A DNA stretch of 64,000 bases from Agromyces agglutinans (GTDB taxonomy: Bacteria; Actinomycetota; Actinomycetes; Actinomycetales; Microbacteriaceae): positions 124,001 to 188,000 of the forward strand of contig NZ_WJIF01000003.1 in assembly GCF_009647605.1 (NCBI RefSeq), read 5' to 3'. Under the pieces are notes generated by a model. The model saw only the letters and a list, made by a program, of their open reading frames with translations, was not told the DNA's origin and made no database searches. The position numbers and the translations under genes were made by a program. Below are positions 1 to 64,000 of the stretch, one piece after another (the first letter of the stretch is position 1; each line of letters begins with the position of its first letter).

Positions 1-95
1 TTCGTGGGCGCGTCGAGCACCACCTCGATGTCCTTGCCGATGCCCGGCGCCTCGCGGACCATCGCCTTCATGGCGTCGTCGATCTCGCCGATCAT
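1..95 (-). CDS. DUF4255/Pvc16-like protein, N-terminal fragment
   Basis: Only the first 31 codons lie in the window; the gene runs off the left edge. The visible residues read MIGEIDDAMKAMVREAPG, then a basic/acidic stretch ending EVVLDAPT. This matches the usual opening of DUF4255 (Pvc16 N-terminal domain) proteins, which begin with an I-x-E-x-D-x-A-L pattern followed by a V-x-F-D-A-P-T strand. Pvc16/Afp16 members belong to contractile phage-tail-like injection systems, where they act at the end of the tube and sheath. The ATG overlaps the stop of the upstream gene by 4 bases (ATGA), and a GGGAGGGG ribosome binding site sits just ahead, so this is a real translationally coupled start. The family call is a pattern judgement on 31 residues; the PAAR gene nearby supports it. 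Confidence 0.62.
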   Translation of the reverse strand, partial: MIGEIDDAMKAMVREAPGIGKDIEVVLDAPT

Positions 96-3000
96 CCGCC
101 CCTCCCGACCAGGTCGGGGCCCACCGAGGACCGCGGCGTGATGAGCACGGGGCTCGAGTCCACCGTTCCGAACGTGCCGAGGGGGCTCGAGATGACGGCC
201 CAGCGGGAGCCCTGCAGCGACCGTCGGAACACGACGATGTCGCGACGCGTGTCGGTTCCGAGCGGGCCGGCGACGAACGACGTCGGGAAGTTGCTCGGCG
301 TGGCCGGTGCGTGCTGCAGCTCCCACTGCACGTTCGTCGTCTCCCCCGGCGGGAAGTACCGGCCGAACACCGTCACCACGTCGCCCGGATTCGCCACCGC
401 CGGCGAGAACCACGCCACGGGCTGGAGCAGGGTGTACGGCTCGGCGTCCTCGCCGAGCCAGGCCCCGGGCACGTCGACGCGTTCGATGCCCACGATGGGC
501 TCATCCATCGGATCGACCGGGCAGCCGGGCGTGCCGGGTTCGCAGCAGTCCTCGGACTCGGGGTCGCAGCACGCATCGTCGTCGGAATCGCAGTCGGGGT
601 CCTCCGGCGGCGGAGGCAGCGGCGGCAGCGTGTACGTCGTGACGTCGAACGAGGCCCGCTCGACCGTCACCGACACGGCAGCCGGCAGCGGGTCGTGCGG
701 CGCACCCGCGGCGGGCGGTGCGAACGCGAGGGTGGTGTCGGCGGTCGCCCCGACCGCGTCGACTCCGGTCTTGACGCACGTGTCGACGGCGAAACCCGGG
801 CAGTTCTCGACCGAGCCGAGCGTGAGGTGCGTCGTCGGCTGACCGGCCGGCGTCGAGTCGGGCCACTCGAAGACCAGCTCCGCGTCGGCATTCGGCAGCG
901 TGGGCACGTAGCCCGGCCCGCCGTCGGTCGCCGGCGTTCGCGTAAGCGTCGCGTGCGCCCGCAACGGCAGGCCGCCGTGGTAGATCGGGTTGCGATCCAG
1001 CACCAGGTCGACGTCGAATCGCGCGTCGAGCACGGTGGCGGATACCTCGTCGCCCGCGAACCACTCGAGCGGCAGCTCGCTGGCATCCCTCGGCACGCCG
1101 AGACCGATGAACACGGGCGTCGCGGTGACGTCGAGCCGGCCGACGGCCGACGGGTCGAGCCGGAACGTCACCTCCTTGACCTCGCCCGGTCCGGTCCAGT
1201 CCTGGAGCGTGCAGACCCGCTCCTCGAGCGGAGCGCAACCGTCGATGCCCGGCGGCTCGACGAGCTCGGCCACGCCCTCGTCCCACCCGAGTTCGAGGCT
1301 CACGAAGACGCGGCTCTGCCTGGCGTCCGGCAGCGCCTTCGCCCATTGCACGCGGACGGTGGCGAGCACCTCCTCACCGCCCGGCCACGTGCGGTCGCGA
1401 TCGAGGGTGACCTGCGTGACGAAGACGTCGGCGATGACCGTGATCGGAGCCTCGGAGTACTCGATCCAACGGTCGGGATAGCTGATCGGGATCACGCCGT
1501 CCTCCGAGGGGAACATCACCACGACGGATTCGGAAGACGCGGAGAGCCAACCGGTGCCCTCGGCGTCGTCCGCGATCCGGAACGACATACTGATCTCGAC
1601 CGAGGCTCCCGCCTGATCGAGTCCCACCATCGTGCAGACCCCGTCGAAGTACTCCGCGCAGCCGGCGGGATCCGCGATCGGCTCGAGGAATGAGGGCCAG
1701 TCGAGTCGGATGGCGACGCGGACACCGGGCAGCGTCGTCGTCACGTCGGGGGCGTGCGTAACGGTGAAGACCGCTGTAGCCTCGCCCCCGGGTGGCGCGT
1801 ACGGCTCGTCGACAGCCGTCGTCGTCGGGAAGACCCGATCGAGGATTGCGTATGGGCTGCTCGCGGAACCGACCCACTCTGGTGGGAGGTCCGGAAGGCC
1901 AGGCGGGCGGGCCGCCGGAGCCGCTGCGCGGTGCGCGGCGGGTATCACGCGCGTTCGTGCCTGCGCGGATGCCAGCCGGTATTGCGGCGGTGATGGAGTC
2001 GGCGCAACCGCGATCCGAGGCGGCACGTAGTCGAAGTACCAACCCTCGTGCATGCCGAGCGTGAACGCGCCCAGTCGTTCGCGTTCGGTCTGCGACGTCG
2101 GATGGACGAACGTCAGCCGGTGCGTCATCACCAGCCGCGGAAACTCGTCGTCCCACGTCTGCTCGGTTGTGGGCACACGATTCGCCGGATCGACGGTGCA
2201 CAGCAGGCTGGATGATCCGTCAGCCTCGCAACCCGGCGGCGCCTCGCCGGTGCGGATCAAGCCGTCGGGCCAGGAGAGCCTGAGGACGAACCCCACCACG
2301 TCGCTGGGTGTATTGAGTCCGGTCATCGCGGCTTCCGTCGTCGTCGCTTGGTAGATCGCCGCGAGTTCCTCGCCATCTGGTGCCCCGATCGTCAGGTCGG
2401 GCCCGAACACGGACAGCGTGTACAGCGGCCCGGTCGCTCGATCCGCACTGTCGGTCGCGCGGTTGAGGGGATGCAGGCCGGAGTACACCCACGCGTCACC
2501 TCCGCCGATCCGCCAGATCGCGACCGTTGCGATGATCTTCGAGACCAGCGGTGGCCGGATGCCCGCCGTCGAGTAGGTCACGGTGAACGAGGCCAAACCG
2601 CCGGGGTCGCGGAGCCCCGACAGGAGGCAATGGTCCCCGGACGAGGGTGTGGTCGGCGTGGAACGGACCGGGTACGTCGGCGGCGGACCGACCCACTCCG
2701 GGCACGACGATGCCGGCTCGCGCTTGGCCGAGGCATACGTCGACTTCACTTCGACACCCAAGAGCGAGGCGTTCGCGGGCGCCGTGGCGGTCATGTTGCG
2801 AACCGTGATCGTCGCGGTGAACGAGCCGCCCGCCGGCCCGGCTTGCGGGTTCAGCGAGACGGACAGATCGAACCCTCGGCCGTCGTCCGGTCCGTCTTGT
2901 GTGCCACCGTCGCCAGTGCCGCCACCAGGGGGGCCATCGCTTGTACCGGAACCGCCACCGGCACCTGAGTCGTCGCCCGGGTCCGCCGGGTCACCGCCGT

Positions 3001-3169
3001 CGCTCGTGCCGCCGCCGCCCTCGTCGGTCGGCACGACGCCAGGCCGAGTCCCGTTCACCGAGGCATCCGCTGCGCCGGCCGGCGTCTGCGCCCACGCAGG
3101 CGTGACCGCGCCGCCCGCCACCAGCACGATGGCGGCGACGACCGCGGTCAGCGGGCGCGCGATGCGCAT
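92..3169 (-). CDS. large secreted Pro/Asp-rich repeat protein, first gene of the putative injection-system operon
   Basis: A 1025-residue protein with a Sec signal peptide (MRIARPLTAVV, hydrophobic core, cleavage after AWA near residue 26). A low-complexity Gly/Asp/Ser linker follows, then several Ig-like or DUF11-like beta modules with recurring 'A-x-F-T-V-T' strands and paired Cys such as CTMVG and CTLQD. Around plus-strand 540-600 there is a Cys/Asp-rich segment (CDSDDDACC, then CEPGTPGC) that could bind metal or form disulphides. I placed the start at 3169 because GAGAGG lies 6 bases ahead; the upstream in-frame TTG has no such signal. The stop overlaps the start of the DUF4255-like gene by 4 bases, so the two are co-translated. 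No catalytic motif is visible and the function is unknown. It may be a surface protein tied to the injection system, but that is inference from position. Confidence 0.75.
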   Translation of the reverse strand: MRIARPLTAVVAAIVLVAGGAVTPAWAQTPAGAADASVNGTRPGVVPTDEGGGGTSDGGDPADPGDDSGAGGGSGTSDGPPGGGTGDGGTQDGPDDGRGFDLSVSLNPQAGPAGGSFTATITVRNMTATAPANASLLGVEVKSTYASAKREPASSCPEWVGPPPTYPVRSTPTTPSSGDHCLLSGLRDPGGLASFTVTYSTAGIRPPLVSKIIATVAIWRIGGGDAWVYSGLHPLNRATDSADRATGPLYTLSVFGPDLTIGAPDGEELAAIYQATTTEAAMTGLNTPSDVVGFVLRLSWPDGLIRTGEAPPGCEADGSSSLLCTVDPANRVPTTEQTWDDEFPRLVMTHRLTFVHPTSQTERERLGAFTLGMHEGWYFDYVPPRIAVAPTPSPPQYRLASAQARTRVIPAAHRAAAPAARPPGLPDLPPEWVGSASSPYAILDRVFPTTTAVDEPYAPPGGEATAVFTVTHAPDVTTTLPGVRVAIRLDWPSFLEPIADPAGCAEYFDGVCTMVGLDQAGASVEISMSFRIADDAEGTGWLSASSESVVVMFPSEDGVIPISYPDRWIEYSEAPITVIADVFVTQVTLDRDRTWPGGEEVLATVRVQWAKALPDARQSRVFVSLELGWDEGVAELVEPPGIDGCAPLEERVCTLQDWTGPGEVKEVTFRLDPSAVGRLDVTATPVFIGLGVPRDASELPLEWFAGDEVSATVLDARFDVDLVLDRNPIYHGGLPLRAHATLTRTPATDGGPGYVPTLPNADAELVFEWPDSTPAGQPTTHLTLGSVENCPGFAVDTCVKTGVDAVGATADTTLAFAPPAAGAPHDPLPAAVSVTVERASFDVTTYTLPPLPPPPEDPDCDSDDDACCDPESEDCCEPGTPGCPVDPMDEPIVGIERVDVPGAWLGEDAEPYTLLQPVAWFSPAVANPGDVVTVFGRYFPPGETTNVQWELQHAPATPSNFPTSFVAGPLGTDTRRDIVVFRRSLQGSRWAVISSPLGTFGTVDSSPVLITPRSSVGPDLVGRGG

Positions 3170-3250
3170 GATGGTCCTCTCGCCACGTTCCAACCTTGCG
3201 ACTGCCGGGCTGCCGCCCCCGCACGGCGCCGGGCATCGATCGGGGCACCC

Positions 3251-3274
3251 GGCACTGCCCGCACGGGCAGCGCC
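3251..3274. terminator. hairpin between the LuxR gene and the secreted protein gene
   Basis: CTGCCCG-CA-CGGGCAG is a perfect 7-bp stem with a 2-base loop, extended by GGC/GCC flanks. It lies just past the stop of the minus-strand regulator gene. No T-tract follows, so it may only attenuate read-through into the next gene. Confidence 0.35.
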
Positions 3275-3284
3275 GAGGCATCCG

Positions 3285-3905
3285 TCAGATGAGCCCCTCG
3301 CGCACCGCGTACGCGACGGCGTGCGAGCGGTTGCGCAGTTGCAACCGCGTGGTCACGTCATGCAGCACGTTCTTCACCGTGCGCTCCGAGTACGAGAGCT
3401 GCCTCGCGATCTGCGCGGTGTCGCAGCCGTCGGCGACGAGGCGCAGCACCTCGACCTCGCGCGCGGCGAGCCCGGTGAAGGTCAGGCCGCGCGGGTCGAG
3501 CACGGTGCGCTGGAGCCGTCCGACCTGGTCGAGCAGGCGCCCGAGCAGGTCGGGCGGCACACTGCCCTCACCTCGCCCGGCACCCACGACGGCCGCGGTC
3601 AGCCGGTCGGGAGTCGCCTCGGCCCGGCGCACGAGCCCGACGACCCCGCTCTCGACCGCGCGCACGAGCCCCTGGTCGTCGAGGTCCGATACGACGAGCA
3701 CGACGTGCGCGTCACCGTTGCGGCGCAGGAACCGGATGGAGTTGACGGCCTCGTCGTCGACGCGCTCGACGATGACGAGCACGACGTCGGGCGGCTCCTC
3801 CTCGGGTGCGACGACGCGCACCTCCGGCCGCGGGCGCAGCTGGCTCGCGACGCCGGCTTCGGAAATCGGATCGCGCGCGAAGACGCGCACGGTGGTTCGG
3901 GTCAT
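3285..3905 (-). CDS. LuxR/NarL-type transcriptional regulator with degenerate receiver
   Basis: A 206-residue protein. The C-terminal 65 residues form a LuxR helix-turn-helix (LAAREVEVLRLVADG, then ERTVKNVLHDV). The N-terminal ~110 residues follow a receiver fold, but where a response regulator has the phospho-acceptor Asp (normally V-V-L-M-D), this one reads DVVLVIVERVDD, so normal phosphorylation is unlikely. The start at 3905 is preceded by GGGGGAAG at good spacing; longer in-frame starts lack one. It is the gene immediately upstream, on the same strand, of the secreted protein and DUF4255 genes and is divergent from the Ig-like/PAAR pair (176-bp gap), so it is the natural candidate to control the injection locus. 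The target is inferred from position only. Confidence 0.8.
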   Translation of the reverse strand: MTRTTVRVFARDPISEAGVASQLRPRPEVRVVAPEEEPPDVVLVIVERVDDEAVNSIRFLRRNGDAHVVLVVSDLDDQGLVRAVESGVVGLVRRAEATPDRLTAAVVGAGRGEGSVPPDLLGRLLDQVGRLQRTVLDPRGLTFTGLAAREVEVLRLVADGCDTAQIARQLSYSERTVKNVLHDVTTRLQLRNRSHAVAYAVREGLI

Positions 3906-4081
3906 GATCTTCCCCCTGAGATCAGGTCGGCCGCACCTGGTCATCGGGTTGATGCGGTGCCTGCATCCTGCTCCCCGGTGCTCTTCGCGCAGTAAACAAG
4001 GACTCAACGGGCAACCGATCTGCACGAGCCGGTGTCCGCTCGGGCTGCCGTGCCGAGCGCCGGCGCCCGTACCGTGACGAC

Positions 4082-5359
4082 ATGGCGACCACTGCGACGC
4101 TCGAGCCGCGCTCGGCGTCCGTCCTCCCGGGCGAGTCCACGACGTTCACGCTGACCGTCGCGAACGACTCGCTGCTCGTCGAGTCCTATTCGCTCGCGCC
4201 CGTCGGACCCGTCGCGGGCTGGACGACGATCGAACCCGACCGGCTGACGATCTACCCCGGCACGTCCGAGACGACCGTGGTCACCGTCTCGCCGCCGCGC
4301 ACATCGGAGGCGCTGCCGGGCATGGTGGCCGTGGGCGTGCGCGTGCAGCCCGCCGAGCAGCCCGAGTTCGCGGCGTCGGCCGAGGCCGAGCTCGAGATCC
4401 TGCCGTTCGCCGAGGTCGACGCCGAACTCGTTCCGCGCATCTCGCGCGGTCGAGGGCGCAAGCGCGTCCGCCTCGCCGTCGACAACCGCGGCAGCGTGCC
4501 GCTCATCGCCGAGATCGCCGGCACGAGCACCGACGCCCTCTCGATCACGACGCCGACCCCCGACATCCACGTCCATCCGGGCCATGCGCTGTTCGTCGAC
4601 GTCGACCTGCACCCGCGCAAGCGCGTGTGGCGCGGCCAGGACGTGAACCATCCGTTTCAGCTCACGATCGTGCCGCAGGGCCTCGACGCCCCCGAACCGC
4701 GCACCCTCGAGGGCAGCTACACGCAGCAGCGGGTGTTCCCGCGCTGGCTGTGGAAGGCACTGCTCGCGCTGCTGCTCCTGCTGCTCGCGCTGATCGCGCT
4801 CTGGTTCCTGGTGTTGAAGCCCGCGATCGAGGCGACCGCGAAAGAGGCCATCGAGGGCCCGGTCGCGAATGCGACCGATCGAGCGGATGCCGCCGCCCAG
4901 CAGGCCGACGAGGCGGCGCAGGCCGCGAACGAGGCCAAGGCGGCGGTCGGCCAGCCCACGGATCCCGTCGACCCGGTCGCCCCGGGCCCGACGGTGACGA
5001 GCAGCGAGCTCGACCTGCGCTTCTCGGCGTCGGGTGCGGCCGGCGCGACGGCCGAGAGCGAGCGGTTCACGATCCCCGCGAACGCGCAGCTGCGCATCAC
5101 CGACCTGCTGCTGCAGAACCCGACCGGCTCGTTCGGCACGCTGACGATCGAGAACGCCGACCTCGCGGCGCCCATCCTGTCGACCGGGCTCGAGAACTTC
5201 CGCGACCTCGACTTCCACTTCGTGACGCCGATCGAGATCCAGAGCGAGGACGAGCTCTTCATCAAGGTCGTGTGCGTCCCGGCCGTGGCCGGCCCGGCGG
5301 CAACCCCCTGCGGTGCGAATGTGCTCGTCACCGGCATGCTGCTGACGACCCAGGAGTGA
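4082..5359 (+). CDS. COG1470-like Ig-fold protein with one membrane anchor and coiled coil
   Basis: A 425-residue protein without a cleavable signal. Residues 1-110 and 115-210 look like two Ig-like/NEW3-type beta domains (SVLPGESTTFTLTV, then a second at KRVRLAVDNRGSVPL). A single strongly hydrophobic helix (about 222-245, WLWKALLALL...) follows. Next comes an Ala/Glu-rich helix (about 247-290, with DAAAQQADEAAQAANEAK) likely to form a coiled coil, a Pro/Asp linker, and a C-terminal beta domain. Similar Ig-plus-TM proteins ('COG1470' or 'hydrolytic protein' in annotations) are found beside tail-like genes in actinobacteria. Only 2 bases separate its stop from the PAAR gene, which makes co-translation very likely. 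It may anchor or dock the particle at the membrane; that role is inference. Confidence 0.75.
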   Translation: MATTATLEPRSASVLPGESTTFTLTVANDSLLVESYSLAPVGPVAGWTTIEPDRLTIYPGTSETTVVTVSPPRTSEALPGMVAVGVRVQPAEQPEFAASAEAELEILPFAEVDAELVPRISRGRGRKRVRLAVDNRGSVPLIAEIAGTSTDALSITTPTPDIHVHPGHALFVDVDLHPRKRVWRGQDVNHPFQLTIVPQGLDAPEPRTLEGSYTQQRVFPRWLWKALLALLLLLLALIALWFLVLKPAIEATAKEAIEGPVANATDRADAAAQQADEAAQAANEAKAAVGQPTDPVDPVAPGPTVTSSELDLRFSASGAAGATAESERFTIPANAQLRITDLLLQNPTGSFGTLTIENADLAAPILSTGLENFRDLDFHFVTPIEIQSEDELFIKVVCVPAVAGPAATPCGANVLVTGMLLTTQE

Positions 5360-5361
5360 CG

Positions 5362-5676
5362 ATGCCCACCGGCCCAGCCCTCCGCGCCGGCGACATGGCG
5401 GTGTGCCCGCTGGCCGACGGCCCGAAGCCCCACGTCGGCGGCCCGATCACCCCGGCCGCTGCCGTCCCGACGGTGCTCATCGTCGGCATGCCTGCGGCCG
5501 TCGCGAACAACATCCCCGGCGGCATCGTCTGCGTCGGCCCACCGAACGGCATCGCGCAGGGCAGCGCCACGGTGCTCATCGGCGGGTTCCCGGCGGCCCG
5601 GCTGGCCGACCTGTCGATGCACGGCTCGCCGATCGTCCCAGGCCCCGGCGCCCCCACCGTGATCATCGGCGGCTGA
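5362..5676 (+). CDS. PAAR-domain spike-tip protein
   Basis: A 104-residue protein covering essentially a complete PAAR module: an N-terminal GD-M-A-V-C-P turn, alternating short beta strands rich in Gly and Pro, a second Cys in GGIVCVGPPNG, the signature FPAARLAD at about residue 78-85, and a final TVIIGG strand. PAAR proteins sharpen the tip of VgrG/gp5-like spikes in type VI systems, tailocins and eCIS. The ATG is 2 bases after the previous stop, with GGAG embedded in the end of that gene. No effector extension is attached, so this is a bare tip. With the DUF4255-like start at the left edge it indicates a contractile injection locus continuing to the left of the window. Confidence 0.85.
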   Translation: MPTGPALRAGDMAVCPLADGPKPHVGGPITPAAAVPTVLIVGMPAAVANNIPGGIVCVGPPNGIAQGSATVLIGGFPAARLADLSMHGSPIVPGPGAPTVIIGG

Positions 5677-5719
5677 CCCATCCGCGCGGCGAGCGGCCGC
5701 CGGCCGCAGGCCCTCGGCG

Positions 5720-7621
5720 TCAGGTCTCGGGGGCGGCCACTCCGGGCAGGAGCCAGGTGCCGAAGGCGGCGGCATCCGTCTCGATCGCGTGCCCGGCACC
5801 GGATGCCTCGAACCGCGGTTCGCCGAACGACACGAGCGCCGCAGGCACCGCGCCCGGCGCCGTCACATCGGCAGCCCCATCCGCCCCGGCCTGCGGCAGC
5901 GCCGCCGACTCGAGTCCGAGCCGGGCCGCGCCGCGGGCCGCGAACACGAGCACCGAGGCATCCGTCGCCTCGCGAACGAACGCGATCGCGTCGTCGGATG
6001 CCGCGAGCCAGCGGATGCCGCCCGTCGCGAGCACCGGGTGCGCGCGCCGGAGCGCGATGAGCGCGCGGTATGCCGCGAGCGTCGGCTCGACGGCCGGGTC
6101 GGCCTCGCTCCCCCACGGCATCGGCGTGCGGCTCGCCTCGCCGTCGGCGCCGGTGAGCGCGAACTCGTCGCCCGCCCAGACGACGGGGATGCCCGGCATC
6201 GTCGCGGCGAGGCCGAACGCGACCGGCACGGTTGCGGGCCGCGCGTGCGTGAGGAAGCGCGGCGTGTCATGCGTGTCCAGCGCGTTCATCGTCGCGATCC
6301 GCGTGCGCCACGGGAACCCGGCCGCGAATCGCAGGTGCGCCTCGAGGAAGTCGCGCGCGGTGAACGCCGGCACCGCGTTCCGCGCGAAGCCGATGCCGCC
6401 GCCCGCGGGACTGCCCGGCCGCTGCAGCCAGCTCCACAGCGGGCGTGTGAACGGCGTGTAGGTCATCGCGCCGTGCCACGCGTCGCCCTGGAAGTCGGAT
6501 GCCGCATCGTTCGTCGACTCGCCGAGCAGGATCGTGTCGGGGTTCACGTCGAGCATCGTGCGGCGGATCGTGCGGCGCACCTCGGCGTTCAGGTCGACGG
6601 CGCCGAGGCGCCCGGTCATGTTCGCGACGTCGATGCGCCATCCGTCGAGCCCGAACGGCGGCTTCAGGTACTTCGCGACGACCGAGTCGGGGCCCTCGAC
6701 GAACCGGCGGCGCAGCTCGGACGACGACCAGTCGAACTTCGGCAGGCTCGGCACGCCGAGCCACGACTCGTACGAGCCGTCGGGCCCGAAGAAGTAGAAC
6801 GAGCGCTCGGCCGACGCCGGGTCGGCCTGCGCGGTGCGGAACCACTCGTGCGCATCGCCCGAGTGGTTCGAGGTGAGGTCGCCGATGACGCGGATGCCCC
6901 GGGCATGCGCCGCCTCGACGAGCCGAACCAGCGCGTCGTCTCCGCCGAGCAGCTCGTCGACGCGGTCGAACGTGGAGGCGTCGTACCGGTGGTTCGACCG
7001 GGCCGGGAACACCGGCGTCAGGTAGAGCAGGTTCACGCCGAGCCCGACGAGGTGGTCGAGGCGCTCGCGCACGCCGTCGAGGTCGCCGCCGTACACCTGC
7101 TGCGAGCGGCCGGGCGGCTCGGGGTCGACGGGGTCGCCCCACTCGGCGGGCATCGCCCAGGCGGGCAGCTCGCCGCGCGCGCGGAGCTCGTCGAACGGGG
7201 CATCCGCCGACTTCGCGAACCGGTCGGGGAAGACCTGGTACATGACGCTCTCGGCCGCCCAGCCCGGCGCCGGCTCGTGCGACACGAGCCGGAAGTCGTC
7301 GTGGTCGCGCGTCTCGATCGACGAGAGCCCCACCTGGTTCAGCCAGTGCTGGCGTCCGTCGACGCCGACGAGCAGCCACCGGTAGCCGTGCACCGGGTTC
7401 TCCACCTCGACGGATGCCTCGTACCAGTCCCACCCGGACGCCTCGCCGAGCCGCCGCGCCTCGTCGAAGCGGGGTTCGCGGTTCGGGTTCGATCGCGTGC
7501 CGACCCACTCGAGCGGGCCGAACCCCGGCGGCACGCGCAGCCGCACGCGCACCACCTCGCCGAGGGCCGGCGCCGGGTTCGACACGTGCAGCGGGGATCC
7601 GTCGTGGTGCGGCGTCAGCAT
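5720..7621 (-). CDS. GH13 alpha-amylase family enzyme (neopullulanase/cyclomaltodextrinase-like)
   Basis: A 633-residue intracellular enzyme (no signal peptide). An N-terminal beta domain (about 1-115) precedes the GH13 barrel, as in neopullulanases. Catalytic regions are all present: DLTSNH (about 248-253), GWRIDVANM with nucleophile D331, LLGEST with acid/base E368, and DTHDTPR with D452 (DTHD replacing the commoner NHD). YQVFPDRF near 128 is also typical. It should hydrolyse alpha-1,4 (and perhaps alpha-1,6) bonds of imported maltodextrins or cyclodextrins. The ATG is preceded by AGAGGA. It lies next to, but is not obviously co-transcribed with, the malEFG-type genes; the gene between them is on the other strand. 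Subfamily and exact substrate are not settled by sequence alone. Confidence 0.9.
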   Translation of the reverse strand: MLTPHHDGSPLHVSNPAPALGEVVRVRLRVPPGFGPLEWVGTRSNPNREPRFDEARRLGEASGWDWYEASVEVENPVHGYRWLLVGVDGRQHWLNQVGLSSIETRDHDDFRLVSHEPAPGWAAESVMYQVFPDRFAKSADAPFDELRARGELPAWAMPAEWGDPVDPEPPGRSQQVYGGDLDGVRERLDHLVGLGVNLLYLTPVFPARSNHRYDASTFDRVDELLGGDDALVRLVEAAHARGIRVIGDLTSNHSGDAHEWFRTAQADPASAERSFYFFGPDGSYESWLGVPSLPKFDWSSSELRRRFVEGPDSVVAKYLKPPFGLDGWRIDVANMTGRLGAVDLNAEVRRTIRRTMLDVNPDTILLGESTNDAASDFQGDAWHGAMTYTPFTRPLWSWLQRPGSPAGGGIGFARNAVPAFTARDFLEAHLRFAAGFPWRTRIATMNALDTHDTPRFLTHARPATVPVAFGLAATMPGIPVVWAGDEFALTGADGEASRTPMPWGSEADPAVEPTLAAYRALIALRRAHPVLATGGIRWLAASDDAIAFVREATDASVLVFAARGAARLGLESAALPQAGADGAADVTAPGAVPAALVSFGEPRFEASGAGHAIETDAAAFGTWLLPGVAAPET

Positions 7622-7728
7622 GGGGACATCCTCTCGTGGGGCACCGTCACGACGGCACCGGCAGGCGGTTCCGCAGCAGTGGTGCAGAATGAAGCGTCGC
7701 CGGCCTCGGCGACGCGAAGGAGGTGCCG

Positions 7729-8616
7729 GTGACCACCGGATTCGAGCTGCTCACCGGCCACGCCGCCCCGACCACGGGTGCGCGCCTCGCGGCGTTCGCG
7801 GCGGCGAACGGCTGGGAGTACCGCGCCGTCGGCGACCCGCCCGCGCTCGGCGACGGGCTCTGGGAACAGGTGGCGAACGGCACCGCACACGACCTCGTCA
7901 TCGCCGACGGCTGGCAGGCCGGGCACCTGCGCGGCGGCACCCGCACGGCCGAATCGGTGCGGACCACGAAGTCGGGCATCCGCGTGACGACGCGCGTCAG
8001 CCTGGGTTCGTCCACGGGGAGCATCGATGTCGGCTATCTCGCGATCGAGCTGCCCCGGTACCTGCCCAACATGATCCTCGACGCCGGCCGCAACGACCGG
8101 CTGCTGCGCTCGAGCCTCGCGCGCCCGCCGCGGTCGAACCAGCGGCTCTCGCTCGAGGGCGACTTCGACCGGCACTTCCGGCTGTACGTGCCGAAGGGCT
8201 ACGAGCGCGACGCGCTGTACGTCTTCACGCCCGACCTCATGGCGCTGCTGATCGACGAGACCGGCGATCTCGACGTCGAGGTGCGCGACAACTTGCTCAT
8301 CGTAATGAAGCCCGGTGGATTCGCCTGGACCGAGGCGTCGACGTGGGACCGGTTCGAGCGCATCCGGGCGGTGGTCGGCGCGAAGTTCCACGACCGCACC
8401 GACCGGTACGCCGACGAGCGGGCGACGGGTGCGAGCGCGGGTGGCGTTGCCGGTGCGGCCGGCTCGGCGAACACCGTCGCCCCCGCCGGGCGACGCCTGC
8501 GCCGCAAGCTCGACCGCGCCACCGTCATCGGCCTCGCGTTCGGCGCCGGCGGCGTCGTCATCGCGCTCGCGTCGACGGTCGGCATGTGGATCGCCCATCA
8601 GCTCGGCTGGATCTGA
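7729..8616 (+). CDS. hypothetical protein with C-terminal membrane helix
   Basis: A 295-residue protein that I do not recognise with certainty. The body (1-230) is a mixed alpha/beta soluble domain with stretches such as RVTTRVSLGSS, DRHFRLYVPKGYERDALYVFTPDLM and RDNLLIVMKPGG, reminiscent of DUF3137-like proteins. A Gly/Ala linker and a short basic segment lead to one C-terminal hydrophobic helix (about 268-288), so it would be tail-anchored. I chose the GTG at 7729 because AAGGAGG ends 5 bases ahead; an upstream in-frame GTG at 7723 would sit inside the ribosome binding site. It lies between two convergent/divergent sugar genes on the opposite strand, with no evident functional link to them. 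Confidence 0.7.
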   Translation: MTTGFELLTGHAAPTTGARLAAFAAANGWEYRAVGDPPALGDGLWEQVANGTAHDLVIADGWQAGHLRGGTRTAESVRTTKSGIRVTTRVSLGSSTGSIDVGYLAIELPRYLPNMILDAGRNDRLLRSSLARPPRSNQRLSLEGDFDRHFRLYVPKGYERDALYVFTPDLMALLIDETGDLDVEVRDNLLIVMKPGGFAWTEASTWDRFERIRAVVGAKFHDRTDRYADERATGASAGGVAGAAGSANTVAPAGRRLRRKLDRATVIGLAFGAGGVVIALASTVGMWIAHQLGWI

Positions 8617-8638
8617 CGCGCGTCTCCCCGGCACCGGA

Positions 8639-8665
8639 GGCGCCCCCGTCTTGCGCGCGGGCGCC
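8639..8665. terminator. GC hairpin between convergent genes
   Basis: GGCGCCC ... GGGCGCC forms a 7-bp perfect stem in the 66-bp gap between two converging genes (plus-strand 7729 gene and minus-strand malG). There is no T-tract. It is a plausible shared bidirectional terminator. Confidence 0.35.
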
Positions 8666-8682
8666 CACCCGAGGCATCCGAC

Positions 8683-9671
8683 CTACTTGACCGCACCCGC
8701 GGTCAGCCCGCCCACGATGTACTTCTGCAGGAACAGGAACAGCGCGACCACCGGCAGCGCCGCCATCACGGCGCCCGCCGAGAACGCCGACCAGTCGGCG
8801 TAGCGCGGATTCGAGACGAGCTTCGTGAGCCCGACGGCGAGCGTCTGGTTCTCGGTGTCGATCAGCAGCACCGATGCCACGACGAACTCGTTCACGGACG
8901 CGATGAAGCTCAGCAGCGCCACGACGGCGAGGATCGGCGCCACCAGTCGCAGGATGATCGTGAAGAAGATGCGCGCGTGGCCGGCCCCATCGATCTTCGC
9001 GGCCTCGTCGATCGACGCCGGCACGGTGTTGAAGAAGCCGTACATCAGGTACGTGTTCACGCCCAGCGCGCCGCCGAGGTAGACCATGATCAGGCCGACG
9101 TGCGTGTTCAGCCCGATCGCCGGGAACAGGTCGCCGATCGTCGACATCAGCAGGAAGATCGCGACCACGGCGAGCAACTGCGGGAACATCTGCACGACCA
9201 CGATGGAGACGAGCCCGAAGCGCCGGCCCGTGAACCGCATGCGCGAGAACGAGTACGCGGCGAGCGCGCCGAGGAACACCGTACCGAGCGCGGTCACGCC
9301 CGCGATGATCAGCGTGTTCGCGAACCACGTGGCGAACGGCACCTGCGGATCCGAGAGGATGCGCACGTAGCTGTCGAGGCCGATCTTCGAGAACAGCGCG
9401 TTCGAGCCGGTCAGCGTGCCGTTCGGGTTCAGCGACGACGACACGACGAACACGATCGGGAACAGCGAGAAGACGACCATCACGACGCCGACGAGGTGCC
9501 GCCATCCGGTCGCGCCGAACCAGCGGCCGAACGAGAACGGGCGCTTCGTCGGGATGTGCCGCGTGCCGTCGCCCTGCGACGTGACGGCGCGGGTCGAGGC
9601 ATCCGGGAACTCGCCGATCTCGCCGGCGATGAGGCCGGCCTGGCTGCCGGGAACGGGGTGCTGCGCGGCCA

Positions 9672-9672
<1 letters not shown>
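8683..9672 (-). CDS. malG: maltose/maltodextrin ABC transporter permease, MalG-type
   Basis: A 329-residue inner-membrane permease. A cytoplasmic N-terminal tail of about 55 residues precedes six predicted helices, the first at LVGVVMVVFSLFPIVFVVSSSLN. The EAA loop that contacts the ATPase reads EAAKIDGAGHARIFF. The start ATG shares one base with the stop of malF (TGATG), so translation is coupled. Order and orientation (malE-malF-malG) are the standard maltose-import arrangement. No MalK-like ATPase is encoded nearby; in actinobacteria a shared MsiK-type ATPase encoded elsewhere usually serves. The N-terminal tail is longer than in the E. coli protein. Confidence 0.93.
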
Positions 9673-11297
<1,625 letters not shown>

Positions 11298-11332
11298 CTG
11301 CATGGTCTTCCGTGTCGTCGGTGGGTGACGGC

Positions 11333-11424
11333 CCGGTGGTCGAGTAGCGCCCGACGAAGGAGGACGCGTATCGAGACCCGTCACCAGGTCTCGATACGCT
11401 CCTTCGTCGCTACTCGACCACCGG
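11333..11424. repeat. Microbacteriaceae-style intergenic palindrome between malE and malF
   Basis: A long imperfect inverted repeat. The outer arms are CCGGTGGTCGAGTAGCG and its complement CGCTACTCGACCACCGG, and the inner arms are GCGTATCGAGACC and GGTCTCGATACGC, around a short loop. It begins 6 bases after the malE stop in the direction of transcription. As RNA it would fold into a stem of roughly 40 bp and could limit read-through or protect the malE message. A second copy lies at 52184-52275 and a decayed one at 41581-41620. Confidence 0.85.
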
Positions 11425-11430
11425 AGGGGA

Positions 11431-12663
11431 TCAGCGGGCGTCGATCGCCGCCTGCACGTCGGACACGAGCTTCTGCCACGTCGCGACCGGGTCGGCCCCG
11501 TTGATGATCTCGGCCTCGGCGATGCCCCAGTACTGCCACACGGCACCCATCGCGGGGATGGCGGGCATCGGCACGGCCTCGGCGCCGACGGCGGCGAAGC
11601 CCTCGATGATCGGGTCGCTCGAAGCGGCCTCGGCGGCAGCCGTGTTCGCGGGGAGGATGTTGCCGGCCTCGAACAGTTCGAGCTGCGTCTCCTCGCTGCC
11701 GAGGTAGTTCACCAGGAAGTCGTTCGCGGCGACCTTGTTCTTCGACTCCGAGGAGATGAAGAAGCCCTTGACGCCGGCGAACGGCTGGGCCGGGTCGCCG
11801 GTGGGGCTCGGCACCGTGTCGATCGCGACGTTGATGCCGCCGTCGACTGCGGCGCCGACGTTCCACGGGCCGGTCAGCCAGAAGGCCGCCTTGCCGGTGA
11901 GGAACGCGTCCTTCGCGATGTCGCCGTCGATGTCGGTGTTGAACGCGCCGGTGCCGTTCTTGCCCTGCGTGCCGAGCCAGGTCGCGAACGCCTCGCCGCC
12001 GGCGTTGCCGAGCTGCAGGTCGGTCGGGTCGTAGCCCTCGTCGTTCGAGCCGAACACCGGGGCGCCGAACGCCGTCTGGAACGGGTAGAGGTGGTACGGG
12101 TTGCCCTCGGCGCCCTGCTCGACGACGAACGGCTGGGTGAGGCCTGCGGCCTGACCCTTGGCGAGCATGTCGTCGAAGCTCGTCGCGGCCTCGGGCACGA
12201 GGTCGGCGTTGCGCAGCACGGCGATGTTCTCGACCGCGTACGGAAGCATGTAGGTCGTGCCCTCGTACGTCGACGCGTCGACGGCGACGGGCAGGTAGTC
12301 GGCGGCGGAGTCGCCGAGCTCGATCGGGGCGACGACGCCGTTGGTCGAGAGCTCGCCCAGCCAGTCGTGCGCACCCATGGTGATGTCGGGGCCCTTGCCC
12401 GTCGGCACCTGCTGGATGTAGTCGTCCTTGATGTCGGCGTTGTCCTTGCCGACGAGCTTGACCTCGACGCCGGTCTCCTCGCTGTAGGCGTCGGCGGCGG
12501 CCTGGAGCGCGTCCACGCGCTCGGCGTCGACCCAGACCGTCAGCGTGCTGGCGGCCGACGAGTCGTCGGTCGAGCCGCTGTCGCCGGCGCATCCGGCCAA
12601 TCCCAGCGTCGTCACGACGGCTACGGCGCCCGCAGCGAGGAGGCTCTTCCTGTTCACCCTCAT
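11431..12663 (-). CDS. malE: maltose/maltodextrin-binding lipoprotein, MalE-type
   Basis: A 410-residue solute-binding protein. The signal peptide ends in lipobox LAGC with lipidated Cys25, followed by a Ser/Asp-rich tether and a family-1 binding fold (TLTVWVDAERVDAL at the start of the mature domain, GPDITMGAHDWLGEL, and GKAAFWLTGPWNVG). It captures maltodextrins outside the membrane and delivers them to MalF/MalG. The start at 12663 has AAGGG 7 bases upstream. Its promoter (12811-12838) has an operator abutting the -10 box, so repression by a LacI-family protein is expected. It is the first gene of the malEFG unit and is set apart from the permeases by a strong palindrome. Confidence 0.93.
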   Translation of the reverse strand: MRVNRKSLLAAGAVAVVTTLGLAGCAGDSGSTDDSSAASTLTVWVDAERVDALQAAADAYSEETGVEVKLVGKDNADIKDDYIQQVPTGKGPDITMGAHDWLGELSTNGVVAPIELGDSAADYLPVAVDASTYEGTTYMLPYAVENIAVLRNADLVPEAATSFDDMLAKGQAAGLTQPFVVEQGAEGNPYHLYPFQTAFGAPVFGSNDEGYDPTDLQLGNAGGEAFATWLGTQGKNGTGAFNTDIDGDIAKDAFLTGKAAFWLTGPWNVGAAVDGGINVAIDTVPSPTGDPAQPFAGVKGFFISSESKNKVAANDFLVNYLGSEETQLELFEAGNILPANTAAAEAASSDPIIEGFAAVGAEAVPMPAIPAMGAVWQYWGIAEAEIINGADPVATWQKLVSDVQAAIDAR

Positions 12664-12796
12664 TGGTGTGCCCTTCAGTTCGCGTGAATCGGCGCCTTCG
12701 CCTGGTGCTGGAGCGCATGTCTCCCGCCCCGCCGTGAGGCGGAGCCGCGCACCGAGCCCGAAAGGCCGTTCTTCCGTGTTGGAGTCGCTCGCAGCA

Positions 12797-12810
12797 TGCA
12801 AGCGATTACA
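12797..12810. promoter_or_regulatory. LacI-type operator of malE
   Basis: TGCAAGCGATTACA is a 14-bp site around a central CG; 5 of 7 base pairs are symmetric. It lies directly downstream of the malE -10 box on the minus strand, where a bound repressor would block the start of transcription. It resembles 12894-12907 and 58879-58892. Confidence 0.65.
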
Positions 12811-12838
12811 GGTATACCCCGATACAAGAAGTTCACAA
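12811..12838 (-). promoter_or_regulatory. malE promoter
   Basis: Read on the minus strand: TTGTGA, 16 bases, TATACC. These are reasonable -35 and -10 hexamers for the housekeeping sigma factor. The LacI-type operator begins next to the -10 box, and the malE start codon lies about 145 bases downstream, leaving a long leader. Confidence 0.5.
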
Positions 12839-12893
12839 AACCGGGAGGCTTTGATTGATACCGGTTCGTGATCAACGGGTTACCGACTGCGAC

Positions 12894-12907
12894 TGCAAGC
12901 GTTTCCA
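12894..12907. promoter_or_regulatory. LacI-type operator of the alpha-glucosidase gene
   Basis: TGCAAGCGTTTCCA lies 31 bases before the ATG of the GH13 gene at 12939. It shares TGCAAGCG-TT with the malE and amylopullulanase operators. Sites on both sides of the divergent region suggest one regulator controls both directions. Confidence 0.65.
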
Positions 12908-12938
12908 GTAGATGACGAAATGTCGTAGGGTTTTCGGC

Positions 12939-14645
12939 ATGACTTCGGAATGGTGGCGCACCGCCGCGATCTACCAGATCTACCCGCGCTCCTTCGCCGA
13001 CGCGAACGGCGACGGCATGGGCGACCTCGCCGGCATCACCTCGCGCCTCGGCTCGCTCGAGGCGCTCGGCGTCGACGCGATCTGGCTCTCGCCCTTCTAC
13101 ACCTCCCCCCAGAAGGACGCCGGCTACGACGTCGCGGACTACTGCGACGTCGACCCGCGCTTCGGCACCCTCGCCGACTTCGACGCGATGGTCGCCGAGG
13201 CGCATGCCCGAGGCATCCGGGTCATCGTCGACCTCGTACCGAACCACTCCTCCGACCAGCACTTGTGGTTCCAGGAGGCGCTCGCCGCCGCGCCCGGCAG
13301 CGCCGCCCGCGCGCGCTACCTGTTCCGCGACGGCCGCGGCGACGCCGGCGAGCTGCCGCCGAACAACTGGGAGTCCGTCTTCGGCGGCCCCGCATGGACC
13401 CGCAGCCTCGACGCCGAGGGCCGGCCCGGCCAGTGGTACCTGCACCTGTTCGACAGCTCGCAGCCCGACTTCGACTGGACCAACGAAGAGGTCCGCGAGG
13501 AGTTCCGGCGCATCCTGCGCTTCTGGCTCGACCGCGGCGTCGACGGCTTCCGCGTCGACGTGGCGCACGGCCTGATCAAGGCCGACGGCCTGCCCGACTG
13601 GACCCCCGCCGAGGGCGCGGGCAGCATGGGCGGCGCCGGCGGGGTCGGCGGCCACCCCGACACGCTCGGTGCAGAGGCCTCGGGCGTCGCGCTCGAACCC
13701 GCGATCAGCGAGGAGGAGGGCGACGGAGCGCCGTACTGGGCGCAGGAGGGCGTGCACGAGGTCTACCGCGACTGGCGGCGCCTGCTCGACGAGTACCCGG
13801 GCGAGCGCATCCTCGCGGCCGAGGCCTGGGTCGACCCGCTCTCGAAGGTCGCCAAGTGGGTGCGCCCCGACGAGATGCACCAGTCGTTCAACTTCGCGTA
13901 CCTCGAGACGCCGTGGGACGCCGACGCCCTGCGCACGGTCATCGACGAGTCGCTCGCGGCGTTCGGATCCGTCGGAGCGCCCTCGACCTGGGTGCTCTCG
14001 AACCACGATGTCGTCCGCCACGCCACGCGCCTCTCGGTGACGGCTGCGAACCCGCAGGGCCACGGCCTCGGGCCCCGGTCGAAGGGCATCCCGACCTACG
14101 AGGTCGGCCTGCGCCGCGCCCGGGCTGCCACGGCGCTCATGCTGGCGTTGCCCGGCTCCGCCTACCTCTACCAGGGCGAGGAGCTCGGCCTGCCCGAGGT
14201 CATCGACCTGCCCGACGACGCCCGCCAGGACCCGACCTGGTTCCGCACCGACGGCGAGCGCTACGGCCGCGACGGATGCCGCGTGCCGATCCCCTGGGAA
14301 TCCTCCGCGCCGTCGTACGGCTTCGGCCCGACGGACGCCTCGTGGCTCCCGCAGCCCGACTCGTGGGCCGAGCTCGCGCGCGACCGCCAGGAGGGCGTCG
14401 AGGGCTCGACCCTCTCGATGTACCAGGCCGCACTGCGCCTGCGGCGGTCGCTCTCGCTCGGGGCCGGCTCGCTCGAATGGCTCCACGTCGACGGCACGCT
14501 CGCCCTGCGCAACGGCGAGATCACCGTGGTCGCGAATACCGGCACCGAGCCGGTCGCGCTGCCCGCCGGCGACGTGCTGCTCGCCTCGGGCCCGCTCGAC
14601 GGCGACCGCCTCCCGGCCGACACCACGGTCTGGCTCCGCGCGTAG
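12939..14645 (+). CDS. GH13 alpha-glucosidase
   Basis: A 568-residue cytoplasmic enzyme that begins directly with the barrel (WWRTAAIYQIYPRSFAD). The GH13 regions are intact: DLVPNHSSD (about 98), GFRVDVAH with nucleophile D207, LAAEAWV with acid/base E295, and LSNHD with D357. The Gly/Ala-rich stretch at 225-240 lies in a variable loop. The enzyme should release glucose from the non-reducing ends of imported maltodextrins. I chose the ATG at 12939, the usual family start, over an ATG nine codons upstream. It is divergent from malE across about 275 bp that hold a promoter and two operators, so it is probably induced together with the transporter. Trehalose synthase or oligo-1,6-glucosidase activity cannot be excluded. 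Confidence 0.93.
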   Translation: MTSEWWRTAAIYQIYPRSFADANGDGMGDLAGITSRLGSLEALGVDAIWLSPFYTSPQKDAGYDVADYCDVDPRFGTLADFDAMVAEAHARGIRVIVDLVPNHSSDQHLWFQEALAAAPGSAARARYLFRDGRGDAGELPPNNWESVFGGPAWTRSLDAEGRPGQWYLHLFDSSQPDFDWTNEEVREEFRRILRFWLDRGVDGFRVDVAHGLIKADGLPDWTPAEGAGSMGGAGGVGGHPDTLGAEASGVALEPAISEEEGDGAPYWAQEGVHEVYRDWRRLLDEYPGERILAAEAWVDPLSKVAKWVRPDEMHQSFNFAYLETPWDADALRTVIDESLAAFGSVGAPSTWVLSNHDVVRHATRLSVTAANPQGHGLGPRSKGIPTYEVGLRRARAATALMLALPGSAYLYQGEELGLPEVIDLPDDARQDPTWFRTDGERYGRDGCRVPIPWESSAPSYGFGPTDASWLPQPDSWAELARDRQEGVEGSTLSMYQAALRLRRSLSLGAGSLEWLHVDGTLALRNGEITVVANTGTEPVALPAGDVLLASGPLDGDRLPADTTVWLRA

Positions 14646-14698
14646 CGCGGGGCGCTCTCTCCGCGCGCGGCCCGGCGACCGGCCATCCCCTGGCTGCT

Positions 14699-14770
14699 TC
14701 GAGTTCGCAGGATGAGGCTCGTCACACCGTCGAATGCGACCGTATGACGCGTCTCATCCTGCGAACTCGA
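14699..14770. repeat. left palindrome flanking the DUF559 gene
   Basis: Perfect 18-bp arms TCGAGTTCGCAGGATGAG and CTCATCCTGCGAACTCGA surround a 36-base centre that itself contains a small GTCG-AATG-CGAC hairpin. It lies 34 bp beyond the stop of the DUF559 gene. Positions 14701-14770 align without gaps to 15825-15894 at 50 of 70 bases. Confidence 0.85.
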
Positions 14771-14804
14771 GAGACGCCCCATCGCTCGCTCAGAACCCGG
14801 GGAG

Positions 14805-15752
14805 TCAGAACCCGGGATCGATGTGGCCGCGAGCCACGGACACACCGGCGGCGCGCGGTCGCGCGGTCGCGCGCACGCCCCACCGGTGCTCGCCGCGCCG
14901 AACCAGCTCGAGGATGCCCTCCTGCACCGAATCCCACTCGGACACGACCATCTCGTAGCTCAGCCTGAGCACCAGGTAGCCGCCCATGACCAGCTCGAAG
15001 TCGCGGCGCCGATCCCGTTCGAACTCCGGGCCGGTGTGGAATCCAGCGCCATCGATCTCGATCACCAGCCGCTCGCCGACGAGTACGTCGATCCGACCCA
15101 CTCCGTCGATGGTCACCTGCGTCCGGTGGCGGATGCGGTGTCCGAGCAGCAGCATCCGCACGATCGTCTCCGTCCCCGACTGGCATCCGGCGTCCGCGAG
15201 GTCGACGATCGATCGTCTCGTGGGGACGAGCAGGGTTCGAAGCTCGGCGAGTCCGGCCGTGTCGAGCTGCCGTTCCGCCAGTGCCGAGTCGACCGCGATG
15301 TGCGCGTCGAGCCGCGGAGCGCAGGCGGCCAGCTCGGCGAGGGCGAGCGCGAGCGGATCCCGGGCTCCGATCACACCGTCCACCGTGCGGTAGTGCACGC
15401 AGACCCGATCGCGAGCGACGTCCAGCCGCCTCCCGGAGCCGTCGGGCGCCCGCAACCGGCTCGCGGTGCGCGGCACCCGGACGTGCAGCGTCGCTTCCCG
15501 CCGCGTCCACACGCCCTCCAGGCGAGCCACGGATGCCCCGGTCAGGCTGCCACCGACCCTGACCGCGCGCACGACGTCGGGCGGAGCATCCGGCACCGCG
15601 AACCAGCGCTGTCGGACCTGGACGATCGCTCCCGCGCTGCGGGCGCGCGTCACCGCCTGACGGGGGATGCCGTATGCGTCGAGATGACGGTACGCGAGGG
15701 CACCGCCGTGCGAACGGATGCATCGGGCGACGGCATTCGGGCTGTGGGACAT
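14805..15752 (-). CDS. DUF559-type endonuclease-like protein
   Basis: A 315-residue protein. The N-terminal half (about 1-190) resembles the winged-helix AbiEi-like region often fused to DUF559, with ALAYRHLDAYGIPRQAV and VRQRWFAVPDAP. The C-terminal ~120 residues match the Vsr/DUF559 PD-(D/E)xK nuclease pattern: IDVLVGERLVIEIDGAGFH, then a D-x3-RD segment and YLVLRLSYEMV, with the acidic pair and His expected at the active site. Such genes occur in several copies per genome in Microbacteriaceae. I chose the start at 15752, since the upstream extension overlaps a GC-rich leader without a ribosome binding site. It is bracketed by two related palindromes, which suggests a mobile or self-propagating unit. 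The biochemical role of the family is not established. Confidence 0.78.
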   Translation of the reverse strand: MSHSPNAVARCIRSHGGALAYRHLDAYGIPRQAVTRARSAGAIVQVRQRWFAVPDAPPDVVRAVRVGGSLTGASVARLEGVWTRREATLHVRVPRTASRLRAPDGSGRRLDVARDRVCVHYRTVDGVIGARDPLALALAELAACAPRLDAHIAVDSALAERQLDTAGLAELRTLLVPTRRSIVDLADAGCQSGTETIVRMLLLGHRIRHRTQVTIDGVGRIDVLVGERLVIEIDGAGFHTGPEFERDRRRDFELVMGGYLVLRLSYEMVVSEWDSVQEGILELVRRGEHRWGVRATARPRAAGVSVARGHIDPGF

Positions 15753-15824
15753 CCCAGCAGTGTGCCCAGCCGGCCCCATCGGTGCCGGCAGCCTGTGGAG
15801 AAAGCCGCGCCTGCCGGTCCGCAT

Positions 15825-15894
15825 GAATTCACAGGACGAGACGGATCAGACCGCCGTATGCGTCGGTATGGCCCGGCGCATCCTGTTTACTCGC
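15825..15894. repeat. right palindrome flanking the DUF559 gene
   Basis: A degenerate palindrome beginning GAATTCACAGGACGAG and ending CATCCTGTTTACTCG. It aligns base for base to 14701-14770 (50 of 70 identical). It starts 72 bp upstream of the DUF559 start codon, so the two copies bracket the gene closely. The outer arms pair at about 10 of 14 positions here, against 18 of 18 in the left copy. Confidence 0.75.
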
Positions 15895-15944
15895 CGTGGC
15901 AGTCGCCGTACGGCGGCGCGGCCCCAGCAGGGCGAGACGCGCGC

Positions 15945-17732
15945 CTAGTTCGTGTACTCGTAGAGCCACTCGAGCGGGTCGACCCACTCGCCGTCGATGC
16001 CGCCGATGCGGATCTCGAAGTGCAGGTGGGGCCCGGTCGACATGCCGGTGTTGCCGGTGTTGCCGATCACGTCGCCGACGTGCACCGTGTCGCCGACCTC
16101 GAAGCGGCGGGTGTCGTACTGCATGTGCGCGTACACGCTCGTGACGACCTGCCCGTCGATGACGTGGTCGATCATCGTCACGACGCCGAGCGATCCGCCC
16201 GAGTCGGTCGAGTTGGAGACGACGCCGTCGGCGATGGCCTGGATCTCGGCGCCGTAGCCGGGGTTGAAGTCCTGGCCGTGGTGATCCTCGGAGCATCCGG
16301 CGCAGTCGCGGTAGCCGAACCGGTCGCCGATGTGCACGCCGACCGCGAACGGCCACTGGATCGTGCCGAGCGGGTTATTGGTGAATGTCGCCTCGGGGCG
16401 GATGCCCGCCGCGGCCGCGTATTCAGCGATCGTCTGGTGCTGGTAGCCCTCGCGGACGACGTTCGGCGAGGCGATCGCATCGCCGTCGATCGTGACCCGC
16501 TGTCCGGGCCCGTCGGCGCGGTCGGCGGCGGCGAGCGCGAGCGCCTGCACGTCTTCGGCGGACAGCAGGGAGAGCGCCGGCACGGAGGTCGCGAGCGCCA
16601 GCGTCGCCGCGAAACCCATGGCCACGACGGCGCGCAGCCCGCGCCGGCGGCGGGTGACGATCGTCTTCGGCCGCGGCGGCACGCTGACGGGCGCCTCGAC
16701 CGGCCGGCGACGGGCCCGGTCGGCAGGCCGCCCTGCGTCGGTCGCCCGCGCGGGCCCGCCGTTCCGGCGCCCGCGTGACGCTTCGGAGCGACGGGATGCC
16801 TCTGCGCCTCGGGCCGCCTCGGAGCGACGGGATGCCTCTGCGCCTCGGGCCGCCTCGGAGCGACGGGATGCCTCTGCGCCTCGGGCCGCCTCGGCGGCTG
16901 CTCCTCCGTCACGGCGAGCGGATGCCTCGGCGGGGGCGACGTCGTCGAACGCGAGGCGGGGCCGCTGCGCGGCCGCACCCAGGAGGACCGCGAATTCCGC
17001 GGACGCGTCCGCGATCGACGGATCGGCGAGGGGCACCGGTGCCTCGCCGCCGGGGGCCGCGGCGGCGAGCTGGTGTCGGAGGTCGGTTCGCGGGACGGAT
17101 GCCTGGTTCCGCGGGGCGGGTGCCGGCGGTACCGCGGCCGCGGCGTCGCGACGGCCGCGGAAACGTGCGGCCGGATGACCGTCGGCAGCGTCGGCCGTGA
17201 GATCTCCGAAGAGCGCGTCGAAGCCCGACTCGGGCTCCGCGGGGGCCTGCCGTCGGACGGGTGCTTGCGCCTGCGGCTGTTCGCGGCGCGGCTGCCGGTG
17301 CTCCTGCGAAGGCTGCTGGACCGGAGGCTGCGGCGGCGCCTGGCGCGGAGCCTGCTGCTGCGGCTGCGGCTGCTGCGCCTGCTGCCACGACGGCGTCGGA
17401 GGGAGGTGCTGCGCCGGCACCGACTGCGCCGGCACCGACTGCGCAGGCGCCGACGGCGCCTGTTGCGCCGGCTGCGGCCACGTCTGTCGGGGCGCCTGCC
17501 CCTGGCGCGCCTGCGGCGCCTGACCGCCCCCTGCCGGCCACGCGTACTCGGCCGGCATCGACCCGGCGGCGGCCGCGGCCGCCTCCCGTTCCCGGAGTTC
17601 GCGTCGTGTCAGGGGTCGCTCGGCACGCTCAGCATGCTGAGTGCCTGGCGCAGAACCGTCGGGCACGAGGGGGGACTCGGGCACGTAGGGGACCTTCGGC
17701 GTAGGGGATGGACCGGACGGGGAGGTGTGCAT
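15945..17732 (-). CDS. M23-family metallopeptidase with long low-complexity N-terminus
   Basis: A 595-residue protein. The first ~370 residues are disordered, rich in Pro, Gln, Ala and Arg, and include three exact 12-residue repeats (containing GAEASRRSEAAR). A basic RRRRGLRAVVAMGF segment and one hydrophobic helix follow, so the N-terminus is probably cytoplasmic and the C-terminus outside. The final ~150 residues are a LytM/M23 peptidase domain with metal motifs H-x3-D (HHGQDFNPG) and HLHFEI. Such enzymes cut peptidoglycan cross-bridges or act as division-linked activators. The start at 17732 is the first codon with an AGGG-type site. The repeats lie in the part predicted to be inside the cell, which is unusual for a cell-wall hydrolase. 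Confidence 0.85.
   Translation of the reverse strand: MHTSPSGPSPTPKVPYVPESPLVPDGSAPGTQHAERAERPLTRRELREREAAAAAAGSMPAEYAWPAGGGQAPQARQGQAPRQTWPQPAQQAPSAPAQSVPAQSVPAQHLPPTPSWQQAQQPQPQQQAPRQAPPQPPVQQPSQEHRQPRREQPQAQAPVRRQAPAEPESGFDALFGDLTADAADGHPAARFRGRRDAAAAVPPAPAPRNQASVPRTDLRHQLAAAAPGGEAPVPLADPSIADASAEFAVLLGAAAQRPRLAFDDVAPAEASARRDGGAAAEAARGAEASRRSEAARGAEASRRSEAARGAEASRRSEASRGRRNGGPARATDAGRPADRARRRPVEAPVSVPPRPKTIVTRRRRGLRAVVAMGFAATLALATSVPALSLLSAEDVQALALAAADRADGPGQRVTIDGDAIASPNVVREGYQHQTIAEYAAAAGIRPEATFTNNPLGTIQWPFAVGVHIGDRFGYRDCAGCSEDHHGQDFNPGYGAEIQAIADGVVSNSTDSGGSLGVVTMIDHVIDGQVVTSVYAHMQYDTRRFEVGDTVHVGDVIGNTGNTGMSTGPHLHFEIRIGGIDGEWVDPLEWLYEYTN
16783..16890. repeat. three tandem 36-bp repeats inside the M23 gene
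   Basis: Three copies of a 36-bp unit starting TCGGAGCGACGGGATGCC, at 16783, 16819 and 16855. They appear identical at the DNA level and stay in frame, each adding 12 residues. Identity down to third codon positions points to recent slippage or unequal crossing-over. Confidence 0.9.
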
Positions 17733-17859
17733 CCCGACGCCCTCGCCGAGATAACGGATCGGTAAAGCGTACCCCGAGGCATCCGTTCGCGCCACGTGAC
17801 ACCGTCGATCCCCGCCGTGCCGCGGCGCTGGGCCTACGGATCGCGTGGATCCCGGTCGA

Positions 17860-18693
17860 TCAGGCCGGTGCGCCGGCCGCGGCGAGCGCCGCGCCGAGCT
17901 CCTCGTGCAACCCGGCCGGTGCCGCGAGGAGGAACTCGCCGGTCGGCGCGCCGCCGCGCGGGCCCGTCACGATCGCGCCGGCCTCGCGGGCGATGAGGGC
18001 GCCCGCGGCGTGGTCCCAGGGGCCCAGCCCGACCTCGTAGTACGCGTCGAGGCGCCCGGCGGCGACGGCGCACAGGTCGAGTGCGCACGATCCGAGCCGG
18101 CGCAGGTCGCGGATGCGCACGAGGAGGTCGGCCACGATCCGCGCCTGCCCCTCGCGGCGTTCGATCGAGTAGGCGAATCCGGTGCCGACGAGCGCGCGAT
18201 CGAGTGCGACGCTCGCGTTCACGTGCAACGGCTCGCCGCCGAGGCGGGCGCCGCCGCCGAGGGATGCCTCGAACACCTCGCCCGAGACGGGGTTCACGAC
18301 GACGCCGGCGACCGCGGTCCACGCGTCGGGTGCCGGCGGTCCCTGCACGACCGCGATGCTGATCGACCACTGCGGGATGCCGTAGAGGAAGTTCACGGTG
18401 CCGTCGATCGGATCGACGACCCAGGTCAGCCCGCTCGTGCCGGTCTGCGCCGCTCCTCCCTCCTCGCCGAGGATGCCGTCGTCGGGTCGCGCCTCGAGGA
18501 TCAGCCGGCGGATGAGCGCCTCCGTCGAGCGGTCGACGGCCGTGACGATGTCGATCGGCGTCGACTTCGTCGCCTCGACGCTCACGCCCTTTCGCCGCTC
18601 CTCGAGCGCGAAGGCGCCGGCGCGCACCGCGATGTCGCGGGCGAGGGCGAGCAGCGATTCGGGCGTCGGTACGGATGCTTCGGCGTCGGTCAT
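17860..18693 (-). CDS. inositol monophosphatase family phosphatase
   Basis: A 277-residue soluble enzyme with all the metal-dependent phosphatase signatures of the family: LGEEGG (about 79), WVVDPIDGTVNF (about 95) and, near the C-terminus, WDHAAGALIAREAGA. It dephosphorylates inositol-1-phosphate or a related sugar phosphate (histidinol-phosphate or PAP phosphatases share the fold) with Mg2+ at the DPIDG aspartates. In actinobacteria such enzymes can feed inositol to phosphatidylinositol or mycothiol. The start ATG overlaps the stop of the SRPBCC gene by 4 bases (ATGA), so the two are co-translated. The exact substrate is not determined by sequence. Confidence 0.88.
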   Translation of the reverse strand: MTDAEASVPTPESLLALARDIAVRAGAFALEERRKGVSVEATKSTPIDIVTAVDRSTEALIRRLILEARPDDGILGEEGGAAQTGTSGLTWVVDPIDGTVNFLYGIPQWSISIAVVQGPPAPDAWTAVAGVVVNPVSGEVFEASLGGGARLGGEPLHVNASVALDRALVGTGFAYSIERREGQARIVADLLVRIRDLRRLGSCALDLCAVAAGRLDAYYEVGLGPWDHAAGALIAREAGAIVTGPRGGAPTGEFLLAAPAGLHEELGAALAAAGAPA

Positions 18694-19187
18694 GCCCCAA
18701 CGCTATCGGCGTCGTCGGCGCCGGCCCCGGGCAGGCGATGCGCCGCGGCCCGGAGGTGCGCGTTCCGGCGTTCGATGAGCCGGTGCAGGTACGGACGCAG
18801 CACGAGCTCGGCGAGGCGGCCGAGTGGTCCGAGCGGTGCGGTGAACGACACCCGGTCGGTCATGTTCGTGCCGTCGCCGTCGGCGACGCACTCGTGCTCG
18901 TGCCGGAACGCGGCGAACGGTCCGCGTACCTGCTCGTCGACGAACGAGCGGGGCGGCGACATCTCGGTGATCCGGCTCGTGAGCCGCAACGGCAGGCCGA
19001 AGTGCCAGGCGCGCCAGGTGACCTCCTGTCCCTCGCCGATGAGTCCCGAGGTCACGCCGCCGACGGCGCGCTCACGCGTGCGCGCCATCGAGTCGAGGTG
19101 GAGGTCGATGCTGCGGGCGAGGTCGAACGCGTCCGGCACGGGAACGGGCAGTCGCGTGCGGCACTCGAAGGACGCGGTCACGGGCAC
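18690..19187 (-). CDS. SRPBCC-fold (polyketide cyclase/START-like) protein
   Basis: A 165-residue protein with a typical SRPBCC opening (FECRTRLPVPVPDAFDLARSIDLHL), a central RSFVDEQVRGPFAAFRHEHEC strand-turn-strand, and a long C-terminal helix (LAELVLRPYLHRLIERRNAHLRAA). This is the 'ligand-binding SRPBCC domain' pattern common in actinobacteria; the ligand is unknown. A GTG start at 19187 gives the full first strand; a GTG two codons later is equally possible. It leads the two-gene unit with the inositol-phosphatase family gene through a 4-base overlap. Confidence 0.78.
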   Translation of the reverse strand: MPVTASFECRTRLPVPVPDAFDLARSIDLHLDSMARTRERAVGGVTSGLIGEGQEVTWRAWHFGLPLRLTSRITEMSPPRSFVDEQVRGPFAAFRHEHECVADGDGTNMTDRVSFTAPLGPLGRLAELVLRPYLHRLIERRNAHLRAAAHRLPGAGADDADSVGA

Positions 19188-19251
19188 AGGCTATCCGCCG
19201 GCCTCGTGGTCCGCCCCGCAGCCGCCGCGGCCGGGAAGCTGGCATGCTGGG

Positions 19252-19569
19252 ATGGTGGGCATCCTCACCTGGAACTTCATTCGCACGGTCGAGATCGAGG
19301 ACCGTCCGCTCGCCCATCTGCGGAGCGTGGTCTTCGCGAAGCTGCGGCGCGGCGAGGCGTTCTCGTACTCGTGGGAGACGCCGCTCGAGCAGGGCAGCGG
19401 CCGTCACTCGATCTGGTTCAGCCCCGACGTGCCGGTGACGTTCGAGTTCTTCGACGGGCGGGACATCCCGCTGAACCCGCGCTGGATCCGGGAGCTCACG
19501 AAGGCGGCGAACTCCCCGGGCGGGCTCGTGCTCGTTCCCGAGCCGGAATCGAAGCCCGCGTCCGACTGA
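19252..19569 (+). CDS. DUF7882-like small protein, paralogue A
   Basis: A 105-residue protein of a short family that I know from Microbacteriaceae (some entries carry the doubtful label 'ATP-dependent DNA ligase'). Shared landmarks with the copies at 19587 and 21166 are DR-x-LAH-x3-V-x2-AKLRR-x-E-x-F near residue 17-37, an isolated W-x2-P, an N-x2-W-x3-L helix, and a final VPEP. There are no Cys, no membrane helix and no catalytic motif. The ATG at 19252 is followed by GTG-GGC, and most relatives begin at that Met-Gly, so the true start may be 19255. The function is unknown. Confidence 0.72.
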   Translation: MVGILTWNFIRTVEIEDRPLAHLRSVVFAKLRRGEAFSYSWETPLEQGSGRHSIWFSPDVPVTFEFFDGRDIPLNPRWIRELTKAANSPGGLVLVPEPESKPASD

Positions 19570-19586
19570 CGGCGTCGACCGCCGGC

Positions 19587-19898
19587 TCAGCCCTCCGAGC
19601 CCGGTGGCTCGGGGACGATCGTGAGGCCTCCGGCCGAGTTCGCCGATCGGTTGAGCGCCTGCACCCACGCGGAGTTCAGCCGCGGCGCTCGACCGCCGAA
19701 GTACTCGAACGCGACCGGGATCGACGGCGACAACCAGACCGAGGTCCGGCCGAACCCGCTCGCCGACGAGGATTCCGTCCAGGTGAATGCGAACGGCTCG
19801 CCGCGACGGAGCTTGGCCCAGATGACCGCCTGCAGGTGCGCGAGCACGCGGTCGTCGAACGAGACGACCAGCTTGGAGTCGTAGGTGAGGGTGCCCAT
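19587..19898 (-). CDS. DUF7882-like small protein, paralogue B
   Basis: A 103-residue paralogue of the 19252 and 21166 proteins. It starts MGTLTYDSKLVVSFDDR and carries LAHLQAVIWAKLRRGEPF, SVWLSPSIPVAFEYF, the N-x2-W helix and a VPEP tail. The ATG at 19898 fits the family start; the long in-frame upstream extension is basic and unlike the family. It converges with paralogue A across 17 bases. No clear Shine-Dalgarno is seen, so translation may be leaderless or weak. The function is unknown. Confidence 0.72.
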   Translation of the reverse strand: MGTLTYDSKLVVSFDDRVLAHLQAVIWAKLRRGEPFAFTWTESSSASGFGRTSVWLSPSIPVAFEYFGGRAPRLNSAWVQALNRSANSAGGLTIVPEPPGSEG

Positions 19899-20074
19899 CA
19901 CGGGAAAGGATATCGGCTCCCGACCGACCGAGCGGTGCGGCGAGCGCGCGCCGTCGTCGGTGGCTGCGGCATCGCCGTCGGGGGGCACGGCGAGCGCGCG
20001 GCGCGGAGTATACGCCCCGGACCTGTGTCGGCAGGCGGATTGCACGAAGGGCTTGACAACGTGATTCTGGATGC

Positions 20075-20854
20075 ATGGAACCCGGTGCATCGAACCCGAC
20101 GACCGACGGATGGGTCGCCGAACTCCGGCGTGCCGTCGACCGCGGCGAGCTCGTCGCGTACTTCCAGCCCGAGTACGACCTGGCATCCGGCAGACCGGTC
20201 GCCTTCGAGGCGCTGTGCCGATGGTTGCATCCCGATCGGGGCGTGATCATGCCCGACCGGTTCATCCCCGTCGCCGAGGTCTCAGGCCTGCTGGGCGACC
20301 TTGGGCGCGCCATTCTCGACCAGTCGGGGCGCCGAGCCGCCGAATGGCACCGGCGCGGACTGCGAATGGGCATCGCGGTCAACATCTCGCCGTCGCAGCT
20401 TCGACCCGCCTTCGTCGAGGCCATGCTGAAGATCGTGCGCCGCCTCGACCTGCCCCGCTGGACGGTCACGGCCGAGATCACCGAGACGCCGGCGCTGCAG
20501 GAGTCCTGCGAGGAGTACCAGGCCATGCAGTCGCTGATCGATGGAGGCGTGGGCGTCTCGATCGACGACTTCGGCGCCGGCTTCACCTCGGTCGAGGGCA
20601 TGCGGAAGATCCCCTTCACCGAGGTGAAGATCGACCGCTCGCTGATGCGCGACGCGAGCCCTGCGGCCGACGAGCTCGTGGCGCGTTGCGTCGAGCTCGC
20701 GCGGGAGCGGTCGGCCGTCGTCGTGGCCGAGGGCGTCGAGACCTCGGCGGACCTCGAGCGCGCGAAGCGCTGGCGGTGCGATCGCGCGCAGGGGTACTAC
20801 TACTCGCCGGCCGTGGCCGCGGAAGACCTGGAGCCGCTGCTCGCCTCGGCCTGA
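20075..20854 (+). CDS. EAL-domain cyclic di-GMP phosphodiesterase
   Basis: A 259-residue protein that is essentially a stand-alone EAL domain with a 15-residue lead. The catalytic and metal residues are in place: the signature FEALCRW (E45), NISPSQL, EITET, DDFGAGF, KIDRS, AEGVET and QGYYYS. It should therefore cleave c-di-GMP to pGpG. There is no sensor domain or membrane segment, so its activity must be set by expression, a partner or localisation. The nearby bacteriophytochrome with an intact GGDEF domain (21519-23447) is the obvious antagonist. The ribosome binding site is weak. Confidence 0.9.
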   Translation: MEPGASNPTTDGWVAELRRAVDRGELVAYFQPEYDLASGRPVAFEALCRWLHPDRGVIMPDRFIPVAEVSGLLGDLGRAILDQSGRRAAEWHRRGLRMGIAVNISPSQLRPAFVEAMLKIVRRLDLPRWTVTAEITETPALQESCEEYQAMQSLIDGGVGVSIDDFGAGFTSVEGMRKIPFTEVKIDRSLMRDASPAADELVARCVELARERSAVVVAEGVETSADLERAKRWRCDRAQGYYYSPAVAAEDLEPLLASA

Positions 20855-20864
20855 GGCGCCCGGG

Positions 20865-21131
20865 TCAGAGCCCGAACTCCTCGTCGGCGCCGCCGGCCGA
20901 CTTGTCGTCGCCGCGATCGCCGAGGTCGCCGCCGACGTCGATCTGCGACCAGGTCACGGGCATGCCCGGCGAGAAGAGGATGTCGATGCCGGGGCCGCCG
21001 CGCAGCGGCGGGATGTTCACGTACCCGCCTCCGGCGCGGATGGCCTCGAGGATCTGCTGCTTGAGCCCGGTCACGGGGTCGGGCAGGAAGTAATCGCGTC
21101 CGTCTACGGTCAGTCGGTGTACGAGGGTCAC
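20865..21131 (-). CDS. small hypothetical protein
   Basis: An 88-residue soluble protein starting MTLVHRLTVDGRDYFL. A helix (DPVTGLKQQILEAIRAGGG) is followed by two beta strands (YVNIPPLRG, GIDILFSPGMPVTW) and an acidic Asp/Gly tail. I do not recognise a named family. It starts with GTG at 21131, 34 bp from and divergent to the third DUF7882-like paralogue, and converges with the EAL gene. Its small size and its place among the paralogues suggest it belongs to the same functional set, but nothing in the sequence shows the role. Confidence 0.6.
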   Translation of the reverse strand: MTLVHRLTVDGRDYFLPDPVTGLKQQILEAIRAGGGYVNIPPLRGGPGIDILFSPGMPVTWSQIDVGGDLGDRGDDKSAGGADEEFGL

Positions 21132-21165
21132 GGCTTCAGGCTATCGCGAGCGTAGGATCGTTTCG

Positions 21166-21459
21166 ATGGGACACCTCCACTACGGCTCGCCGCCCGCCTC
21201 GTTCGAACTCCCCGATCGCACGCTCGCGCACATCGAGTTCGTCGTGCTCGCGAAGCTGCGCCGCAAGGAGAGCTTCGCGCTCTCCATCGACGGCGGCTCG
21301 GGCGGCCGCCAGCAGATCTGGATCAACCCGGCCGCGACGCTGCGGTTCGAGTTCGACGCCGACGTGGGCGACATCAACCGGCTCTGGCTCGAGGAGCTCA
21401 TCGAATCCGCGAATGGCGCGGCTGGCATGCGCCTCGTGCCCGAGCCGAAGGCCGGCTGA
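21166..21459 (+). CDS. DUF7882-like small protein, paralogue C
   Basis: A 97-residue paralogue, the most divergent of the three. It begins MGHLHYGSPPASFELPDR, followed by LAHIEFVVLAKLRRKESF, then QQIWINPAATLRFEF, WLEELIESAN and a VPEP tail. It keeps the DR-x-LAH and AKLRR-x-E-x-F landmarks. It converges with the bacteriophytochrome gene (60-bp gap). The function is unknown; retention of three divergent copies within 2.2 kb is notable. Confidence 0.72.
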   Translation: MGHLHYGSPPASFELPDRTLAHIEFVVLAKLRRKESFALSIDGGSGGRQQIWINPAATLRFEFDADVGDINRLWLEELIESANGAAGMRLVPEPKAG

Positions 21460-21518
21460 CCCGACCCCGACTCGGCTCGGCCACGCCGCCGAGCCGTCCG
21501 GTTGTTCGAAGGCCTCCC

Positions 21519-23447
21519 TCAGTGCGAGACCCGGTTGCGCCCGGCGTGCTTCGCCCGGTACATCGCCGCATCGGCGGCCTCGAGCAGCCCCGCTCGCGGC
21601 GAACCCGGCTCCGCCACGACGATGCCGCACGACGCGGTGACCGACAGCAGCACCTGTCCGGTGGCGATCGGCGCGGCGATCGCGCGGACCATCCGATCGG
21701 CGACCGCCTCGACGTCCTCGTCGATCACGCCGTCGAGCAGCACCACGAACTCGTCGCCGCCGAGGCGCACGACGACGTCCTGCTCGCGGGAGTGCGTGAC
21801 GAGTCGGTTCGCGACCTCGAGGATGACGGCGTCGCCGACGTCGTGCCCGTGCCGGTCGTTGACGCTCTTGAAGTCGTCGAGGTCGACGAACAGCACGCCC
21901 TTGCCCGCCTCGCCGACCGGGCCCCGGGTCGCGAGCCGCTCGACGAGGTAGCGGCGGTTGTAGAGGCCCGTGAGCGCGTCGCGCATCGCGAGCTCCGCGA
22001 GCTGCGCCTCTGCCCGGCGCTGCAGGGCGATCTCGAGTTCGTGGCCGAGTTCGGCGGCCTCCTCGACGACCGTGCCCCACGGCTCGCTGCGACCTCGCAC
22101 GGTGCGCTGCCACGCCGAGAACGAGGTGCGCGGCGAGAGTTCGCCGGCGCGGGACGCCCCGCCGGGGTCGCCGAGCCACGAGATCTCCCGCGAGACCTCG
22201 CCGCGGAAGAACACGAGGACTTCGCCGGCGTCGGTCAGCGGGACCACGAGCAGCCCGGCGACGCCGGGGAGCAGTTGCGCGACGTCGGGCCGGTCGACCG
22301 AGAGCGCCTCTGAGACGAACGGCCCGCCGCCGAGTCGCTCGAGCGCCCGGAGCACGGCCCCGAGCGGAGGCACCTCCCCGCCCGAACGCGACGTGTCGCC
22401 GATGCGCACGAGCACGCCGTCGGCGGGCACGAGGTCGAGCACGGTCTGGCTGCCGCTCAGCAGGGCCGCGTGGATGTCGTCGGAACCGTACAGCGGTGCC
22501 AGCAGCTCGGCACGCCGTTCGCGCACTTCGACCATGTGACGGAGCCTGGCGATCTCACCCATCGACCCGATCTGCAGGGCGATCTGGCCGGCGAGCACCT
22601 CGAGCGCACGGCGCAGCAGCACCGGCAGGCGCCGCTCGGTGCGGTGCGCGCAGGTGATCATGCCGATGAGCCGGCCGTGCTCCACGAGGGAGAGCGAGAA
22701 TGTCGAGGCCTGGCCCATGTTCCGCATGTACTGCAGATGGTAGGGCGACACGCTGCGCAGCTCGGCGTCGGAGAGGTCGACGGTGCGCGCGTCGCCCTCG
22801 AGCGCGACCAACGGGATGCCCGGATCGGTCGTGCTGGCGATCATGCGCCCGACCTTGGAGATGTAGAGGGCACGCGCCTGGGGCGGGATGTCGGATGCCG
22901 GGAAGTGCAGGCCGAGGTAGGGCTCGAGATCCGGCGCGTGCTCGTCGGCGACGATCTCGCCGTGCCCGTCGTCGTGGAAGTGGTAGACCATGACGCGGTC
23001 GAATCCGGTGATGTCGCGGATCTCCGCCGCGGCCATGGTGCGCAGCTCGTCGATCGAGGTCGTGGTCGCGACGCGCATGATGGCCCCGACCACCGCGGTG
23101 CGGGCGTACTCGTTGCCCTCGGGCACGGGCTCGATCTCGACGAGGGTGAGGCCGTCGGCCCGGTGCACGATGGCGTCGGATGCGACGCCCTCCCAGGTGA
23201 TGCGGACGGGGTCGACGGCCCGGCCCGTGCGAACGGCGTACTCGAGTTCGGCGTTGCCGATGTCGAGCACGGGTTGGCCGAGCCAGCGGGCGGCGTTCTC
23301 GCTGGCGACGGCGATGACGCCCGTCTGGTCGATGCCGAGGAGGGTGCCGTGGCCCTGGATGGACCCGGGGGTGCGGATGGGCTCCTTCGCGCACTCGGCG
23401 AGGCGGCGGAGCTCGTCGGGATCGAGGGCGAGTTCGGCGGGATCCAC
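21519..23447 (-). CDS. bacteriophytochrome with diguanylate cyclase output (PAS-GAF-PHY-GGDEF)
   Basis: A 642-residue red/far-red sensor. Cys19 sits just before EPIRTPGSIQGHG, the position of the biliverdin-binding Cys of bacteriophytochromes. The GAF domain has FHDDGHGEIVADEH, DLEPYLGLHFPASDIPPQAR and SPYHLQYMRNMG with the chromophore His. The PHY region has the tongue motifs SWLGDP and PRTSF. The output domain has GGDEF at about 563-567 and an I-site RxxD (REQD) five residues ahead, so it should make c-di-GMP with product inhibition. The start at 23447 (GTG, GGAG 5 bases ahead) is chosen because longer reading runs into the terminator and tRNA-Tyr. No heme oxygenase for biliverdin is in the window. 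The EAL gene nearby would degrade its product. Confidence 0.93.
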   Translation of the reverse strand: MDPAELALDPDELRRLAECAKEPIRTPGSIQGHGTLLGIDQTGVIAVASENAARWLGQPVLDIGNAELEYAVRTGRAVDPVRITWEGVASDAIVHRADGLTLVEIEPVPEGNEYARTAVVGAIMRVATTTSIDELRTMAAAEIRDITGFDRVMVYHFHDDGHGEIVADEHAPDLEPYLGLHFPASDIPPQARALYISKVGRMIASTTDPGIPLVALEGDARTVDLSDAELRSVSPYHLQYMRNMGQASTFSLSLVEHGRLIGMITCAHRTERRLPVLLRRALEVLAGQIALQIGSMGEIARLRHMVEVRERRAELLAPLYGSDDIHAALLSGSQTVLDLVPADGVLVRIGDTSRSGGEVPPLGAVLRALERLGGGPFVSEALSVDRPDVAQLLPGVAGLLVVPLTDAGEVLVFFRGEVSREISWLGDPGGASRAGELSPRTSFSAWQRTVRGRSEPWGTVVEEAAELGHELEIALQRRAEAQLAELAMRDALTGLYNRRYLVERLATRGPVGEAGKGVLFVDLDDFKSVNDRHGHDVGDAVILEVANRLVTHSREQDVVVRLGGDEFVVLLDGVIDEDVEAVADRMVRAIAAPIATGQVLLSVTASCGIVVAEPGSPRAGLLEAADAAMYRAKHAGRNRVSH

Positions 23448-23540
23448 GGGCACTCCGTCTGTCAGCGGGTCGGGTCGCCGGGGCGGAGCGCGTCCTTCAC
23501 GGCATCGTATGCCGTGGCGAACCTCTCCCGCGGACGGCGG

Positions 23541-23563
23541 AAGCCCCGGAAGAACCGGGGCTT
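23541..23563 (-). terminator. tRNA-Tyr terminator hairpin
   Basis: AAGCCCCGG-AAGAA-CCGGGGCTT is a perfect 9-bp stem located 5 bases past the tRNA 3' end in its direction of transcription. It separates the tRNA from the phytochrome gene. Confidence 0.7.
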
Positions 23564-23567
23564 CGGG

Positions 23568-23649
23568 TGGCGAGTGAGGGATTCGAACCCCCGAATGCAA
23601 TGCAGTCTGATTTACAGTCAGATCCCTTTGGCCGCTTGGGTAACTCGCC
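23568..23649 (-). tRNA. tRNA-Tyr (GTA anticodon)
   Basis: A class II tRNA of 82 bases with acceptor pairs GGCGAGT/ACTCGCC, D-loop CCAAGCGGCCAAA, anticodon stem TCTGA/TCAGA around the loop CTGTAAA (anticodon GTA), a variable arm, and T-loop TTCGAAT. The discriminator is A and CCA is not encoded, as usual for actinobacteria. No integrase or duplicated 3' end is seen beside it. Confidence 0.95.
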
Positions 23650-23721
23650 ATCGCACCCGACCACGTTCTGCACACAACCGGGGGCTGAACAAGAATACCC
23701 GCCGACCCTCGAACCGCGAAA

Positions 23722-24774
23722 TCAGCGGGATGCCCCGGTGGGGGCGGAATCCGGGCCCGCTTCCGAGTCCGCCGCGCGGGGCACCGCGACCGATTCGCGG
23801 GTCACGAGCCGGACGCCGAGTTCGACCTCGTCGGGCGCCGCCTCGCCGTCGATCTCGCCGAGCAGCATGCGCGTGGCGACGGCGACCTTCTCCGCGAGAT
23901 CCTGGGCGACGGTCGTGAGCCGCGGTCGCACGAACTGGCCGAGGTCGAGGTCGTCGAAGCCGACGACGGACACCTCGCCGGGTACCGACGCGCCGGCGTC
24001 GAGAAGGCCGGCCATGATGCCGACGGCGAGCACGTCGGCGGTCGCGAAGACGGCGGTGACGGCGGGATGCTCCGCGCGCAGGGCCCGCCCGAGGGCGAGG
24101 CCGTCCTCGTAGGTCGTATTGACGGCGACGACCTCGGCCGTGGCATCCGTCACCGCGTCGACGGCGGCGCGGAAACCGTCGTGGCGGCGCCGGACGACGC
24201 CGCTGTCGCCGAACGCGGGCCCGGCGAAGAGGAGTCGGCGATGGCCGTGCTCGAGGAGGTGGCGTGCGGCGAGGCCGCCGCCGCCGAAGTCGTCGCTGCG
24301 CACGCCCGTGGCGCGGGGATTGAGCGAGTAGCTGTCGATGGCGAGCAGGGGCCCGCCCTCGGCGGGCAGGGCATCGATCTCGGCGTCGAGGAATCCGAGG
24401 AGCACCGCGCCGTCGAGACCCCATTCGCGCACGGCCTCGCCGACCTCGGCGGGCTCGGTGATACCCCGCAGCAGCACGTGGTAGCCGGCCTGGCGGAGCT
24501 GGCGCTCCATACCGCCGATGACGGCGACGTGGTGCGGGCTCATGGTGAGCATGTCGCCCTCGGCGACGGGAACGAGCACGCCGACGGTGCGCGATCGGCT
24601 CGCCGCGAGGCTGCGCGCCGACGCGTTGGCGACGTAGCCGCGGCGGTCGACGATGCCGCGCACGCGTTCGATCGTGGCCGGCGACACGCGCGCGGTCTTG
24701 CCGTTCACGACGTTCGACACGGTCATCAGGCTGACGCCCGCCTCCTCGGCGATGTCCTTCAGCGTGACCGCCAT
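23722..24774 (-). CDS. LacI-family transcriptional repressor of the adjacent GH13 locus
   Basis: A 350-residue repressor. The N-terminal helix-turn-helix reads AVTLKDIAEEAGVSLMTVSNVVNG, followed by the hinge region (YVANASARSLAASRS) and a periplasmic-binding-protein-like sugar-sensing domain of about 280 residues (VGVLVPVAEG, then VVGFDDLDLGQFV). I chose 24774 as start because GGGAGG lies 5-6 bases ahead and the HTH begins at once. It is divergent from the GH13 gene at 24892, and a 16-bp palindrome at 24853-24868 in between is the likely operator for both. The inducer is probably a glucoside or oligosaccharide handled by the neighbouring enzyme and binding protein. Confidence 0.92.
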   Translation of the reverse strand: MAVTLKDIAEEAGVSLMTVSNVVNGKTARVSPATIERVRGIVDRRGYVANASARSLAASRSRTVGVLVPVAEGDMLTMSPHHVAVIGGMERQLRQAGYHVLLRGITEPAEVGEAVREWGLDGAVLLGFLDAEIDALPAEGGPLLAIDSYSLNPRATGVRSDDFGGGGLAARHLLEHGHRRLLFAGPAFGDSGVVRRRHDGFRAAVDAVTDATAEVVAVNTTYEDGLALGRALRAEHPAVTAVFATADVLAVGIMAGLLDAGASVPGEVSVVGFDDLDLGQFVRPRLTTVAQDLAEKVAVATRMLLGEIDGEAAPDEVELGVRLVTRESVAVPRAADSEAGPDSAPTGASR

Positions 24775-24809
24775 CGATGCCTCCCGTCGGATCAGTGTAA
24801 GGGCGGCGC

Positions 24810-24839
24810 TTGACATCGCGACGATCGTGGCCGTACGCT
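24810..24839 (+). promoter_or_regulatory. promoter of the GH13/binding-protein operon
   Basis: TTGACA at 24810-24815, 18 bases, then TACGCT at 24834-24839. The -35 box matches the consensus exactly; the -10 box is weaker. The palindromic operator starts 14 bases downstream. Confidence 0.5.
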
Positions 24840-24852
24840 CCCCAACCAGATT

Positions 24853-24868
24853 GGTATAGCGCTAAACC
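24853..24868. promoter_or_regulatory. LacI-type operator, divergent lacI/GH13 region
   Basis: GGTATAGCGCTAAACC is a 16-bp palindrome with only one mismatched pair, centred on CG like most LacI-family sites. It lies just after the putative transcription start of the GH13 gene. It differs in sequence from the TGCAAGCGTTTGCA sites, so it should answer to a different repressor, most simply the one encoded at 23722-24774. Confidence 0.7.
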
Positions 24869-24891
24869 TAGCGCATGCCGGAGAGGACTCC

Positions 24892-26652
24892 GTGAGCTCG
24901 ATGCCGAGCCCCGTCGACGAGATCGACGCCCCCGCCGAAGCGATCGACGCCCCCGTCGTCGCCACCGCGACGGATGCCCCGTGGTGGGCCGACGCCGTCG
25001 TGTACCAGGTGTACGTGCGCAGCTTCGCGGACGCCGACGGCGACGGCACGGGCGACCTCGAGGGCGTGCGCAGCCGGCTCGACCACCTCGTCGAACTCGG
25101 CGTCGACGCCGTCTGGTTCACGCCCTGGTACGCCTCCCCCATGGCCGACGGCGGCTACGACGTCGCCGACTACCGCGCCATCGACCCCGCCTTCGGCGAC
25201 CTCGCGGCGGCCGAGCGCCTCATCGCCGAGGCCGCGGCCCGGGGCATCCGTACGATCGTCGACGTCGTGCCGAACCACGTGAGCGACCGGCATCCGTGGT
25301 TCCGGGCCGCGCTCGCGGCCGAACCGGGCAGCGCCGAGCGCGAGCGGTTCTGGTTCCGCAGCGGTCGCGGCCCGGGCGGTGCCGAGCCGCCCACCGACTG
25401 GGTCTCGAGCTTCGGCGGCGGCACCTGGACCCGCACGACCGGCCCCGACGGCGAGCCCGGCGAGTGGTACCTGCACCTGTTCAGCCCCGAGCAGCCCGAC
25501 CTCAACTGGGACCACCCCGACGTGCGCGCCGAGCACGAGGACGTCCTGCGCTTCTGGTTCGACCGCGGCGCTGCGGGCATCCGGGTCGACTCGGCGGCCA
25601 TGCTCGTGAAGGACCCGACGCTCCCGGCGGCCGCACCGGCCCCCGGCGACGACGGTCACCCGTTCCTCGACCGCGACGGCGTGCACGAGGTCTACCGGGC
25701 CTGGCGCGCCGTGGCCGACGCGTACGACGAGCCGCGCCTGCTGGTCGGCGAGGTCTGGCTCGGCGACGCCGAGCGCTTCGCGCGCTACCTGCGGCCCGAC
25801 GAACTGCACGGCGCGTTCAACTTCGAGTTCATGACCAAGCCGTGGGATGCCGCCGCGCTCCGCGCGACCATCGCCGAGACGCTCGCCTGGCACGACGGCG
25901 TCGCCGCGACGCCCACCTGGGCGCTCTCGAACCACGACCTGACGCGTCCGGCCACCCGGTACGGGCGCGAGGACTCGTCGTTCGCGTTCGACGCGAAGCG
26001 GTTCGGCACGCCCAGCGACCGTGCGAAGGGCCTCGCGAGGGCCCGTGCGGCCGCGATGCTCGCCGCCTTCCTGCCGGGCTCGCTGTACGTGTACCAGGGC
26101 GACGAGCTCGGCCTGCCCGAAGTCGAGGACCTGCCCGACGCGCTCCGCCAGGACCCGATGCACCACCGCTCGGGCGGCGTCGACCCCGGCCGCGACGGCT
26201 GCCGCGTGCCGCTGCCGTGGACGCGCGCCGGAGCGAGCCTCGGCTTCTCCCCCACAGGCGCCGCCTGGCTGCCGCAGCCGGCCGACTGGGCCGGCCTCTC
26301 GGTCGAGGCGCAGGCCGCCGACGGGGCATCCACCCTGTCGCTCTATCGGCGGATGCTCCGGCTGCGCCGCGAGCTCTTCCGCGACCGCGTGGCCGGCGCC
26401 GCGGAGGCGACCGGTGCGGCCGACGCCGCGGAGGCGGCCGGCGCCGCCGGCGCCGCCGACCGTTCCGAGCTCGCCTGGACGGAGCATCCCGACGCCGACG
26501 TGATCGCGCTGCGCCGCGGTGACGTCCTGCACCTGACCAATCTCGGCAGCGCACCCGTGGCGCTGCCCGCCCACCGCCGCCTGCTCCTCGCGAGCGGCCC
26601 GACCACCGGGAAGGAGCTGCCCGCCGACACGTCGGCCTGGCTCCGCACCTGA
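24892..26652 (+). CDS. GH13 alpha-glucosidase/oligoglucosidase
   Basis: A 586-residue enzyme without a signal peptide. A 28-residue Asp/Ala-rich lead precedes the barrel (WWADAVVYQVYVRSFAD). Catalytic regions are DVVPNHVSD (about 124), GIRVDSAAM with nucleophile D233, LLVGEVW with acid/base E287, and LSNHD with D349. Between the barrel and the C-terminal beta domain is an Ala-rich insert (AEATGAADAAEAAGAAGAA) with near-repeated DNA. The GTG start follows GAGAGGA by 4 bases. It is the first gene of a unit with the binding protein at 26741 and is controlled by the adjacent LacI operator. It is a clear relative of the 12939 enzyme but shorter in the 215-265 loop, so its preferred linkage may differ. 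Confidence 0.92.
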   Translation: MSSMPSPVDEIDAPAEAIDAPVVATATDAPWWADAVVYQVYVRSFADADGDGTGDLEGVRSRLDHLVELGVDAVWFTPWYASPMADGGYDVADYRAIDPAFGDLAAAERLIAEAAARGIRTIVDVVPNHVSDRHPWFRAALAAEPGSAERERFWFRSGRGPGGAEPPTDWVSSFGGGTWTRTTGPDGEPGEWYLHLFSPEQPDLNWDHPDVRAEHEDVLRFWFDRGAAGIRVDSAAMLVKDPTLPAAAPAPGDDGHPFLDRDGVHEVYRAWRAVADAYDEPRLLVGEVWLGDAERFARYLRPDELHGAFNFEFMTKPWDAAALRATIAETLAWHDGVAATPTWALSNHDLTRPATRYGREDSSFAFDAKRFGTPSDRAKGLARARAAAMLAAFLPGSLYVYQGDELGLPEVEDLPDALRQDPMHHRSGGVDPGRDGCRVPLPWTRAGASLGFSPTGAAWLPQPADWAGLSVEAQAADGASTLSLYRRMLRLRRELFRDRVAGAAEATGAADAAEAAGAAGAADRSELAWTEHPDADVIALRRGDVLHLTNLGSAPVALPAHRRLLLASGPTTGKELPADTSAWLRT

Positions 26653-26740
26653 CGCGCGTCCGCGCGGAGCATCCGCATTCACCGTCCACGCAGCCGTCGG
26701 CTGCGACACTCGCACAGCACCCATTCACGAAGGAAAGACG

Positions 26741-28099
26741 ATGACGTCACCCATCCTCAGATTCGCCGGCGCGGTCGCCGGCCTGGCCCTCGCCGTCTCG
26801 CTCGCCGGCTGCTCAGCCTCCGACGAGCCGTCGGACGGCACCATCACCCTCCGCGTCTCGATCGACGCGGGCCTCGACGAGGGCGCCACCAAGGCGTTCG
26901 AGGCGCGCGCCGCCCAGTTCGAGGAGGCGAACCCCGACATCACGATCGAGCCCGTCGAGTACACGTGGGACGGCACGACCTTCGCCGCGGCACTGGCCGG
27001 CGGCACCCTGCCCGACGTGTTCACCCTGCCCTTCACCGATGGCCGCGGCCTCATCGCGAACGAGCAGATCGCCGACATCTCGGACCTCGTCGCCGAGCTG
27101 CCCTACGCGGGCGACTTCAACCCGAACGTCGCCGTGGCCGGCCAGGCCGAGGACGGCAGCCAGTGGGCCGTGCCGATCGCGGCCTACGGCCAGGGCCTGC
27201 ACTACAACCGCGCGCTGTTCGAGCAGGCCGGGCTCGACCCCGACCAGCCGCCGACGACGTGGGACGAGGTGCGCGAGTACGCCAAGCAGATCGCGGATGC
27301 CACGGGCCAGGCCGGCTACGCGCAGATGACGACGTCGAACACCGGCGGCTGGATCCTCACGACCCTCGACTACGCGCTCGGCGGCCGGCTCGAGGAGGGA
27401 TCGGGCGACGTCGCCTCGACGATCGACACGCCGGAGATGGCCGAGGTGCTCGAGATGGTGCACGAGATGCGCTGGACCGACGACTCGATGGGCGCGAACT
27501 TCCTCTACGACTGGGGCGGCATCAACCAGGCGTTCGCGTCGGGCCAGATCGGCATGTACGTCTCGGGCGGCGGCAACTACGGCAACCTCTTCACGCAGAA
27601 CCAGATGAACCCCGACGACTACGGGCTCGCGGTGCTGCCGCTGGCCGACTCGCCCGATGCCGGCGTGCTCGGCGGCGGCACGCTCGCCGCCGTCAGCGGG
27701 AAGGCGGATGACGCGCACAGGGCCGCCGGCGTCGAGTGGATCGACTTCTACTACATGGAGAAGCTGACCGACGAGGATGCCGCCGTCGCCGACGCCGAGG
27801 CCCTCGCAGAGTCGGGTGCGCCGGTGGGCGCGCCGCAGATGCCGATCTTCGACCAGGCCACCTACGAGGAGGCGCAGTCCTGGGTCGCCGACCTGGTCAA
27901 CGTGCCGCTCGACCAGATGACCGGGTTCACCGACCACATCTTCGAGCAGCCGCTCATCGCCGAGCCGAGCCACTCCACGCAGGAGGTCTACGCCCTCCTC
28001 GACCCGGTGGTCCAGGCCGTGCTCACCGACCAGAACGCCGACATCGCCGCCCTCCTCGCGGCCGCGGAAGCGGAGGCGCAGCAGATCCTCGCCGGGTGA
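26741..28099 (+). CDS. sugar ABC transporter solute-binding lipoprotein
   Basis: A 452-residue lipoprotein with lipobox SLAGC (Cys24), a short Ser/Asp tether, and a family-1 extracellular solute-binding fold: TITLRVSIDAGLDEG, TLPDVFTLPFTDGRGLIAN, then GLHYNRALFEQAGLDPDQPPTTWDE. It should bind an oligosaccharide. GAAGGAAAG precedes the ATG. The usual pair of permease genes does not follow; a strong hairpin and a GH87 glucanase gene come next. It must therefore use permeases encoded elsewhere, or the permease genes were lost. Its place after the GH13 gene and its LacI operator suggests a shared substrate. Confidence 0.92.
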   Translation: MTSPILRFAGAVAGLALAVSLAGCSASDEPSDGTITLRVSIDAGLDEGATKAFEARAAQFEEANPDITIEPVEYTWDGTTFAAALAGGTLPDVFTLPFTDGRGLIANEQIADISDLVAELPYAGDFNPNVAVAGQAEDGSQWAVPIAAYGQGLHYNRALFEQAGLDPDQPPTTWDEVREYAKQIADATGQAGYAQMTTSNTGGWILTTLDYALGGRLEEGSGDVASTIDTPEMAEVLEMVHEMRWTDDSMGANFLYDWGGINQAFASGQIGMYVSGGGNYGNLFTQNQMNPDDYGLAVLPLADSPDAGVLGGGTLAAVSGKADDAHRAAGVEWIDFYYMEKLTDEDAAVADAEALAESGAPVGAPQMPIFDQATYEEAQSWVADLVNVPLDQMTGFTDHIFEQPLIAEPSHSTQEVYALLDPVVQAVLTDQNADIAALLAAAEAEAQQILAG

Positions 28100-28119
28100 T
28101 CCTCGGCGCGGTGGGAGAA

Positions 28120-28151
28120 GGGCGGTGCCGGAGTTCAGGCCGGCACCGCCC
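28120..28151 (+). terminator. strong hairpin after the binding-protein gene
   Basis: GGGCGGTGCCGG and CCGGCACCGCCC form a perfect 12-bp stem with an 8-base loop, 21 bases past the stop codon. There is no T-tract, as is common in high-GC actinobacteria. It probably ends or strongly reduces transcription before the glucanase gene. Confidence 0.7.
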
Positions 28152-28248
28152 CGTTCGCATTCCGGGCGCTCCGGCGCGCCGGTCTCCGGGCGCGTCGCGC
28201 CCCCCAGGCGCGCCAGCGCGCGCGAACCGACGATCGAAGGAGATCGAC

Positions 28249-30972
28249 ATGCACCTCGCACCATCGCGCCGCCTCGCGGCGCTGCCCGCGGCGGCCGTCG
28301 CCGCAGGGCTCATCGCGGCCGCGCTCATCGCCGCGCCCCTCCCCGCCGCGGCAGCGCCGCTCGCTTCGGCAGCCGCCGAGGACCCGCCGGGCACGACCGC
28401 CGCCGGCCTGCCCATCGAGCTCGAGGCCGAGGACGCCGTGCTCGCCGGCGGCGCCGGCGTCAACGACAACCACCTCGGATACTCCGGCTCGGGCTTCGTG
28501 GACGGGTTCGTGATCGACCACACCGGCACCGCGGCCGTGACCTTCACGGTCGACGTCCCGGTCGAGGGCGACTACGGCCTGAACCTCCGCTACACCAACG
28601 GCCTCGGCTCCGACATGACCCTGTCGCAGGTCGCGGGCGGCGAGGATCGGCAGGTCGTGCTGCCCTCGGCGGCGGGCGCCTCGTGGAGCTTCTGGTTCGT
28701 GCACCAGGAGGTCGTGCACCTCGCCGCGGGCCCGCAGCAGGTCACCTACCGATTCGACGCCGACGACACGGGCAACGTGAACCTCGACGCGATCGCGCTG
28801 ACGACGGTCGGCGACCTCTCGACGCCGGGCGGCGGCCGGACCGACCCCGGCGAGCAGCCGGGCGCCGGACCCGACACCCGGTGGGACGGCATCGTCGAGT
28901 CGGTGCGCACCACGAAGCCCAAGCGCGGCGGCACCGCGTTCGAAGCCGAGACCGCGCACCGGGCGAACGGCGCCGTCGCGACCGCCGACGGCGGCGCGGT
29001 CGACCTGACCGCCGAGCGCGCACGCCTGGTCGTCGCGGTGAACGCCGACCGTGCCGGCAAGCAGGACGTCGTCGTGCGGTACCGCGCGGCGGCGGAGGCA
29101 TCCGTCGTCGTCGCGGTCGACGGTCACCCGGTCGGGAGGCTGGCGCTGCCGACCCGCGGCGGCGAGGAGTGGCGCGACGTCGCGATGCCCCTCACTCTCC
29201 GCGAGGGGATCGGCACGATCGAACTGCGACGCACGGGCGACGCAGCGGGCGGCCGCCTCGCCGTCGACGCCGTGCGGCTGCGCGACGGCTCCCCCGTCGC
29301 CGCCCGCGGCGCGACCGTGCCATTCACGACGCACGAGGCCGAGCGCGGCACCACCAACGGCGAGGTGCTCGCGCCGAGCCGCACGTTCCGAGAGCTCGCG
29401 GCCGAGGCATCCGGTCGCCAGGCCGTGACCCTCTCGGAGCCGGGGCAGTACGTCGAGTGGCGACTGGACGCAGCCGCCAACGCCCTCGTCGTGCGCGCGT
29501 CCATTCCCGACACGGCCGACGGCGCCGGGCAGTCGACCACGCTCGCCGTGCTCGCGGACGGCCGCAAGGTCGGCGACGTGCCCGTGTCGAGCGTGTACGC
29601 GTGGGTCTACGGCGGCTACCCGTACGGCAACGACCCAGAGGCGGGCGGCGCGCAGCGTTTCTTCGACGACGGCAGCGTGCGCCTGCCGCGGCTGCGCGAG
29701 GGCACGGTGCTTCGCCTCGAGAAGGATGCCTCGTCGGGTGCGCTCCCGATCACCGTCGATCTCGCCGAGACCGAGGACGCGCCCGAGCCGTACGCGCGGC
29801 CGGCCGGATCGCTGGACGTGCGCGACTTCGGCGCGGTGGCCGACGACGGCATCGACGACGCCGCGGCGTTCGGCGAGGCGATCGCGGCCGCCCAGGAGAC
29901 CGGCGGCATCGTCTGGGTGCCCGAGGGCCGGTTCACGCTCGCCAAGCGACTTCGGCTGCACGGGGTCACGCTTCGCGGCGCGGGCGCGTGGTACTCGGTG
30001 CTCGAGGGCGTCGACGGCCGGGGCGGCCTCTACGCGATGGGCTCGGGCACGACGATCGCCGACCTCAAGGTCGACGGGGACGTGCGGTACCGCGACGACG
30101 CTCGCTTCGACGCGGCGGTCGAGGGCGCCTTCGGCCAAGGGTCGCTCGTGCAGGGCGTCTGGGCCGAGCACACGAAGGTCGGGCTCTGGGTCGACGCCGG
30201 GACCGACGGCCTCGCCGCCGTCGACCTGCGCGTGCGGAACACCTTCGCCGACGGCGTGCACCTGCACGGCGCGGTCGCCGACACCCGGGTCGAGCACGCG
30301 AGCGTGCGCAACACCGGCGACGACGCGATGGCCATGTGGTCGTCGGGCGGCGCCGTCGCGCGCAGCTCGTTCGTGCACGCGACCGTGCAGACGCCGCTGC
30401 TCGGCAACGGCGCGGCCGTGTACGGCGGGGAGGCCAATCGTGTCTCGGGCCTGCTCGTGCGCGACACGCTCACGGCTGCCGCGGGTGTCGCGGTGAGCAC
30501 CCGGTTCAACCCCGTGCCGTTCTCGGGCACCACGGTCGTCGAGGACTCGACGCTCATCCGCACCGGCGGGTGGGAGCCGAACTGGAACACGTCGTTCGGT
30601 GCGATCTGGGTCTTCGCCGACACGAGCCACCTGACGACCCCCGTCGTGCTGCGCGACCTCGACGTGCTCGACTCCACGTACGAGGGCCTGCTCGTCAGCG
30701 GCGGCCACTGGGTCGACGACCTGCGCGTCGCCGACGTCCGCATCGACGGCACCGGCTCGTACGCCGTCGCCGCCCGGGTCGGCGGCGAGCACCGCTTCGC
30801 GAACGTGCGGGCGACGCGCATCGCCGCTCCCGCTGACGGGCCGACCCAGTTCTGGGGCACGTTCATCGACGAGGGCGGCAACCTCGGGCTCGTCGGGCCG
30901 GCCCCGGCGGCCTGCAGCGTCGAGGTCGACGGGAGCGAGGAAATCGACGGCGTCGCGTGCGCGGTCGGCTGA
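28249..30972 (+). CDS. secreted GH87 alpha-1,3-glucanase (mutanase/mycodextranase type) with carbohydrate-binding modules
   Basis: A 907-residue secreted enzyme. A signal peptide ends near AAAAPLASAAA (about 40). A first CBM6/35-like beta sandwich follows (about 50-190, ELEAEDAVLAGGAGVNDNH ... GNVNLDAIAL), then a second CBM-like module (about 225-345, AFEAETAHRANGAV ... AVDAVRL) and a third (about 355-515, THEAERGTTNGEV). A right-handed beta-helix starts at LDVRDFGAVADDGIDDA. The helix carries the GH87-like stretches WAEHTKVGLWV, RNTFADGVHLHG, RNTGDDAMAMWS and STRFNPVPFSGTTV with the clustered Asp pair. Fungal cell-wall alpha-1,3-glucan is the likely substrate, or the related nigeran. GAAGGAGA lies 6 bases before the ATG. 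Substrate assignment rests on remembered family motifs. Confidence 0.85.
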   Translation: MHLAPSRRLAALPAAAVAAGLIAAALIAAPLPAAAAPLASAAAEDPPGTTAAGLPIELEAEDAVLAGGAGVNDNHLGYSGSGFVDGFVIDHTGTAAVTFTVDVPVEGDYGLNLRYTNGLGSDMTLSQVAGGEDRQVVLPSAAGASWSFWFVHQEVVHLAAGPQQVTYRFDADDTGNVNLDAIALTTVGDLSTPGGGRTDPGEQPGAGPDTRWDGIVESVRTTKPKRGGTAFEAETAHRANGAVATADGGAVDLTAERARLVVAVNADRAGKQDVVVRYRAAAEASVVVAVDGHPVGRLALPTRGGEEWRDVAMPLTLREGIGTIELRRTGDAAGGRLAVDAVRLRDGSPVAARGATVPFTTHEAERGTTNGEVLAPSRTFRELAAEASGRQAVTLSEPGQYVEWRLDAAANALVVRASIPDTADGAGQSTTLAVLADGRKVGDVPVSSVYAWVYGGYPYGNDPEAGGAQRFFDDGSVRLPRLREGTVLRLEKDASSGALPITVDLAETEDAPEPYARPAGSLDVRDFGAVADDGIDDAAAFGEAIAAAQETGGIVWVPEGRFTLAKRLRLHGVTLRGAGAWYSVLEGVDGRGGLYAMGSGTTIADLKVDGDVRYRDDARFDAAVEGAFGQGSLVQGVWAEHTKVGLWVDAGTDGLAAVDLRVRNTFADGVHLHGAVADTRVEHASVRNTGDDAMAMWSSGGAVARSSFVHATVQTPLLGNGAAVYGGEANRVSGLLVRDTLTAAAGVAVSTRFNPVPFSGTTVVEDSTLIRTGGWEPNWNTSFGAIWVFADTSHLTTPVVLRDLDVLDSTYEGLLVSGGHWVDDLRVADVRIDGTGSYAVAARVGGEHRFANVRATRIAAPADGPTQFWGTFIDEGGNLGLVGPAPAACSVEVDGSEEIDGVACAVG

Positions 30973-30984
30973 CGCGGTGAGCAC

Positions 30985-31017
30985 GACGGCCGGTCGCGCG
31001 CGGCGCGGCCGGCCGTC
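30985..31017. terminator. bidirectional hairpin after the GH87 gene
   Basis: GACGGCCGG and CCGGCCGTC form a 9-bp perfect stem with a 15-base GC-rich loop in the 60-bp gap between the GH87 gene and the converging PH-domain gene. Confidence 0.6.
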
Positions 31018-31032
31018 TTGCTGCGCGGGTTG

Positions 31033-31761
31033 CTACCGGCCGTCCTGCGTCGGGATCGGCTGGGTCCACGAGTCGCGCTCGACGACGTCGATGCCCATCG
31101 GGTCGCCGATGATGCGGTCGAACCCGCGGGTCTCCGACGAGCCGGTGCCGTCGTCGTCCTCGGCGACGGCTCGACGATCGACCTCGACGACCGTGTTCGA
31201 TCGCACGTACTCCTCGCGCGACACGGGGCCGACCGGCATCCCGTCGCCGCCCCGGCCTCCGGCCGAGCCGCGCAGCCCGGCCCGCTGGATCACCCGCTGG
31301 ATCGTGAGCCCGCGTTCGTCGGGGTCGCCGACGAAGCGGATCTCGCGCAGGCCCTGGTCCTGCGCGGCCGACTCGAAGATGAAGTGGCCGTAGCCGAGCA
31401 CCCGCCCGATCAGGGGCTTCTTGACCGAGATGTCGAGGATTCGGGCGATGGGCATCGTCGCGATGTGCTGCGACAGGATGCCGTGCACGCGGAACACCCG
31501 CATGTTCGTGATCACGAACCGGTCCATGCGCACGTCGAGCAGGCGCCACGTCGCGTGGATCAGGATGGCGGGAGCGATCAGCAGCGGCAGGAAGTACAGC
31601 TCCTTCGGCAGCAGGAGCAGGAGCAGCAGCACCGGGATCGCGAGGAGCATCTCGAGCACGGGCTTGACCATCGCGGTCCAGTGCTTGCGCACCTCGTCGA
31701 CGACGACCTCGCCCTGGTCGGAGATCAGGTGCCGATGCACCTTCGGGTCGAAGAAGCTCAC
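31033..31761 (-). CDS. PH-domain (YdbT/bPH2-type) membrane protein
   Basis: A 242-residue protein. The cytoplasmic N-terminus (SFFDPKVHRHLISDQGEVVVDEVRKHW) is followed by two close hydrophobic helices (about 35-75, MLLAIPVLLLLLLLPKELYFLPLLIAPAIL) and a bacterial PH domain (VITNMRVFRVHGILSQHIATMPIARILDI ... YGHFIFESAAQ). The C-terminal tail is acidic and disordered. Proteins of this type sit in the membrane and probably bind lipids or protein partners; no enzyme activity is known. I chose the GTG at 31761 because GGAGG precedes it by 5 bases; an upstream His/Asp/Glu-rich extension is out of character. The next gene upstream on the same strand is the 54-residue membrane peptide. Confidence 0.82.
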   Translation of the reverse strand: MSFFDPKVHRHLISDQGEVVVDEVRKHWTAMVKPVLEMLLAIPVLLLLLLLPKELYFLPLLIAPAILIHATWRLLDVRMDRFVITNMRVFRVHGILSQHIATMPIARILDISVKKPLIGRVLGYGHFIFESAAQDQGLREIRFVGDPDERGLTIQRVIQRAGLRGSAGGRGGDGMPVGPVSREEYVRSNTVVEVDRRAVAEDDDGTGSSETRGFDRIIGDPMGIDVVERDSWTQPIPTQDGR

Positions 31762-31834
31762 GGATGCCTCCGGCTCGCGGTCGTGCTCGTGGACTCGGTC
31801 GTGCTCGTGGTCGTGCCCTCGCTCGCGGTCGCGC

Positions 31835-31999
31835 TCAGCTCGCGAGCGAACTGAAGAACACGCCGATCGAGGAGACCGCACCCCAGACGGCGTCGACGGC
31901 GGCCTGCACCGCGGTCGCGGCATCCTCGGGCCTCGTGACGAGGTAGAACAGGGCGAACACCACGACCAGTGCCACGACGATCCGCTTGACCCACTTCAC
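31835..31999 (-). CDS. 54-residue single-pass membrane protein
   Basis: Starts KWVKRIVVALVVVFALFYLV, a positively charged lead and one membrane helix, followed by a short outside segment with a second amphipathic helix (AVQAAVDAVWGAVSSIGVFF). It is preceded by a very good ribosome binding site (GGAAGGAG, 7 bases before the GTG at 31999). Short proteins of this make-up (VTRPEDAATAV after the helix) recur in actinobacteria, and the role is unknown. The PH-domain gene 73 bp downstream may be co-transcribed. Confidence 0.72.
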   Translation of the reverse strand: MKWVKRIVVALVVVFALFYLVTRPEDAATAVQAAVDAVWGAVSSIGVFFSSLAS

Positions 32000-32232
32000 G
32001 CGGGTACTCCTTCCGACGGCGTTCGTGGGCGAACCGCGCCCCCGGTAGGCACGCCCTGAAGGGCCATTCATACCGCACCGTGCCCCCTTCCGGCGACATG
32101 CCACGCGGGTGCGGCGTGTTCCCGCGGATCCGGGCGCGAGCCGGGCGGTAGGATTCCGGATGATCCGGCGCTGCCGGCGGCGGCGATCGACTGCGGACCC
32201 GGCAGACGACGCGTAGCCGGGAATGAGGGACG

Positions 32233-33252
32233 ATGGCCGGCATCGAAGAGGTGGCGAAGCTCGCGGGCGTGTCGACCGCGACCGTCTCGCGTGCGCTCAG
32301 CGGCCGCGGCCACGTCTCACCGGCCTCGAAGGCGAAGGTCGAGGAGGCCGCCGCCCTGCTCGGCTACGTCGTGTCGTCGAATGCGTCGAGCCTCGCCTCG
32401 GGTCGCACCCGCAACGTCGGCGTCGTCATCCCGTTCCTCAACCGCTGGTTCTTCTCGTCGGTGCTCGAGGGCGCGCAGCAGGCACTGCTCCGCCGCGGAT
32501 ACGACCTCACCCTCTACAACCTGTCCGGAGACGGCCGCGAGCGCGCGAGCGTGTTCGAGCACTTCCTGCTGCGCCAGCGCGTCGATGCGGTGATCGCGGT
32601 GTCGCTCGAGCTCACCGAGCACGAGGTGCGCCGGCTGCACGACCTCGGCAAGCCGCTCGTGGGCGTCGGCGGCCCGATCCCCGGCGTCCGCACGCTCACG
32701 ATCGACGACGTCGCGGTGGCGCGCCTCGCCACCGAGCACCTGCTGGGCCTCGGCCACCGCCGCATCGCCCACATCGGCGGCGACCTCGAGTTCGACCTCG
32801 ACTTCCACCTGCCGACGAACCGCCGACTCGGGTACGAGGCGGCGATGCGCGAGGCCGGCGTCGAGGTCGAGCCGCGGTTCTTCGCCTCGGCCGACTTCAC
32901 GATCCGAGGCGGCTACCACGCGGCCAAGCAACTGCTCGGGGTGCCGCACGCCCGGCCCACCGCGATCTTCGCGGCCTCCGACGAGATGGCGATCGGCACG
33001 ATCCTCGCCGTGCGCGACCTCGGGCTGAGCGTGCCGCGCGACGTCTCGGTCGTCGGCATCGACGACCACGACCTCGCCGACTTCTTCGGGCTCACGACCG
33101 TCGCGCAGTTCCCGCGCGTGCAGGGAGAGCAGGCCGTCGAGGTGCTGATGGACGAGCTCGAGCCGGGCCTGCGACCCCCCGAGCCCGAGGCGACGCCCCT
33201 ACCCTACGAACTGCGCGTGCGGTCGTCGACCGCGACCCCGCCGTCGGAGTAG
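32233..33252 (+). CDS. LacI-family transcriptional regulator
   Basis: A 339-residue repressor with [26 protein letters not shown], hinge [13 protein letters not shown], and a sugar-binding core ([21 protein letters not shown], then [17 protein letters not shown]). No transport or glycosidase gene is adjacent; the next gene is yajQ, 32 bp on. It is therefore an orphan in position and one of the candidates for the TGCAAGCGTTTGCA-like sites before malE, the alpha-glucosidase and the amylopullulanase. That link is inference only. Its stop context GAGTAGC resembles the end of the palindromic repeats found elsewhere in the window. Confidence 0.9.
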
Positions 33253-33284
33253 CCGCGCAGCGCGGCCTCGGTAGACTGGCGCGC

Positions 33285-33773
33285 ATGGCAGATTCGACGT
33301 TCGACATCGTGAGCAAGGTCGACAAGATGGAGGCCGACAACGCGGTCAACCAGGCCCGCAAGGAACTCGAGCAGCGCTACGACTTCAAGGGCGTGGGCGC
33401 GTCGGCCGAGTGGAGCGGCGAGAAGATCCTCCTCAAGGCCAACTCCGAGGAGCGGGTCAAGGCGGTGCTCGACGTGGTGCAGTCGAAGTTCATCAAGCGC
33501 GGCATCACGCTGAAGATGCTCGACGCGGGCGAGCCGTACGCCTCGGGCAAGGAGTTCCGCATCGAGGTCGCGCTCAAGCAGGGCATCGACCAGAAGGCCG
33601 CCAAGGAGATCGGCAAGATCATCCGCGAGGAGGCACCCAAGACGGTCAAGAGCCAGATCCAGGGCGACGAGCTGCGGGTCTCCTCGAAGAGCCGCGACGA
33701 CCTCCAGGAGACGATCCGCATCCTCAAGGCCGCCGACCTCGAGGTCGACCTCCAGTTCATCAATTTCCGCTGA
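33285..33773 (+). CDS. yajQ: YajQ-family nucleotide-binding protein
   Basis: A 162-residue protein that matches YajQ end to end: [35 protein letters not shown]-like [33 protein letters not shown], and a terminal LQFINFR. It forms two ferredoxin-like domains. Members bind RNA or nucleotides; in Xanthomonas a YajQ protein binds c-di-GMP and acts with a transcription factor. The presence of c-di-GMP enzymes in the same window makes that role worth testing here, though the gene is widely conserved in bacteria without it. A NudK-type gene follows after 7 bases. Confidence 0.95.
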
Positions 33774-33780
33774 CCCCGGG

Positions 33781-34449
33781 GTGAGCGAGCGGATGCCGCA
33801 GCCGGGCGTCGACGTGCCCGACCGCCGCGGCCGCACCGGGCTCGACCGGGTGGGGCGCGACCTCGACCGCAACCCCGATGTCGTCGTGCGAGACGTGCGC
33901 GTGCTGACCTCGAACTGGTACGTGACCCGGGCCACGACGTTCGACTACCGGCACGCCGACGGCCACTGGTCGACCGAGGAGCGCGAGACCTACGACCGCG
34001 GCGACGGCGCCACGATCCTGCTCTACGAGCCATCGGCACGCACCGTGCTGCTGACCCGCCAGTTCCGGTACCCGGCCTACGTCAACGAGCATCCCGACGG
34101 CATGCTCCTCGAGGCGCCGGCGGGCCTGCTCGACGCCGACGACCCCGAGACCGCGATCCGTCGCGAGGCCGAAGAGGAGACCGGCGTCGCCGTCGGCGAG
34201 GTCGAGCACGTCTTCGACGCCTACATGAGCCCCGGGTCGGTGACCGAGCGCCTGCACTTCTTCGCCGCGCCGTACGCGCGCGGCGACGTCGCCAACGGGT
34301 CGCGTGCCGGCCTCGCCCACGAGGGCGAGGACATCGAGGTCGTCGAGCTCGGCGTTGACGACGCGCTCGCGCGCATCGGCGACGACATCATCGATGCCAA
34401 GACCATCATGCTGCTGCAGTGGGCGGTGCTGCGGGGGCCGTTCAGCTGA
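33781..34449 (+). CDS. Nudix hydrolase, NudK-type (GDP-mannose/ADP-sugar pyrophosphatase)
   Basis: A 222-residue enzyme. The Nudix box reads GLLDADDPETAIRREAEEET, one residue shorter than the consensus and without the first Glu, which is the NudK pattern rather than a defect. The downstream DAYMSPGSVTERLHFFAAPY also matches NudK-type GDP-mannose pyrophosphatases. It would hydrolyse a nucleotide sugar to NMP and sugar phosphate with Mg2+ held by the REAEEE glutamates. The start is GTG at 33781, 7 bases after the yajQ stop; an ATG four codons later is possible. Its 3' end overlaps the converging GAP-family gene by 8 bases. Confidence 0.88.
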   Translation: MSERMPQPGVDVPDRRGRTGLDRVGRDLDRNPDVVVRDVRVLTSNWYVTRATTFDYRHADGHWSTEERETYDRGDGATILLYEPSARTVLLTRQFRYPAYVNEHPDGMLLEAPAGLLDADDPETAIRREAEEETGVAVGEVEHVFDAYMSPGSVTERLHFFAAPYARGDVANGSRAGLAHEGEDIEVVELGVDDALARIGDDIIDAKTIMLLQWAVLRGPFS

Positions 34450-35194
34450 AGCGGACGCCGAGGCCGTCGAGCCCCTCGAGCAGCCCGAGCGTGACCGCGG
34501 CATCGCGCGCGAGCAGGAACCCGACGATGCCGACGATCCACGCCGTCGTCTCGCCCGAGCCACGCTGCAGCCACGCCGCGAACCGGGCGAGCGCGGGCTC
34601 GACGACCGAGCGCGCCGCGGCACGCACCCCGAGCAGCACGAGCGCGGGCGCGATCATCACCAGGCAGTAGCCGGCGAGCACCGGGACCCAGGTCGCGGCG
34701 TCGAGGCCCGCGTTCGTGATGAGGCCGACCGCGCCGAGGTAGGGCAGCATCGTCGCGGCCTCGATCAGCCCGGCACCGAGTGCGACGACGACGACCGTCG
34801 ACGCCGGGCCCTCGCCGAGCAGGCGGTCGCGCCAGCGGGCCAGCCGCCCGCGGCGCGGGGACTCGGCGCCGTCGTCGCCGTCGCGGCTCGACCGGTCCTT
34901 GCCGATGAAGAAGCTCCAGACCAGGAGGCCGGCGCCGAGCACGAGTTGCGCCCAGCGGGCCACCGGCGTCTCGAGCACTCCGGCGGCGCCCTCCACCAGG
35001 AAGCCGGCACCGGCGGTCAGCGCGAGGCCGAGCACGAAGTAGAAGCCCGCGATCGTGCCGAGGTAGAGGAGCATCCGCCCGGCGCGCACCCGGCCGGGAG
35101 CGATGAGCAGGAACAGCGGGATGAGCAGGGTGCCGATGCTCAGGCTGTCGACCAGGGCCAGCGCACCGAGCGTCAGGGCGAGTTCGGGGGTCAT
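34442..35194 (-). CDS. GAP-family (SfLAP/Sap-like) six-helix membrane protein
   Basis: A 250-residue polytopic membrane protein with about six helices, beginning ELALTLGALALVDSLSIGTLLIPLFLLI. A charged cytoplasmic loop (about 98-130, GKDRSSRDGDDGAESPRRG) divides two three-helix halves. This layout and the DSLS motif fit the GAP/Sap family; in mycobacteria members are tied to export of glycolipids such as sulfolipid or GPL. The substrate here is unknown. It is divergent from the histidine kinase gene (107-bp gap), which suggests, but does not show, control by that two-component system. Confidence 0.82.
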   Translation of the reverse strand: MTPELALTLGALALVDSLSIGTLLIPLFLLIAPGRVRAGRMLLYLGTIAGFYFVLGLALTAGAGFLVEGAAGVLETPVARWAQLVLGAGLLVWSFFIGKDRSSRDGDDGAESPRRGRLARWRDRLLGEGPASTVVVVALGAGLIEAATMLPYLGAVGLITNAGLDAATWVPVLAGYCLVMIAPALVLLGVRAAARSVVEPALARFAAWLQRGSGETTAWIVGIVGFLLARDAAVTLGLLEGLDGLGVRFS

Positions 35195-35301
35195 GCTCCG
35201 ATCGTGCGCTCGCGGGCGCCGGCGCGCATCCGGCGAACGACGTCACGGGCGTGCATCCTTCGGATGACCCGTCGCGGCATCTGCTGTGCTGGGATGTGGG
35301 T

Positions 35302-36531
35302 ATGGAAACCGCCCGCCCGCTCGGCAGTCGCGCGAAGGCGGTGTACGACCAGCATCCCGAGGCGTACTCCGCGGTCGCGACGGTCGGCGTCGGCGTGCTG
35401 CTGCTCCTACTCGGGGTCGTGCCGGTCTGGGAACCCCTCGCCCTGGTCGACGCCGAAACCGTCTGGGTCGGCTGGCACTACGCGATCCTCGCGGGGGCGT
35501 TCGCCGCGCTGCTCGTGCGGCGGCGGCATCCCATGCTCGCGCTCACCGCGGGCGCCGCGCTGTTCGTCGTCGACACGATGCTCGGCGGCACGCTCGGCAT
35601 GCTGCTCGTGCTGTTCGACCTGATCTACGCGGCGGCGTTCTGGGGCTCGGTGCACGCGCGGGCGGTGCTGCGCGTGCTCATCGCCGTGGCCGTCGCCGTG
35701 AGCGCGATCCTGCCGATCGTGCTCGGGAGGCCGCTGCAGACCATCGTGCTGTTCGCCCTGCAGACCTTCGCGATCCTCGCGACGCCGTACTGGTGGGCCT
35801 CGGCGGTGCGACGCGGTCGTGAGCTCGCGGCGAGCGAGGCCGCCCGCGCCGACGACGCCCAGCGGCTCGCCGTCCTCGACCGCGAGCGCGCCGTGCGCGC
35901 AGAGCGATCGCGCATGGCGCAGGACCTGCACGATGTCATCGCCGGCAACCTCTCGGCCGTGGCGATCCACTCCGAGGCGTCGCTCTCGCGCGAGCCCGAC
36001 GGCCGCCGCGATCGTGCCGCGCTCGAGGCGGTTCGGGCTGCGAGCGTCGAAGGGCTCGAGCAGATGCGCTCGATGATCGGGCTGCTCCGCACGGGCGACG
36101 ACGCACGCGTCGCACCGTTGCGGCTCGCCGACCTCGACGACCTGGTCGCCGATTCCGGACTCGACGTCGAGATCGAGGGGGCTCCCCCGACCCTGCCGAC
36201 CGCGGCCGACCAGGCGGCCGCGCGCATCATCGCCGAGAGCCTCACGAACGCCGCCAAGCACCGGCCGGGCGCCCGGGTCGCGATCACCTTCGCCGCCGAC
36301 GACGACGGCCACGTGGTGCGGGTACGGTCGTCGGGCGGGCGGGCGGTGGCCGCCGCCGGCACCGGGCACGGGCTCTCGATGATGCGCGAGCGCGCCGAGG
36401 GCATCGGCGGCTCGCTGACGGCCGGGCCGGCGGGTGGCGGCGGCCCGGGCGGCGCCGGCGACTCGGGCGGCTCCGGCGACCCCCGCGGCGACTGGATCGT
36501 GACCGCGCACCTGCCCGGGAGGACCGCATGA
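35302..36531 (+). CDS. sensor histidine kinase, HisKA_3 (NarL-type partner)
   Basis: A 409-residue kinase with four to five N-terminal membrane helices (from about 25 to 165) and almost no extracellular domain, so it probably senses in or at the membrane. The dimerisation/phospho-acceptor helix reads ERSRMAQDLHDVIAGNLSAV with His210. The ATPase domain has ESLTNAAKH (N box) and GTGHGLSMMRERAEGIGGSL, ending in a Gly-rich loop (GGGGPGGAGDSGGSGD). The ATG at 35302 is chosen over a longer start at 35251 because the membrane part begins here. Its stop overlaps the response regulator start (ATGA), so the pair is co-translated. Confidence 0.92.
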   Translation: METARPLGSRAKAVYDQHPEAYSAVATVGVGVLLLLLGVVPVWEPLALVDAETVWVGWHYAILAGAFAALLVRRRHPMLALTAGAALFVVDTMLGGTLGMLLVLFDLIYAAAFWGSVHARAVLRVLIAVAVAVSAILPIVLGRPLQTIVLFALQTFAILATPYWWASAVRRGRELAASEAARADDAQRLAVLDRERAVRAERSRMAQDLHDVIAGNLSAVAIHSEASLSREPDGRRDRAALEAVRAASVEGLEQMRSMIGLLRTGDDARVAPLRLADLDDLVADSGLDVEIEGAPPTLPTAADQAAARIIAESLTNAAKHRPGARVAITFAADDDGHVVRVRSSGGRAVAAAGTGHGLSMMRERAEGIGGSLTAGPAGGGGPGGAGDSGGSGDPRGDWIVTAHLPGRTA

Positions 36532-37163
36532 CGATCCGCCTGCTCATCGCCGACGACCACGCCGCGATCCGCGCAGGCCTGCGCGCCATGCTCGACGGCG
36601 ACGGCATCGAGGTCGTGGGCGAAGCCGCCGACGGGGCATCCGCGATTCGCAACACCCGCGCGCTGCGTCCCGATGTGGTGCTCATGGACATCCGGATGCC
36701 CGGCGTCGACGGCATCGAGGCGACCCGCGCGATCGTCGGCGAACGGCTCGCGCACGTGCTCGTGCTCACCACGTTCGATCTCGACGAGGACGTGTTCGGC
36801 GCCGTGCGCGCGGGCGCCGCCGGGTACCTGCTGAAGTCGTCGGGCGGCGAGCAGCTGCGCGGCGCGGTCCAAGCGGTCGCCCGCGGCCAGGGGGCGCTGG
36901 CTCCCGAGGTCACGCGGCGAGTGCTCGCGCAACTCGCCGGTGCGCCCGAGCCCGCTGCCGCGGCCGGACTCGACGAGCTCACCGCGCGCGAACGCGAGGT
37001 GCTGCGGGGCCTCGGCCGCGGGCTCTCCAACGCCGAGCTCGCCGCCGAGCTGTCGATCAGCGAAGCGACCGCGAAGACGCACGTCTCGCGAATCCTCGCC
37101 AAGCTGGATGCCTCGAGCCGCATGCAGCTCGCCGTGATCGCGCGCGAGGCGGGGCTGGCGTAG
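36528..37163 (+). CDS. NarL/LuxR-family response regulator
   Basis: A 211-residue regulator. The receiver domain has the acidic pair DDH near residue 9-11, phospho-acceptor D54 in VVLMDIRMPG, Thr at LVLTTFD and Lys in YLLKSS, so all active-site positions are intact. The C-terminal LuxR-type HTH is LTAREREVLRGLGRG ... ATAKTHVSRILAKL. It is translationally coupled to the kinase by a 4-base overlap. Probable targets are its own operon and the divergent GAP-family gene; no binding site could be recognised. Confidence 0.94.
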   Translation: MTIRLLIADDHAAIRAGLRAMLDGDGIEVVGEAADGASAIRNTRALRPDVVLMDIRMPGVDGIEATRAIVGERLAHVLVLTTFDLDEDVFGAVRAGAAGYLLKSSGGEQLRGAVQAVARGQGALAPEVTRRVLAQLAGAPEPAAAAGLDELTAREREVLRGLGRGLSNAELAAELSISEATAKTHVSRILAKLDASSRMQLAVIAREAGLA

Positions 37164-37174
37164 CCGGCGAGCGG

Positions 37175-38197
37175 TCAACGCCCCGGCGCGTACCCCTCGA
37201 GCCACCGGGCGATGGCGGCATACGCCGCCTCGCGCACGGGCGGCGCCGAGAGCACGACGTCGTGCAGCGCGCCGTCGATGCGGGCGACCGACACCTCGGG
37301 CCCGAGCCGCAGCGTGCGCTCGGCGATCTCGTCGACGACGAGCACACTGTCGCTCGAGCGCATGGCCTCGCTCCACTGCGCCTGGATCGTGGCACGCGTC
37401 GAGAGCAGCGTGAGCACGGGGCATCCGACGTCGATCTTGGACTCGACCGTGCCGTGGCCCGCGAGGATCGCCGTGAGCCAGGCCGGATGCACCGGGAACC
37501 CGCGGTCGGGCCGCCACCGGTGGTCGTACGCCCACTCGCCGCCCTGCTCGCGTGCGACGGCCCGCGTGTAGAAGCCGAAGTCGACGTTCGGCAGCGTGGC
37601 CTGCGGGTTCAGCGTCGCACCCCATCCGATGACCGGCGCGAGTGCCTGGCGCCCGAGTCGGCTGAGCTGGAACTCGAGCCACGGGCTGTTCAGCACGAGC
37701 GCCGACACGAGGCCCGGATGCCTCGCCGCCCACAGGCTGAGCGTGAGTCCGCCGGTCGAATGGGCCATCACGATGAGCGGCCGCCGCGAGCCCGCGCGGT
37801 CACCGCGGCCCATCGCGGCGAGCGCGGCGGCGATGTCGGCGTCGTAGTCGGCGAGGTCGGTGATGTAGCCGGGCGTCTGACCGGGCCGCAGGCTGCGGCC
37901 GTACTTGCGCAGGTCGAGCGCGAAGAACCGGGCGCCGAGTCCCGACCAGCGGCGGGCGAGATCGGCGTTGAAGAAGTAGTCGCTCCAGCCGTGCACGTAC
38001 AGCACGTCGGAGCCGGATGCCACGCCTCGGCGCAGGCGGTCGCCGAGCGGCCGCAGGTACCGCACGAGGGTCGCGACGACCTCGCCCTCGAAGTCCTCGC
38101 CGAGCGGGAGCGTGCGCTGCTCGAAACCGGGACCGAGCACGTCGGGGCGCCAGTCGTACGACGGGGTCGATGCGGTCGACTCGCCCGGCTCCGGCAC
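37175..38197 (-). CDS. alpha/beta hydrolase (monoacylglycerol lipase/lysophospholipase-like)
   Basis: A 340-residue soluble hydrolase. The oxyanion-loop segment is LYVHGWSDYFF. The nucleophile elbow reads VMAHSTGGL, an H-S-T-G-G variant of G-x-S-x-G. The C-terminal catalytic His is in GALHDVVLS, and an Asp is available in the DVGCPVLTL region. The lid or cap spans about 180-250 and includes WRPDRGFPVHPAWL. There is no signal peptide. The likely activity is on a lipid-derived ester, but the substrate is not readable from the sequence. It is transcribed toward the response regulator gene with only an 11-bp gap between stops. Confidence 0.82.
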   Translation of the reverse strand: MPEPGESTASTPSYDWRPDVLGPGFEQRTLPLGEDFEGEVVATLVRYLRPLGDRLRRGVASGSDVLYVHGWSDYFFNADLARRWSGLGARFFALDLRKYGRSLRPGQTPGYITDLADYDADIAAALAAMGRGDRAGSRRPLIVMAHSTGGLTLSLWAARHPGLVSALVLNSPWLEFQLSRLGRQALAPVIGWGATLNPQATLPNVDFGFYTRAVAREQGGEWAYDHRWRPDRGFPVHPAWLTAILAGHGTVESKIDVGCPVLTLLSTRATIQAQWSEAMRSSDSVLVVDEIAERTLRLGPEVSVARIDGALHDVVLSAPPVREAAYAAIARWLEGYAPGR

Positions 38198-38241
38198 GGC
38201 GCCTCCCCTCGTCGTGCCGCCAGCCTAGCGAGGGCCTGCCG

Positions 38242-38889
38242 CTACGCGACGAACAGCACTCCGGCGAGCGCGCCCGCGAGCATCGACGGACCGAACGGGA
38301 TCGAGCCGCGCAAACCGACGCGCCGGGTCGCGAGGGCCGCGATGGCGAGCACCCCGCCGATCACGAACGCGCCGAGCAGGCCGATCAGCCACGCGGTGAT
38401 GCCGAACCAGCCGAGCAGCATCCCGACGACCGCCGCGAGCTTCACGTCGCCCATGCCCATCGCGCCGGGCGAGATGAGGGCGAGCAGCAGGTACGCCGCG
38501 AACATCGCCGCGCCGCCGAGTATGGCCCACCACAGTCCGATCCACGCGCCCGACACCGCAGACGCGAGCACGAGGCATCCGGCGACGACCACGGCGGTCG
38601 GTGCGATCACGCGATTCGGCAGGCGGTGCTCGGCGAGGTCGACGATCGCGAGCACCGTCGCGGCGGCCGTGAACGCGAGCACCGCCGGAAGGACCGGCGC
38701 CACGCCGACCCGCCACGCGACGACGCCCCAGACGATGGCGGTCGTCACCGCGGCGACCACCTGGATGCCCCGCCGGGGCACTCGGAGCTCGCGCAGGTTG
38801 CGCACCACCCAGCCGGTCAGCGGCCACCAGCCGAGCAGGCCGCCGAGCGCGGCCGCGATCGCCACGGTGATCGACGTCGCGAGGGGCAT
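38242..38889 (-). CDS. A24-family prepilin peptidase, short form
   Basis: A 215-residue membrane protein with about six helices and both aspartyl-protease sites: D in LAIVDLAEHRLPN and D in the GD signature GAMGMGDVKLAA. It lacks the N-terminal Cys-rich methyltransferase domain of PilD, as in short actinobacterial prepilin peptidases (TadV/CpaA-like). It would cut the leader of type IV or Flp pilins. No pilin or pilus assembly gene is in the window, so it is an orphan in position. The start codon is ATG at 38889. Confidence 0.88.
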   Translation of the reverse strand: MPLATSITVAIAAALGGLLGWWPLTGWVVRNLRELRVPRRGIQVVAAVTTAIVWGVVAWRVGVAPVLPAVLAFTAAATVLAIVDLAEHRLPNRVIAPTAVVVAGCLVLASAVSGAWIGLWWAILGGAAMFAAYLLLALISPGAMGMGDVKLAAVVGMLLGWFGITAWLIGLLGAFVIGGVLAIAALATRRVGLRGSIPFGPSMLAGALAGVLFVA

Positions 38890-39009
38890 GCAGGCACCCT
38901 AGCGCCGCCGGGCACGCCGGCCGCGGCGGTCATGCACACGCACCGCACTCGGGATGCACCGGTCGGCGAAGCTGCACAGGCCCGAGCGCCCGGTTCCGCC
39001 TACGCTCCG

Positions 39010-40389
39010 CTACACCTCGCCGCGCGAGATCTGCACCATGTCGTCGCGCGGCACGACCTTGACGCGCACGCGGCCCTCGGCAGCGCCGAGCGCCTGCTCG
39101 TGCTGGTCGAGCCGGTGCCAGCCGTCGAGGTCGGTCCACCGGATGCCCCGCGACTCGAGCAGCTCGACGATCGACTCCTCGGAGGGCGACTCGGGATTCC
39201 ACCAGTTGCCGAGGTCGTTGATGACGTGCTTGATCGTCTCCATCGCGTCGGACTTGGTGTGCCCGATGAGCCCGACGGGTCCGCGCTTGATCCAGCCGGT
39301 CGCGTACACGCCGTACATCTGGCGCGCCTCGCCGGTCTGCTTGTCGCGCGTGAGCACCTGGCCCTCGTGGTTCGGGATCACGCCGAACTTCTTGTCGAAC
39401 GGGATGCCCGGCAGCGGCGAGCCGAAGTACCCGACCGCGCGGTAGACGGCCTGCACCGACTGCTCGCGGATCTCGCCCGTGCCGCGCACGCCGCCCTCGC
39501 CGTCGGGCTCGGTGCGCTCCCACCGGATCGCGCCGACCCGCCCGGTGCCGTCGTCGACGAGCTCGATCGGCTTGGCGTAGAAGTGCAGGTGCAGCCTCCG
39601 CGAGGCCTGGCCGACCTCGCGCTGCCGCCACTGCTGCAGCACCTTGTCGATGACGAAGACCTGCTTGTTGCCGGCGACGGCAGCGCGCGCCGCGTCGTCG
39701 TAGTCGAAGTCCTCGTCGTACACGATCATGTCGACGTCGCGCAGCTCGCCGAGCTCGCGCAGCTCGAGCGGCGTGAACTTCACCGACGTCGGCCCGCGGC
39801 GGCCGAACACGTGCACGTCGGTGACGGGCGAAGCCGCGAGGATCTCGGCGACGTTCGGCGGCACCTCGGTGACCATCAGGTCTTCGGCGTGCTTGGCGAG
39901 GATGCGCGAGACGTCGAGGGCGACGTTGCCGTTGCCGATGACCGCGACCTCCTTCGCGTCGAGCGGCCAGGTGCGCGGCACGTCGGGGTGCCCGTCGAAC
40001 CAGCTGACGAAGTCGGCGGCGCCGTAGGAGCCCGCGAGGTCGATGCCGGGAAGATGCAGGTCGGCGTCCTTCACGGCGCCGGTCGCGAAGATCACGGCGT
40101 TGTAGTGGCGCTTCAGGTCGTCGAGCGTGAGGTCTTCGCCGAAGCGCACGTTGCCGAAGATGCGGATGTCGCCGCGGTCGAGCACCTCCCGCAGCGCGGT
40201 GATGATGCCCTTGATGCGCGGGTGGTCGGGGGCGACGCCGTACCGTACGAGCCCGTACGGCGCGGGCAGGTGGTCGAAGAGGTCGATCGAGACGTCGAAG
40301 TGCCGCTCCGACTTGAGCAGGATGTCGGCGGCGTAGATGCCGGCGGGACCGGCCCCGATGATCGCCAGGCGCAGCTTGTTCCTCGTCAC
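39010..40389 (-). CDS. FprA-like ferredoxin/adrenodoxin-NADP+ reductase
   Basis: A 459-residue flavoprotein. The FAD-binding motif is LAIIGAGPAGIYAADIL at the N-terminus, with the FprA-type APYGLVRYGVAPDHPRIK segment. The NADP site is VAVIGNGNVALDVSRIL, and the C-terminal flavin segment ends ATGWIKRGPVGLIGHTK. It moves electrons between NADPH and ferredoxin, for example for P450s or Fe-S assembly. I chose the GTG at 40389 because the Rossmann strand follows at once; the long upstream reading frame is antisense to the prenyl synthase gene. It shares strand and close spacing (29 bp) with the polyprenyl synthase and menG, so one transcript is possible. Confidence 0.93.
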   Translation of the reverse strand: MTRNKLRLAIIGAGPAGIYAADILLKSERHFDVSIDLFDHLPAPYGLVRYGVAPDHPRIKGIITALREVLDRGDIRIFGNVRFGEDLTLDDLKRHYNAVIFATGAVKDADLHLPGIDLAGSYGAADFVSWFDGHPDVPRTWPLDAKEVAVIGNGNVALDVSRILAKHAEDLMVTEVPPNVAEILAASPVTDVHVFGRRGPTSVKFTPLELRELGELRDVDMIVYDEDFDYDDAARAAVAGNKQVFVIDKVLQQWRQREVGQASRRLHLHFYAKPIELVDDGTGRVGAIRWERTEPDGEGGVRGTGEIREQSVQAVYRAVGYFGSPLPGIPFDKKFGVIPNHEGQVLTRDKQTGEARQMYGVYATGWIKRGPVGLIGHTKSDAMETIKHVINDLGNWWNPESPSEESIVELLESRGIRWTDLDGWHRLDQHEQALGAAEGRVRVKVVPRDDMVQISRGEV

Positions 40390-40418
40390 GGGTTCGATGT
40401 CTCCTCGGGGCTCTTCGG

Positions 40419-41543
40419 TCAGTTGGACCGTTCGACGATGGTGTCGGCGAAGCGCGTGAGCGCCTTCTTCACGGGTCCGTCGGGCAGCGGCGCGAGCGCG
40501 TCGACCGCGTCGCGGGCCCAGCGGTGCGCCTCGGCGAGCGTCGCCCGCGTCGCCTCGTGCTCGCGCAGGTCGGCGACGATCGCGTCGACGGTCGCCGCCG
40601 ACGGCACGATGCGGGCGGCCTGCGTGTTCGTGTCCACCGGGTCGGATGCCACGGAGCCGGGTTCGGCGGGCATGACGTCGCGCTCGATGCGCGCGAGCAG
40701 GGCCGCGGCCGGGGCATCCGTCTTCGCGATCTCGCGCAGCCGCAGCAGCGGCAGCGTGACGACGCCCGCACGCAGGTCGGTGCCGGGCACCTTGCCCGTC
40801 TCGGCGGCGCTCGGCGACAGGTCGATCACGTCGTCGATGAGCTGGAACGCGACGCCGATTCGCTCGCCGAAGGCGATGATCGGCTCCTGGAAGGCGGGGT
40901 CGGCGTTCGAGAAGATGATGCCCGACTGCGCGGCCGCCGCGATCAGCGAACCGGTCTTGTCGGCGAGCACCTGGATGTAGTGGGCGATCGGGTCCTCGCC
41001 CGGCTGGGGGCCGACCGTCTCGTGGAGCTGGCCCAGCACGAGCCGCTCGAACGTGTCGGCCTGCATGCGGATCGCCCGCTCGCCGAGGCGCGCCATGAGC
41101 TGGCTCGCTCGCGCGAACAGCAGGTCGCCCGTGAGGATCGCGACCGAGTTGCCCCACACGGTCTGCGCGCTCGGCACGCCGCGCCGGCGCTCGGACTCGT
41201 CCATGACGTCGTCGTGGTAGAGGCTCGCGAGGTGCGTGATCTCGATCGCCTCGGCCGCCGTGACCACGTCGTCGGTCACGCCGTCGCCGAGCTGCGCGGT
41301 CAGGAGCGTGAGCATGGGGCGCACGCGCTTGCCGCCGGCTTCGAGGAGGTAGCGGGCGGGCTGGGCGGCGATGGGATCGGCGTAGCCGACCTCGCGCACG
41401 AGGCCCTGCTCGACGCGTTCGAGCCCGGCGTCGATCGCCTTGGCCATCGCGCGGTCGGCGGCGGAGGCGAAGACCCGCTCGCTCAACCCGAGGTTGGCGG
41501 CGAGTGAGGAGCCGCGACGCGCGACCGGGAGGCTCGGTTTCAC
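40419..41543 (-). CDS. polyprenyl diphosphate synthase (menaquinone side chain)
   Basis: A 374-residue trans-prenyltransferase with both aspartate-rich motifs: DDVMD in LASLYHDDVMDESERRRG and DDVID in FQLIDDVIDLSPSAAETGK. It also has the KRVRPML substrate loop. It makes the long isoprenoid chain attached to the quinone head group by MenA; chain length cannot be read with confidence. It starts with GTG at 41543 and lies 65 bp after menG on the same strand, in the gap that holds a decayed palindrome copy. The first 20 residues are basic and not conserved in character. Confidence 0.92.
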   Translation of the reverse strand: MKPSLPVARRGSSLAANLGLSERVFASAADRAMAKAIDAGLERVEQGLVREVGYADPIAAQPARYLLEAGGKRVRPMLTLLTAQLGDGVTDDVVTAAEAIEITHLASLYHDDVMDESERRRGVPSAQTVWGNSVAILTGDLLFARASQLMARLGERAIRMQADTFERLVLGQLHETVGPQPGEDPIAHYIQVLADKTGSLIAAAAQSGIIFSNADPAFQEPIIAFGERIGVAFQLIDDVIDLSPSAAETGKVPGTDLRAGVVTLPLLRLREIAKTDAPAAALLARIERDVMPAEPGSVASDPVDTNTQAARIVPSAATVDAIVADLREHEATRATLAEAHRWARDAVDALAPLPDGPVKKALTRFADTIVERSN

Positions 41544-41580
41544 GCGTCCCAGCCTACCGGGGCGGTCGGCGCCCGCCCGT

Positions 41581-41620
41581 CGGTCGAGTGCGGGTCTCGC
41601 CGCGCTCGCTACTCGGCCTG
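41581..41620. repeat. decayed copy of the intergenic palindrome at the menG 3' end
   Basis: On the plus strand CGGTCGAGTGCGGGTCTCG is followed by CGCGCTCGCTACTCGG. These are recognisable halves of the 11333-11424 element. The copy runs into the end of menG, whose TAG stop (41609-41611) is part of the repeat's GAGTAGCGAGCG motif. Confidence 0.55.
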
Positions 41621-42328
41621 CGCAGCGGCCGGCTTCACCGCGCGGTGCAGCGCGACGACGCCCAGGGTGAGGTCGCGCCATTCGACCTGCGACCAGCCCG
41701 CCTCGCGCAGCCAGCCGGCGAGCGCGCGCTGGTCGGGCCAGGCCCGGATCGACTCGTTGAGGTACTCGTACGCCGTGTCGTTCGAGCTCGAGAGCTTGAC
41801 CAGCGGCGGCATCACGTACCTCTGGTAGAAGCCGTAGCCCGCGCGCACGAGTGCGGCCGGGGGGTGCGAGAACTCGCAGATCACGAGCCGCCCGCCCGGC
41901 TTGGTCACGCGCAGGAACTCGGCGAGCGCGACCTTGGGCTCGTTGACGTTGCGCAGCCCGAACGAGATGGTCACGGCGTCGAACTCGTCGTCGCCGAACG
42001 GCAGCGCGGTCGCGTCGGCCTCGACGAAGACGAGGTTCGGCACGTGCGCCTGGCGGCGCCGGCCGACCTCGATCATGCCGGGCGAGAAGTCGGCCGCGAC
42101 GACGGAGGCGCCCGACTTCGCGAGGCTCGCGCTGGAGGTGCCGGTGCCCGCGGCGACGTCGAGGATGCGCTCGCCCGCCTTCGGGTCGACCGCGCGCGTC
42201 GTCGAGATCCGCCAGAGCGGTGCGTTGCCGACCGAGAGCACCGTGTTCGTGCGGTCGTAGCCCGCGGCGACGCGGTCGAACATCGCGGACACCTGCGAGG
42301 GGTCCTTGCCGAGATCTGCGCGGGTCAT
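41609..42328 (-). CDS. menG: demethylmenaquinone methyltransferase
   Basis: A 239-residue SAM-dependent methyltransferase of the UbiE/MenG type. It starts with the family pattern RADLGKDPSQVSAMFDRVAAGYD, the SAM site is ILDVAAGTGTSS, and ISFGLRNVNEPKVALAEFLRVTKPGG follows. It performs the last step, methylating demethylmenaquinone. GGAGG directly abuts the ATG with no spacer, so translation may be weak, but the family start is clear. Its TAG stop lies in a fragment of the palindromic repeat. Confidence 0.95.
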   Translation of the reverse strand: MTRADLGKDPSQVSAMFDRVAAGYDRTNTVLSVGNAPLWRISTTRAVDPKAGERILDVAAGTGTSSASLAKSGASVVAADFSPGMIEVGRRRQAHVPNLVFVEADATALPFGDDEFDAVTISFGLRNVNEPKVALAEFLRVTKPGGRLVICEFSHPPAALVRAGYGFYQRYVMPPLVKLSSSNDTAYEYLNESIRAWPDQRALAGWLREAGWSQVEWRDLTLGVVALHRAVKPAAAQAE

Positions 42329-42470
42329 CCTCCGAGTCTACGGCGATGCGGTGCCTTCCCGGCGGTCGAGCGGGCGACGGATACGCCGGCGGGAATGCCG
42401 CCCCCGGCCTGCCCGTTGCACCATGAGGCGCCCTGCCGCCCGGCCGGGTGCCGACCTCCGAGAGGAACGC

Positions 42471-42755
42471 ATGAAGGCCATCTGGAACGGCGCCGTGATC
42501 GCCGAATCGCCCGAAACCGTGGTCGTCGAGGGCAACCACTACTTCCCGCGCGAGTCGATCGACGACCGCTACTTCCACGAGAGCGAGAACCGCACCGTGT
42601 GCCCGTGGAAGGGCACCGCGTCGTACTTCCACGTCGAGGTCGACGGCTCCCGCAACCCCAACGCGGCCTGGTACTACCCCACCCCGAAGCCCGCTGCCGC
42701 AGAGATCGCCGACCACGTCGCGTTCTGGCACGGCGTCGAGGTCGTCGCGGCCTGA
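42471..42755 (+). CDS. DUF427 domain protein
   Basis: A 94-residue protein that is one complete DUF427 domain: MKAIWNGAVIAESPETVVVEGNHYFP, then CPWKGTASYFHVEVDG, AAWYYPTPKPAA and a closing FWHGVEV. The domain is a small beta-roll, widespread in actinobacteria and fungi, without an agreed function. GAGAGG precedes the ATG by 5 bases. It is divergent from menG and lies 62 bp before menF on the same strand. Confidence 0.9.
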   Translation: MKAIWNGAVIAESPETVVVEGNHYFPRESIDDRYFHESENRTVCPWKGTASYFHVEVDGSRNPNAAWYYPTPKPAAAEIADHVAFWHGVEVVAA

Positions 42756-42817
42756 ATCCGCGGCGCACGGGCGACGCGCGCACGCGGCGCCGGCGGCAGC
42801 GGACGTAGGCTGAACCG

Positions 42818-44140
42818 GTGAGCCACACGGATGCCCCGGCGCCCGCCGCCGCCGAGCCGCGGCTCGTCGTGCGCACCTTCCCGGTCGACGAGACGGATCC
42901 GCTGATCCCCCGAACCGACCCGCGCAACCCGCTCGTCTGGCTGCGCCGGGGCGAGGGCGTGGTCGGGCTCGGCGAGGTCGCGCGCATCGAATCGAGCGGC
43001 GCTCACCGAATCGAGGACGCCGCGGCGGCGTGGACGGCCCTCGCGGCCGACGCCGACATCGACGACCGAGTGGGCCTGCCGGGCACCGGGCTCATCGCGT
43101 TCGGCGCCTTCGCCTTCGCCTCCCACTCGGCGGCCACGAGCGTGCTCATCGTGCCCGAGCTCGTACTCGGCCGCCGCGACGGGCGCGCGTGGGTCACCCG
43201 CATCGCCCTGGCCACGGGCGACCCCGATGCGATCGATCCGGATGCCTCGGCGCCAGCGCCCGGAGCCGACGCCGAGGCATCCGGCATCGTCATCCCCGAG
43301 CCGGCGCCCAAGCGGAAGGTGCCTCGCGTCACGTTCACGCCCGGGAGTGTGCCGCCGGCGGCATACGAGGCGGCGGTGGCCGAGGCGGTGCGCCGGATCG
43401 ATGCCGGCGAGCTCCGCAAGGTGGTGCTCGCGCGACAGCTCGTCGGCGAGCTGCACGAGGACGACGGGCTGCGCGCGACGATCTCGCGACTCGCCGAGGA
43501 TTACCCCGACACCTGGGTGTTCGCGGTCGACGGCCTGATCGGTGCGAGCCCCGAGACGCTCGTGCGCGTCGACCACGGCCAGGTCTCGGCGCGCGTGCTC
43601 GCCGGCACGACCTCGCGCGGTGCCGGCGAGGCATCCGACCGCGATCGTGCCGTCGCCCTGCAGCACTCCACGAAGGACCTCGCCGAGCACGCGCTCGCGG
43701 TCGCGAGCGCGGTGAACCGCCTCGCGCCGCACACCGCGCGACTCGACGCGAGCCCCGAACCGTTCACGCTGCAGCTGCCGAACCTCTGGCACCTCGCGAC
43801 CGACCTGAAGGGCACGCTCGGCGACGGGTCGACCTCGCTCGACCTCGTGCGCGCCGTGCATCCGACCGCCGCCGTGGCGGGCACGCCCCGCCGTATCGCG
43901 CTCGAGACGCTCGCCGAGCTCGAGGGCTTCGATCGCGGCCGCTACGCGGGTCCGGTCGGCTGGGTCGACGGCGACGGCGACGGCGAGTGGGCCATCGCGC
44001 TGCGCTGCGCGCAGGTCGACGCCGACGGCACGGTCACGGCATATGCCGGTTGTGGCATCGTGCACGATTCGGTGCCGGCCGACGAGCTCGCCGAGACCGA
44101 CATGAAGTTCCGCCCGATCGTCGAGGCCTTCGGCGGCTGA
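42818..44140 (+). CDS. menF: isochorismate synthase
   Basis: A 440-residue chorismate-utilising enzyme. The catalytic half has ELRKVVLARQLVGEL, FAVDGLIGASPETLVRV, VLAGTTSRG, STKDLAEHALAV, HPTAAVAGTPRR and YAGPVGWVDGDGDGEWAIALR, and ends AYAGCGIVHDSVPADEL. It converts chorismate to isochorismate, the entry to menaquinone synthesis. An EntC-like siderophore role is unlikely given the surrounding men genes. It starts with GTG at 42818. A disordered Asp/Ala linker lies at about 140-165. It converges with the PPK2 gene across 26 bp. Confidence 0.93.
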   Translation: MSHTDAPAPAAAEPRLVVRTFPVDETDPLIPRTDPRNPLVWLRRGEGVVGLGEVARIESSGAHRIEDAAAAWTALAADADIDDRVGLPGTGLIAFGAFAFASHSAATSVLIVPELVLGRRDGRAWVTRIALATGDPDAIDPDASAPAPGADAEASGIVIPEPAPKRKVPRVTFTPGSVPPAAYEAAVAEAVRRIDAGELRKVVLARQLVGELHEDDGLRATISRLAEDYPDTWVFAVDGLIGASPETLVRVDHGQVSARVLAGTTSRGAGEASDRDRAVALQHSTKDLAEHALAVASAVNRLAPHTARLDASPEPFTLQLPNLWHLATDLKGTLGDGSTSLDLVRAVHPTAAVAGTPRRIALETLAELEGFDRGRYAGPVGWVDGDGDGEWAIALRCAQVDADGTVTAYAGCGIVHDSVPADELAETDMKFRPIVEAFGG

Positions 44141-44166
44141 GGCGTTCAGCCGGTCGCGAGCTGCGC

Positions 44167-45024
44167 TCAGCCCGTCGCGAGCAGGCGTTCGCGCTGCTCG
44201 GCGACGTCGTAGTCGGCCGCGGGCCACTCGAGCTGCATGCGGTCGAGTGCGTCGATCAGCAGGTGCTGCACCGCGAGCCGCGCGTACCACTTGTGGTCGG
44301 CGGGCACGACGTACCAGGGCGCGTGCGGCGCAGAGGTCCGATCGAAGGCGACCTGGTAGGCCTCGGCGTAGTCGTTCCAGCGCTCGCGCTCGTCGATGTC
44401 GCCGGGATTGAACTTCCAGTGCTTGTCGGGGCGGTCGAGCCGCTCGAGCAGCCGCTCGCGCTGTTCGTCGCGCGAGATGTGCAGCATCACCTTGACGATG
44501 GTGGTACCGGCGTCGGCGAGTTCGGCCTCGAACGCGTTGATCGCGCCGTACCGCCGCTCGATCTCCTCGGCCGGCGCGAGTTCGCGCACGCGCCCGATGA
44601 GCACGTCCTCGTAGTGCGAGCGGTCGAAGACGCCGATCATGCCCGCCTCGGGGGCCTCCCTGCGGATGCGCCAGAGGAAGTCGTGGGCGAGTTCCTCGTC
44701 GGTCGGCTTCTTGAACGCGACGAGTTGCACGCCCTGCGGGTCGACCGACCCCATCACGTGCTTGACGATGCCGCCCTTGCCCGCGGTGTCCATGGCCTGC
44801 AGCACGAGCAGGATGCGCCGCTCGTCGCCGAGCCTGCTGCACGCGAAGAGCCGCTCCTGCAGGTCGGCGAGCGCCGTGGCGCCCTGGGCGAGCGCGCGAT
44901 GCCCCTCTCGCTTGCCCCCGACGAAGCCGGGATGACCGCTCGACGGGGTGTCGGCGAGACGGAATCCGGGCTCGACGCGCAGCAGCGGCGCCGGGTCCTC
45001 GGTCCAGAACGGCTCATGGCTCAC
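44167..45024 (-). CDS. polyphosphate kinase 2 family protein
   Basis: A 285-residue P-loop phosphotransferase. Walker A-like motif: VLQAMDTAGKGGIVKHV. Walker B/lid motifs: GVFDRSHYEDVLIGRV and ISRDEQRERLLERL, with DKHWKFNPGDIDERERW typical of PPK2 class I enzymes. It moves phosphate between polyphosphate and nucleotides (NMP/NDP to NTP or reverse). AGGGAGG precedes the GTG at 45024 by 5 bases. It sits among men genes without an obvious link. Confidence 0.92.
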   Translation of the reverse strand: MSHEPFWTEDPAPLLRVEPGFRLADTPSSGHPGFVGGKREGHRALAQGATALADLQERLFACSRLGDERRILLVLQAMDTAGKGGIVKHVMGSVDPQGVQLVAFKKPTDEELAHDFLWRIRREAPEAGMIGVFDRSHYEDVLIGRVRELAPAEEIERRYGAINAFEAELADAGTTIVKVMLHISRDEQRERLLERLDRPDKHWKFNPGDIDERERWNDYAEAYQVAFDRTSAPHAPWYVVPADHKWYARLAVQHLLIDALDRMQLEWPAADYDVAEQRERLLATG

Positions 45025-45129
45025 GGCGACCTCCCTGGTGGCGACGCGACACCGCGCCGGATGCTCCATCCTGCCGACTGCGCGGTCGACTTGTCGACCC
45101 ATCGACAGGGATCGATCCCCCGAGGCCCC

Positions 45130-46962
45130 TCAGCGCTCGAGCGGCACCTCGACGAGGGTCGGGCCCGTGACCGCGGTGCCGAGCGCCTCCTCGAGTTCGC
45201 CGCGCGTGGCAGCACGCTGATACGTCCATCCGTAGGCCGTGGCGAGTGCGGCCAGGTCGACGTGCTGCGGGGTGAACTGCACTCGGTCGAACGCGTCGGC
45301 CGGGGCGGATGCCGCGACCTCGAGCGCGTCGAAGATCGCGCCGCCGCCGTCGTTGCCGACGATGACCTGCACACGCGGCGGCGCCTCGCCCGCGCCGAGC
45401 AGGAGGGATCCGACGTCGTGCAGCAGGGTCAGGTCGCCGAGCAGCACGCGCGTCGTGCCGGGCTTCGCTTCGGGCGCGCGCTGGCTCGCGATGGCGATGC
45501 CGACAGCGGTCGCGACGGTGCCGTCGATGCCCGCGAGTCCCCGGTTGGCATGGGCCGAGATACGACGACCCGGCACCACGCGGTCGGCGTCGCGGATGAG
45601 CCGGGATGCCCCGAGCACGAGTCGGTCGTGCGGCCAGGTCGCCGACCAGACCGACTCGACGAGCATGCGTCGCGAGACGGGCTCGCGCACCGCCGCGAGC
45701 TGCGCCTTGAGGAACGCCCGCTGCGCCGCGTAATCGCTGACGTGCCCGGTCTCGTCGACGCCGCTCCGCGCGGACGCGCCGGACGAGTCGGACCCGTCGG
45801 ACTCCCCCTCGGCCAGCAGGGCCCGGCTCGCATGCACCCACCGGCCGGTCCACGCTCGCTCCTCGGCGGTCGGGACGTGCGATTCGGCGTGCACGGCCCG
45901 CTCGAACCGGCGCACGCGACGCCCGGGGTTGAACCATTCGATGCCCGAGGGCGCCACGACGATCGACTCGACGCCGTCGCGCTGCACGAGCGCGGGCACC
46001 TCGCGCGAGAGGGTCGGATGCCCGAACACCACGACCCGCTCGACCCGGTTGCCGAAGCCCGGCTCGGCGAGGAGCTCGCGGTAGGCGACGACGAGGTTCG
46101 GCCCGAAGTGCGCCCCGCTCGTGATCTCGGCCGCGAGCGGCCAACCGCCCGCCCGGGCGAACGCCTCGGCCTCGGGCCCGGCGCCCGCGCCGGCGACGAC
46201 GAGGGTGCGCGGCCCGGCGGCGACGAGATTGCCGGCCGGCGAGGCATCCGATGCACTGCCGGATGCCGCGGCGGCGGAACCGGCACCGCTCGCCTCCGGC
46301 GCGTGCAGCTCCGCGAGGTGCGCGCGGCGCGCGGCGACCGCGGCCCGATCGATCTCGACCGGCGCCGAGAGCGGCTCGCGCAACTGCACGTTGAGGTGCA
46401 CCGGGCCCGCGCCGGGATGCGCGATCGGCACCCCTCGATCGTCGATGCCGAGCGCCGCCTCGACGGCCCGGCGGGCCAGGCGCGGGGCATCCGCGTTCGC
46501 ATCGACCGTCTCGGGAGGCGCGACGTCGCGCTCGAGGCGCACCGCACCCGCGAAGATGCCGGGCTGCATGGTGGTCTGGTTGGAGCGGATGCCGCGCAAC
46601 TCCGCCGGCCGATCGGCGGTGAGCGCGATGAGCGGCACGCCCGAGTGGTGCGCCTCGAGGACCGCGGGATGGAGGTTCGCGACCGCCGTGCCTGAGGTCG
46701 TGATGACGACGGCCGGACGGCCCGTCTCGACGCCGAGCCCGAGCGCGAGGAATCCGGCGCCGCGCTCGTCGATGCGCACGTGCAGGCGCAGCAGGTCGGC
46801 CCGTTCGAACTCCGCGGCGGCGAGTGCGAGCGCCTGCGACCGCGACCCGGGCGCCACGACGACATCGGTCACCCCGAGCGCGACGAACTCGGTGAGCAGC
46901 GCGAGCGCGAAGGCGCTGGCTGGCGATTCGCGGTGCGGGTCGGGGGCGGCGGCCTCAGCCAT
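45130..46962 (-). CDS. menD: 2-succinyl-5-enolpyruvyl-6-hydroxy-3-cyclohexene-1-carboxylate synthase
   Basis: A 610-residue ThDP-dependent enzyme. Key segments are [33 protein letters not shown] (catalytic Glu), [16 protein letters not shown] and [15 protein letters not shown]. The C-terminal ThDP/Mg motif is [10 protein letters not shown] ... [12 protein letters not shown]. It condenses isochorismate with 2-oxoglutarate. Two Ala/Ser-rich inserts (about 225-250 and 390-415) are longer than usual but leave the core intact. The start overlaps the end of the PLDc_N-type gene by 8 bases. Confidence 0.95.
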
Positions 46963-47395
46963 TCGGCCGGCCGGAGGATCCGGAGTCGCCGTTGTCGGGC
47001 GCGTCGGGGCGCCGGTGGTCGTGGGTCGCGCCGTCGCCGTCGGCGGGGCCGGTGTCGGCGTCGTCGGTCGGCTCGTCGAGGTCGGCGAGTTCCTGCTCGA
47101 GGCGGCGGATGCGGTCCTCCTGCTGGGCGTCGCGCTCGAGGCCGCGCAGGAACTCGGTGTCGTCGTCGGGTGCGATCGGCCCGCGCGAACGACCGCGCGT
47201 GGCGCGGTCGGCCGGGCCGCGGCCGATGGTGAACCACAGCACCGGTCCGAGCACGGGGATCAGGATGATGGCGATCCACCAGCCGCGGGCCAGACCGCGA
47301 ATGCGCATCCGGTCGATCAGCGCGCAGTCGACGATGGCGTAGACCATGACACCTACGACCACGACCACCGCGATGGGGACGAGCCTGACGAGCAT
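46955..47395 (-). CDS. PLDc_N-type small membrane protein
   Basis: A 146-residue protein with two membrane helices (about 3-24 and 38-60). The second contains [23 protein letters not shown], the PLDc_N (cardiolipin synthase N-terminal) signature. A charged tail follows with a short coiled coil ([23 protein letters not shown]) and a disordered Asp/His end. No phospholipase domain is attached. Such proteins are regularly found beside men genes in actinobacteria. Its last 8 bases overlap the menD start. Confidence 0.85.
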
Positions 47396-47470
47396 GCCCT
47401 GAGTATAGGCACGCCAGCATCACGTTCGGCTGGGAGCGACCGCACAGGATCGCGCGCCTACACTGTCAGG

Positions 47471-47749
47471 GTGAAATCCGTCCCCGTCTGGATCTGGTAC
47501 TCCGTGCTGCGCGTGCTGCTGTTCGCCGTGCCGTTCGCGGTGCTCATGCTCGCCGGGGTGACGTGGTGGATCTCCGCCGTGGTCGCCGCCCTGTTCGGAC
47601 TCGCGGCCTCGGCGGTGTTCCTGCGCAAGGCGCGCGATGCGATGTCGCGCGACCTCTACACCGTGCGCCACCGCACCGAGGAGCCGACGTCGGCCGACGA
47701 CGACGCCGAAGACGCGGTGCTCGACGCCCGCGAGCGCAACGCCGAGTAG
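47471..47749 (+). CDS. DUF4229 small membrane protein
   Basis: A 92-residue protein: SVPVWIWYSVLRVLLFAVPFAV, a second helix at WWISAVVAALFGLAASAVFL, then a basic stretch (RKARDAMSRDLY) and an acidic tail (SADDDAEDAVLDARERNAE). This is the DUF4229 layout, usually located next to menA or menE. The function is unknown. It starts with GTG at 47471, is divergent from the PLDc_N-type gene (75 bp) and converges with menA. Its end, GAGTAGC, matches the palindromic repeat motif. Confidence 0.85.
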   Translation: MKSVPVWIWYSVLRVLLFAVPFAVLMLAGVTWWISAVVAALFGLAASAVFLRKARDAMSRDLYTVRHRTEEPTSADDDAEDAVLDARERNAE

Positions 47750-47759
47750 CCGGGCGGCG

Positions 47760-48761
47760 CTACAGCGCGAACACCAGCCCGAGGCCGATGCCGTACGCGA
47801 GTGACGTGACGCTCGCCAACTGCAGCGCGAGGATCAGCTCGCGCGGCGTGCGCGCCCAGATGACGATCACGCACGCCGGGATCGCGACGAGCAGCGCGAA
47901 CAGCACGAGGATCGCCGCCGGGTACAGGAACGCGAGGAAACCGACGAGCCCGAACGGCACGAGCAGGAAGATCGCGAACAGGATGCGTCCGGCCATCGGG
48001 CCGACGAGCACCGCGAGCGTGCGCTTGCCGGCCACCCGGTCCTGCTCGACGTCGCGGAGGTTGTTGGCCATCAGCACCGCGCACGCGATCAGGCCGACGC
48101 CGACGCCGCCGAGGATCGACTCGAGGTTCAGGGCGGTCGCCTGCACCCAGGTCGAGCCGAGCGTCGCGACGAGCCCGAAGAACACGAACACGAACGCCTC
48201 GCCCAGCCCCGCATAGCCGTAGGGGCGCTTGCCGCCGGTGTAGAACCAGCCCGCGATGATGGCCGCGGCGCCCACCGCGAGGAACCACCACTGCTGCGTG
48301 ATGACGGTCAGGGCGAGGCCCGCGAGCGCCGCGACGGCGAAGAACGCGAGCGCGACCGCGAGCACCTGCTTCGGCTTCGCCGCGCCCGATCCGGTCAGCC
48401 GGGCGGGGCCGACGCGGTGGGTGTCGGTGCCGCGCACGCCGTCGGAGTAGTCGTTGGCGTAGTTGACGCCGATCTGCAGCGCCAGCGCGACGACGAGGGC
48501 GAGCAGCGCGCGAGCCGGATGCCACGGCCCGTCGGCGATGAGCACCACGCCGGCGCCCGTGCCGAGCGCGACGGGCGAGATCGCCAGCGGCAGCGTGCGC
48601 AGGCGCGCGCCCGCGATCCAGTCGCCGGCCGTTGCCCGGCCGCGCGCGGTGGTCGGCGCGGTCACGGCCTTCCCGGGGTTGCCGGACCGGCCATGGGTGC
48701 GCGACTTCGGCTTGGAGGGGGCTTCTGCGGGAGTCATCCGCTTGTCGTTCGGGCGTGCCAC
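47760..48761 (-). CDS. menA: 1,4-dihydroxy-2-naphthoate polyprenyltransferase
   Basis: A membrane prenyltransferase of about 333 residues with eight to nine helices. The first Asp motif is NYANDYSDGVRGTD, with MANNLRDVEQDRVAGKRTLAV as the second. It joins the polyprenyl chain to DHNA. The N-terminal ~45 residues (rich in Pro, Lys, Ser) are cytoplasmic and variable. A GTG at 48761 gives ARPNDKRMTPAEA; an ATG eight codons on (48737) is nearly as likely, and neither has a good ribosome binding site. Confidence 0.93.
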   Translation of the reverse strand: MARPNDKRMTPAEAPSKPKSRTHGRSGNPGKAVTAPTTARGRATAGDWIAGARLRTLPLAISPVALGTGAGVVLIADGPWHPARALLALVVALALQIGVNYANDYSDGVRGTDTHRVGPARLTGSGAAKPKQVLAVALAFFAVAALAGLALTVITQQWWFLAVGAAAIIAGWFYTGGKRPYGYAGLGEAFVFVFFGLVATLGSTWVQATALNLESILGGVGVGLIACAVLMANNLRDVEQDRVAGKRTLAVLVGPMAGRILFAIFLLVPFGLVGFLAFLYPAAILVLFALLVAIPACVIVIWARTPRELILALQLASVTSLAYGIGLGLVFAL

Positions 48762-48814
48762 CCCGTCATCGTAACGATCGCGGCTTCGCCGCAGCTGCGC
48801 GCGACCGTCGGCGA

Positions 48815-50017
48815 TCAGGCGCGCGCATCGCCGGCCGCGTCGCCGGCCACGCCACCGGCCGCCGCGGCGAGCGCGCGGATCGCCCGTCGATCGGGCTTGC
48901 CGCTCGCGAGCAGCGGCAGCTCGTCGAGCACGATGACGCGCACCGGGCGCGCGGCGGGCGGCAGCCCGGCGGCATCCGTCGCGGCGGCGAGGTCTCGCGA
49001 CGAAACGGATGCCCCGGTCGTCACGACCACCGGGCGTTCGCCCCACTCGGCGTCGGGTGCGCCGACGACGACGGCCCCCGCGAGGCTCGGCACGGCGCGG
49101 ATGCCCCGGATCGCGCGTTCGACCTCGCCGAGCGCCACCTTCACGCCGCCCGAGACGATCAGGTCGTCGGCTCGTCCGCGGATCCGCAGTCGACCGTCGC
49201 GGTCGAGTTCGCCGAGGTCGCCCGTGCGGTACCACCGCGTGCCGTCGGCATCGGTCGGGAACGCGGCGGCCGTGCGGTCGGCGTCGCCGAGGTATCCGGC
49301 CGCGAGCATCGGGCCGCTGAGCTCCACGACGCCGTCGGCGGCGGTGCGCACCCGCACCGCGTCGAGCGGCCTGCCGTCGTAGACGCAGCCGCCGGCCGTC
49401 TCGCTGGAACCGTACGTCCGCACGACGTGGACGCCCGCGTCGGCCGCACGTTCAGCGAGCGCCGGCGCGAGCGCCTGCCCGCCCACGAGCACCGCGTCGA
49501 ACGAGCGCACGGCCGCCGCCACGAACGCGTCGCGCTCGGCCGCGTCGAGCAGTCGGGTCAGCTGCACCGGGACGAGCGACGTGTAGTGCGGCACGCGGGG
49601 AGCGAGACGGGCGGATGCCTCGGCGAACGCCGTCGGCTCGAAGTGGCCCGGCGGCACGGCGACGGTCTCGGTTCCGGCGAGAATGCCGCGCACGATCACC
49701 TGCGCGCCGGCGATGTAGTGGCCGGGCAGCGCCAGCAGCCACTGCCCCGTGCTGCCGAGCGCGTCGTGGGTGGCGTCGGCGCTCGCCGTGAGGGCCTCGG
49801 CGGGGAGCAGCACGCGCTTCGGGGCATCCGTCGACCCGCTCGTCTCGACGACGAGCGCGATCGCGTCGTCGACTGTCGGGTCGGTCGAGAAGTGAAGCGG
49901 ATCGAGACCTTCGGGCCCCGGCACCGGCCAGACGGCCGGACCGCCGTCGAGCGCGGCACGCAGTTCGGCAGTCAGCGCCGGGACCTCCGCCGCGGAAACC
50001 TTCACGAGCGGTTTCAC
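48815..50017 (-). CDS. menE: o-succinylbenzoate-CoA ligase
   Basis: A 400-residue AMP-forming ligase, short as usual for actinobacterial MenE. The ATP loop reads ALVVETSGSTDAPKRVLL. The adenylate motif is VVRTYGSSETAGG, then YRTGDLGELDRDGRLRIRGRADDLIVSGG, and the catalytic Lys in LASGKPDRRAI near the C-terminus. It activates o-succinylbenzoate with CoA. GGGAG sits 5 bases before the GTG. The gene is followed after 53 bp by menA on the same strand. Confidence 0.94.
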   Translation of the reverse strand: MKPLVKVSAAEVPALTAELRAALDGGPAVWPVPGPEGLDPLHFSTDPTVDDAIALVVETSGSTDAPKRVLLPAEALTASADATHDALGSTGQWLLALPGHYIAGAQVIVRGILAGTETVAVPPGHFEPTAFAEASARLAPRVPHYTSLVPVQLTRLLDAAERDAFVAAAVRSFDAVLVGGQALAPALAERAADAGVHVVRTYGSSETAGGCVYDGRPLDAVRVRTAADGVVELSGPMLAAGYLGDADRTAAAFPTDADGTRWYRTGDLGELDRDGRLRIRGRADDLIVSGGVKVALGEVERAIRGIRAVPSLAGAVVVGAPDAEWGERPVVVTTGASVSSRDLAAATDAAGLPPAARPVRVIVLDELPLLASGKPDRRAIRALAAAAGGVAGDAAGDARA

Positions 50018-50069
50018 GCGGTCTCCCGTAACCGGCTCGGGCGGCTCGACCGGCGTGCGGTAACCGGCA

Positions 50070-51008
50070 TCAGTAGTGCCACGGGTACGGGCCCCAGTCG
50101 GGGTCGCGCTTCTCGAGGAACGCGTCGCGTCCCTCGACGGCCTCGTCGGTGCCGTAGGCCAGGCGCGTCGCCTCGCCCGCGAACACCTGCTGGCCGACCA
50201 TGCCGTCGTCGACCGCGTTGAACGCGAACTTCAGCATGCGGATCGCCGTGGGCGACTTCGTGAGGATCGTGCGCGCCATCGCGATCGCCTCGCGCTCGAG
50301 GTCGGCGTGCGGCACGACCCGGTTCACGGCGCCCATCTCGTGGGCTCGATCGGCCGAGTACTCCTCGGCGAGGAAGAACACCTCGCGCGCGAACTTCTGC
50401 CCGATCTGGCGGGCGAAGTACGCCGAGCCGTAGCCGGCGTCGAACGAGCCGACATCGGCGTCGGTCTGCTTGAACCGCCCGTGCTCGCGGCTCGCGATCG
50501 TCAGGTCGCAGACGACGTGCAGCGAGTGCCCGCCACCCGCGGCCCACCCGGGCACGACCGCGATGACGACCTTCGGCATGAAGCGGATGAGCCGCTGCAC
50601 CTCCAGGATGTGCAGGCGCCCGACCGCGGCGTGCCCGTGCGGGTCGGCGGTGCCGCCGGCGCCGTCGACGATCGCGGTCTCGGCGTCGGAGTACTTGTAC
50701 CCGTCGCGTCCGCGGATGCGCTGGTCGCCGCCCGAGCAGAACGCCCAGCCGCCGTCCTTCGCGCTCGGCCCGTTGCCGGTCAGCAGCACGACGCCGATGC
50801 GCGGGTTCGTGCGCGCGTCCTCGAGCGCCCGGTACAGCTCGTCGACGGTGTGCGGGCGGAACGCGTTGCGCACCTCGGGCCGGTCGAACGCGACGCGTGC
50901 GATGCGGCCGTCTCGCGAGAGGTGGTAGGTGAGGTCGGTGAAGGATGCCCCGGCCGGTGCGGGCTCCCACTCGGCCGGATCGAACAGTTCGGAGACCTCG
51001 GCTGCCAT
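50070..51008 (-). CDS. menB: 1,4-dihydroxy-2-naphthoyl-CoA synthase
   Basis: A 312-residue crotonase-fold enzyme with the MenB pattern: RIARVAFDRPEVRNAFRPHTVDEL, SGGDQRIRGRDGYKY, VVPGWAAGGGHSLHVVCDLTIASRE, and SFDAGYGSAYFARQIGQKFARE. The final GPYPWHY is typical. It closes the second ring of the naphthoquinone. The only GGAGG is one base from the ATG, so the leader is unusual, and a run of six C-tracts (G-tracts in the transcript) begins about 17 bases upstream of the start. It is the first gene of menB-menE-menA. Confidence 0.95.
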   Translation of the reverse strand: MAAEVSELFDPAEWEPAPAGASFTDLTYHLSRDGRIARVAFDRPEVRNAFRPHTVDELYRALEDARTNPRIGVVLLTGNGPSAKDGGWAFCSGGDQRIRGRDGYKYSDAETAIVDGAGGTADPHGHAAVGRLHILEVQRLIRFMPKVVIAVVPGWAAGGGHSLHVVCDLTIASREHGRFKQTDADVGSFDAGYGSAYFARQIGQKFAREVFFLAEEYSADRAHEMGAVNRVVPHADLEREAIAMARTILTKSPTAIRMLKFAFNAVDDGMVGQQVFAGEATRLAYGTDEAVEGRDAFLEKRDPDWGPYPWHY

Positions 51009-51024
51009 GCCTCCAGCCTAGTTT

Positions 51025-51060
51025 CCCCCTCCCCCCGCCCCCCTCCGCTTCCCCCTCCCC
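51025..51060 (-). promoter_or_regulatory. G-tract cluster (G-quadruplex-prone) before menB
   Basis: On the minus strand this reads as G-runs of 4, 5, 2, 6, 6 and 5 separated by one to four bases. Five runs of at least four G lie within 36 bases, which satisfies any G-quadruplex rule. It ends 16 bases before the menB start codon and lies on the sense strand, so both DNA and mRNA could fold. Confidence 0.7.
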
Positions 51061-51065
51061 GTCCT

Positions 51066-51142
51066 CCGCCGAGTGACGACGAAATGTCCCGAGTGATGAC
51101 GATCCGGTGTGCCCGCGAGGCACTTCCGTCATCACTCGGCGG
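51066..51142. repeat. inverted repeat with CGAGTGA(C/T)GACG motifs between menB and menC
   Basis: Arms CCGCCGAGTGACGACG and CGTCATCACTCGGCGG match at 15 of 16 positions across a 45-base centre. The centre contains another direct copy, CGAGTGATGACG. The right arm ends 17 bases before the menC ATG, at the G-rich stretch that would serve as its ribosome binding site. Confidence 0.75.
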
Positions 51143-51158
51143 GGGGCAGACTTGGCCC

Positions 51159-52172
51159 ATGCCCCTGCCCCTGCCCCCGCTCGCCGACCTGCTGGCGACG
51201 GCACGCGTCGTGGCGCTCCCGCTCGTCACCCGGTTCCGCGGCATCGACGTGCGCGAAGCGCTCGTGTTCGAGGGGCCCGAGGGATGGACGGAGTTCTCAC
51301 CCTTCGCCGAGTACGACGACGACGAGGCTTCCGCCTGGCTCGCGGCATCCGTCGACTTCGGCTGGCGACAGGCACCGCCGGGGCTGCGCGATCGCATCCC
51401 GGTGAACGCGACCGTGCCCTCGGTCGACCCCGACAGCGTCGCCGCGGTGCTCGCCCGGTTCCCGGGCTGCCGCACCGCGAAGGTGAAGGTCGCGGGGTCG
51501 GATCAGACCCTCGCGCAGGATGTCTCACGCGTGCGCGCCGTGCGCGACACGCTCGGGCCCGAGGGGCGCATCCGTCTCGACGCGAACGGCGGCTGGAACG
51601 TCGACGAGGCCGAGCACGCGATCCACGCGCTGGCCGAGTTCGACCTCGAGTACGTCGAGCAGCCGTGCGCGACCGTCGACGAGCTCGCCGAGATCCGGCG
51701 GCGCACCGAGTACATGGGCATCCCGATCGCCGCCGACGAGAGCGTGCGACGGGCGGATGACCCGCTGGCCGTGGCCGAGGCGGGCGCCGCCGACCTGCTC
51801 GTGATCAAGGCGCAGCCGCTGGGCGGCATCCGGCGCGCCCTCGCGATCGTCGCGGCGACGGGGCTGCCGGTCGTGGTGTCGAGCGCGCTCGACACGAGCA
51901 TCGGGCTCGCGATGGGTGCGCACCTCGCCGCGGCGGTGCCCGAGCTCGACTACGACTGCGGGCTCGGCACCGCATCGCTGCTGGCCGCGGATGTCACGCG
52001 CGATGCCCTGCTGCCCGAAGCCGGCTCGGTCGCCGTGCGCCGCGTCGACGCCGACCCCGCGCTGCTCGACCGGTACGCCGCCGATGCCGACCGCACCGCG
52101 TGGTGGCTCGCCCGGCTCGAGCGGTGCCATGCGCTGCTCGCCGAGCGCGACGGGGAGCCGGCGGTCGAGTAG
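51159..52172 (+). CDS. menC: o-succinylbenzoate synthase
   Basis: A 337-residue enolase-superfamily enzyme. The barrel motifs are KVKVAG (catalytic Lys), RIRLDANGGWNVDEA (metal Asp), YVEQPC (Glu), ADESVRR (Asp) and LLVIKAQPLGG (second Lys), with VVVSSALDTSIGLAM near the end. It dehydrates SHCHC to o-succinylbenzoate. It is divergent from menB across 150 bp filled by a G-tract cluster and an inverted repeat. The TAG stop lies in GGTCGAGTAGGCG, a head-like fragment of the palindromic repeat that follows 12 bp later. Confidence 0.94.
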   Translation: MPLPLPPLADLLATARVVALPLVTRFRGIDVREALVFEGPEGWTEFSPFAEYDDDEASAWLAASVDFGWRQAPPGLRDRIPVNATVPSVDPDSVAAVLARFPGCRTAKVKVAGSDQTLAQDVSRVRAVRDTLGPEGRIRLDANGGWNVDEAEHAIHALAEFDLEYVEQPCATVDELAEIRRRTEYMGIPIAADESVRRADDPLAVAEAGAADLLVIKAQPLGGIRRALAIVAATGLPVVVSSALDTSIGLAMGAHLAAAVPELDYDCGLGTASLLAADVTRDALLPEAGSVAVRRVDADPALLDRYAADADRTAWWLARLERCHALLAERDGEPAVE

Positions 52173-52183
52173 GCGACGCCTGT

Positions 52184-52275
52184 CGGTGGTCGAGTAAGGG
52201 AGCGCAGCGACCGTATCGAGACCCCGTGGGTGGTCTCGATACGCGTGCTCCTCCGCCGCGCGCTCGTCGACGGTC
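52184..52275. repeat. second copy of the intergenic palindrome, after menC
   Basis: CGGTGGTCGAGTAAGGGAGCG is followed by CGTATCGAGACC, an 8-base loop, and the perfect complement GGTCTCGATACG. The outer right arm (CGCTCGTCGACGGTCG) is degenerate. It is of the same family as 11333-11424 and starts 11 bases after the menC stop. Confidence 0.85.
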
Positions 52276-52314
52276 GGGTGCGCGCGATCCTCGACCGACG
52301 GGTGCGCGCCGACG

Positions 52315-52605
52315 CTACCGGCCCGACGAGCTCACGTCTTCGCCGTCCTCGGAGGCGACGAGGCTGTCGATGGCGGCGAAGAACGCCGCGATGCCGGACA
52401 GGTTCGCCCCCTTGGCGCGCGACGCCGTGAGGTCGTCGGCCGACTCCCAGTCGACGATGTCGAGCCACTCGTCGCCGACGAGTCGCACGAGCCTCGCGCC
52501 GAGGAACCCGCTTCGATCCTCCGCGAACTCGGCCACCATGGCCGGCCGCGCGGCCAGCAGCGCCTCGGCGTCTGCGGCCCTGAACCTGGTCAGTTCGACG
52601 ATCAT
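52315..52605 (-). CDS. antibiotic-biosynthesis-monooxygenase-fold small protein
   Basis: A 96-residue protein of the ABM/ferredoxin-like dimeric fold: MIVELTRFRAADAEALLAARP, then FLGARLVRLVGDEWLDIVDWESADDL and AAFFAAIDSL. Many members are small oxygenases or have no known activity; no catalytic residues can be assigned here. GGGGAG lies 5 bases before the ATG. Sequence downstream of its stop reaches the palindromic repeat. The next gene upstream on the same strand is the amylopullulanase, whose stop lies 137 bp away. Confidence 0.8.
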   Translation of the reverse strand: MIVELTRFRAADAEALLAARPAMVAEFAEDRSGFLGARLVRLVGDEWLDIVDWESADDLTASRAKGANLSGIAAFFAAIDSLVASEDGEDVSSSGR

Positions 52606-52742
52606 GCGATCTCCCCTCGATCCGCTCGCGAAGCTACCGCACGCTGCCGACACTTCGCCCCGCCGCGGTGCGGGTTGCGCGCGCCGGTGCGACGAGGACG
52701 TCGCACGGCGGCGAGCAACTCGCACCGCGGGCAGGCGGCACC

Positions 52743-55700
52743 TCACCAGAGGAGGAACGGCACCGGCGGGTAGCCCGCGTCGGCGTACCCCTCGTCGCCG
52801 TCGAACGACACGCGCACCCAGTGCAGGCCACGGCCGAGCTTCGGCAGCTTCACGTCGAACCGGCCGCGGTCCTTCGCGTCGATTCGCTCGGTCGCCACGG
52901 GCTCGCCGTCGACGGTCACGCTCACCGTGCCGGTCGGGCGCGAGCCGTCGACCGCGAACACCTGTCCGACCTCGCGCACCGTGCTGCCTGCCTTGGCGAC
53001 GAGCTTCGTCGGTGCCGCGAGCAGGAACGTCGCGACGGCCGGCGGCGGCTGCTCGTCGACGAGCACGGCGGCGCTGCGCGCCGGGATCGTGACCGTGCCG
53101 GTCGCGGCATCCCACGCGGTCGCCTTGACGACCTCGTCGGCACCTTCCGCCTGCACGTCGTTCAGCGCGAAGTCGCGACCGGCGAGCCCCTCGACCGGCG
53201 CGGTCACCGGCTCGGGCGACGCGTTGAACACCACGAGCGCGCCGTCGAGGGCCGGGTCGACGTCGTCGCCCACGGTGTCGTCGATCAGCATCGTGATGAG
53301 CCCGGGCGCGGCATCCGGCCCGCTGTTCGGGAAGGTGACCTTCTCGTCGATGAGCTCGGCGCTGCCGAGCTGCAGCAGGTCGACGCTCGAGCGCACGCGC
53401 AGCAGGTCGAGGGCGGATGCCTCGGCCGCGGCGATGTCCGCCGGTTGCGGCTTCAGGGCCGGGTCGGCGAGCAGCGGCGCCATCTCGTCCCAGAAGTCGC
53501 CGTTGTCGGCCTCCATCGGCAGGCCCGAGCCAAACGTCGACTCCTGGCCGGTCCAGTCGATGCGGTTGAACCAGTCGCCCGAGTTGTAGCTGTTGCGATC
53601 GAGCGACTTCGACCGCAGCAACTCGGTGCCGGCGTGCCAGAACGAGGGCGTCTGCGCGAACGCGGTGGTCGCGAGCGACAGCGTGTTCATGCGCACGCGG
53701 TCGCCCATGGTCGTGTCGGCCGGCAGCTTCAGCACACCGTGGTCGTACAGCGTCTCGTTGTCGTGCGCGTCGACGTACGTGATGATCTCGTCGGGCTGGT
53801 CGGCGTAGCCGGCCGGCGAGCCGCGGTAGTCGAGCTCGTCGCCGCGTTTCACGGTGCCGTCTGAGGCCTCGAGCTCGTATGCGCGCAGGTTGCCCGCGAG
53901 GCCGAGCTTCACGAGGTCGGTCTGGTGCGCGAGGTCGACGAGCTGCTCCTCCTGCGACGGGGTTCCGGGCCGTCCGTTGGGGTCGGTGCCGAGTCCGGTG
54001 CCGAAGCCCTGCTGGAACTTCGTGTCGGCGGCGACGGGGCTGCCGCCGTGCACGGCGTCGCGCAGCCGGTCGCTGAACGTGGCGATGCCGGTGCCGCCGA
54101 GCTGGCCCTGCGTGGCCTGCTCGAACAGGGCGTTGTTCGCGACCTCGCCGAAGTTCCAGCCCTCGCCGTAGAGGAAGATCTTCGATCCGTCGACACCGTC
54201 CTCCTCGAGCGTGAGCTCGTCGAGGGCGGCCCGCACCGCGAGCATGTTCTGCTTCGAGTGGTGGCCCATCAGGTCGAACCGGAAGCCGTCGACCTTGTAC
54301 TGCCGGGCCCACAGCACGACCGAGTCGACCATGAGCTGCTCGGCGACCGCGTGCTCGGTCGCGACGTTCTGGCAGCAGGTCGAGGTCTCGACGCCGCCCG
54401 CGAGGTTCAGCCGCTGGTAGTAGCCGGGCACGACACGGTCGAGCACGCTCTTGCCGCCCTGGCCCGCCTCGGCGGTGTGGTTGTACACCTCGTCGAGCAC
54501 GACCTCGAGTCCGAGCCCGTGCAGTGCCCCGACCATCTCGCGGAACTCGGCGACGCGCGCGCCGCCGTTCGGGTCGACCGCGTACGAGCCCTCGGGCGCC
54601 TGGAAGTGGAACGGGTCGTAGCCCCAGTTGAAGCCGTCGGCGTCGCGGATCGCGGCGATGCACGCCTGCTGCTCGCTCGACGCCGGACCGAACGATGCGA
54701 GGTCGCATGGGGGCTGCGCCTGCGCCTCGCGGCGCTCCTCGATGGTCGCGAGGTCGAACGTCGGCAGCAGGTGCACGGTCGTGATGCCGGCCTCCGCCAG
54801 CTCGGCGAGCTGCGCCGTGCCGGCCGAGTCGCGCGTGAAGGCGCGGTACGTGCCGCGCTCGTCCTCGGGCACGGTCTCGTCGGTGATCGAGAAGTCGCGC
54901 ACGTGCAGTTCGTAGATCGCGCGGTCGACGCTGCGCTCGACGGTCGGCGCGGGCGTCTCGGCCCACTCCGAGGGTGCGAGAGCCGGGTCGTCGAGGTCGA
55001 CGACGACGGTGCGCGCCGAGTTCACGGTGAGCGCGGCCGAATACGGGTCGGTCACCGAGTTCTGCTCGATCGCGTCGGTGGTCGGCGCGTAGACCGTCAC
55101 GTTCCAGCGGTACTCGTCGCCCGCCGAGACGGATGCCGCGGGCACGGCCCACGTGCCCGACGCGTCGTCGAAGGTCGCCTCGACGAGCTCGTGGTCGCCC
55201 GTGGCGCCGGCATCCCAGCGCTCGAGCCCGACCGCCTGTGCGGTCGGCGCCCAGATCGTCGCGGTGGCCTCGTCGCCCGACCAGCTCACGCCGAGCTCGA
55301 CGTCGGCGACGGCCTCGGCGTAGAGGTCGTCGAGCACGCCTGGGATCTGCACGCCCGTGAAGGCGGTCAGCTCGGCGCCTTCCCGCTGCGCGACCGCGAT
55401 CTCCTCGGTGAGCAGCGACTGCGCCGCCGCCCGGTCGAGGCCGACGGGCTTCAGCGCGACGAATCCGGCGAGCGCGGGGAACGCGGCCTTCTGCTCGTCG
55501 CTGAGCCCGGCTGGGTCGAGTTCGAGCTCGACCGGCTCGCCGCCGCCCGCGACGGCGCCGTCGACCACGCCGAGACCGGCGTCGGCAGCGTGCTCGAGGG
55601 TCCACGAGGCATCCGTCGCCGCAGCGTCGCCCAGCAGCGACGGCGGCCACGCGATGGTGTCGGCGTCGATCCAGTGCGCGCGCAGCTCGCCCGTGCCGGC

Positions 55701-58700
55701 CAGCGGCGGATCGGTCACGACGATCTCCAGCACGTGCGTCGCGAGCGTGTAGCGGAACTCGACGAGCTTGCCCTCGGTCGCGGTGAACGTGTAGTTCGGG
55801 CCGCCGGGCACGCCGCCGACGCCGTAGTTCTCATCCCACGAGAGACCGTGCGCGACCTTCGCCTCGTAGGCGCCGTCGGAGATCTCATCCGTCGAGAACG
55901 TGTAGACGCCGTCGCCGTCGCCGTCGAACATCAGCGAGGCGAGGCAGTCGGGAGCCCAGTCGCCGGGGCATCCGACGGCCGGCTGGTACGAACCGGGCAG
56001 CGTGACGATCGGGCCGAGGGCCGTGGTCGCGACCTGGTGCGTGCGCGGGTCCCAGTAGAACGAGACCGGGCCCCCGGCGTGGCTGTACGCGAGGTTGGCC
56101 CCGTTCGGCTCGCCGTTCGCGCCGTAGTTGAGGTCCCAGCTGCCGTTGATCGCGACCTTGAACTCGTAGTCGCCCGCAGGCAGGTCGAAGGTGCCGCCGT
56201 ACACGCCGTCGGCGCGCAGGGTCAGCTTCGCCTGCTCGCAGCCGGGCGTCCAGTCTCCGGCGCAGCCCATCTCGGAGTTGTGGCTGCCCGGAACCGTCAC
56301 GAGGTCGATCGGCTGCTCGGGCTCCTCCTCGACGACGAGGCTCACGGCGTTGCCGACCGACGCGTACGTCGAGGCCGCGGCGCGGTTGCCCGCGGCGTCG
56401 GTCGAGATCGCGCGGTACTCGAGGAGCGTGCCGTTCGCGAGGCCCTCGGTGTCGTGGAAGACGCGCGGCGACGTGTCCTCGGCGGTGCCGAGCGGCTGCC
56501 ACGCGTCGTCGGCCGCGCCCGCGACGCGCCAGGCGAAGCTCGTCTCCTGCCAGGTCGCGTCGTCGACGTCGGCCGCGACCGGGGTCACGCCGGTCACGCC
56601 GGCGCCCGCCGTCGGCACGGCGACCGAGATCGCGGATGCCGCGTCGGGCGCGGTGACCGCGCGGTCGGCGCTGTAGACGACGGTGCTGAGGGGCGGCACC
56701 GTGACGGATGCCACGCCCTCGGCGTCGGCGGTCATCGGCGCGCCGTCGCCGCCGTGCAGCGGTGCGAAGACGCCGTCGTCCGTCAGCGTCGGCACCGAGA
56801 CCGTCTTCGCCTCGGCCGCGTTGTTCGCGGCGACGAGGTACTCGACCTTCTCGGTGCGGTCGACGCGGCTGAACGCGTAGACGCCCGCGCCGTTGTCGAC
56901 GTACCGCTCGATCTGCGCTCCGGTCTCGAGGGCCGGGTGGGCGGCGCGCAGCGCCGCGAGGTCGGCGATGTGCTCGTAGAGCGGGGCATCCGTCGACGTG
57001 TGCTCACCGGTGCCGAAGGGCTCGCCGGTGACGAGCGTCTGGTCGCGGTACTCGGCGACCTGCGTCGGGAACAGCGTCTGCCGCGCGCTCTGGTCGCCGC
57101 CGATGCCCGCGAAGCCCTGCTCGTCGCCGTAGTAGACGACCGGCTGCCCGCGCGTGAGGAAGAGCAGCTCGTGCGCGAGCTCGTCGCGCTCGAGCGGCTG
57201 GGCGGTCGAGTTCAGGAAGTACCCGACGCGGCCCATGTCGTGGTTGCCGAGGAAGGTCGGCAGCGCCGACGCCGACGAGTCGGGGGTCGTGTAGTAGTCG
57301 TCACCCGCGAACAGCGCCTGCAGGTTCTTGGCCGAGTTGCCGGCCGCGAAGCTCACGGCCTGCGACTGGAACGTGAAGTCGAGCACCGAGTTCATGTCGG
57401 TCTTGCGCACGTACGGTGAGAGCTTCACGGGGTCGGCGTCGTACACCTCGCCGAACATGAAGAAGTCGGGCTTGCCGGCGACGGTGCGCGCGTAGTCGAG
57501 CACATCGGCCGACCACTGCTCCCAGAACTCGAAGTTCACGTGCTTGGCGGTGTCGATGCGGAAGCCGTCGATGCCGAGGTCGATCCAGTCCTGGTAGACC
57601 TCCACGAAGCCGTTGACGACGGTCGGGTGCTCGGTCATGAGGTCGTCGAGGCCGACGAAGTCGCCGTGGGTGACGGACTCGCCCTCCCACGTCGAGTCGC
57701 CGCGGTTGTGGTACAGCGTGGGGTCGTTGAGCCAGGCCGGCACCTTGAGGTCGGCCTCGTCGGCGCCGAGCACCGGCGTGTACGGGAAGCTGGTCGCCCG
57801 GTCGAGCGCCGGGAAGTCGGCGCCCGTGTCGGCGTCGGCGTAGTCGGCCGGGTCGAACGCCGTGCCGCTCGCGTCGCGGTACGGCTCGGTCGCCTGGTCG
57901 ATGTAGGCGTACTCCCCCTCGGCGTAGTCGATGACGTCGGCGGTGTGGTTCGTGATGATGTCGAAGTACACCTTGATGCCGCGCTCGTGCGCGTCCTCGA
58001 TGAGGGCCTTCAGTTCGGCGTTCGTGCCGAGGTGCGGGTCGATCTGCGTGAAGTCGGTGACCCAGTAGCCGTGGTAACCGGCGCTCGCGTTCGCGCCCTC
58101 GCCCTGCACGGGGCGGTTCATGAAGCTCGGCGTGAGCCAGATCGCGGTCGTGCCGAGGCCCTCGATGTAGTCGAGCTGCGAGTGCAGGCCCGCGAGGTCG
58201 CCGCCCTGGTAGAAGCCCTTGTGGGTCGGGTCGAAACCGGTCGTGAGCGCGTCGCCGGCCAGGCCGCCCGTGTCGTTCGACGGATCGCCGTTGGCGAACC
58301 GGTCGGTCATCACGAAGTAGAACTGCTCGTCGCTGCCGGGCTGGCGCACCGGGTCGGCGACGAGCGCCGCGTCAGTTGCCTCGTCGTACGAGCCGCGCAC
58401 GTCGAGGAGCTCGAGGCCCACGCGGTGGGTCGTGTCGTCGAACAGGACGCGCACGCGGGTGTCGCCCGCCACCGTCAGCGGGATGTTGTCGTCGCCGCCG
58501 TTCAGTCCGTACGACTCGTCCCACGCGTCGTTCACGGCGACCTTGTACTCGTAGGAGCCGGCCGGCACCGTGAACTCGGCGGCGTACACGTTCGGGGTGT
58601 CGGTCGCGGCCAACTCGGTCTCGGCGCAGTCGGGCGCCCAGTCGGCAGGGCAGCCGAGTTCGTCCTGCAGGCTGCCGACAAGCGCGAACGTGCGCTCCTC

Positions 58701-58802
58701 CGCGGCGGCCGGCACCGCCGGCAGCACCACCACGGCGGATGCCGCGAGCGCCCCCGCCAGGACCGTTGCGAACCACCTGCGCGTGCTCGAGCGCTGCGTC
58801 AT
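52743..58802 (-). CDS. secreted amylopullulanase with two GH13 catalytic domains
   Basis: A 2019-residue secreted enzyme with the signal peptide cut near PAAAEE (about 34). A starch-binding X25/SusE-like module follows (about 36-125), then an alpha-amylase-type GH13 domain with DIITNH, GFRIDTAKH (D about 416), FMFGEVYD (E about 449) and LGNHDMGR (D about 519). Two more modules of the first type come next (about 829-927 and 930-1022, with G-C-x-G-D-W-x-P-x-C landmarks). A type I pullulanase half then has the signature FNWGYDP, DEVYNH, GFRFDLMGH (D about 1508), YGEGWNFGE (E about 1544) and DAHDNE (D about 1680). Both catalytic sets look intact, so it should cut alpha-1,4 and alpha-1,6 bonds of starch or pullulan. 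GGGAG precedes the ATG at 58802. There is no sortase motif or surface anchor. LacI-type operators lie upstream. Confidence 0.94.
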   Translation of the reverse strand: MTQRSSTRRWFATVLAGALAASAVVVLPAVPAAAEERTFALVGSLQDELGCPADWAPDCAETELAATDTPNVYAAEFTVPAGSYEYKVAVNDAWDESYGLNGGDDNIPLTVAGDTRVRVLFDDTTHRVGLELLDVRGSYDEATDAALVADPVRQPGSDEQFYFVMTDRFANGDPSNDTGGLAGDALTTGFDPTHKGFYQGGDLAGLHSQLDYIEGLGTTAIWLTPSFMNRPVQGEGANASAGYHGYWVTDFTQIDPHLGTNAELKALIEDAHERGIKVYFDIITNHTADVIDYAEGEYAYIDQATEPYRDASGTAFDPADYADADTGADFPALDRATSFPYTPVLGADEADLKVPAWLNDPTLYHNRGDSTWEGESVTHGDFVGLDDLMTEHPTVVNGFVEVYQDWIDLGIDGFRIDTAKHVNFEFWEQWSADVLDYARTVAGKPDFFMFGEVYDADPVKLSPYVRKTDMNSVLDFTFQSQAVSFAAGNSAKNLQALFAGDDYYTTPDSSASALPTFLGNHDMGRVGYFLNSTAQPLERDELAHELLFLTRGQPVVYYGDEQGFAGIGGDQSARQTLFPTQVAEYRDQTLVTGEPFGTGEHTSTDAPLYEHIADLAALRAAHPALETGAQIERYVDNGAGVYAFSRVDRTEKVEYLVAANNAAEAKTVSVPTLTDDGVFAPLHGGDGAPMTADAEGVASVTVPPLSTVVYSADRAVTAPDAASAISVAVPTAGAGVTGVTPVAADVDDATWQETSFAWRVAGAADDAWQPLGTAEDTSPRVFHDTEGLANGTLLEYRAISTDAAGNRAAASTYASVGNAVSLVVEEEPEQPIDLVTVPGSHNSEMGCAGDWTPGCEQAKLTLRADGVYGGTFDLPAGDYEFKVAINGSWDLNYGANGEPNGANLAYSHAGGPVSFYWDPRTHQVATTALGPIVTLPGSYQPAVGCPGDWAPDCLASLMFDGDGDGVYTFSTDEISDGAYEAKVAHGLSWDENYGVGGVPGGPNYTFTATEGKLVEFRYTLATHVLEIVVTDPPLAGTGELRAHWIDADTIAWPPSLLGDAAATDASWTLEHAADAGLGVVDGAVAGGGEPVELELDPAGLSDEQKAAFPALAGFVALKPVGLDRAAAQSLLTEEIAVAQREGAELTAFTGVQIPGVLDDLYAEAVADVELGVSWSGDEATATIWAPTAQAVGLERWDAGATGDHELVEATFDDASGTWAVPAASVSAGDEYRWNVTVYAPTTDAIEQNSVTDPYSAALTVNSARTVVVDLDDPALAPSEWAETPAPTVERSVDRAIYELHVRDFSITDETVPEDERGTYRAFTRDSAGTAQLAELAEAGITTVHLLPTFDLATIEERREAQAQPPCDLASFGPASSEQQACIAAIRDADGFNWGYDPFHFQAPEGSYAVDPNGGARVAEFREMVGALHGLGLEVVLDEVYNHTAEAGQGGKSVLDRVVPGYYQRLNLAGGVETSTCCQNVATEHAVAEQLMVDSVVLWARQYKVDGFRFDLMGHHSKQNMLAVRAALDELTLEEDGVDGSKIFLYGEGWNFGEVANNALFEQATQGQLGGTGIATFSDRLRDAVHGGSPVAADTKFQQGFGTGLGTDPNGRPGTPSQEEQLVDLAHQTDLVKLGLAGNLRAYELEASDGTVKRGDELDYRGSPAGYADQPDEIITYVDAHDNETLYDHGVLKLPADTTMGDRVRMNTLSLATTAFAQTPSFWHAGTELLRSKSLDRNSYNSGDWFNRIDWTGQESTFGSGLPMEADNGDFWDEMAPLLADPALKPQPADIAAAEASALDLLRVRSSVDLLQLGSAELIDEKVTFPNSGPDAAPGLITMLIDDTVGDDVDPALDGALVVFNASPEPVTAPVEGLAGRDFALNDVQAEGADEVVKATAWDAATGTVTIPARSAAVLVDEQPPPAVATFLLAAPTKLVAKAGSTVREVGQVFAVDGSRPTGTVSVTVDGEPVATERIDAKDRGRFDVKLPKLGRGLHWVRVSFDGDEGYADAGYPPVPFLLW

Positions 58803-58853
58803 CCTTGACTCCCGATTCCCGGCACGACGACGTGCCACCGACATTCGCTGGCG

Positions 58854-58883
58854 ACGCTACCAGCGCGGTCGGGGTGAGTGCAA
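58854..58883 (-). promoter_or_regulatory. putative amylopullulanase promoter
   Basis: On the minus strand TTGCAC, 18 bases, TAGCGT. The -35 box is inside the operator at 58879-58892, so repressor and polymerase would compete. The hexamers are weak; the call leans on the operator position. Confidence 0.35.
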
Positions 58884-58892
58884 GCGTTTGCA
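58879..58892. promoter_or_regulatory. LacI-type operator O1 of the amylopullulanase gene
   Basis: TGCAAGCGTTTGCA is a 14-bp palindrome with a single mismatched pair and a central CG. It is the best of the related sites in the window (others at 12797, 12894 and 58966) and a textbook LacI-family operator. Confidence 0.75.
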
Positions 58893-58965
58893 AGACGGCT
58901 TGACCAGGATCTGCGCGATCACTCGTCAGCACCGGGTTTCCAGCTCACGCGTACCGGCGAATCGG

Positions 58966-58979
58966 TGGAAACGCTCTCA
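58966..58979. promoter_or_regulatory. possible second operator O2 of the amylopullulanase gene
   Basis: TGGAAACGCTCTCA matches the complement of O1 at 11 of 14 positions. Its centre is 87 bp from that of O1, close to eight helical turns, so looping between the two is possible. Confidence 0.45.
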
Positions 58980-58997
58980 GAATGGCGCTTCGGGCAT

Positions 58998-59228
58998 CTA
59001 CAGCATGCGAGTGAGCGCCACCTCGCGGAATCGCTCCTCGCGGAGTCGTTCGGCCTCGCGGCGCAGTTCGTGCAGTTCGGCCGGCTCGGGTGCCGCCCGC
59101 CTGCGCTCGGCGGCGCGACCCCACGCGACGATCGCGAGGCCCAGCCGACGGAGCATGCGCGCCGTCACGGTGGACCGCGCGCGCGATCTCGGCGTCGCGG
59201 CTCCGGGTGCGATGACTGCGGTGTTCAT
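58998..59228 (-). CDS. small Arg/Glu-rich hypothetical protein
   Basis: A 76-residue protein: MNTAVIAPGAATPRSRARST, then VTARMLRRLGLAIVAWGRAAERRR and a charged helix (ELHELRREAERLREERFREVA). An amphipathic or short membrane-touching helix is possible in the middle. A strong GGAGG lies 6 bases before the ATG, which is why I accept it as a gene. I have seen short proteins of similar make-up in Microbacteriaceae, but no function is known. It sits between the ATPase regulator and the amylopullulanase operators on the same strand. Confidence 0.65.
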   Translation of the reverse strand: MNTAVIAPGAATPRSRARSTVTARMLRRLGLAIVAWGRAAERRRAAPEPAELHELRREAERLREERFREVALTRML

Positions 59229-59302
59229 GGTGGTCCTCCTGGCCTCGTCGGTCCGCTCCCCCGCGAACCGTGCCACCATCCCAGCCGAGCACCCGCTCGG
59301 CG

Positions 59303-61939
59303 TCATCGGCGGTCGGTACCGAGATCCGCACGGCGGCCTACCGAGATCGGCGCCGCCGATGCGGTCGCCCCGAGTCGTGCCGCGGCCCGGGCGGCCTCCT
59401 GCCGCGACGAAACGCCGAGCTTGGCGAGCACGGCCGCGACATGGCTGTCGACCGTGCGCACCGACACGACGAGCCGGTCGGCGATCTCCGCGTTCGTGAG
59501 GCCGTCGGCGAGCAGCCGAAGCACCTCGACCTGCCGGTCGGTGAGGCCCTCGGGATTGCTCCGGGTCGGTGTCGACGGGCCTCGGGGGATGCCGCGGACC
59601 CCGCGGTCGCGCAGGTCGGCGCGAATCCGGCGCGCGAGCGGAGCGGCGCCCAGGCGGTCCGCGATCGCGAGCGCCGCGAGCAGGTCCTCGTCGTGAGGAC
59701 TCTCCGCCAGCGCTGCCGCCTCGTGGTACGGCGCACCGGCGGCGTGCCAGAGGTCGGCGGCCTTCCGCCACTCCCCGCGCGCCTGCACCGCGAACGGATG
59801 CCCGTCATCGGGCGAGACCTCGACCTCGTCGCCCGCGCGGCGGAGCAGGCAGCCGAGTTCGGCGCGGATCGAGTACGCCCGGCAGCGATCGGCCTCGTCG
59901 AACACCGGGCGGGCGATCGCCCTGGCCTCGGCGGGGTCGCCGCGCAGGAGCGCGGACTCTGCGCGTGCGGCGGCGACCGGCCCCGTCCGCTGCAGTTCCC
60001 GGAGCTCCTCGGCGACCCGACGGGCCTGCTCGAGGATCTCGTCCGCCCCGTCGTCGCCTCGTCGCAGGCGCACCGTGCCCGCGACGGTCAGGGCGAGACA
60101 GCGGGCATGCGGTGCCTCGATCGGTCGCTCCACCGCGTCCAGGGCGTCGTCCCATCGGGCACGGGACAGGTCGAGCCTGGCCTGCTCCATCCGCTGGTAC
60201 GTGCTGAACCCGATGAACTCAGCCCGCTCGGCCAGCTCGAGCGCGCTCGCGAGGTGGTGTTCCGCGCGATCGAGGAGGAACGTGTCGAGGAGGGTCCACA
60301 CGAGGTTGACCTGTGCCCGCGCGGCGTTCTCCACGTCGTCGATCGCGAGCGCGACGTCGGCGGCCTCGATGAGCTCGCGGATGCCGTCGTCGAGGACGCC
60401 CTCGAGCATGAGCGCGGTGCCGTGGTTGTTGAGGGCGTGCGAGAGCACGCTTGGCGCTCCGGCGTCTCGCGCGAGTCCGATCGCCCTCGCGGAGAGCTCG
60501 CGCGCGCGCCGGAAGTCGCTGCCGAGCATCGCGAGCTGGGCCTCGTTGCTGAGTGCGAAGGCGTACACGCCGAGATCGTCGGTCCCAGCGAGCACCGTGG
60601 AGGCCTCCGCGGCCGCCGCCTCGGCATCCGAACGAAGCCCCGCGAACCAGTCGAATCGCGACAGCCAGCGCAGGCTCGCGCCCAGGCGGACCGGATCGCC
60701 GAGGCGACGGCGCAGCGCGACGACCTCCGTCTGGACGTGCGCCGCCTCGTGGGCCGCGCCGATGGTGTACGACTCGACGGCGTACCCCTCCGCGAGCTCG
60801 GCGAACTCCTCCGGCGCCGCGCGATCGGCGTGGTCCAGCGCGGCGCGGTAGTGGGCGGCCGCCTGGCGGTGCGCCCCGGACGCCGCAGCATCGCGTGCCG
60901 CGAGCGGTGCCCACTCCGCCACCGCTTCCGCGTCGCCCGCGGCGCTCGCGTGGTGGGCCAGCCGAGCCGGATCGTCCACTCCGGCTTCGATCAGCGCGAG
61001 CAGCACCCGGCTCTCGAGCTCGATGCGGCGCGACGCCGGGAGCGCATCGACCACCGCCCGCCGCGTGAGCTCGTGGCGGAACCGCATTCCGTCCGGACCC
61101 CCGACGAGCAAGCCGCCCTCCTCGGCCGCGCGCAGCGCACCGGCAGCCCCCGGCACCAGCCGCGCGAGCAGGTCGTGGTCGACGACGGACGGAACCACCG
61201 CCAACTGCTCGACCTGGTCCCGCGTCGCCGCATCGAGCCGATGCAGCCTGCCGGTCACGGCATCCACCACGGTCGGGGGCACGCGGACCTCGTCGGCCGA
61301 CGCGACGAGCTCGCTCACGAAGTACGGGTTCCCCTCCGTCATGGCGTAGACGCGGTCGGCATCCAGGCCGCTGCCCTCCGTCAGCGCGCCCACCGCCTCC
61401 GCGGAGAGCCGGCGCACGGCCATCCGGTCGACCTGGTCGCCGTGCCCCAGGTCGCCGAGCAGCCGGCCGAGCGGATGGCCGCGCTCGAGCTCGTCGCGAT
61501 AGGTGAGCACGAGGGCGGCCGGCAGGCCGTCCATCCGGCGAGCGAGGTAGCGCAGGACATCGAGCGTGGCCTCGTCGGCCCAGTGCACGTCCTCGACGAC
61601 GAGGACCGTGCCGGGGGCACCCGACAGCTCGTCGCGGAGCGCGGCGTACACCTCCTCGCGGTCGCTGCCGTGGAGCGCGTCGCGCAGACGGGGCCCGACC
61701 GACGCCGTCAGGTCGCGCAGCGGACCGAGCGGGCGGGGCGTCGACATCGCGTCGCAGGCGCCGAGGAGCACTCGGACCCCGCCCGGCGGTCGGGCCCGGA
61801 GCGCCTCGACAAGGCTCGTCTTGCCGATGCCCGCCTCGCCGTGCAGCAGCACGACCCGGCCGCGGCCGAGCGCGGCCTCGCGCGCCGCGGCGCGCAACCC
61901 GTCGAGTTCCCGATCACGCTCGAGCAGCACCCTGCCCAT
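59303..61939 (-). CDS. LuxR-family ATPase regulator (LAL/MalT-like)
   Basis: An 878-residue regulator. The N-terminal AAA/STAND ATPase has Walker A LLHGEAGIGKTSLVE (about 31) and Walker B VLVVEDVHWADEATLD. A central region of helical repeats (about 330-790, rich in Ala/Leu/Arg) resembles TPR-type sensor arms. The C-terminal LuxR HTH is LTDRQVEVLRLLADGLTNAEIADRL ... VRTVDSHVAAVLAKLGV. Large ATPases of this kind are activators; MalT of E. coli, which responds to maltotriose, is the best known. Its position upstream of the amylopullulanase and small gene, all on one strand, makes it a candidate activator of starch use. The ligand is unknown. Confidence 0.9.
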   Translation of the reverse strand: MGRVLLERDRELDGLRAAAREAALGRGRVVLLHGEAGIGKTSLVEALRARPPGGVRVLLGACDAMSTPRPLGPLRDLTASVGPRLRDALHGSDREEVYAALRDELSGAPGTVLVVEDVHWADEATLDVLRYLARRMDGLPAALVLTYRDELERGHPLGRLLGDLGHGDQVDRMAVRRLSAEAVGALTEGSGLDADRVYAMTEGNPYFVSELVASADEVRVPPTVVDAVTGRLHRLDAATRDQVEQLAVVPSVVDHDLLARLVPGAAGALRAAEEGGLLVGGPDGMRFRHELTRRAVVDALPASRRIELESRVLLALIEAGVDDPARLAHHASAAGDAEAVAEWAPLAARDAAASGAHRQAAAHYRAALDHADRAAPEEFAELAEGYAVESYTIGAAHEAAHVQTEVVALRRRLGDPVRLGASLRWLSRFDWFAGLRSDAEAAAAEASTVLAGTDDLGVYAFALSNEAQLAMLGSDFRRARELSARAIGLARDAGAPSVLSHALNNHGTALMLEGVLDDGIRELIEAADVALAIDDVENAARAQVNLVWTLLDTFLLDRAEHHLASALELAERAEFIGFSTYQRMEQARLDLSRARWDDALDAVERPIEAPHARCLALTVAGTVRLRRGDDGADEILEQARRVAEELRELQRTGPVAAARAESALLRGDPAEARAIARPVFDEADRCRAYSIRAELGCLLRRAGDEVEVSPDDGHPFAVQARGEWRKAADLWHAAGAPYHEAAALAESPHDEDLLAALAIADRLGAAPLARRIRADLRDRGVRGIPRGPSTPTRSNPEGLTDRQVEVLRLLADGLTNAEIADRLVVSVRTVDSHVAAVLAKLGVSSRQEAARAAARLGATASAAPISVGRRADLGTDRR

Positions 61940-61996
61940 GGGCCGATCGTGCTCGCGCCGGGGCGCCGCCGCAACCGTGGCGCCCCTGAGCCCGGC

Positions 61997-63091
61997 CTAC
62001 AGCCCCGAGTACGCGTGCAGGCCCTTGAAGAACAGGTTCACCACGGTGAAGTTGAACAGCACCGCCGAGAAGCCGATGATCGCGAGCCAGGCCGAGCGCG
62101 AGCCGCGCCAGCCACGCGTGGCGCGAGCGTGGATGTAGCCGGCGTAGACCACCCAGATGATGAAGGTCCACACCTCCTTGGTGTCCCAGCCCCAGTAGCG
62201 GCCCCACGCGCGCTCGGCCCAGATGGCGCCGGCCATGAGCGTGAACGTCCAGAGGATGAAGCCGATGATGTTCACCCGGTAGGCGAGGTTCTCGAGGGCC
62301 TTCGAGTCGGGCAGCGTCGCGAGGAAGGACTGCTTGACGGCCTGCGCGCTCGCGACGAGGGACTCGCGACGGGCCTGCAGCAACTGCACCAGCGAGAGCG
62401 CGAACCCGAGGGCGAAGAACCCGACCGACGCGGTCGCGACGAACACGTGGATGACCAGCCACGCCGACTGGAGCGCGGGCGGCAGCGGCACGACGTCGAC
62501 GCGGAAGTTCACGGTCGCGACGCCGAGCAGGACCAGCACGAGACCGGTCACGAACGTCCCGAGGAAGCGCAGGTCGTGCCGCGCGACGACGATCACGACG
62601 AGGAAGACGGTCGTGACCACGAGCGTGCCCGTCAGCGCGAACTCGTACATGTTGGCCCACGGCACGCGGCCCGCGGCGAAGCCGCGCAGCAGCACGGCCG
62701 CGAGGTGCAGCGCCCAGGCCACGACGGTCATCGCGACGGCGACCCGCAGCGAGGGCGAGCGTCCGTAGTCGACGGATGCCCCGGCGCTCGTCGCGCTGGC
62801 CCACCGCGAGGTGCGGGCCGGAGGAGCGGCATCCGCTGCGGACACCGACGTCGGCGCAGCGGCGCGGGCGTCAGCGGCGGCGCGCTCGGCTGCGACGGCC
62901 GCCCCGATGGTCGCGGGCTCACGCTCGGCGGCGGGGCCGGCCTCGGCCTCGACGGCCGCCTGGTCGGCCGCGCGCGCCGCGACCGCGCCGCGCCGGGCGA
63001 GGTCGATGGAATAGGCGATGAACGCGATCGCGTACACGGCGAGTGCCGAGTAGACGCAGAGGACCGAGATCTCGTCGAGCGTGAACGTCAC
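61997..63091 (-). CDS. ccsB: cytochrome c biogenesis protein CcsB (ResC)
   Basis: A 364-residue heme-handling membrane protein with about eight helices. The WWD-type motif is WGRYWGWDTKEVWTFIIW, with His residues flanking it (VIHVFVATASVGFFALG, and LHLAAVLL earlier). An Ala/Glu-rich cytoplasmic insert at about 35-95 is variable. With ResB it exports heme and attaches it to c-type cytochromes (system II). It starts with GTG at 63091, 9 bases after the resB stop, in one operon. Confidence 0.93.
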   Translation of the reverse strand: MTFTLDEISVLCVYSALAVYAIAFIAYSIDLARRGAVAARAADQAAVEAEAGPAAEREPATIGAAVAAERAAADARAAAPTSVSAADAAPPARTSRWASATSAGASVDYGRSPSLRVAVAMTVVAWALHLAAVLLRGFAAGRVPWANMYEFALTGTLVVTTVFLVVIVVARHDLRFLGTFVTGLVLVLLGVATVNFRVDVVPLPPALQSAWLVIHVFVATASVGFFALGFALSLVQLLQARRESLVASAQAVKQSFLATLPDSKALENLAYRVNIIGFILWTFTLMAGAIWAERAWGRYWGWDTKEVWTFIIWVVYAGYIHARATRGWRGSRSAWLAIIGFSAVLFNFTVVNLFFKGLHAYSGL

Positions 63092-63100
63092 GGGACTACC

Positions 63101-64000
63101 TTACGTCGAGGGTTTCGAGGATTCTTCAGCGGGCTCCGTCGTGCGGGCCGGGCCACCGTGGGCGTCGGCCAGCGCGGCGACCGCGTCGTCGAGGCCGGGA
63201 TCCTCGCCCCGCGCGAGGCCCGCGTACTCGAGCACGATCCGCCCGCCGGGCCGCTTCGCGGCCTTGACCCACACGCGCCGCCGGGGCACGAACAGCGAGG
63301 TGAGCAGGCCCGCGAGGATCAGGATCGCGAAGACGAGCACCCAGATCTGCGTCGGGTCGTGGTGGATGTCGAACGACGCGAACCGCTTCACGCTGTGCGA
63401 GTAGTCGCCGGCGTCGGCCGCGTCACCGCCCGGCGAGGCATCCTCGAGGGTGACGGTGCCGCGGCCGCCGGGCAGTTCGGCGGTCTGGCCGGGCATGAGC
63501 TCGAGCGAGTCCACGCCCGTCTCGCCGCCCGTCAACTGCTCCATGCCGGTCGGATCGAGCGAGTAGACCGAGGTCGGCGTGCCGTCGTCGATGCCCAGGT
63601 CGCCCTCGTAGACGTTGAGCGTGAGCACCGGATAGATCAGGTCGGGGAACGTCGACGTGTACGCGCCGGTCTCCAGGACGTCTTGCGTCGGGTAGAAGAA
63701 CCCGATCATGCCCAACTGGTCGTCGAGGCCGTCGGTCACCTTGACGACGCCGATCGAGGTGAGGTTCGCGTCCTGCGGGAGGAAGGGCACCGAGTCGGTG
63801 AAGACGACCTCGCCCTCGGCGTCGCGCACCGTGATGGTCGGCGCGTAGCCGTTGCCGAGGAGGTAGACGTCGGTGCCGTGCGTACGCAGCGGCTCGTTGA
63901 CCTTCACGGTGCCCTCGACCGGGCCGCCCTCGCTCTCGACGGTCACGCGGGCCGTGAAGTCGGTCGGCTGGCCGATCGCCTCGGCGTTCTGCGTCTCGTA
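63101..64000 (-). CDS. resB: cytochrome c biogenesis protein ResB, C-terminal part
   Basis: Truncated by the right window edge; 299 codons of the C-terminal part are visible and the reading frame is open to base 64000. The visible part is the large extracytoplasmic domain (YLLGNGYAPTITVRDAEGEV, LTSIGVVKVTDGLDDQLG, TSVYSLDPTGMEQLTGG), the last membrane helix (IWVLVFAILILAGLLTSLFV) followed by RRRVWVKA, and a short cytoplasmic tail. It is the partner of CcsB in system II cytochrome c maturation and is translated just before it (9-base gap). Confidence 0.92.
   Translation of the reverse strand, partial: YETQNAEAIGQPTDFTARVTVESEGGPVEGTVKVNEPLRTHGTDVYLLGNGYAPTITVRDAEGEVVFTDSVPFLPQDANLTSIGVVKVTDGLDDQLGMIGFFYPTQDVLETGAYTSTFPDLIYPVLTLNVYEGDLGIDDGTPTSVYSLDPTGMEQLTGGETGVDSLELMPGQTAELPGGRGTVTLEDASPGGDAADAGDYSHSVKRFASFDIHHDPTQIWVLVFAILILAGLLTSLFVPRRRVWVKAAKRPGGRIVLEYAGLARGEDPGLDDAVAALADAHGGPARTTEPAEESSKPST

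Follow-up and report, generated by a model that had tools for sequence, protein, structure and literature searches.

A single nuclease-like gene of Agromyces agglutinans lies between two related palindromes, which raises the question of whether gene and palindromes together form a small mobile unit, as an earlier note on this DNA had suggested. The window is the whole 64,000-nucleotide stretch of contig NZ_WJIF01000003.1 that was analysed; G000 denotes its own genome, and other G numbers denote the genomes compared with it. The nuclease gene, the scattered copies of its palindrome and the different but likewise matching palindromes of related genes in other bacteria suggest a small spreading DNA element of a kind not described before. 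The features of the locus are:

12912..14645, + strand: left neighbour, an amylase-like gene (named by reading its translation), a conserved border of the cassette site
14699..14770, no strand: left palindrome, 72 bp, 34 bp past the 3' end of the nuclease gene
14805..15752, - strand: gene for an AbiEi-like/DUF559 (EDxHD, Vsr-like) protein, ATG at 15752, 315 aa
15825..15894, no strand: right palindrome, like the left at 50 of 70 bases, 72 bp upstream of the gene start
15945..17795, - strand: right neighbour, an M23-peptidase-like gene (named by reading its translation), a conserved border of the cassette site

The palindromes and the two-part protein

The left palindrome is paired at 31 of 36 positions, the highest paired share in the 60-79 bp class of the 64-kb window, and its outer 18 bp on either side are perfectly complementary, as the earlier note had read them. 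The right copy by itself is a weak palindrome, with 21 of 31 pairs at best, a value that several unrelated palindromes of the window equal or exceed; it owes its standing to its likeness to the left. That likeness, which had also been noticed, was borne out: an ungapped alignment of 14701-14770 with 15825-15894 has 50 identical bases in 70, whereas no unrelated stretch of the window scores above 36 of 70. This match, with the recurrence of the pairing in other species, led us to reject chance palindromes. The distances of 34 and 72 bp to a single gene likewise stood, the latter for the ATG listed above, in an open frame where a start is possible as far as 15824. Rfam, at gathering thresholds, found a single tRNA in the 64-kb window and no RNA family at the palindromes. 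Elsewhere in the window, 52663-52730 forms the second strongest palindrome of its size (27 of 34 pairs, sequence unrelated), and several of the small reading frames in 18690-21131, judged by eye, may be paralogues of one another, with a common stretch like LAHL..V.FAKLRRGE.

The protein matched Pfam DUF559 in its C-terminal half (30.5 bits, cut-off 20.6) and, below threshold, AbiEi_4 in its N-terminal half (20.8 bits, cut-off 25). Among 20 aligned relatives, 19 matched DUF559, 19 MTES_1575 and 12 AbiEi_4 at E ≤ 0.01; NCBIfam gave no match for the four proteins tried. PADLOC matched the N-terminal half weakly to AbiEi models, and the G010 protein to a homing-endonuclease model (E 0.002). A structure search with an AlphaFold model (mean pLDDT 90.1) returned only two matches at E ≤ 0.001, 6y8q, an AbiEi antitoxin (E 1.8e-5), and 3r3p, the I-Bth0305I catalytic domain (E 8.3e-4, TM 0.78 by target), with Vsr (1cw0) following at E 0.06, ranked under some low-TM Toxoplasma ribosome chains. 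The alignment of 20 relatives shows no variation at E195, D222, H239 and D247 and hardly any at D234, and in our reading these five are the probable EDxHD catalytic residues. On the predicted structure, the protein is an AbiEi-like DNA-binding half joined to a Vsr/EDxHD-type nuclease half, in agreement with the Vsr-like, two-part protein described before.

Many other DUF559 genes are likewise flanked by palindromes, which the earlier note had proposed to check. Of 29 scanned loci, 22 have one or more palindromes that reach the set score, in 8 cases as matching copies on both sides, and 7 have none; palindrome sequence differs by nuclease clade. The second DUF559 gene of G000 (G000:C7:61544) is bracketed by palindromes of different sequence, and those of the second gene in G002 (2038345) contain GCGGATATACGATCC. 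From 80 loci taken by protein similarity, 76 remained after 4 were dropped for short flanks. Left-right flank similarity reached at least 22 at 42 of the 76 compared with 7 of 122 other called genes at the same loci (Mann-Whitney p 1.5e-14), on a score that also counts non-palindromic repeats (for example at locus L234, score 148); strong palindromes on both sides occurred at 19 of 76 and 0 of 122. Without the 17 loci of the window's own site, the figures are 33/59 versus 7/103 (p 1.9e-11) and 18/59 versus 0/103. The 34 of 76 loci below the similarity mark, and the 7 of 29 that have no palindrome, count against the reading as an element. Within neighbourhoods of ~8-14 kb in nine relatives, the DUF559 gene is where most strong palindromes lie; G002, G014 and G015 have some elsewhere. 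A plasmid search returned three Tsukamurella records at <60% identity.

One intergenic gap, occupied, empty and exchanged

A search for the M23-like gene located it in 17 genomes of the genus. In 11 of them the gap between it and the amylase-like gene holds a DUF559 cassette, counting G009 and G015, where the DUF559 gene is broken, and G007, a partial reading at a contig break. In the other six (G001, G003, G005, G006, G008 and G016) the two genes stand 77-231 bp apart and the gap is empty. The empty sites sought in relatives therefore exist, and the gene is not without palindromes in its relatives at this locus, where cassettes of both type I and type II occur. The types were told apart by eye, and type III gathers the unlike sequences that remained.

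The trees cover 18 taxa with usable flank genes. One flank gene is missing in bracchium and in G007, and G009, G015, kandeliae and ramosus were left out because their matches were broken, partial or split. The DUF559 tree groups palindrome types I and II and the flank-gene tree does not, and in AU tests either tree was rejected when the data of the other were used (p 0.0007 and 3e-68). Since nuclease phylogeny agrees with palindrome type and disagrees with the phylogeny of the neighbouring genes, the gene and both palindromes were exchanged together. Three pairs illustrate this: G014 (type I) and luteolus (type II) share 94.6% of flank residues and 52.6% of DUF559 residues, italicus and lapidis 93.7% and 47.5%, and G002 and G010 90.0% and 53.7%. 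In the G014/luteolus alignment, the sequences part ~20 bp past the stop codon of the M23-like gene and are alike again from that of the amylase-like gene; with borders this sharp, the gene and both palindromes were replaced as one block, possibly by homologous recombination via the flanking genes.

Exchange of whole blocks at a single gap, together with divergence of the nuclease as fast as in those three pairs (47-54% compared with 90-95% for neighbours), would also suit a diversifying cassette, such as a defence or addiction gene, swapped by homologous recombination via its neighbours, with the palindromes as recognition or self-marking sites spread as a by-product; the weak PADLOC matches to AbiEi fit this as well. 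We consider it quite unlikely, since the G014/luteolus likeness breaks near the cassette edges and not within the neighbours, since no DUF1814 (AbiEii) toxin or methyltransferase was recognised beside the gene (neighbours judged by reading their translations as amylase-like and M23-like), and since it leaves the dispersal and solo insertion described below unexplained. Within the genus, the cassette has stayed in this one gap, and dispersal is mainly of the palindrome. With this correction, the interpretation given in the earlier note is supported.

Palindrome copies away from the gene

DNA search and the covariance model R1 together place the palindrome at nine sites in G000 (E ≤ 4e-6), seven of them away from the gene, so that the genome-wide search proposed earlier did find further copies; two partial matches (E 0.6-0.7) are left out of the nine. 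R1, the type I model, was made from seven G000 copies, including both window copies, and its scores in that genome are partly circular; R2, the type II model, was made from eight gene-flanking copies, and its solo matches are not. Over 25 same-genus genomes, R1 places number 9 in G000, 12 in G002, 16 in G004, 17 in G014 and 6 in G019, with fewer in G010 (4), G013 (2), G007 (2), G012 (1) and G015 (1), and there are none in the other 15 or in 15 more distant genomes. R2 places over 18 genomes number 12 in G011, 11 in G010, 9 in G009, 4 in G000, 3 each in G012 and G015, 2 in G002 and 1 in G014, with none in ten; G009, G010 and G011 are the genomes among these 18 with a type II cassette at the common gap. 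The six empty-gap genomes have neither type by R1 and R2.

Palindromes of types I and II are therefore commonest where the nuclease has the same type. Cognate copies are dispersed in G000, G002, G004, G014 and G019 (type I), in G009-G011 (type II) and in G026, a genome of another family of the same order, so that the scattered palindromes, which the earlier note allowed might prove unrelated to DUF559 genes, go with nuclease type. For G019, the R1 copies were known before its nuclease was looked for, and a DUF559 cassette with type I palindromes was then found in the same gap; G020, with no R1 copies, has a 55%-identical gene in the gap with a palindrome of other sequence on one side. The few type I copies in genomes with no type I cassette (G010, where one of the four also scores as type II, G012, G013 and G015) argue against a strict type rule, and we read them as fossils or cross-matches. 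Some weak R2 matches belong to further DUF559 genes, one of them in G000:C7 and two in G015:C20. Others lie away from such genes, for example at G000:C26:117293, which resembles the G000:C7 palindromes, and at G000:C12:301985, a solo palindrome resembling the A. lapidis type; no nuclease matching the latter was seen in G000, which also counts against the reading as an element.

G026 has 14 near-full-length copies of its bracketing 72-bp palindrome, the two beside the gene among them, plus one fragment. Ten copies inspected by eye stop being alike near the same 72 bp, with solo flanks that look unrelated and no consistent target-site duplication; the two gene-flanking copies have some further bases in common beyond the 72 bp.

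We compared G002 with G010 at six palindrome places and obtained readings from all but one. One clean solo empty site was found: at G010:2693514 a type II palindrome lies in an ~80 bp insertion absent from G002, the two genomes being too diverged there for the insertion ends to be placed. At a second place (G002:911700-912040), the gap that holds a type II copy in G010 holds in G002 a solo palindrome of another type, resembling those with GCGGATATACGATCC at its DUF559 gene at 2038345. Three clusters have palindromes side by side, both types being present in G010, and in two of them G002 has worn-looking type II copies, by eye, beside type I. Outside these six places, the site in G010 that was compared with G002:2814051 has extra DNA, and the flank matches of the solo copy G000:C21:4470 are adjacent in no other genome of 24 searched.

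Different palindrome types side by side at common sites are what one would expect if some unrelated transposase moved the palindromes as miniature elements, with DUF559 cassettes standing between them because palindromes are insertion hot spots. That account is highly improbable in our estimation: palindrome sequence tracks nuclease clade, matching bracketing copies recur in another family, and the Y1 family, the one searched for, has no member in G000 (PF01797; controls positive in 5 of 14). The same absence led us to reject a RAYT acting in trans.

Among 30 palindromes checked in five genomes, 19 were clear of called genes and 11 overlapped a called frame, mostly near its called start or end and once well within a long frame, counts that rest on a crude gene caller. 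Regulation offers another account, in which the palindromes would be operators, perhaps two-way terminators, of a self-repressing AbiEi-type regulator, the scattered copies further sites of it, and nothing would be mobile. AbiEi and Rv2827c are described as binding 23-bp inverted repeats upstream of their own genes and repressing them (PMC7319586), the right copy stands a short way upstream of the window gene, and palindromes often lie just past gene ends. However, several features look like spread and not like a regulon: copies on the downstream side, up to four copies in tandem, dispersed copies that are nearly identical while their flanks are unrelated, the solo empty site and the decayed-looking copies of the other type. 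A nuclease half with conserved catalytic-type residues would be superfluous; we regard regulation as unlikely.

The longest tandem run has four type I palindromes in a row at ~103-bp spacing (G014:C100, locus L082, 2387-2770). Short tandem repeats also adjoin solo palindromes in G000 (L006, C12, ~290300; L004, C13, ~285-330), their units resembling the outer end of the palindrome, possibly through hairpin slippage. Another palindromic tandem repeat family in G002 (L095, 175-404; GAGTCCCGCC...GCGGGTGCACCCGC) is unlike types I and II.

Proposed mechanism and comparison with known systems

The best reading, and on the present sequences a rather probable one, is a REP/RAYT-like partnership of palindrome and unrelated nuclease, forming a two-part selfish element. 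The autonomous part would be the cassette, one AbiEi-EDxHD gene bracketed by its own ~55-90 bp palindrome, and the non-autonomous part the same palindrome scattered alone. A protein dimer could read the two palindrome arms through its AbiEi halves, and its nuclease halves could nick or cleave either a nearby target or the palindrome itself, whether duplex, hairpin or cruciform; repair by the host might then copy the palindrome into new places and swap whole cassettes at a gap already occupied. Two points count against this: EDxHD nucleases are not known to join DNA, and no consistent target-site duplication was seen. The arms (~20 bp) and total length (~60-72 bp) of the palindrome fit the reports on AbiEi and on I-Bth0305I, a dimer with a target of nearly 60 bp (PMC3943268). 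The palindrome is the putative target of the protein, and its spread would follow from cutting and host repair.

The sequences show gene-palindrome pairing, type dependence, dispersal, block exchange, empty cassette sites and one solo empty site. No movement was observed in the sequence comparisons; binding, cutting and palindrome movement would be the work of the DUF559 protein rather than of another enzyme. Evenly poised, in our view, is the broader claim of a new class of mobile DNA, widespread in bacteria and unrelated to known transposases, in which an AbiEi-EDxHD nuclease would know a clade-specific palindrome, bracket itself with it, seed solo copies and displace rival cassettes at a common site, the loser's palindromes becoming fossils. 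Small dispersed palindromes with no known mobiliser are a standing puzzle, and here a nuclease of homing-endonuclease fold appears as a partner. If true, this would bring a new class of enzyme to the spread of small repeats, assign a function to one set of DUF559/AbiEi genes and supply naturally varied pairs of protein and palindrome whose comparison could reveal specificity.

The earlier note knew of no described system of this kind, and the portions available of the open-licence PMC literature (on DUF559, AbiEi with DUF559, MTES_1575, palindromes, REP/RAYT and Microbacteriaceae; subscription papers and preprints lay outside this scope) give no account of a nuclease-palindrome pairing. Nearest in layout, as that note had pointed out, are REP/RAYT (TnpA_REP) and the TIR-flanked TIRYT, reported as genes flanked by palindromes that are also dispersed between genes (PMC3733652). 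The window cassette is likewise one gene flanked by its own dispersed palindromes, but the REP/RAYT enzyme is a Y1/HUH transposase, whereas the AbiEi-EDxHD protein matches only DUF559, AbiEi_4 and MTES_1575. REP palindromes measure 20-40 bp with a GTAG end; the palindromes here are longer, and no GTAG end was noticed by eye on the copies inspected. We do not file the element as REP/RAYT because that defining transposase was tested for and not found.

The MTES_1575 Vsr-type REase domain, whose Pfam model most of the aligned relatives match, is described as belonging to a large protein that also has helicase, HEPN and transglutaminase regions (PMC3710099), with no mention of palindromes in the passages available. 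The AbiEi antitoxin of type IV toxin-antitoxin systems resembles the N-terminal half of the window protein in fold, inverted-repeat binding being a reported feature of AbiEi; the window protein differs in its fused nuclease half and in having no AbiEii-type toxin gene recognised next to it. With the EDxHD homing endonuclease I-Bth0305I, finally, it shares fold and catalytic-type residues, but its gene seems to lie outside any intron or intein, in an intergenic gap (empty in 6 of 17 genomes) between palindromes that stay whole.
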